From: a virus
Virus record (IMG/VR): IMGVR_UViG_3300003321_001124
Coordinates: 1-24,406 of that record
Length of the DNA stretch: 24,406 nt
Strand: one strand, 5' to 3'
Within the stretch, counting starts at the first letter, position 1. Every line of letters begins with the position of its first letter. Positions 1-24,406 of this stretch are shown piece by piece. Both the position numbers and the translations under genes were made by a program. The notes beneath the pieces are model-generated. The model saw nothing but the letters and a program-made list of their open reading frames with translations. It did not search any database and was not told where the DNA came from.

Positions 1-17
1 AAAAAAAAAAAAAAAAA
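1..17. repeat. Homopolymeric A run at window edge
   Basis: The first 17 bases are all A. A run this long exactly at the edge suggests a contig end or a library or assembly artefact, but a genuine T-tract read leftward cannot be excluded. It lies downstream of the leftward gene cluster. A short palindrome (ACTCA-T-TGAGT, 38-48) sits about 20 bases from it, which is too far for a convincing intrinsic terminator. I see no gene in 1-119. Confidence 0.5.
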
Positions 18-119
18 CCAAAACAGATTATTGCCCAACTCATTGAGTGGTTGATTTTTGATGCTTAATTTGTGCGCGCACTCACACACTTTTGACGACA
101 GCACTACGTTCTCCACCAA

Positions 120-425
120 TTACTTGGTGAAGAACGCGGCGCCGCCTACGGCTTTTAGGACAATATCGGCATTCCTGCGGGCAAGTTCCTTATCTCTGCC
201 ACACTTGGAACAGGTTTGCCAATATGGTTTATTGTGTGTGCAGAACACATAATGGTAGCCACGCGCTTTCGCAGGTTGCGGAGGCGGTGGCACGAAGCGG
301 GTGTCGGGATTACCACCGGGTACGTGTCCTAGACGTTCGTAACCAATCTGAGGTTCGGACGCTTTGCGTTCACGCTCCGCGACATCGGCTAAGGCATCAG
401 CCACTATTTCAGCTATGCTACGCAT
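120..425 (-). CDS. Small hypothetical protein with Cys/His cluster
   Basis: A protein of about 101 residues, read leftward and not recognised. The N-terminal half is helical and charged, with alanine and glutamate/arginine-rich stretches. A proline-rich linker (PPPPQP) follows, then a possible zinc-binding knuckle CTHNKPYWQTCSKCGR (C-x-H-x7-C-x2-C). The C-terminus is a short amphipathic segment. A TTG at 434 would add three residues; I prefer the ATG at 425 because a GGAA lies about nine bases upstream, but neither site is strong. It overlaps the end of the 36-residue gene by eight bases, which fits co-translation within the leftward cluster. The Cys/His knuckle suggests a small nucleic-acid-binding or regulatory phage protein, but this is inference only. 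Confidence 0.6.
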   Translation of the reverse strand: MRSIAEIVADALADVAERERKASEPQIGYERLGHVPGGNPDTRFVPPPPQPAKARGYHYVFCTHNKPYWQTCSKCGRDKELARRNADIVLKAVGGAAFFTK

Positions 426-528
426 GACGGGCAATTCCGGTTGCGACTACTTTCCATTCGTTACCGAACCGAACGTATTCACGGTAGGTTGTCACGCCAG
501 TGCGATAATCATAAATGAACACTGTCAT
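418..528 (-). CDS. 36-residue hypothetical protein
   Basis: A very small leftward gene starting MTVFIYDYRTGVTTYREYV. The ATG is preceded by a strong AAGGAG at about eight bases, which is the main reason to call it. Its stop overlaps the start of the next leftward gene. It is rich in Tyr, Arg and Val and looks like a short beta-strand protein. Two stretches in the upstream leader (around 939-1200, same strand) encode related peptides with the pattern REY-x3-GN or RFGNE, so this may belong to a small repeated peptide family. Function unknown. Confidence 0.5.
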   Translation of the reverse strand: MTVFIYDYRTGVTTYREYVRFGNEWKVVATGIARHA

Positions 529-582
529 TTGGCATTCTCCTTTTGGTAGAACAGACGCAGTGTGATACGTGTCTTCACGGTA

Positions 583-969
583 TCACGCAGTTGCTTCCGC
601 AGCTTGCAGAGTCTCCTCCGCAGCAGCAGCATCCGCTTCCGCTTCAGCAATGAGTCCGCGTGCGGTCTTTGCCAAGGTGTCTCCACCTTTGCTCGCACCG
701 ATGCGAAACTTTTTTGCCAGCTCCGCCATCTTGACAGGGTCGGTGATGTATTCAGGATGATCCGCGAGCACCTGCTGAAATTTGCGGGCGTTCTGCGTTT
801 CCTCCGAATACTGCTTGGAGCGGTCCTTCGCGGTGAGCCCCGTCATGATGCACTCCTCTGCGATGAATTGCAAGGACTTACGGGGTTCGTACTTCTGTTG
901 GTACGCGATAAGCAACGCGACCAGAGCAGGTGACGGATTTACTTCAAGTGTGAGGTTAAGTTTGGACAT
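583..969 (-). CDS. Hypothetical helical protein, 128 aa
   Basis: First gene of the leftward cluster, 128 residues, preceded by AAGGGA about eight bases before the ATG. Residues 1-45 could form a small folded domain (SKLNLTLEVNPSPALVALL). The centre is charged and helical (KQYSEETQNARKFQQVL), and the C-terminal 30 residues are an alanine/glutamate-rich helix likely to form a coiled coil. I do not recognise the family. Being transcribed away from the structural genes, it is more likely an early, regulatory or host-interaction protein than a virion component. An overlapping 54-codon frame (939-1103, same strand) runs into its start and could couple translation. Confidence 0.65.
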   Translation of the reverse strand: MSKLNLTLEVNPSPALVALLIAYQQKYEPRKSLQFIAEECIMTGLTAKDRSKQYSEETQNARKFQQVLADHPEYITDPVKMAELAKKFRIGASKGGDTLAKTARGLIAEAEADAAAAEETLQAAEATA

Positions 970-1211
970 GGTAATTTCCCTTCTGGTACGTCCACGCTCT
1001 GCGTGTCGTCCGTGCTACGCACATCGGCTACGGCTACGTTTTTCACGTGAGAACTCCACATCGACTCGTTACCGAACCTATGCGCAACACGGAAGACACG
1101 CATCACACTACGTCCGTTCAGTTGTAAACGCTTGCACGTTTTGGTCGTTACCGCTTACGCGGTATTCACGCTCAGCACAGATACAGGTGTCGTCCACTTT
1201 CGAGCGTTACA

Positions 1212-1240
1212 CATATAGTGTCCGCGGCAGTAGGCCCCAA
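1212..1240 (-). promoter_or_regulatory. Weak candidate leftward promoter
   Basis: Read leftward, TTGGGG (1240-1235) and TATATG (1217-1212) are separated by 17 bases. The -35 matches consensus at three of six positions and the -10 at four of six. It would give a leader of over 200 bases before the gene starting at 969. This is the best leftward match I found by eye, but it is weak and could be chance. Confidence 0.2.
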
Positions 1241-1323
1241 AAATTTCTATTCTTACGCGGCGAGCCAAAAGGGAACTCAAAAAATTTTTCCGGTTATTTT
1301 CAGCTATCGCTTCTAGCCACAAC

Positions 1324-1340
1324 TGTTTAACAGTTAAACA
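1324..1340. promoter_or_regulatory. 17-bp perfect palindrome, candidate operator
   Basis: TGTTTAAC-A-GTTAAACA is a perfect 8-bp inverted repeat around a single base. It lies about 80 bases upstream of the candidate rightward promoter, in the divergent intergenic region. This size and symmetry are typical of a dimeric helix-turn-helix repressor site. The regulator itself is not identified in the window. Confidence 0.45.
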
Positions 1341-1352
1341 CTTACGGCATCC

Positions 1353-1370
1353 ACGAAGTCATAACTTCGT
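1353..1370. promoter_or_regulatory. Inverted repeat ACGAAGT-CATA-ACTTCGT, candidate operator
   Basis: This has seven-bp perfect arms with a four-base spacer. The right half overlaps the 11-mer TAACTTCGTTA (1362-1372), itself a 4+3+4 palindrome, and the same 11-mer recurs at 1445-1455 at the presumed transcription start. Two copies flanking a promoter suggest cooperative binding or looping by one repressor. The ATAACTTCGT core resembles a loxP arm, but no full loxP site exists. Confidence 0.4.
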
Positions 1371-1415
1371 TATAACAATCCCATAACACCCATTGTTTAC
1401 AATCCAAAAAATATC

Positions 1416-1443
1416 TTGACAACGCTTCGCGTGGCGTGATAAA
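1416..1443 (+). promoter_or_regulatory. Candidate sigma70 promoter for the rightward operon
   Basis: A perfect TTGACA (1416-1421) is followed after 16 bases by GATAAA (1438-1443), four of six matches to TATAAT. The predicted start falls near 1449-1451, inside the hairpin repeat at 1442-1458 and about 40 bases before the first rightward gene. Since the following genes are tightly packed, this could drive much of the structural cluster. No other equally good match was noticed in the window. Confidence 0.5.
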
Positions 1444-1458
1444 CTAACTTCGTTAGTT
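1442..1458. promoter_or_regulatory. Palindrome AACTAAC-TTC-GTTAGTT at the presumed transcription start
   Basis: Seven-bp perfect arms flank a TTC spacer. It begins at the last bases of the -10 element and covers the expected transcription start, a classical repressor position. As RNA it would form a small hairpin at the very 5' end of the transcript, which could instead stabilise the messenger. It shares TAACTTCGTTA with 1362-1372. Confidence 0.4.
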
Positions 1459-1491
1459 CGGCAGACTAAAGGGAGATTTGCAGCCGCGTAT

Positions 1492-1968
1492 ATGTCACTC
1501 AAACCCAAACTTCAGTTGAAACTTGAGCGCATTGCGCGGCTGCGACTTTTCAGTGGTATGAACGATAAGAGCATCGCTGATCTTTTGCAGATTAGCCAGT
1601 CGAATTTCTCCCAAATCGTAGCTCTCGCTGAATACCAGGAAATCGAAAAGCGGCTGGTCGCCGGTGACATTCAAGAGCTTGACATTGCTCTCGCCGGTAA
1701 AACGAAGGAACTTCGTGACGCATTCGCGCCCTTAGTTCCCGCCGCTATGCGGGCATTGCAGGACGCTGTTTTACAGCGCCGTGATTTGAAAACGGCAGTG
1801 ACGGCCGCTGTCAAGATCCTGGATCACGATCCAAACGGTACGTTCCTACCTGCTACGCAGGGCGCCGCGGCTTCGCTGCCACAAAGCGTGCTTCAACAAG
1901 CTGCTGCGGTGGCAAAAACTGTTTCAACACCGACGGTGGTTATGCCACCAGATAAGAGTGTAAACTGA
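1492..1968 (+). CDS. Probable small terminase subunit (HTH DNA-binding)
   Basis: This 158-residue protein likely recognises phage DNA for packaging. Residues about 21-45 (SGMNDKSIADLLQISQSNFS) look like a helix-turn-helix, followed by a long helical region (45-110) suited to ring oligomerisation and a flexible Pro/Ala/Thr tail. Size, domain order and its place two genes upstream of terL fit a TerS; such proteins diverge too far for certainty by eye. The ATG has only a distant GGGAG (16 bases upstream), and no better in-frame start exists. Its stop overlaps the next start (TGATG). The alternative is a transcriptional regulator acting on the nearby palindromes. Confidence 0.6.
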   Translation: MSLKPKLQLKLERIARLRLFSGMNDKSIADLLQISQSNFSQIVALAEYQEIEKRLVAGDIQELDIALAGKTKELRDAFAPLVPAAMRALQDAVLQRRDLKTAVTAAVKILDHDPNGTFLPATQGAAASLPQSVLQQAAAVAKTVSTPTVVMPPDKSVN

Positions 1969-2345
1969 TGCCTTTAACAAATCTCTCCTACAAAGTAGTT
2001 GTTTCCCAACTCGAACAACCGCATCGTTTTGATTGGAATGTGCTCTGTAATGGAAATCCAGCCTGTGGCTGGCAAGCACATTGTCACAATGCCGTTGGCA
2101 TTGGGCGCAACGCCGAACAAGACGCCTACGACACCGCCATTTACCATTTGCGTTCTCGCCACGGTTTCACTGAAAAAGAGGCACAAGCGGCAGTCACTGT
2201 TACCAAACGCGAAGCGAACGGCGCGCAAGCGAATCCGTCTGTTCCGCCCGCCGGCGATGTTTCACGTACCAATGCAGCAAAGCTGACGCCTGCGGTGGCC
2301 AAACCTGGCAGCGGCGTGGTTGTACAGCCGCCGGCGAAGCCTTAA
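1968..2345 (+). CDS. Hypothetical protein with C2H2-like zinc-binding site
   Basis: A protein of 125 residues. Residues 23-66 hold a plausible zinc site, with C27 and C33 (CNGNPACGW) and H60 and H65 (YHLRSRHG), in a C-x5-C-x26-H-x4-H arrangement. The second half (from about 80) is a Pro/Ala/Val-rich tail without obvious structure. It is translationally coupled to the TerS-like gene by a one-base overlap and sits between terS and terL, so a role in DNA recognition or packaging is plausible but unproven. The family is not recognised. Confidence 0.65.
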   Translation: MPLTNLSYKVVVSQLEQPHRFDWNVLCNGNPACGWQAHCHNAVGIGRNAEQDAYDTAIYHLRSRHGFTEKEAQAAVTVTKREANGAQANPSVPPAGDVSRTNAAKLTPAVAKPGSGVVVQPPAKP

Positions 2346-2349
2346 CGAA

Positions 2350-2499
2350 ATTGTGGGGCTGTCGCCCAAATCCAGGCTCTGTGCTTTCCTGACCCGTTTT
2401 CACAACCTGGCCCAGTGAGCATCCAGCCCCACAATGCTTTACCAATGAATCCGGAGATGCTCACGGGATAAAAAACGGGTCGCGCGCCGCCAGGCGCGC
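2350..2499 (+). ncRNA. Candidate structured RNA: H-type pseudoknot leader of terL
   Basis: Four perfect helices can form in 150 bases. S1 is 2350-2361 with 2424-2435 (12 bp). S2 is 2415-2423 with 2456-2464 (9 bp). S3 is 2391-2400 with 2472-2481 (10 bp). S4 is the hairpin 2482-2488/2493-2499 (7 bp, loop GCCA). S2 nests inside S3, while S1 crosses both. The S2 5' strand abuts the S1 3' strand with no linker, the geometry of a coaxially stacked H-type pseudoknot. S4 directly follows S3. A competing hairpin GGGC-TGTC-GCCC (2356-2367) could disrupt S1, so a switch is conceivable. It ends about eight bases before the terL ribosome binding site. It matches no riboswitch or ribozyme I know. Confidence 0.55.
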
Positions 2500-2517
2500 A
2501 ATAAAAAAGGAAGCAAG

Positions 2518-4221
2518 TTGGTTGAAAGATTTAAACCCGTAGTGATTGACCAGACTTGGGACGCAGCCAAGCAGATTCGTGCGCATCGCACCAATTCGCT
2601 TGGTATGTTGTACTATTTTGTCAAGGTCACGCTGCGCAGGGTAAAATTGACCGACGAACTCCATTTGCCTCTTTGTTTGTTTTTTGAGCGCGATCACATC
2701 GAAGATGTAGTCGAGTGGCCCCGTGACCATTACAAAACCACTATGGGCCCAGAAGGTCTCAATATGTGGTCTGCTCTGCCATTCACTACAGAGGACGAGG
2801 ATGAGTTCCATGCGCTTGGTTACTCCGACGATTTTATCGCGTGGATGCACCGGGCACATAACCCGAATACCCGAAACCTCGTCATCTCTGAGAACATCAC
2901 GAACGCGGCAAAAATCGGTACAAGAATCAGATACCACTATGAAAGTAATGATCTTTACCGAGTGCAATTCCCGGAAACATTACCTGATTCAAGTTGTACC
3001 TGGACTAACTATTCGCTACAAGTAAAACGCCCGAAGGGCGGTGTGGGCGGAGCCCACGGCGAAGGAACGTTTGATTTTATCGGCGTAGGCGGTGCGTTAC
3101 AATCTCGGCACTATAATGGTATTATATTCGAGGACGACTTGGTCGGTAGAAAAGCGGTTGAATCACCTTCGGTGATGGAGAAAACGATCAATTTCCATCA
3201 GTTGATTGAGCCGCTTTTTGAGCACGATGACCCGAATTTCTCTGGCCGTAGGCTGGTGATCGGAAATCGATGGGGCTGGCAAGACCTCAATTCATACATC
3301 CGGGAACACGAAAAATCGTTCAACGTCACTACACACTCCGCTCTGGGTGGGTGCTGTATGATGCACCCGCCGGATGTTCCAATCTTACCCAGTGTCTTCT
3401 CCTTCGATAAACTGGCAAAGCTTCGCCAGAAGCTTGGCGCGTATATGTTTTCTTGCCAGTATCTCAACAACCCCTGCGCCCCAGAGGATTCCGAATTTAA
3501 AGAAAGGGACATTCGTCATTTTACAATAAAGGAGATTAATGGCGAGAAATACATTGTCCCCGAAGTCGTTAACGGAGTCGTTCGACCGAAGATTAAGATT
3601 GCGCATCTTGCAAAGGCGCTTATCACTGACCCTAACCATTCTGGCCAGTCTGGTTCTGGTCGCTGCCGTCATGCAATTGTCGTTGTCGGCCTCGACTCGG
3701 AAGGTAATTATTATCTTCTTGACAGTTGGGCTATGGGTTGTTCCTATGACCAGTATTTTGCTCAATTGTATCGTATGGCGGTTGAATGGCGCCTCAACAA
3801 AGTCGGGTTCGAAACCGTAGCTGCACAAAAATTTGCCGCTTTTCATTTGGCCCATTTGAACAAAGTTCAGCCGTGGAAACTGAAAATCGTCGAATGTAAA
3901 GGCGAAGTTCAGCTTCCTGACGGTTCCGTTTCAAAGAAGAAAAAATGGCGTATTTATAACGTCATCGCTCCGATCCTTGAAAGCGGCCGTTTCTGGATGC
4001 GCAAGAACGAAAACGGCATCGTGATGCACCAGGATTTTTTGGGTGAAATGACCACCTTTACAATGACTGAAGGTGGCGGCAAGTATTGCGATCAGATCGA
4101 CGCTTGGGCGTATGCTCCGCAGGTTTTGAAAGCGCCCAACAGTTACGATAAGGATTTGCGGTTCTTGCTTGCTAACCGCGAACAAATGAAGCTTATCAAC
4201 AAGCCGTATATTTTATCGTAA
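2518..4221 (+). CDS. terL: Terminase large subunit (packaging ATPase/nuclease)
   Basis: The 567-residue motor pumps DNA into the prohead and cuts it. ATPase: Walker A RDHYKTT (69-75), Walker B IIFEDD (202-207) and a coupling motif IGNRWGW (248-254). QYLNNP (314-319) precedes the nuclease half, whose RNase H-like acidic residues are probably D371 (ALITDPNHS), E432 (VGFETVAAQ) and D525/D528 (CDQIDAWAY). The length is typical of the family. The start is TTG, supported by AAGGA seven bases upstream; no early ATG exists. It follows the structured RNA 2350-2499 and overlaps the next gene by one base (TAATG). Family assignment is secure. Confidence 0.95.
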   Translation: MVERFKPVVIDQTWDAAKQIRAHRTNSLGMLYYFVKVTLRRVKLTDELHLPLCLFFERDHIEDVVEWPRDHYKTTMGPEGLNMWSALPFTTEDEDEFHALGYSDDFIAWMHRAHNPNTRNLVISENITNAAKIGTRIRYHYESNDLYRVQFPETLPDSSCTWTNYSLQVKRPKGGVGGAHGEGTFDFIGVGGALQSRHYNGIIFEDDLVGRKAVESPSVMEKTINFHQLIEPLFEHDDPNFSGRRLVIGNRWGWQDLNSYIREHEKSFNVTTHSALGGCCMMHPPDVPILPSVFSFDKLAKLRQKLGAYMFSCQYLNNPCAPEDSEFKERDIRHFTIKEINGEKYIVPEVVNGVVRPKIKIAHLAKALITDPNHSGQSGSGRCRHAIVVVGLDSEGNYYLLDSWAMGCSYDQYFAQLYRMAVEWRLNKVGFETVAAQKFAAFHLAHLNKVQPWKLKIVECKGEVQLPDGSVSKKKKWRIYNVIAPILESGRFWMRKNENGIVMHQDFLGEMTTFTMTEGGGKYCDQIDAWAYAPQVLKAPNSYDKDLRFLLANREQMKLINKPYILS

Positions 4222-4592
4222 TGTGGACTTGGCTACAATCCGAAGGTGACCTCTGGCATGATGGACGATTTGTCCACACCGGCTACTCCGGCTTCGGCGA
4301 AGGCAAAAACAATCCTGCGATGCAGGAAATTCATGGTATTGGCCCCTTGCCGAAAGGCAAGTACAAAATGAAGGTCATTACTGAAAACGGCCAGTGGGTT
4401 GATTACGAAGGCAAAAAAGCTCCTGTGATTCGCCTTTTTCCTGCGGCTGAAAATAACATGTTTGGTCGTGATGGTTTCTTGATTCACGGCGATAATAAAG
4501 ACCACACCGCTTCGCATGGTTGTGTCATTGAAGACCATGATATTAGAGTACAAATTGCGTTGAGCGGTGATGAGGATTTAGAGGTCGTATGA
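4221..4592 (+). CDS. L,D-transpeptidase-like / Tlde1 (DUF2778)-type cell-wall enzyme, probable endolysin
   Basis: A 123-residue protein resembling the DUF2778/Tlde1 family, a branch of the L,D-transpeptidase fold acting on peptidoglycan tetrapeptides. Visible are the N-terminal YSGFGEGKNNPAM (22-34), GPLPKGKYKM (41-50), and the catalytic block FLIHGDN with TASHGC, giving H89, S98, H99, G100 and nucleophile C101. No signal peptide is present, so a holin would be needed for access to the wall; the next gene looks like one. Position right after terL and before a holin-like and a lipoprotein gene argues for host lysis. An alternative is a virion-associated or superinfection-related wall modifier. 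Confidence 0.75.
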   Translation: MWTWLQSEGDLWHDGRFVHTGYSGFGEGKNNPAMQEIHGIGPLPKGKYKMKVITENGQWVDYEGKKAPVIRLFPAAENNMFGRDGFLIHGDNKDHTASHGCVIEDHDIRVQIALSGDEDLEVV

Positions 4593-4837
4593 ACGATTTC
4601 ATGAAAGAGCATTTCCCCGACCTGCATCTTGGTTTTTTGATTGTTTTCTTTGTTTGTGCGTCGGGGCTATTTGCCCACTGGCATTACGAAAAACTTGCGG
4701 ATTCGTGCCTTAGCGCCGCGACTGGAACACTTGTAGGCGCCGTGGTTATGCGTTTCCGCCAAAATACAGATCCCGCCGTTCTAAAACTCATACAAAATGG
4801 GAACGGTTCGAAACCTTCTGAAGGAGAAACAAAGTGA
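4589..4837 (+). CDS. Small membrane protein, holin candidate
   Basis: 82 residues with one clear transmembrane segment (about 14-31, LGFLIVFFVCASGLFAHW) and a second weaker one (about 40-55, CLSAATGTLVGAVVMRF), followed by a polar charged tail. Size, topology and a four-base ATGA overlap with the upstream cell-wall enzyme gene match a holin in a lysis cassette. Holins share little sequence, so the call rests on topology and neighbours. Confidence 0.6.
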   Translation: MNDFMKEHFPDLHLGFLIVFFVCASGLFAHWHYEKLADSCLSAATGTLVGAVVMRFRQNTDPAVLKLIQNGNGSKPSEGETK

Positions 4838-5376
4838 GAAAAACTCTCTCTGTCCTGCTGGCATTGGTCATTTGTGTGACCAGTGTTGGTTGCAAGCCTG
4901 AAGTTTACAAAACCATTGAAACCGCCGAACAAGTGGTCTCTGCCGCACAGCAGATTCTCTCGACATCCAACCCGGAAGCCGGAGCAATCCTGGTCCAGGT
5001 GGGGTCTGGATTGTCAACACTTGACGCATTGCTACACCAGTACGACCAGTCAGTGGCAGCCGGCAAGCCTGGCATTGCGACACAGATCCAGGCGGTGGCA
5101 AATACCATTACGGCGAACCTTTCCACCGTCCTTAGCGTGGTGAAGGTGAAAAATCCCGAGCTTATCGAATACATCACGACCGCGGTGGCGATTGCCAATT
5201 CCGTCATCAATGTTGTGATCGCCAATCTACCGACGACCAGTACGGCGCCGGCCATGGCAAGGGCTGATGGAACTGTGGGTGGCGCACTGCCAACGGTTCC
5301 ATTCAAGAACCACAAAGATCTAAAAAAGATCTGGAACGACAAGATCGGCGGCGCCTTCCCAAAGGCAAAGGTCTAA
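4834..5376 (+). CDS. Lipoprotein, possible spanin-like lysis protein
   Basis: 180 residues starting at GTG with AAGGAG eight bases upstream and a four-base overlap with the holin-like gene. Residues 1-20 form a signal peptide ending in TSVGC, a somewhat non-canonical lipobox (Ser at -3), so C20 is the likely lipidated residue. The mature part is helical with long amphipathic repeats rich in Ala, Val, Ile and Thr, then a basic C-terminus. A lipoprotein placed after an endolysin and holin suggests a spanin-type outer-membrane disruption role, implying a diderm host. No transmembrane partner (i-spanin) was found, so this is tentative. Confidence 0.6.
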   Translation: MRKTLSVLLALVICVTSVGCKPEVYKTIETAEQVVSAAQQILSTSNPEAGAILVQVGSGLSTLDALLHQYDQSVAAGKPGIATQIQAVANTITANLSTVLSVVKVKNPELIEYITTAVAIANSVINVVIANLPTTSTAPAMARADGTVGGALPTVPFKNHKDLKKIWNDKIGGAFPKAKV

Positions 5377-5377
5377 G

Positions 5378-7219
5378 TTGATTCAACCAATACCAATCCG
5401 GTTGGAAAAGGGTTCGGATGCTGAGAACCGTCTAAAGCGGTATCTTCACGACAAGGTTTTTAGCATCCGAACCGGGTTGAAACCTATACACGACAAGGTC
5501 GTGAAGTGGCGGCGTAACTATGAGGCACGGCCAGCAGAAGAAATCAGGGAATTTCCATTTCATAACGCCTCGAATGTGGTTGTACCGATTATTGCTATAC
5601 ATAGTAATACCCTTCTGGCTCGTGTTATGTCTGCTGTGGTCAAGACGCAGCCGCCGTGGAATTGTAAGGTAATATCGTCCGCGCAGCAGTTAAAGGAATT
5701 ATCAGGACTAGCGCCTGCACTTGAGCAGTTTTTAGGTTATGTTGCGTTTGAACCAAGCGAGCTTGATTTATATCGAGTTTACCATGAATGGTTTGGAGAA
5801 ACCATTCGTTACGGTACGGGAGTTGTCAAAAGTCCCGTCGTGCGGGAAATTGAAGATTCAGTTTTACCGGCAGGTGATGGGCTAGGGGATCCAAAAAAAC
5901 CCGAGTATATTACTACCACAGTTTACTCTGGTCCGCGACCGGAAAAAATTCCATTCACGGATTTTGGAATTTCCCCCACCGACAAAACAATCGAGTCTTC
6001 TGGCTTCAAATACCACGTTATCCATCTTCACCGGGAAGACCTTGAGGACAGAAAATACCGCGGTGTTTACGACCCTGCTGCTGTTGCCGATGTTCTTGGT
6101 CAGCCTGACCGTCAGTCCCCGCGTTATGTGCAACAGCAAATGGAATCCGATTCGGGCGCAAAAACAACCAGTGGATATGGTTGGGCCGAGTGGGATGTTT
6201 ACGAATGTTGGTTTAAATTCCGTATAGACGGAAAGCACAATGTTCGTTGCATCGTGTGGTATCACGAAAAGACTAATACCATTCTTCGGGCGTATTATAT
6301 GTACTATCCCGAAGAACCGTTCATCGCTGCGCGATTGTTTTACCGTGATGACAACTTCCACGGTTACGGATTTTGTGAAATGTTGGAGCCGATGACGGAG
6401 GAGATCTCCAACATTCACAATGGGCGGCTGGACAATCAAACGGTCTGCAATGCCAAGGGCTTCCGGGTTGACCCTGATAGTAAACTCCATCAAGGTTATC
6501 GGATTTTCCCGAGTTGTATGCTTCCCGGCGCAGAAGGCGAAATCGAAGCATTCTCACTTGGTGAAGTCGGAATGGTTCCTATCGAAGCCGAGAGGCTCTC
6601 GCTTGAGCTTGCCGAAAAGCTCACTGGTGTAAGCGGACCAATTCAGGGCGCTGGCGCGGGTTTCAACACCAAACGTGGTGTTTACAGCGCGATGGGCACG
6701 CTGTCACTTTTGCAAGAAGGCAACACCCGCACCGATCTGAACGTCACCGACATGCGCTACGCGGTCACCAAATTTGGCAGAATGCTCTGTCGTCAGTACA
6801 ACATGACTGGTTTGGGCGACCGCAAAGATGCTTTCGGTGAAATGGGTGAAAAGATCGAACTGGCGTTGAAGGCGCTTGAGCAAAAACAGATTATCATTCC
6901 AGTTGCCTCAAGCACCGCCAGTGTAAACCGTGAGGTCGAAAAACAGAATGATCTAATGTTGTCTGGACTGCTGGCTCGCCATTACCAACAAATCACACAA
7001 ATGCTCCAGGCAACAGCAGACCCACGAGTTCCGCCGAATATTCAGAAGTATGTGGGTGAGTCAATCATTTCCATGAACGAAGTTATGAAGATTGTTCTTC
7101 TTCATTTCGGCTTTAGTGAAATTGATAAGCTCATCCCTAAGCCGGAAACGGCTCCGCCTCAGACTGGTGGGATGCCGCCACAAGGCGCGCCGCAACAGCC
7201 ACTAACGGGGGTGCAATGA
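5378..7219 (+). CDS. Portal protein
   Basis: 613 residues; forms the dodecameric ring at one capsid vertex through which DNA passes. Recognisable portal features include the acidic/aromatic segment YYPEEPFIAARLFYRDDNFHG (about 308-328) followed by the helix EMLEPMTEEISNIHNGRLDN, a stem-like region after GPIQGAGAGFNTKRG (about 420-435), and a long helical wing/C-terminal barrel ending in a Pro/Gln-rich tail. It starts at TTG one base after the preceding stop, with AAAGG about six bases upstream; the next in-frame ATG would remove conserved sequence. Length and position after packaging and lysis genes fit short-tailed phages. Confidence 0.85.
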   Translation: MIQPIPIRLEKGSDAENRLKRYLHDKVFSIRTGLKPIHDKVVKWRRNYEARPAEEIREFPFHNASNVVVPIIAIHSNTLLARVMSAVVKTQPPWNCKVISSAQQLKELSGLAPALEQFLGYVAFEPSELDLYRVYHEWFGETIRYGTGVVKSPVVREIEDSVLPAGDGLGDPKKPEYITTTVYSGPRPEKIPFTDFGISPTDKTIESSGFKYHVIHLHREDLEDRKYRGVYDPAAVADVLGQPDRQSPRYVQQQMESDSGAKTTSGYGWAEWDVYECWFKFRIDGKHNVRCIVWYHEKTNTILRAYYMYYPEEPFIAARLFYRDDNFHGYGFCEMLEPMTEEISNIHNGRLDNQTVCNAKGFRVDPDSKLHQGYRIFPSCMLPGAEGEIEAFSLGEVGMVPIEAERLSLELAEKLTGVSGPIQGAGAGFNTKRGVYSAMGTLSLLQEGNTRTDLNVTDMRYAVTKFGRMLCRQYNMTGLGDRKDAFGEMGEKIELALKALEQKQIIIPVASSTASVNREVEKQNDLMLSGLLARHYQQITQMLQATADPRVPPNIQKYVGESIISMNEVMKIVLLHFGFSEIDKLIPKPETAPPQTGGMPPQGAPQQPLTGVQ

Positions 7220-7494
7220 TTAATATAGCAAAACGGGTTAAGAATCCAACCGCTCTGCTCCAACTCTTGGATAAACCAGAGGGCAAAGATTTGGTAAATG
7301 CCATCCAAGACGTAGGGTTGGATTTACTACTTCGTCTCCGTAAGGAGAACGATGAAAAAGAAATTTTCCGTCTCCAAGGAAAACTAGAAGTGGTCTCTGC
7401 CATTTCCGACTTGAAGAAGGAAATTCAATCACTTTTAGAAGGGAAAACAAATGTCGTTTTGGAACAAAAACGCGCTGCCGCCGGAACTGCGTGA
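7216..7494 (+). CDS. Small helical hypothetical protein of the head module
   Basis: 92 residues, mostly charged helix (GLDLLLRLRKENDEKEIFRLQGKLEVV) likely to form a coiled coil. It begins in an ATGA overlap with the portal gene, and its last 44 bases overlap the scaffold-like gene in another frame, an unusually long overlap here. It is not recognised; a scaffold accessory or portal-associated role is inferred from position only. Confidence 0.65.
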   Translation: MINIAKRVKNPTALLQLLDKPEGKDLVNAIQDVGLDLLLRLRKENDEKEIFRLQGKLEVVSAISDLKKEIQSLLEGKTNVVLEQKRAAAGTA

Positions 7495-8170
7495 TCTTCC
7501 TGCGGAAGAAATTGCGAAGCGCCTACAAAAGGCGAACGAATTAGAAACCGAGCTTACTCAGACAAAAGAGAAGCTCAAAACCACTGAAGGCTCGGTGACT
7601 TCGTTGCAGAGTACGGTAGCGGAGCTTCAGGAAAAAGTCAAGAACATTCCGCCTCCAAAAGGCGATGAACCGCCGCCAAAAGGTGATGAACCGCCTCCAG
7701 GCGCACCTGGTCTTGCCGACTGGCTAGCTGATCCGCAATCGGCATTCAATCGTGCATCACAGCCATTGGCTGCCGCTACACTCATTTCTGGCGCATTGAC
7801 GGCCAAGATGGTCGCCGCTGATTTCTTGCAAAAACAGGATGTGGTCAACCGGCGCCTTTGGAAGAAATACGAAGGCGAAGTCCAGCAGTTGATGGAGAAG
7901 ATCCCAGCCGAACGCCGCATCTTTCCACAGGAGTGGGTTAACCAATTCACCTTTGTAAAAGGGATGCACCTGGACGAGGTAATCAAAGAGGCGCAGGGCC
8001 AAGGCGACGCCTTTTTTGCCGAGTCGGCCACACCCGGCGGTAGCGGCATCACGCAGCCACCGTCCGACGACAAGATTTCTCCTGAGGAGGAGAAAGTGAT
8101 GCGGGCTTTGAAGATGAAGCCCGAGGACTGGATTAAACGGCGTAAGTCGTTGAAGATTCACAATGCCTGA
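7451..8170 (+). CDS. Probable scaffolding protein
   Basis: 239 residues. An N-terminal coiled coil (about 19-65) leads to a tandem PPPKGDEPPPKGDEPPP linker (67-83), then an Ala-rich and highly charged helical region, and a basic C-terminus (KPEDWIKRRKSLKI) typical of coat-binding tails of scaffolds. Position between portal and capsid genes fits a protein that templates prohead assembly and is later released. The ATG has AGAAGGG about nine bases upstream. No protease motif is visible, so any scaffold cleavage would need another enzyme. Confidence 0.65.
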   Translation: MSFWNKNALPPELRDLPAEEIAKRLQKANELETELTQTKEKLKTTEGSVTSLQSTVAELQEKVKNIPPPKGDEPPPKGDEPPPGAPGLADWLADPQSAFNRASQPLAAATLISGALTAKMVAADFLQKQDVVNRRLWKKYEGEVQQLMEKIPAERRIFPQEWVNQFTFVKGMHLDEVIKEAQGQGDAFFAESATPGGSGITQPPSDDKISPEEEKVMRALKMKPEDWIKRRKSLKIHNA

Positions 8171-8732
8171 TCTGAGAACACCAACAGTAACAAGAGCAAA
8201 CCTGCCGGCGACAGAAGCCCCTCAACCTGCGGATGCACCGCAGGCGGTTCCTGCCGTCAACGCGCCGGGAATTGGGAAGATCGTGGCAAAACCACTGTCG
8301 TCTCCCGACTTCCTTGGCATTAAAGCCAAAAATCCCGCGATGAGCGTTCGCTGGGTAAACCGCCTCTATGAGAACGGTTACCGGGTGGATGTGCACGCCG
8401 CGCAGGGTTTTGAAATCGCAAAGCCGGAAGACGTAGTGACGTTGGAAGGCAAGCCGGTGCCGCCATCGCTGGTGAAGAATGGCCAGTTGATCTTTGGGGA
8501 TTTGATCTGCATGATACTCCCCAAACCTGATTATTTTGGGGCACTTCTCAACAACCACAACAAGGCCGTCCGGCGCCTCCGCAAGGTCGGCATCCAGCAG
8601 CGCGGTGAAGCAATGATGGAGGAGGAACTGACGCAGGTTCCCGGCACCCGCTCCGACAAAAAGAAAATCGTTGTTTACTCACCTGGCGATGCTCATGAAA
8701 TCCAGACCGCCGTCAGGGAAGGGAGGCTGTAG
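8163..8732 (+). CDS. Head-module protein of unknown function
   Basis: 189 residues, overlapping the scaffold-like gene by eight bases. A Pro/Ala-rich N-terminus (1-45) precedes a compact domain starting KAKNPAMSVRWVNRLYENG (54-72), with further aromatic/basic segments and a C-terminal basic stretch (TRSDKKKIVVYSPGDAHEIQ). I have seen KNPAxxxRWVNR-like segments in uncharacterised head-module proteins but cannot name a function. A virion or assembly role is inferred from the neighbours. Confidence 0.65.
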   Translation: MPDLRTPTVTRANLPATEAPQPADAPQAVPAVNAPGIGKIVAKPLSSPDFLGIKAKNPAMSVRWVNRLYENGYRVDVHAAQGFEIAKPEDVVTLEGKPVPPSLVKNGQLIFGDLICMILPKPDYFGALLNNHNKAVRRLRKVGIQQRGEAMMEEELTQVPGTRSDKKKIVVYSPGDAHEIQTAVREGRL

Positions 8733-8734
8733 CC

Positions 8735-9292
8735 TTGGCTTCTGCTGTAATCTACGCAATCGGCTCACAGAGCGGCAACCAGCCGCGCATCCGCCGTATC
8801 ATCGAGAAGAACGCTCAGAACTTCCTGATGGGCGTTCCGGTGATGATTGACGCGCCTACTGGCGCGATCAAGGAGTGGGACGGCGCAACCACGCAGGCGG
8901 GCATTGCCGGTGTCTCAAAAGAACCGGCAAGTAACCTCGCAGCCACTGGCGTGAGACAGTTCCTGTCCATGCCAGGCGGTCCTGCGCCCAACCAGCCACT
9001 CGGGCAGAAGATTGCTCGTGGGGGCCCCTACAACGACGGTCGCATTGGCTTTGAGCTGGCCGACGAAGACATTCTGTTCTTCGCTCAGGTTGGTCCTGCC
9101 CAGGTGACTGCTGCTAACCTGGTCGGCGGCAACTTCGGTATGACCAAAGATGGCGACGGCCATTGGTTTGTTGATACCAACAAAGTTGCAGCCAACCAAG
9201 TTGTCTGTCAGGTCGTGAAACTCGATCAGGCAGACACCGTCCGCGGCGTTTGGATTGTGTTTCTGCCAACCGCCCAACAGTTGATGCTGTAA
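8735..9292 (+). CDS. Probable capsid decoration/cement protein
   Basis: 185 residues beginning at TTG with GGGAGG eight bases upstream and no nearby ATG. Composition is Gly/Ala/Val-rich with short beta-type segments (MGVPVMIDAPTGAIKEWDG, FELADEDILFFAQVGPAQV). A small beta-rich protein just before the major capsid gene is the usual place for head decoration (gpD or DUF2190-like) proteins. Family membership is not proven by eye. Confidence 0.6.
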   Translation: MASAVIYAIGSQSGNQPRIRRIIEKNAQNFLMGVPVMIDAPTGAIKEWDGATTQAGIAGVSKEPASNLAATGVRQFLSMPGGPAPNQPLGQKIARGGPYNDGRIGFELADEDILFFAQVGPAQVTAANLVGGNFGMTKDGDGHWFVDTNKVAANQVVCQVVKLDQADTVRGVWIVFLPTAQQLML

Positions 9293-9323
9293 AACTCCCT
9301 ACGGGGATTAAGGAGATTCCGCG

Positions 9324-10280
9324 GTGACAATGGTACGTGGGGAGTTCAGCCAGCTGTTAGCTCCTGGACTCCACGACATTTTTGTCCACTGGCTTGATCT
9401 GAAACAGCGCAAGGAAGAGTTTTCGCACATCTTCCACATGGAAACGTCCGACGGCGCTTATGAGGATGAAGTCGAATATGCGGCGATGGTGGGTGGAATG
9501 CCCGAGAAACCTGAGGGCGAAGCATTCACCTACGAAGACGCCGTTGAAGGCAACAGTAAGCGGTACGAGCCGCTGAGCTACGGGCTTGGCGTTCGCACCT
9601 CTTATGAACTCATCAAGGACGACAAGTACGGCCTCATTCAGCAGGTGCCGAAAGCACTTGCCAGGGCCGCGCATTTCACCAAAGAACAACTGGCGTGGAA
9701 CGTCATCAACTTGGGCTTCACCAGTTCCAAGACGATTGACGGCGCCACTTTGTTCTCTACACAGCACGGGCTTCTGGGCGGCTCTGCCGCTACGAATACC
9801 GGGCCTGGTCTCGGCAATGTCATCAATGCGCCTGGCACGTATCCCAATCGGCCGGCCACTGACGTTGATCTTTCCTTGACCGCGTTGCAGGCGGCGATCA
9901 ATACCTTCGAGCGCCTTATCGACGCCAGCGGTATGCCAATCAGCATCATTCCGAAGCTGTTGGTGGTGCCGCCACCGTTGAAGTACATTGCGCGCGAGAT
10001 CCTTGGATCGCCGCACAAACCGTACACCAGTGACAACGAAATCAACGCCCTCCTTGAGGAGGACTTGCACTATTTCGTCGGCCACTACCTGACCAGCGAC
10101 AGCGCCTGGTTCTTGCTTTCCGATAAGGAATCACATTCGTTGAAGTTCATTACCCGCGAGGAACTCGATGAGGATTTCGCCGATGACTTCGACACCAAGT
10201 CGGTCAAGCAGGTCTCCTTCATGCGCATCGTGCCTGACGTGACGAACTGGTTCGGCACATACGGGAGCAACGGACCGTAG
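9324..10280 (+). CDS. Major capsid protein
   Basis: 318 residues, start GTG with AAGGAG about eight bases upstream. The sequence resembles Mu gpT-type HK97-fold capsid proteins: N-terminal helix region (FSQLLAPGLHDIFVHWL), an E-loop-like acidic stretch (EAFTYEDAVEGNSKRYEPLSYGLG), a central spine-helix segment (ERLIDASGMP) and the closing block LHYFVGHYLTSDSAWFLL with SVKQVSFMRI. No N-terminal delta domain is visible, consistent with a separate scaffold gene upstream. GC and codon use are higher than in the portal region, as often seen for highly expressed coat genes. Confidence 0.85.
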   Translation: MTMVRGEFSQLLAPGLHDIFVHWLDLKQRKEEFSHIFHMETSDGAYEDEVEYAAMVGGMPEKPEGEAFTYEDAVEGNSKRYEPLSYGLGVRTSYELIKDDKYGLIQQVPKALARAAHFTKEQLAWNVINLGFTSSKTIDGATLFSTQHGLLGGSAATNTGPGLGNVINAPGTYPNRPATDVDLSLTALQAAINTFERLIDASGMPISIIPKLLVVPPPLKYIAREILGSPHKPYTSDNEINALLEEDLHYFVGHYLTSDSAWFLLSDKESHSLKFITREELDEDFADDFDTKSVKQVSFMRIVPDVTNWFGTYGSNGP

Positions 10281-10343
10281 TCCACGGCCGTTGTTCTCTG
10301 CCGTAAGTGTTTCAATCTTGAATGCTTGTGGAGGACAAGCGAA
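10281..10343 (+). promoter_or_regulatory. Gap with hairpin presenting the Shine-Dalgarno in its loop
   Basis: Between the capsid gene and the next start, GCTTGT (10324-10329) pairs perfectly with ACAAGC (10335-10340), leaving exactly GGAGG (10330-10334) as the loop. GGAGG lies nine bases before the ATG at 10344 and is its ribosome binding site. A weaker 5-bp stem (10284-10288/10300-10304) precedes it, without a T-tract, so it is not a convincing terminator. Confidence 0.5.
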
Positions 10344-11519
10344 ATGAAATTGAAGTTTTTGAGAAAGACTTTTCTCTGGTATCTACTCGCGGAAGTTCTC
10401 TTGGGCTTCCAAGGGTTGATTCCGCAACCAACCAGTCTGGCATACAGCCAGGTGTCGTTGCCAGTTGGGCAGTCGATCACGTTTTCGACTGTGGCACCGC
10501 CATCTAACTCCCCGCTTTTGACAAGCTCGCTTTCGTGTACCGGCTCCGCCGGTTCATTCTCTGCCGGCACATTGGTTGTCGCGTATACCTATACCGGCAC
10601 CGATTCCAACAGCGAATCGAAGGCGTCCAGCGATGGCGGGTCAACACTGACCACACTCGTCACATGCCCTGCGAACGGCACGTTGACGATTCCGTCGCCG
10701 CCTTCCCCGCCGGGGTGTTTCAACTGTGTGGGGTGGCGACCTTATGTCATCGCATCCACGAGCGGTACGGGTGCCGAGTTGTTGCAGACGATTACCTCAG
10801 CAAACTGCACTCTGGCCTCGACCGCTTCACTTACGTCCTGCGCGATTGGTTCCAGCTTCACTGAAACCAGTTTGGGCGCGGGCGCAGGCGAGCCATCAAA
10901 CCCTACACTGTTTACATCAGGCACGGGCGGTTTGGTAGCACAAACGCCGATCACTGAAAATAGCAACTACGCCAACCATGTGCTTTCGTGGGTAACCACC
11001 GGCACCGCCGCCACGTGCTCAATTGCTATACAAACAGCATCGACCCAGACTGGCTCGTTTACGACCATGACTGGCACGACGGCACAAACGTGTACGTCCA
11101 GTGGAGCGTATGAAATCAGTGGGCAAACTGCGAACTTTGTTCGATTAGGCCCATTGACATTCACCGCTTCTGGCTCGAACACGCCGTCAATTACCATTAC
11201 CTTAACCTCATCGCCTCCAGCGATTGGAACTGGGGCCACGCTTTCTTGCGGGAGCACCGGTTCGGGTAACCAAACATGCGCGCCCGCGGCGGGAGGCAGA
11301 TTCCAGACTTATGTCGGGTCATCTACCCTTGCTGCGAATACGGCGACGATTACGTTTCCTCTCGGTTTTACGTCAACCACTTCGTATTTTTGCGTGGCGA
11401 ATGACGTAACCACAAGAGCCAATCCGGTGCAAATGGTGCCCGCTTCGGCGACGACCGCGACGATTACCAATACAACCGGCGCCACTGATGTGATCCAATG
11501 GATTTGCACAGGTAACTGA
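10344..11519 (+). CDS. Cys-rich secreted-looking protein of the tail region
   Basis: 391 residues starting at ATG with GGAGG nine bases upstream; a TTG at 10326 would add six residues but lies inside the leader hairpin. Residues 1-33 look like a Sec signal peptide: basic MKLKFLRK, hydrophobic core TFLWYLLAEVLLGF, possible cleavage after SLA. The mature part is very rich in Thr, Ser, Gly and Ala, with about 12 cysteines spaced in pairs, and looks like serial beta-sandwich repeats. A cytoplasmically assembled phage protein should not need a signal peptide or disulphides, so it may be an exported decoy, a host-derived adhesin or a receptor-binding fibre. Confidence 0.6.
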   Translation: MKLKFLRKTFLWYLLAEVLLGFQGLIPQPTSLAYSQVSLPVGQSITFSTVAPPSNSPLLTSSLSCTGSAGSFSAGTLVVAYTYTGTDSNSESKASSDGGSTLTTLVTCPANGTLTIPSPPSPPGCFNCVGWRPYVIASTSGTGAELLQTITSANCTLASTASLTSCAIGSSFTETSLGAGAGEPSNPTLFTSGTGGLVAQTPITENSNYANHVLSWVTTGTAATCSIAIQTASTQTGSFTTMTGTTAQTCTSSGAYEISGQTANFVRLGPLTFTASGSNTPSITITLTSSPPAIGTGATLSCGSTGSGNQTCAPAAGGRFQTYVGSSTLAANTATITFPLGFTSTTSYFCVANDVTTRANPVQMVPASATTATITNTTGATDVIQWICTGN

Positions 11520-11521
11520 AC

Positions 11522-11794
11522 ATGCCTAACCAGTCACATTCCGGGATTCGTGGCGTACCGTGGTCTCGTTGTCAGCGGTGTGGTTTCGATTATCCTACGG
11601 ATAGGTTGGTTAGGCAAACTGGGGGCAAATTCGCAGGTTTGATTGTTTGCAGGGAAAAATGCCTCGACAACACACAAGTAGACCAGAGGCCATTTATTAT
11701 CCAACAAGTTTTGGAGAATAGCCCTGAAGAAATGCAGTTAGCGGATATCTTGAGAAACCCGCCCGACCCAACAACACCAAACGAAATTCCGTAG
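11522..11794 (+). CDS. Small zinc-ribbon protein
   Basis: 90 residues with a four-cysteine zinc ribbon: C17 and C20 (CQRCG), C43 and C47 (CREKC), separated by a short beta region with the TGGKFAGLIVC hairpin typical of small phage zinc-ribbon proteins in the head-tail module. It starts two bases after the preceding stop. The C-terminal third is polar with several prolines. Role unknown; a structural stabiliser or assembly factor is likely by neighbours. Confidence 0.65.
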   Translation: MPNQSHSGIRGVPWSRCQRCGFDYPTDRLVRQTGGKFAGLIVCREKCLDNTQVDQRPFIIQQVLENSPEEMQLADILRNPPDPTTPNEIP

Positions 11795-11802
11795 GAGCTT
11801 AA

Positions 11803-12459
11803 ATGTCACCACGTTACAGTGATCGAGTTTACAGTGACCAGCCACATGCAGGAGGGCTTATCCACCTCTGTGCCTTGGGGCTGAAAACCATCAATCAAGC
11901 TGGCACAGGACCACTGGCCTTTGCAAGAACTGCGGCTGGTGATTACCAGATAACAGTCCCTACGGGTGGCACATCAAGAATTGTCCTTGATTTCAGCGAC
12001 GTTGCGCTTCGCCGGGTGATCGAGTCATACCAGGCCGAGCAGGCTTTTCAAGAGCAATTCAACATGGCCCCACCTCCAGTGGGACGCCCGCCGTTTACCG
12101 GCGTTACGCAGTTCACCACGCCTTCGGCGGCTGGCCCCGCTAAAGGTATCAGAATCGACGACATTTTTCTGGAATACAGTGTAACAGGCGGCGCCGATCT
12201 TACCTCGATTACGCCATCGTTGAACAAGACGGTGTATGCTGAAAACGTCGCGCCGGCGATCACAAACTTTCCACTCACGGCAGTGGTTGCGCCACTGACA
12301 CAGCAAGCCAATCCACACATTGGAAAATGGACGGTGAATGCACCGGCATTTACCATTGATGATTTCTCCACTTTGACATTGGAGTGGACAATTGTGGTGG
12401 CTGGTGGCACAGCCAACGTTCGTGCCGGTGGAGCGCATATACACTTCAACTACAACTGA
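11803..12459 (+). CDS. Putative virion structural protein
   Basis: 218 residues, start supported by AGGAG seven bases upstream. It is beta-rich with many Thr, Ala, Pro and Val, including GIRIDDIFLEYSVTGGADLT and TIDDFSTLTLEWTIVVAG segments that look like a jelly-roll or immunoglobulin-type fold. No signal peptide and no motif known to me. It sits between a zinc-ribbon gene and small membrane/metal-binding genes; a minor capsid or tail-surface protein is the simplest guess. Confidence 0.6.
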   Translation: MSPRYSDRVYSDQPHAGGLIHLCALGLKTINQAGTGPLAFARTAAGDYQITVPTGGTSRIVLDFSDVALRRVIESYQAEQAFQEQFNMAPPPVGRPPFTGVTQFTTPSAAGPAKGIRIDDIFLEYSVTGGADLTSITPSLNKTVYAENVAPAITNFPLTAVVAPLTQQANPHIGKWTVNAPAFTIDDFSTLTLEWTIVVAGGTANVRAGGAHIHFNYN

Positions 12460-12471
12460 GAGGCACCCCCC

Positions 12472-12720
12472 TTGTTTCTCGAAGCTGCAAACGCCGCAAG
12501 CGGCGATTCGCTGGTACATTTTACATTGGGCGTTCCCACGCTGGTATTGCTGGTTGAACGCCTTTGGACGGTATTCTCGACCAGAAAAAATGGCGGCAAT
12601 GGTTATGCCATGATAGATCAACTGGTTAAGAGTTCCGAGGAACAAACCGAGTTACTCCGGGAACTTGTCATGAATAGTCGAGTGGAGAAGGAGTTAAGAC
12701 AGCGTGGCGCTCAACGTTGA
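12472..12720 (+). CDS. Small membrane-anchored coiled-coil protein
   Basis: 82 residues from TTG with GAGAGG eight bases upstream. One hydrophobic segment (about 17-33, FTLGVPTLVLLVERLW) is followed by a charged helix with heptad character (MIDQLVKSSEEQTELLRELV). The layout of short anchor plus cytoplasmic coiled coil is seen in some holins and small membrane effectors. It overlaps the next gene by 17 bases. A second holin-like role is possible but not supported by position. Confidence 0.5.
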   Translation: MFLEAANAASGDSLVHFTLGVPTLVLLVERLWTVFSTRKNGGNGYAMIDQLVKSSEEQTELLRELVMNSRVEKELRQRGAQR

Positions 12721-13084
12721 AATTCGGACGATCGACCACGGTGCCCAGCGGTACCCAACGGTTGGGGACTGGTATTATGATGGGGAGAAACTTGTAATAC
12801 TAGTCTCCGACTTAGGTGATTGGAAGAAAGAAGCTCTTGTTGCCGTACATGAATTGATTGAGGTGTTGTTGTGTGGGGCGCGTGGAATCACACAAGAACA
12901 GGTCGATCAATTTGACCAAAAATTTGAAGCATCAAGACAGGCTGGAAATGTGGACGAGCCGGGGGACGATCCCAAAGCCCCGTACCGAAAAGAGCATTTC
13001 TTTGCCACAAATATTGAACGCCTTCTTTGTACCGAGTTTGGGCTGGTTTGGGCTGATTATAATCAACAAATCGAGGATTTATGA
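12704..13084 (+). CDS. HELIE-motif protein, possible metal-binding/zincin-like
   Basis: 126 residues starting at GTG (AGGAG about 11 bases upstream). The central helix EALVAVHELIEVLLC contains H49-E50-L-I-E53, reminiscent of an HExx(H/E) metal site, and a second helix EHFFATNIERLLC could supply H98 and E105. The N-terminus (RYPTVGDWYYDGEKLVILVSDLGDW) is beta-type. I recall similar small proteins in other phage structural clusters, with no assigned function. It is not a canonical zinc protease because the second histidine is absent. Overlaps the next gene by an ATGA junction. Confidence 0.65.
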   Translation: MALNVEIRTIDHGAQRYPTVGDWYYDGEKLVILVSDLGDWKKEALVAVHELIEVLLCGARGITQEQVDQFDQKFEASRQAGNVDEPGDDPKAPYRKEHFFATNIERLLCTEFGLVWADYNQQIEDL

Positions 13085-13263
13085 TTATTTTTATTCATGT
13101 CTTAAACGAGCTTGACCGGCGTTCGATAGAGGTAGAAGTTCCACAAACTTCCATCGAAGATGCCGTGAAGGAGATTGTTAAAAACAACGGAATATTCATT
13201 CAATGGAATAATAATACATGTTGGATTCCTTACCATACAATGGTAGAGATTCGGACTATTTAA
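13081..13263 (+). CDS. 60-residue hypothetical protein
   Basis: A small protein with beta-alpha-beta-like pattern (MIIFIHVLNE, SIEDAVKEIVKNN, IFIQWNNNTCWIPY). It begins in an ATGA overlap with the HELIE gene, so it is likely co-translated. Base composition is more AT-rich than its neighbours. Not recognised. Confidence 0.55.
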   Translation: MIIFIHVLNELDRRSIEVEVPQTSIEDAVKEIVKNNGIFIQWNNNTCWIPYHTMVEIRTI

Positions 13264-13274
13264 GGAGTCATTAA

Positions 13275-13553
13275 ATGCCAAACAATTTTACGAGCAGTCC
13301 ACATACCATTGACAGTGTTATGGCCACGGCGTATCCGCCTGGTGTGGGTTATGTCTGGATCGAAGATATATCATGGACAGAGATGGTAAATGCCGGCGAT
13401 CAGTTGGTAATTAAAGATCGCAACGGTAATCTGATCCTTGACACCAAAGCCACCGGCGCGAATCAGTTTGAGCGTTTTGGTAAACTCAACCGCGTTAACG
13501 GTTATCAGATCACAGTCCTTGGCTCCGGCAAGGTAACTATTGTAATAAAATGA
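13275..13553 (+). CDS. Small beta-rich protein, coupled to the ATP-grasp gene
   Basis: 92 residues, with AAGGAG ideally placed before the ATG. The pattern GYVWIEDISWTEMVNAGDQLVIKDRNGNLILD is a two-layer beta domain I have seen in structural clusters of uncharacterised environmental phages. Its stop codon overlaps the start of the ATP-grasp gene (ATGA), so the two are made together. Possible roles are a small virion protein or a substrate of the neighbouring ligase; only the coupling is seen directly. Confidence 0.65.
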   Translation: MPNNFTSSPHTIDSVMATAYPPGVGYVWIEDISWTEMVNAGDQLVIKDRNGNLILDTKATGANQFERFGKLNRVNGYQITVLGSGKVTIVIK

Positions 13554-14851
13554 GATTCAACTTTATCTCGAAGGACGCCGACGGTATCGGCTTTGCCTTT
13601 GCCCTACAAAAGGCTGGCGAATCCGTCCGTGTCTTTATCGACGAAAAAGATGCTCAATCAGTTGGCGACGGTCTGGTTCCGAAAGTAGGAAGTGTTCATG
13701 AAATGCTTGCTGACGCGGACCGCGATAAAGAGATTTTTGTTTTTGACACTAGCGGAGACGGCTTACTTGGCGATTACCTACGCAGCATGGGTTATGCGGT
13801 TATTGGGTCGTCTGCTTTAGCTGATCGCCTAGAGCGGGAGCGGGACTTTGGTTTGCAGGTGATGGTTGAATGCGGTATAAAGGTGCCTGAATCCATCCCC
13901 TTCACTTCGTTTGAGGATGCACGAAGATATGTGGAGAAAAACTCAAACAAGCGGTTGGTGTATAAGCCGAATAATATACTTGGTGATAAGTCTCTTAGCC
14001 ATGTATCTTACAACGCTGAGGACATGATTGAGCTTCTCACCAATGTGGAAAACGAAGTCTCCATTGAAAATCCCGAGTTTGTCCTACAAGAGTTTGAGGA
14101 AGGCATTTGTATTTCCACTGAAGTGTGGTTTGACGGTTACCGCAACTTGCCGTTGATGAACCATACTTTTGAGCGGAAAGAATTGATGGACGGTAACCTG
14201 GGCAAAAGCGGCGGCTGCACTGGCAATGTTGTTTGGACTTGCGGCGAATGCCCAATCTGCGAGAAGGTTAAAGGCATTTTGCCTTGGTTGGAGGAAAATG
14301 GATACCACGGTATGCTTGACCTCAACGCGATTGTATCCTTTGAATCCGGTGACATCCTTGGACTGGAGTGGACTCCTCGATTTGGGTACGATGCTAGCCC
14401 GACCATACTGTTGGGATTACTTGACGGCGATCTGGGGCGTTTCTTGTCCGATGTGGCAAAGCGGCAATACGGGAGTTCGTCTCCAAAATTCTTTGATGAT
14501 CGAATTGCCAGTGGCATCCGCGTAAGCGTACCGCCGTGGCCCTCAGAACAATTCTGTGCGGAGCAGAACTTGCCTATTTTTGGGCTGCCTGACGAACATT
14601 ATTTGTTTAACGTTAAAGCCGGAAACGTTACACAGTTAGCTACTTCTGGTGCGTGGGGTATTTTGGCATGTGTCATTGGTACCGGCTCTACGGTAAAAAA
14701 AGCCTTTAAAAAACCCTACGAAGTTGTCAAGGAATTGTACGTCTCCAACAAGCAATACCGTACTGACCTCGTTGGGCAGTTTGAGGAAGATTTCGAGAAA
14801 CTCGCAAGTATAATACCGGAGGCTATTAATGGCGTTTCCTCCAGCATTTGA
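13550..14851 (+). CDS. PurD-like ATP-grasp ligase
   Basis: 433 residues, the full length of a phosphoribosylamine-glycine ligase, and similar in domain order. Seen: an N-terminal alpha/beta domain (FISKDADGIGFAFALQ), GSSALADRLERERDFG (86-101), an ATP-grasp lysine K139 (VYKP), EEGICISTEVWFDG (183-196), and GDILGLEWTPRFGYDASP (267-284), the counterpart of the PurD LEFNxRFGDPE metal/substrate block. Differences: the N-terminal GxGGREHAL motif is missing, Asn of EFN is Thr (EWT), and a CGECPIC cluster (231-237) is inserted. It lies among virion genes, not nucleotide metabolism genes, so it may ligate an amino acid or peptide to another acceptor. Confidence 0.75.
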   Translation: MRFNFISKDADGIGFAFALQKAGESVRVFIDEKDAQSVGDGLVPKVGSVHEMLADADRDKEIFVFDTSGDGLLGDYLRSMGYAVIGSSALADRLERERDFGLQVMVECGIKVPESIPFTSFEDARRYVEKNSNKRLVYKPNNILGDKSLSHVSYNAEDMIELLTNVENEVSIENPEFVLQEFEEGICISTEVWFDGYRNLPLMNHTFERKELMDGNLGKSGGCTGNVVWTCGECPICEKVKGILPWLEENGYHGMLDLNAIVSFESGDILGLEWTPRFGYDASPTILLGLLDGDLGRFLSDVAKRQYGSSSPKFFDDRIASGIRVSVPPWPSEQFCAEQNLPIFGLPDEHYLFNVKAGNVTQLATSGAWGILACVIGTGSTVKKAFKKPYEVVKELYVSNKQYRTDLVGQFEEDFEKLASIIPEAINGVSSSI

Positions 14852-15527
14852 CCGAGCATGGGATGAGACATTCCCACCGGATACACAAGCTGCAAATCTG
14901 CTTGGTCAAGACATTCGGAATTTCAAGATCGACATTCGGGAGCGGCTGGCGCTTTTAAGCGGCATTTTTGCCAATCGCCCATCAAACATGGACGCTGTTT
15001 TTGGCGGGGCGAATTATGGTATTATCTATTTCGCCACCGATACAAGCCAAATATTCCAGTGGAACGGGGCGGCTTGGACAGAGGTTACTCAGTTGTTTAC
15101 TGGCGTTCGTTTGAGTGCAACCGTTCCAGTGGCTACTGGTGGTGCTGGTGTTGATGGTCAGTCGCTGGTAATACCGGCGAATATGTTGGCTGTCGGCTCT
15201 GTTGTCACGATTACAGCCCGTGTTTCTTTTGGCGGAGCAAACAGCTTTGGAATCTTTTTTGGTGCTACTCGCCTCTTTCAGGATGTAGGCGATGCAAACA
15301 GCAATCTTGGAACTTACACCTGTACAGTGATTGTAACAGGCGCCGCTGCGCAAAAAGCCACGATCATTGGAAGTCATACTGAAACTCCAAATGCCTCAGC
15401 AAATGCTTTGGTGATTAATGCTAATGACCCTGCTGAGGCAATTAATGGTAATATAACAGTTAAAACACAACAGACCGCTGGCGGCGCGGGAATGTCGCAC
15501 CAATTCTTGACGATTTCTTGGAAATGA
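14829..15527 (+). CDS. Tail fibre-like protein with conserved N-terminal anchor
   Basis: 232 residues, GGAGG seven bases before the ATG; overlaps the ATP-grasp gene by 23 bases. The N-terminus (AWDETFPPDTQAANLLGQDIRNFKIDIRERL) is a helical segment I know from fibre-like proteins of environmental phages, followed by GIIYFATDTSQIFQWNGAAWTEV, a short beta motif common in fibres. The C-terminal half is Gly/Ala/Thr-rich beta sequence, perhaps a trimerising or receptor-facing domain. Confidence 0.65.
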   Translation: MAFPPAFDRAWDETFPPDTQAANLLGQDIRNFKIDIRERLALLSGIFANRPSNMDAVFGGANYGIIYFATDTSQIFQWNGAAWTEVTQLFTGVRLSATVPVATGGAGVDGQSLVIPANMLAVGSVVTITARVSFGGANSFGIFFGATRLFQDVGDANSNLGTYTCTVIVTGAAAQKATIIGSHTETPNASANALVINANDPAEAINGNITVKTQQTAGGAGMSHQFLTISWK

Positions 15528-17137
15528 TACCACCCAATACATTACGTGAAGGCGAACGACCGGAGTTTGTGCTCCGTGGTCCCTTTGGTGGGATTCAAAC
15601 GGAACTACCGGCTCATTTGATCGAACAGATCGGTGGGTTGGTTGATTCGACTAATTTCTTTTTCAGACATGGTCAAGCTATTGTTCGACCTGGGGTATCG
15701 GCGTTATCGCCTTTTCCAGCGGCGGGTCCGGCCAACGAACAAGCAAACGGAATCATTAACTTTTATGACTCTACTGGTACGTTACGCCAAATGGTGCTTA
15801 CTGCTGGTAGCGTTGCTGGTGGGCGACTGCTTCAATGGAACGGCCCAGCTGGCGGCTGGACAAACATACCTGCTGGTGTTGCTCTTACAGGAACTAGCAT
15901 AAACCAGTTTACCTACGATACGGTAAACTACAAACTATGTTTCTGTCAGGGCATTGATAAAATACAACTCTGGGATGGCATTACTGCCAATTTTAATGTC
16001 GCTTCCGTGAATGCTCCAGTTGCACGTTATTTGGCAGAAATTGCTAACCATTTAGTTACTGGTTATACCACTGAAGGTGGCATCACTTTTCCACAGCGGG
16101 TACGCTGGTCGGGTACAGGTGATCCTACTGATTGGACTGGGCCAAGCGCTGGTGCTAATGACCGTCTTAATAATTTTGGTCCGATTACAGGCATTGCCAA
16201 ACTTTACCAGCAAGGTTTCGGCTTTCAGCAAAAAGGAATCTTTCAAATAATTCCAACCGGCATCGGCACTAACCCATTTGCTTTTATCGACCTTGGTGCC
16301 CGCGCACGCGGTAATGCCTTCCCATTTTCGTTGGATGTTTACGACGAGCGTACTGCGTATTATGTGGGAACGGACAATGTTTATGCTTTTGATGGTACAC
16401 AAAGCGTTGGTGTCGGGGAATTCCCAATGCAGGGTCGCCAAAGGCAGGGTGCATGGGGAGCAATTTCATCGGATTTACAAGCAGCGAATCCGAATACAGT
16501 TGTCGGTGCGGTTTCAACCAGTATTAACGGGCGACGTTTTAATGCTTATTGGTTGTTTATACCGGGCATAACCTGCTGGGTTTTTAACATTGACGAAGGA
16601 AATTGGACACGGGCATCATTCGCCAAAACTGTAAGCCGTGCGGATTACTTCACCAACAACGGCATCATCAGAATCGCTGATTTAGTCGGCACAATCTTGC
16701 AACAAAACTGGACACCGGCTACGTTACAAGGGAACAATCCGTTTGATAACTTCTTCATTGGTTTTACCGATGGGACACCAGGTATGATAGATTTTACCAG
16801 TTTCAGCGAACAACCGTTCTCCTTGCAGACTGGTCAGATCGTAGCCGGTGACCTTCGTCATGAAAAAATTGTCAATACTGTTCGGATTGTTTATCAGGAT
16901 TTGGGTGTTGCAACATTTACACTAACTGTCTCAAATGAAAAAGGTGAAACCCGAACCAGAACAGTTACAATTGGTAGTGGAACTGGTAAGATGCTTGCCT
17001 CAATTATACCGTTACAGGGGCAGATCACTGGAATGTTTATGACATTCCAAATCAGCGGCGCTGCCGCTCAACCACTTTCCATCTCGGAAATCGCTGCTTT
17101 TTACGACACAGGCGCAGAATGCCGGGTGACGGTATAG
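15524..17137 (+). CDS. Beta-propeller tail nozzle / DNA-stabilisation protein (P22 gp10, T7 gp12-like)
   Basis: 537 residues. Start chosen at ATG 15524 in an ATGA overlap with the fibre-like gene; a TTG two codons upstream is less likely. The middle shows QRVRWSGTGDPTDWTG (191-206), then GPITGIAKLYQQGFGFQQKGIFQI, the hallmark of P22 gp10-type hub proteins and related short-tail nozzle proteins with a beta-propeller. Repeated aromatic beta-blades follow (AYYVGTDNVYAFDG, FNAYWLFIPGITCWVFN). In short-tailed phages this protein plugs the portal-adaptor channel after packaging. Its presence is the main reason to infer podovirus-like morphology. Confidence 0.75.
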   Translation: MIPPNTLREGERPEFVLRGPFGGIQTELPAHLIEQIGGLVDSTNFFFRHGQAIVRPGVSALSPFPAAGPANEQANGIINFYDSTGTLRQMVLTAGSVAGGRLLQWNGPAGGWTNIPAGVALTGTSINQFTYDTVNYKLCFCQGIDKIQLWDGITANFNVASVNAPVARYLAEIANHLVTGYTTEGGITFPQRVRWSGTGDPTDWTGPSAGANDRLNNFGPITGIAKLYQQGFGFQQKGIFQIIPTGIGTNPFAFIDLGARARGNAFPFSLDVYDERTAYYVGTDNVYAFDGTQSVGVGEFPMQGRQRQGAWGAISSDLQAANPNTVVGAVSTSINGRRFNAYWLFIPGITCWVFNIDEGNWTRASFAKTVSRADYFTNNGIIRIADLVGTILQQNWTPATLQGNNPFDNFFIGFTDGTPGMIDFTSFSEQPFSLQTGQIVAGDLRHEKIVNTVRIVYQDLGVATFTLTVSNEKGETRTRTVTIGSGTGKMLASIIPLQGQITGMFMTFQISGAAAQPLSISEIAAFYDTGAECRVTV

Positions 17138-17139
17138 AT

Positions 17140-17433
17140 ATGGCAAAAATGGCAAATTCATGGGGTAGAAAACGCTCCCTCCAACGGTACAGAAATTTAA
17201 GACGGGAGGTTTTAGAATTCTTTGGAGGAGTTTGTGTGGAATGTGGTTTCTCGGATTTTAGAGCCCTTCAGCTTGACCATATTAATGGTGGTGGTACTGC
17301 TGAACGAAACTCCCTTCCTTTTGAAGGGGTGTTTAAAAGGGCCCTTAAGTTTCCCGACGAATATCAACTTTTGTGCGCTAATTGTAATTGGATTAAAAGG
17401 TATGTAAATAGTGAGTGGAAGGGACAGAAGTGA
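17140..17433 (+). CDS. Free-standing HNH endonuclease
   Basis: 97 residues from ATG 17140 (alternatives: 17119, overlapping the preceding gene, or 17149). The HNH fold is visible: zinc pairs C32/C35 (CVECG) and C79/C82 (CANC), catalytic-site LQLDHINGGG with D46-H47, and the closing YQLLCANCNWIKR. Such nucleases nick or cut DNA and often spread as mobile homing genes between phage structural genes, though terminase-associated HNHs also exist. It is noticeably AT-richer than both neighbours, supporting acquisition. Its stop overlaps the next start (GTGA). Confidence 0.85.
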   Translation: MAKMANSWGRKRSLQRYRNLRREVLEFFGGVCVECGFSDFRALQLDHINGGGTAERNSLPFEGVFKRALKFPDEYQLLCANCNWIKRYVNSEWKGQK

Positions 17434-17759
17434 GGCTGACGCCGCAGCAATTGTCAATAACACTAACCAAGTTTGTGGAAGAAATCAAGCAGGCTTGGCA
17501 AAATCTTTTCTTTGTATTAAATGGCAACGTTTCGTTTGGCGATGGCGTTAACACCGATAATATCAATGGAGTTTGGGCTACTGCTAATAGCGCCATTGGT
17601 AACTTTGTTATAAACCATAATTTAGGTCGCGTTCCTACTGGCTATTTTATTGTTAAAAGTACAGCTTTTGAGGTGGTGAAATTTGTCTCGGCGACAAACA
17701 CACAAATTACGCTTGCTGGGCAAAATGGCGGTAGTGCTCTTACTTTGTTCATTTTCTAG
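17430..17759 (+). CDS. Small fibre-associated protein
   Basis: 109 residues from GTG 17430, chosen because GGAAGGGA lies about seven bases upstream and the start overlaps the HNH stop; a GTG five codons earlier (17415) is possible. The N-terminus is an amphipathic helix (QLSITLTKFVEEIKQAWQN); the rest is beta-type with NFVINHNLGRVPTGYFIVK, a motif common in phage tail or fibre proteins. Its last 77 bases overlap the spike gene in another frame if that gene starts at 17683. Confidence 0.6.
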   Translation: MRLTPQQLSITLTKFVEEIKQAWQNLFFVLNGNVSFGDGVNTDNINGVWATANSAIGNFVINHNLGRVPTGYFIVKSTAFEVVKFVSATNTQITLAGQNGGSALTLFIF

Positions 17760-19767
17760 GGCACAAACCACTGTTTTTTGCAACAAGGTTGACCCGGCCT
17801 TGGTTGCCGTATCCAATAGTGCAGCCGGTTCTGTTGTAAAGGCCGGGGCCGGAGCTAGTTTATGGGTTTGCCCAGGAGGAAGTCTAGGTACTCCTTGTGC
17901 ACCACTTTCACTGTTATATAATCCACAAGGTACCGCAATCAACAACCCAATGACTGCGGATTCGAGTGGTAATTTTGGACAGGTGTGTGTTGATACGCCC
18001 GGTCGTTATATGTTACAGGTTGGTGGGATTGGTTTTAACACCAATACTGTTGACGGGATTGTTTTTCCCAACGACCCGCAAAACCCAAGATTTTCCTCTC
18101 TTACCGTCTCAGGGGCGGTGAATCGCCTTGGGAAAGAGTGTTACGTTGGCGGAGCGTCTTATGCGACCATCTCGGCAGCGTATACAGATACCACTAATTG
18201 CAGCTTGATTTTTCTGCCTCCTGGATACACGGAAACATTAAGCTCCACACTGACATTCAATCGCAACTCCGTGCCCGTTATCTGTCTGGGAGTCTGCACG
18301 ATCACGCAGGGCGCAAATCAAGTCGTCATTTCCTCGGGAACTAAAGATGTTTATATCGGCGCTCCTTTCAGTCCTTGGGGAACCGATAGTGCCGGAGGAA
18401 ATTTTGGGCTTAACTTTGTCGGGTACACAGGTTCGGCAGAGGCATTCAAGATTGGAGACTCCACGGCGGACACGATCAAGGTAAAACTGGAAAATGTTTA
18501 CGTCAGACTGACAAGTGCCGCTGGTGGTGCAATCGGCGTGCGCCTGAATCGCGTAACCAACAATTTCGAGATGAAAAACGTATCGGTTTTTCAGGGCGGC
18601 GTGTCAGGGCAAATCTGTTTTCTGCTTGACGGAACTGGGAATTTTACAGGCATCGGCTCTTTCTACGACTTGGAGTGTCAATCGGCAGTTGGCAACACAA
18701 ATGGAATCGCCATCAGGGAAACCGGACTTGTTTCCGATGTGAAATACTTCGGCGGGCATATCACGCTTACTTCTGGCGGCACGTCTGTTGGTTTGGACTT
18801 GGCGGGGCCAGCGGCGAACGCTTCAGAAGCTACGATCTTTAATTTGGCGATTGATAACGTGCAAACTGGAGTGACGGTGGAATCGACCTTCGGCGGAAAC
18901 CTCTGGGGATTTCTGCGGATAGATTCAACAGTACCAAACATAGCTAATTTCGGAGCTGGCACTGTTGGCAATACGATCTTCGTCAACTCGAATGCGGCCT
19001 ACACGGACAGCGGCACAAATTCTGTGATCTATCAGCCGCAGTTTCAGGTCAACACTCAGCTCTGGCAGTACAGTTGTAACGCTTCAGGCTGCGGCGTGAA
19101 GGATGTCCAGTCTGGTGGAAATAGTGGCGGCTGGTTCTGTACGCACGCAGGGAACTGCACGTTCGGCTCTGCTGGTGGTGGCGCAAACCAGAATATACTC
19201 GTCGGCAACACTGGCACCCTTGTTCCCGGCACCGTTAACGTGGCTCAGTTGGGAACCACGGGCCTGCCTTGGGTAAAGACCTGTATCGGACTGTCTGCGA
19301 ACAATTCAATGTGCGACAGTGGCGGGGCATTCACTGGCAATCTAACGCGCACTTGGCAAAACTCCAGTGGAACCGTTGGCTGGACTTCGGGAACGGTCAA
19401 TTATCAATTAGGCTGCACAGGCACTGCTGTCGCCAGCAACACGGTAATCATCAACGCGCCATCCGCGCAGCCAGCCTGCACTAATACGACTGTTGCAAGG
19501 CCGATCACGAAGATGACAAGCGCAGGAACGCTCAAGAATCTCTTTGCTCAATGCACGACTGGCGGCGTCAATGCTTCCTCTGGAGTCGTTTCAGTCAGGG
19601 TCAATGGCGTAGCAGGAGCCATTACTTGCACGCTGGGAACCGGAACAAGTTGTTCTGATACTACCCACACGGCATCCACGGCGGCAGGAGACGAAGTAAA
19701 CATACAGTTCACGACGCAAGCGGCAGAGACACTGGCCAACTGTGAGTTCGCCTTTGAAAAGCAATAG
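17683..19767 (+). CDS. Tail spike with beta-helix and Sec-type N-terminus
   Basis: 694 residues from TTG 17683 (GAGGTGG upstream); ATG 17725 would give 680 residues but a weaker site. Residues 1-27 look like a signal peptide: basic MSRRQTHKLRLLGK, core MAVVLLLCSF, cleavage after SRA. Next come a small Cys-containing beta domain (to about 115), NDPQNPRFSSLTVSG, then a pectate-lyase-like right-handed beta-helix (about 150-430) that probably degrades or binds host surface polysaccharide, and a C-terminal Thr/Ser/Cys-rich domain. There are about two dozen cysteines, often paired. An exported N-terminus is odd for a virion spike. Confidence 0.65.
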   Translation: MSRRQTHKLRLLGKMAVVLLLCSFSRAQTTVFCNKVDPALVAVSNSAAGSVVKAGAGASLWVCPGGSLGTPCAPLSLLYNPQGTAINNPMTADSSGNFGQVCVDTPGRYMLQVGGIGFNTNTVDGIVFPNDPQNPRFSSLTVSGAVNRLGKECYVGGASYATISAAYTDTTNCSLIFLPPGYTETLSSTLTFNRNSVPVICLGVCTITQGANQVVISSGTKDVYIGAPFSPWGTDSAGGNFGLNFVGYTGSAEAFKIGDSTADTIKVKLENVYVRLTSAAGGAIGVRLNRVTNNFEMKNVSVFQGGVSGQICFLLDGTGNFTGIGSFYDLECQSAVGNTNGIAIRETGLVSDVKYFGGHITLTSGGTSVGLDLAGPAANASEATIFNLAIDNVQTGVTVESTFGGNLWGFLRIDSTVPNIANFGAGTVGNTIFVNSNAAYTDSGTNSVIYQPQFQVNTQLWQYSCNASGCGVKDVQSGGNSGGWFCTHAGNCTFGSAGGGANQNILVGNTGTLVPGTVNVAQLGTTGLPWVKTCIGLSANNSMCDSGGAFTGNLTRTWQNSSGTVGWTSGTVNYQLGCTGTAVASNTVIINAPSAQPACTNTTVARPITKMTSAGTLKNLFAQCTTGGVNASSGVVSVRVNGVAGAITCTLGTGTSCSDTTHTASTAAGDEVNIQFTTQAAETLANCEFAFEKQ

Positions 19768-19861
19768 TTCTAGCTTGCGTGCTTTTGGGCGTGGTGATTT
19801 TCTAACAGGACAAACAGAATGTCCATAATGACAAGCAAGGAAAAAAAAAGGGAAAGATTAA
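19768..19861 (+). other. Intergenic gap with micro-frame and hairpin
   Basis: The 94 bases hold a 5-bp hairpin (GGACA 19808-19812 with TGTCC 19820-19824), a 20-codon frame starting at 19819 (MSIMTSKEKKRERL...) that overlaps the next start, and an A9 tract (19841-19849). AAGGGAAA serves as a weak ribosome binding site for the gene at 19862. I see no convincing promoter or terminator. Confidence 0.35.
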
Positions 19862-20611
19862 ATGCCGGTTCTAGTAGGTAGTGTATTACAGTTTTCAATC
19901 GGTGATCTTGGCCCAGAAGTAATCTTCAAGGTCGAGAATCGGACAACGGATTTGTCCAGAGCATATGTGTGGCTCCGCGATGCTCTTTTGGAAATCACGG
20001 CGAATCCGGATTACCGTGACGAGTTCGCTGAACTCGAAGAACTTGGGCCGGCATTCCTACTTACTGGTTCCACAACGCCTTCGTTGTCCGTTCAAGAATA
20101 CGCCGAAGGAAACATTATACCAACAGGAGATGTAAACCTAGCAACGCTGGATATTTTGATCTGGACCGACCCACCGTTCAATACCAAGCGACAAAAACTT
20201 GATCCAAGTCATTACCAAGAAGCCGATAAATCAGTTGTCACCGTTGCACAGCCGATAAGCTGGTATCGTTTCGGCAACAGCATTGGTTTTTATCCGTCGC
20301 CGGACAAGAACTATCAGGTTCAAGCGCGCATTCTGCGGATGCACCCGATTGCGGATAATGCACTACAAACAACGTCAATTCTTATACCACGGGATTGGAA
20401 CGAGGTTTTAGTGCTTGCGGCCGCAGAGCGTGGCTTTATTGAATTAAATGAATATGAAAAAGCCGCGGCGTTGCACAAGCTTTTGCATGGCGATCCGAAG
20501 TATCCAGAAAAACCCGGACTCATAAACGGTCGAAAAAAGAAACGTGCTCGCGAAGCCTGGAGAACAAGCCAAGGGCTACGCCCCGTCGTACCGACGTATA
20601 TCAACAAGTGA
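19862..20611 (+). CDS. Probable head-tail adaptor (tail tubular A-type)
   Basis: 249 residues. The layout fits adaptor proteins that bind beneath the portal in short-tailed phages: an N-terminal helical part (DLSRAYVWLRDALLEITANPDYRDEF), a central beta insertion (WYRFGNSIGFYPSPDKNYQVQARILRMH, about 139-166) and a C-terminal helix pair (PRDWNEVLVLAAAERGFIELNEYEKAAALHKLL). A basic tail follows (GRKKKRAREAW). This pattern is shared with DUF6682-like phage adaptor proteins, but I cannot verify it. It is unusually placed after the spike rather than next to the capsid gene. Confidence 0.6.
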   Translation: MPVLVGSVLQFSIGDLGPEVIFKVENRTTDLSRAYVWLRDALLEITANPDYRDEFAELEELGPAFLLTGSTTPSLSVQEYAEGNIIPTGDVNLATLDILIWTDPPFNTKRQKLDPSHYQEADKSVVTVAQPISWYRFGNSIGFYPSPDKNYQVQARILRMHPIADNALQTTSILIPRDWNEVLVLAAAERGFIELNEYEKAAALHKLLHGDPKYPEKPGLINGRKKKRAREAWRTSQGLRPVVPTYINK

Positions 20612-20617
20612 GGATTT

Positions 20618-21829
20618 ATGGCAGCCACACAAATGACTTTTAAGCCACCGAGCAGCAACCAGTTTTTTCCGACGATGCCGTATATGCCATCTCCGGGAAA
20701 CAGCAGCAGCAGCGGCCCAAATAACATCTTCGCAATTGGTACGCCTGACCCAACAGGAAATCCGTTCCTTCCTTCGGGGCCTGATACCAGCAACCAACCA
20801 GTGGCTATGACGCCCAGACAGGATATCTCGTTTAACTTTCCTGGTCCAGCCACGGGTCCCGGCTCCACTGGCATTGGTAAAGGGATGTTTGCGGAGAATC
20901 CTCTTAACCCGGCGCTGACAAATGCATTTTTCAATTATCTATTCAGCAATATCGGACAAGGCGTTCCGTCGTTTCCAGGTTCTCTTTCGGCTAACATGGA
21001 CCCAACCATGCAACAGTTCATGAAACTGTTTATGCCGGGTGGGGCAATTGGTGACATGGCTGCAAACGGCGTCAATGCTGTGCCGACATGGCAAAACATG
21101 GTCGATGCAATGCAGCGTCAGATTGGACAGGGAGCGGCGAATTTAAAAGAGCAGTTCAATGTTTCGGGCAATTTATCAAGCAGCCCAATGGGCAGTGCAA
21201 TGGTGGATTACTTTACCCAAAGCAACAAAGACCTGAACAGTTTATTGGGTAACCTAACTTTCCAAGGCATCCAAGACCAATTGCAGGCTGCCAATATGTC
21301 AGGCAGCGCAGCTAACATGTTCCAGGGTCTGGATCAGGCTGCAATTGACCGTATGTACCAAGAGTTCATCAGAACCAGCCCGCAGTACAATCCATTACTC
21401 GGGATGGAGTTCGGAGCAGCTACAACATTCCCACCGATGTTTAATCCAAAGACCGGCATGGGTGGTCTTGGGGCGTTGCTTGGTGGCGGTGGGCAACTGG
21501 CTGGCGGCTTAGCCAGTTTGTTTAGCCTCTTTGGTGGGGGCGGAGCAGGAGGCGCTGCCGCAGGACTTGGTGAACTCGCACCTGATCTTATCGGCTTCTG
21601 TTGGGTAGCCGAAGTTCTTTACGGCAAAGACGACCAGAGGACGGAGCTCGTTCGTAAATGGCTTCGTGACAAATACTCAAAGACGGAGGCCGGCGCAAAA
21701 GTTGTTGGCGCTTACATCAAACATGGCAGAACAATTGCCGAACTTGCAAAGCAATCGAAGGAACTACGTGATGGGCTGATGCCGTACTTTGACAAAGCCC
21801 TCACCGAAGCACGGAGGGTTTATGCCTGA
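20618..21829 (+). CDS. Internal virion/ejection protein with CFI-box-like C-terminus
   Basis: 403 residues, GAGG seven bases before ATG. The first 90 residues are Pro/Ser/Asn-rich and disordered, followed by a Met/Gln/Asn-rich helical region (about 95-265), a glycine-rich hydrophobic segment (281-320, GLGALLGGGGQLAGGLASLF) that could insert in membrane, and a compact C-terminal domain (328-395) starting CWVAEVLYG with an RKWLR helix and AYIKHGRTIAELA. That domain resembles the CFI-box C-terminal domain seen in some secreted bacterial proteins. Position before another helical protein and a transglycosylase suggests an ejected virion protein. Confidence 0.6.
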   Translation: MAATQMTFKPPSSNQFFPTMPYMPSPGNSSSSGPNNIFAIGTPDPTGNPFLPSGPDTSNQPVAMTPRQDISFNFPGPATGPGSTGIGKGMFAENPLNPALTNAFFNYLFSNIGQGVPSFPGSLSANMDPTMQQFMKLFMPGGAIGDMAANGVNAVPTWQNMVDAMQRQIGQGAANLKEQFNVSGNLSSSPMGSAMVDYFTQSNKDLNSLLGNLTFQGIQDQLQAANMSGSAANMFQGLDQAAIDRMYQEFIRTSPQYNPLLGMEFGAATTFPPMFNPKTGMGGLGALLGGGGQLAGGLASLFSLFGGGGAGGAAAGLGELAPDLIGFCWVAEVLYGKDDQRTELVRKWLRDKYSKTEAGAKVVGAYIKHGRTIAELAKQSKELRDGLMPYFDKALTEARRVYA

Positions 21830-23066
21830 GCCAGGCGTAATACAAGAAAAACCACAATCGCTTTCGTTGCAGGATTTACTCAAATTCCTTTCCCAGGCTG
21901 CGCCAAAAGCTGCGGCCGCCATGCCTAGCGGTGGGGGTGGTGGCCCAGTGATGATGCCTGGTCGGGTGGGGCAGATAGGCCAGCCGTTTAGCCCAACGTT
22001 GCCTAACGGCATGAGGCTTCCCGGGCCGATGGGAATGCCGACACCAAATCTGCCCACACCCCAAAACATGCCGGAAATGGGCGCATACAATACCGGCTTT
22101 GAGTTCTCCAACAAAGGCGCCAGGGATGCGGCGGTTGTGACCAATGCAATTCAGGGATTATCGTCTTTGGTGTCTGGGTACAAACAAAAGAAGGAACAAA
22201 AGACCCGGGCACAAGCCGAGAATTACATGAGCCAGATTATTGCGGCTCAACAATCCGGTGATACACAAGCGTTGAATCTCCTTCTTGAAGACCCAAAAGT
22301 AATCAAGACTTTGGAAAAAGGTCTTGAGTATTACATGCCCAAGGTGCCAGGGGAGAAAGCAACGCCGGAGTCCGAAGGAATTCATTCGGCAATTAAGAAA
22401 ACACAACAGCGTCTTGCGGCACCAAACACGCCTGGGGGTGTTTCGATTCCTCGCATGAGTGAAACTCAAGGCGCACAAAACGAAGCTCAGCGCCTGGCAG
22501 CGTTAGCGGCAATGAAAAAGCTCCAGAACGACCCAGAGCTTGCCGCACAACAGGGTTTGGGTACCGCACTTAGCGGTGAAGAAGCTGCTAAGGCTGCTCG
22601 TATTGCAGGTGGCCTTGGGCTTTCTGCTGCCCAATACGCCCAGCTTGAGGAGAATGATCGTAAGGCTCTCCAAGCCTTTGACATGTTCAAGATGGAACAG
22701 GAGAATAAACTACGCCAGCAGGCCGCGGAGATTCAAGGACAAAAGGATGTTGCCACGATTCACGCTGGGCCACTGCACGAACGCGCTCAAATCGCCCGAG
22801 AACTTGGACACGCTCAGATCAAAATGCGTGAACAGTTCGCAAAAGGCAAAGGTGCCGAAGCTGTAAAAACAGCTCTGCAAACCCTTACAAGTCAAGTAAA
22901 TACGCTTCGCGGATACGCAGAAAAAGCGAAGAAAGACGGAAACGACGATATGGCGGCTTCGTACACGAAAGACGCTGATGACCTTCAAAAGAGGTATGAC
23001 GAGCTTCAAAAAGCTTCCCAGTTCGATATTGATTCGATCATTCGGGATGTTCTAGGCAGCGAATAG
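21822..23066 (+). CDS. Helical internal virion protein
   Basis: 414 residues. Start at ATG 21822, with GGAGG six bases upstream and an eight-base overlap with the preceding gene; an in-frame TTG at 21789 lacks such a site. A Pro/Gly/Met-rich N-terminus (to about 85) precedes long charged helices (RLAALAAMKKLQNDPELAAQ, QARELGHAQIKMREQFAKG-like) consistent with a coiled coil. No enzymatic motif seen. It resembles T7 gp15-type or other ejection proteins in composition and place, between two other putative ejection proteins; this is inference, not homology. Confidence 0.6.
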   Translation: MPEPGVIQEKPQSLSLQDLLKFLSQAAPKAAAAMPSGGGGGPVMMPGRVGQIGQPFSPTLPNGMRLPGPMGMPTPNLPTPQNMPEMGAYNTGFEFSNKGARDAAVVTNAIQGLSSLVSGYKQKKEQKTRAQAENYMSQIIAAQQSGDTQALNLLLEDPKVIKTLEKGLEYYMPKVPGEKATPESEGIHSAIKKTQQRLAAPNTPGGVSIPRMSETQGAQNEAQRLAALAAMKKLQNDPELAAQQGLGTALSGEEAAKAARIAGGLGLSAAQYAQLEENDRKALQAFDMFKMEQENKLRQQAAEIQGQKDVATIHAGPLHERAQIARELGHAQIKMREQFAKGKGAEAVKTALQTLTSQVNTLRGYAEKAKKDGNDDMAASYTKDADDLQKRYDELQKASQFDIDSIIRDVLGSE

Positions 23067-23093
23067 CCGCAACTGTTACAGAGTGAAACACTT

Positions 23094-24406
23094 ATGGCAA
23101 AGGGTACATTACCACCTGATGTTGAGGCGTTGATTGATAAGTACGCCAATGAATACGGCGTAAACCCTAAACTTGCTAAGGCCCTTGTAATGCAGGAGTC
23201 TGGCGGCAAGCAGGATGCGCTTTCCAAAAAAGGCGCAATTGGCGTCATGCAGTTGATGCCAAAAACGGCTGAGGAACTTAAAGTTAACCCTTGGGATATG
23301 GAGGATAATATCAAGGGTGGAATGAGATACCTGGCTGATCTTATCAACGCCAACAAAAGCCCGGCGTTGGCGTTGGCGGCATACAACGCCGGACAGTCCA
23401 ACGTAGATACCTACGGTGGTATTCCGCCCTTTGAAGAAACACAAAACTACGTCAAGTCAATCATGGCTAATGCCGAGATGGAATACAACGAAAAACCGGC
23501 AAAAGTCATCGACAGCAAAACCCTCCTGACTCGGGTGATGGCAAAGAAGGACAAGCTCGCCATGCTTCCACCCGAGGTACGTGGAATGGTCCTTGATCGG
23601 TTGTTCGATATGACCGTTGCCGATAAAATACCAAAGGCAATGGACGATCAACAACGGGCATTAATAAAAAAGAACTTTGTAAATAACATTTTAGGAAAAC
23701 AACCAGAAAAGGACGGACAAAACACCGAAGATATAGCCCGCGCGGGTAACATGCCTCATGGTTCTTTTGGCGTCGCGCGTGCAGGTCTGATGGAAGGCTT
23801 GGCTAATACACTTGAAGCACTTCGCCGTGAGGGGTACAAACTCCACTACGGTGACAAAACTGAAATGCCGGCTAATTATGCTGACAAGGGCTTGGTGTTT
23901 TCGGCAGAACAGTGGCTTAAGAACCAAACAAAAGAGCAGCGTGAGGCTACTGCTCCATACGAAACCCGCTCCAAACAACACTCTGTGTTAGGTATACCAT
24001 TTACAAGGGCCGATATTGAGAGCGGTCTAGGCAAGACGCTTGCGTCAGCCCCACTTGATTTGGCTACCACTGAACTAGTTCCAGGAGGAGCTACCAGTAA
24101 ACTTGCAAAAGTCGCAACTGGGGCCGCTAAAGGCGCTGTTGCCGGAGGCGTAACGGCACCCGTTTTTAACCAAAATATGACCTCTGGTGCAGTAGCAGGC
24201 GGCATCGGAGGCGGTGCTTTATCGACACTTGCACTTCCGTTTAGTCGAGCTGGTAAAGTTGTTAGCAAAGCCTCGACACCTGCTACCGACACAGCCGCAA
24301 GCGGCCTTGAAAATATAGCCAAAACAAAGTTCGGTAAAACTCTTAACGAGCTTTCGCCAACACAAAAAATGGAAGCCGTAGCGGCTTGGAAAGAAGAAGC
24401 ACAAAA
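23094..24406 (+). CDS. Ejection protein with lytic transglycosylase domain (partial)
   Basis: At least 437 residues; the frame stays open to the window end, so the C-terminus is missing. Residues 12-125 are a soluble lytic transglycosylase (SLT/T7 gp16-like) domain: catalytic E35 in LVMQESGGKQ, AIGVMQLMP (48-56), and ALAAYNAGQSNV (93-104). It cleaves peptidoglycan glycan strands, probably to pass the tail conduit through the wall at entry. A Gly/Ala-rich hydrophobic stretch (about 345-400) may insert in membrane. The ATG has only a weak AGAG upstream. A large ejection protein would be expected, as T7 gp16 exceeds 1000 residues. Confidence 0.8.
   Translation, partial: MAKGTLPPDVEALIDKYANEYGVNPKLAKALVMQESGGKQDALSKKGAIGVMQLMPKTAEELKVNPWDMEDNIKGGMRYLADLINANKSPALALAAYNAGQSNVDTYGGIPPFEETQNYVKSIMANAEMEYNEKPAKVIDSKTLLTRVMAKKDKLAMLPPEVRGMVLDRLFDMTVADKIPKAMDDQQRALIKKNFVNNILGKQPEKDGQNTEDIARAGNMPHGSFGVARAGLMEGLANTLEALRREGYKLHYGDKTEMPANYADKGLVFSAEQWLKNQTKEQREATAPYETRSKQHSVLGIPFTRADIESGLGKTLASAPLDLATTELVPGGATSKLAKVATGAAKGAVAGGVTAPVFNQNMTSGAVAGGIGGGALSTLALPFSRAGKVVSKASTPATDTAASGLENIAKTKFGKTLNELSPTQKMEAVAAWKEEAQ

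Follow-up and report, generated by a model that had tools for sequence, protein, structure and literature searches.

The gap directly upstream of the large terminase gene (terL) in an uncultured soil phage is predicted to encode a compact RNA of ~150 nt with several pseudoknots, and comparison with relatives shows this putative RNA to be one member of an intercistronic class, lying in the sense direction at the boundary between the terS-side genes and terL. Since the same fold recurs in very different sequence among these relatives, the class is almost certainly real and undescribed. The window, meaning the whole stretch of DNA analysed, is a 24.4-kb IMG/VR fragment without a close relative among annotated phages. 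Its plus strand carries an HTH protein gene in the terS position (1492-1968; small terminase-like, unmatched in PHROG and Pfam, with homologues also upstream of terL in relatives), a small Cys/His-rich gene (1968-2345; no Pfam or PHROG match) and terL itself (2518-4221; phrog_38, E = 3e-51), which has a TTG start with AAGGAAG upstream. A gap of 172 bases (2346-2517) separates the small Cys-rich gene from terL, and its plus strand holds no open reading frame (ORF) of ≥50 aa, in agreement with the poor coding potential that an earlier note on this DNA had ascribed to the RNA region. The fragment has non-coding DNA elsewhere too, in a second ORF-poor stretch near 970-1491 that is longer than the gap, which qualifies the accompanying description of the remainder as nearly gap-free coding sequence. 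Flanked by a minus-strand gene (583-969) and, on the plus strand, by the terS-like gene, this second stretch is probably a divergent promoter region. The gene following terL (4221-4592) matches phrog_24118, of unknown function, and includes a HGDNKDHTASHGC stretch that resembles peptidoglycan-active enzymes.

The four perfect helices described earlier at 2350-2499 were recovered (S1, 12 bp; S2, 9 bp; S3, 10 bp; S4, 7 bp), occupying 76 of 150 bases, and their topology proved exactly as claimed, with S2 inside S3, S1 crossing both, and no linker between S2a and S1b or between S3 and S4. Comparison with relatives added two further helices in the window, P6 (CCAGG/CCTGG) and P2.5 (CCC/GGG). On the plus strand, the 5' arm of S1 (ATTGTGGGGCTG, 2350-2361) begins 4 nt past the upstream stop codon and is followed by AAA (2368-2370), an unpaired motif recurring in the RNA family just 5' of P6a, by the P6 5' arm (CCAGG, 2372-2376), by TTTCCT (2385-2390), a recurring pyrimidine motif in the P6 loop directly before S3a, and by the S3 5' arm (GACCCGTTTT, 2391-2400). 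Because the P6 loop contains S3a, P6 and S3 together form an H-type pseudoknot. The P6 3' arm (CCTGG, 2406-2410) abuts the 5' arm of P2.5 (CCC, 2411-2413), which stacks with P6b (0 nt linker) on one side and with the S2 5' arm (GTGAGCATC, 2415-2423) on the other, and this S2 arm runs with 0 nt into the S1 3' arm (CAGCCCCACAAT, 2424-2435). Beyond the loop closed by S2 (2436-2455) come the 3' arms of S2 (GATGCTCAC, 2456-2464), P2.5 (GGG, 2465-2467) and S3 (AAAACGGGTC, 2472-2481), and finally the S4 hairpin (GCGCGCC GCCA GGCGCGC, 2482-2499; arms 2482-2488 and 2493-2499), which abuts S3. The predicted order shown by this comparison is S1a-AAA-P6a-UUUCCU-S3a-P6b-P2.5a-S2a-S1b-loop-S2b-P2.5b-S3b-S4. 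A further helix seen in relatives, S5, pairs bases after S1a with the 3' part of the loop closed by S2; it is strong in L032, L191 and L149, moderate elsewhere and not evident in the window, and was treated as optional. S5 aside, all class elements tested in the window are present, namely S1 crossing S2 and S3, the S2a-S1b and P6b-P2.5a abutments, and S4 after S3. The competing GGGC/GCCC hairpin previously pointed out (2356-2359/2364-2367) does appear in the nested MFE fold.

Crossing perfect helices of this kind had been judged very unlikely by chance, and the controls bear this out. The S1 x S3/S2 topology comprises 31 bp in the window, compared to a best of 25 bp in 3.5 Mb of composition-matched, first-order Markov sequence. 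The nested fold without S1 gave z = -3.7 on the plus strand, with none of 200 dinucleotide shuffles as good (z = -2.7 on the minus strand), thus exceeding the shuffled sequence against which the earlier note had proposed to judge it.

Used as a query, the window's terL returned one weak relative, and it was the portal and capsid proteins that supplied the relatives; these queries, followed by terL alignments, yielded ~200 loci with terL ~50% identical to that of the window. Scanning the loci with a topology descriptor for the S1 x S3/S2 arrangement uncovered an RNA of matching architecture between terS-side genes and terL in no fewer than 22 of the 91 distinct terL loci, where members were recognized by topology, sequence similarity or eye (21 plus L275). 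The RNA lies on the sense strand in all members, and its helix sequences differ among them. Scored with P6, 13 of the 88 distinct upstream regions surpassed every one of 176 shuffles of those regions, the topology plus P6 scores being -97 for L112 and -80 for the window against -70 for the best shuffle; one of the 13, L203, was atypical and not counted as a member. Topology matches in L021/L155, L015, L117, L072 and L203 were set aside, being in or near coding sequence or missing other elements. Structural variants within the class include L034/L025, with one 9-bp helix in place of P2.5 and S2, 17 nt from S1b, and L231, without a clear S2. Copies, searched for mainly in the terL/portal/capsid neighbourhood, were found only upstream of terL, with a likely copy in L120 as far as ~2.9 kb upstream. 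By sequence, BLASTN against annotated phages gave no match for the RNA of the window or L112, and the exact 16-mer of the S2a/S1b junction had 10 matches in viral contigs, all chance. A covariance model from trimmed members (R1) recovered L056 and L231 in addition to its seed, and was not used for statistics, as the sequence filters of Infernal probably lose most members. Outside viral contigs, the only cellular-genome terL relative found (L244, 39% identity) was on the Sulfuriferula MAG contig JARLJL010000016.1, a possible host lead.

Since MAFFT did not bring the helices into register when given all members, the helices were located with the topology descriptor and checked in small sequence-alignable groups. 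To assess covariation, the structure was taken from one member per group (L141, L032 and L056) and the other members were aligned by sequence only, which avoided fitting alignments to structure. In totals that exclude the poorly aligned L029 and L025 comparisons and the optional S5, and with P values that are indicative because related sequences are not independent events, 33 of 47 changed pairs were still complementary, compared to 110 of 416 for the remaining stems of ≥5 bp (P = 5e-9), both-sided compensatory changes made up 23 of the 47 changed pairs, compared to 26 of 416 for these control stems (P = 5e-13), and with the 3' partner shifted by 1-3 there were 10 double changes over six registers versus 23 in the true register (P = 7e-10). 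The check proposed earlier, for covarying S1-S3 helices in related phages, thus found double changes in S1 (7), S3 (6) and S2 (5), and also in P2.5 (3) and P6 (2). These covarying helices are those of relatives rather than the window's own; the window is too diverged for sequence alignment, and its membership therefore rests on identical topology and spacing. Few unpaired bases are conserved across members, suggesting that shape is kept rather than a sequence core. The prospect that the structure is an artefact of chance or composition is negligible: a general caution about inverted repeats in GC-rich DNA is all that favours it, whereas the fold z-score, the 3.5-Mb random control, the shuffled upstream regions and the covariation are all contrary, and the relatives refute it.

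The initial impression that this RNA fits no described class is reinforced by the Rfam search that had been recommended, as no family in Rfam 15 matched the window or 10 relatives at gathering score, and the same topology recurs in at least 22 loci with compensatory changes in every helix. At E values up to 10, the window stretch gave only a chance match to SNORA38 (E = 5.4); seven relatives gave no match to the RNA at E up to 1, and the flaviviral xrRNA families in Rfam were not matched. No description of this terS-terL pseudoknot RNA was found in the open-access papers searched. A group I intron, in which P3 and P7 cross with P4-P6 between them, was rejected: in contrast to P7, S3 surrounds S2 and has its pairing outside it, and Rfam Intron_gpI did not match. 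Nearest by kind are ROOL and GOLLD, non-coding structured phage RNAs with elaborate folds and unknown function (PMC12286853), which differ in being large (GOLLD often >800 nt) and usually near tRNA islands, and whose Rfam models miss the window RNA. By analogy of place, the nearest known system is the cabRNA of staphylococcal phages, a structured RNA from the terS-terL region that varies in sequence between phages and activates CBASS (PMC10686824). cabRNA itself lies inside the terS/terL coding sequences and is described as hairpins, with no fold common to phages (PMC10686824), whereas the window RNA has a conserved multi-pseudoknot fold and is intergenic rather than derived from terS/terL coding sequence, so identity with cabRNA was rejected. 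By imagined mechanism, the nearest analogue is the flaviviral exoribonuclease-resistant RNA, likewise a compact viral RNA that carries multiple pseudoknots and lies in untranslated sequence; as a precedent for a mechanical block of bacterial RNase J1 by viral multi-pseudoknot RNA, one of these flaviviral RNAs also stops that enzyme (PMC5760640). These RNAs differ in their other helix order, three-way junction and conserved core (PMC5760640), and a mechanical block is only proposed for the window RNA. Known exonuclease-resistant RNAs are defined by ring-like threading, and their hallmark is to halt a 5'-3' exonuclease at a set upstream stop.

The fold also invites comparison with self-cleaving ribozymes, which would cut the late message between cistrons. 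Nested pseudoknots of ~150 nt or less are found in small ribozymes, phages carry HDV-like ribozymes, and P6/S3, as an H-type pseudoknot with an inserted hairpin, resembles the P1/P2/P4 arrangement of HDV-like and theta ribozymes, in particular HDV P1/P2 (PMC10879173). However, the window RNA has no P3, no catalytic cytosine pattern and an extra S1 that crosses S2 and S3, and only 3-8 nt lie between S3a and P6b in tabulated members, leaving no space for the HDV P3 hairpin, which in the HDV-like order (P1-P2-P3-P1'-P4-P2') falls between P2a and P1b. With an HDV-like descriptor run on both strands across the family, scattered matches were obtained without a consistent core. An HDV-like ribozyme was thus rejected, and with no Rfam ribozyme match and no invariant catalytic core visible, self-cleavage of any type appears rather improbable. 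The put RNA of phage HK022 consists of simple hairpins, whereas the window RNA is a pseudoknot in a late operon. The likeness is that put is a structured, cis-acting RNA within a phage message; it differs in suppressing pausing and termination in early transcription (PMC9378689).

Evidence for an RNA rather than a DNA element comes from strand and pairing. All members share the orientation of the late genes, and an unbiased count of helix interruptions gave eight G.U and one A.C (P = 0.04, small numbers), the direction expected of plus-strand RNA; this count replaced one from a G.U-permitting helix finder, which was biased (28 versus 1). A DNA-level element, whether a pac/cos site, an inverted-repeat protein target or a cruciform, would suit inverted repeats visible in DNA beside the terminase genes, but is very improbable given that the repeats are interleaved and crossing with compensatory change, that G.U exceeds A.C by 8 to 1 in this small sample, and that no conserved sequence readable by a protein is present. 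The pac/cos recognition role once suggested is accordingly disfavoured by pseudoknot covariation, constant sense strand and the G.U excess. The plus strand of the gap (2346-2517) contains no promoter-like or terminator-like site, so the RNA would be read as part of the operon message, and we infer transcription within the late operon. S4 is followed on the plus strand by AATAAAAAAGG, without a T run, and terminator-like matches at S4 occur only on the minus strand; an intrinsic terminator of the late operon at S4 was therefore ruled out.

Position relative to neighbouring genes is constant, whichever genes these are. The RNA mostly starts 0-11 nt, and at most about 21 nt, past the upstream stop, overlapping it by up to four bases in three members, and the upstream genes of members are unrelated to one another. 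In L064, an endonuclease VII gene (1642-2019; Pfam E = 1.5e-9) lies directly before the RNA and its frame enters the RNA 5' half, through S1a to S1b. Small proteins of unknown family lie immediately before the RNA in several clades, as they do in the window, for example in L029 (3514-3825), L034 (1704-2012) and L193 (326-607), those of L029 and L034 being Cys-rich. Where a next start was found, the RNA ends 7-69 nt before it. A GGGTGCCGCCC hairpin occurs after the RNA and upstream of terL in L194 (about 2935-2965) and at the corresponding place in L192 and L193. The next gene is terL in most members, a small basic protein gene in L051, L056, L112 and L258, and HNH-like in L141. This variety counts against a translational switch for the next gene (terL in the window), which might work through pairing of the P6-loop UUUCCU with the AGGAAG ribosome binding site. 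Such a switch is improbable even though GGAAGCA (2509-2515), which spans the terL ribosome binding site, could base-pair with TGCTTTC (2382-2388) and a TTTCCT-like motif is recurrent in the family, as UUUCCU is expected to complement ribosome binding sites in general. The terL-specific form put forward earlier is disfavoured in particular, since several relatives have a different gene directly downstream.

The distribution of the RNA suggests a patchy element exchanged as a cassette. The terL starts of L034 and L035 are 97% identical with RNAs unrelated in sequence, whilst the RNAs of L025 and L034 are 78% identical, slightly above their flanks (63-75%), which suggests that the RNA evolves faster than its flanks or gets replaced. 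In L026, whose terL is nearly identical to that of L025, a small CxxC...HH ORF replaces the RNA. This ORF (about 5190-5480, upstream of terL; MKSDEPCVRCGS...HHIVY...CFNCHKQ) looks HNH-like, with Pfam HNH matching only at E = 0.08; the window has a small HNH/endonuclease VII-like ORF of its own in the tail module (17119-17433; weak Pfam matches, E = 0.03-0.04). On the terL tree, RNA presence needs ~10 changes versus 19 for shuffled labels, indicating that it is clustered, yet repeatedly gained or lost, and no RNA copy was detected in the window's nearest terL relatives. Presence in about a quarter of relatives, together with cassette exchange, implies that terL in these phages can be expressed without the RNA, a point against the cis roadblock discussed below.

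What the RNA does can be framed in two ways. Its position at the terS-terL boundary, kept regardless of helix sequence and of which genes adjoin it, points to action in cis by shape, and as the likeliest reading we tentatively infer a roadblock or insulator within the late mRNA. The knot would form immediately after the stop codon that ends the upstream cistron, where it could act as a mechanical roadblock halting 5'-3' decay (RNase J-like) that comes in from message upstream of it, and could uncouple upstream-cistron ribosomes from what follows, such that the terL-bearing part of the message would gain its own stability and translation rate. Alternatively, though this is unlikely, the RNA may be a trans-acting accessory that outlives the late message and acts free as optional cargo, for instance by decoying a host defence factor or by serving in packaging or assembly. 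Patchiness (~10 gains or losses) and cassette exchange, as in the L034/L035 and L025/L034 identities, are the main arguments for a trans-acting RNA, joined by the HNH-like replacement in L026 and by the precedents of ROOL and GOLLD (PMC12286853) and of CBASS-triggering cabRNA from terS-terL (PMC10686824). Against it, the plus strand of the gap supplies the RNA with neither a promoter-like nor a terminator-like site, and trans cargo would not need a constant operon position and orientation. We lean slightly towards an optional cassette class in which the fold alone is selected, either serving as a nuclease and ribosome block for terL or, once released, countering or tripping host defence as free RNA.

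The class presents a new type of RNA architecture, in which helix sets cross one another within ~150 nt and which is conserved in shape, almost free in sequence and overlooked by Rfam models and blastn. Its diverged natural members are a ready set for studying folding, nuclease resistance, cleavage and downstream-cistron effects. Being located where staphylococcal phages make a CBASS-activating RNA, it bears on the purpose of terS-terL phage RNA. If the proposed reading is true, the RNA would be a DNA-phage counterpart of exoribonuclease-resistant RNA, or a free RNA acting on host defence.
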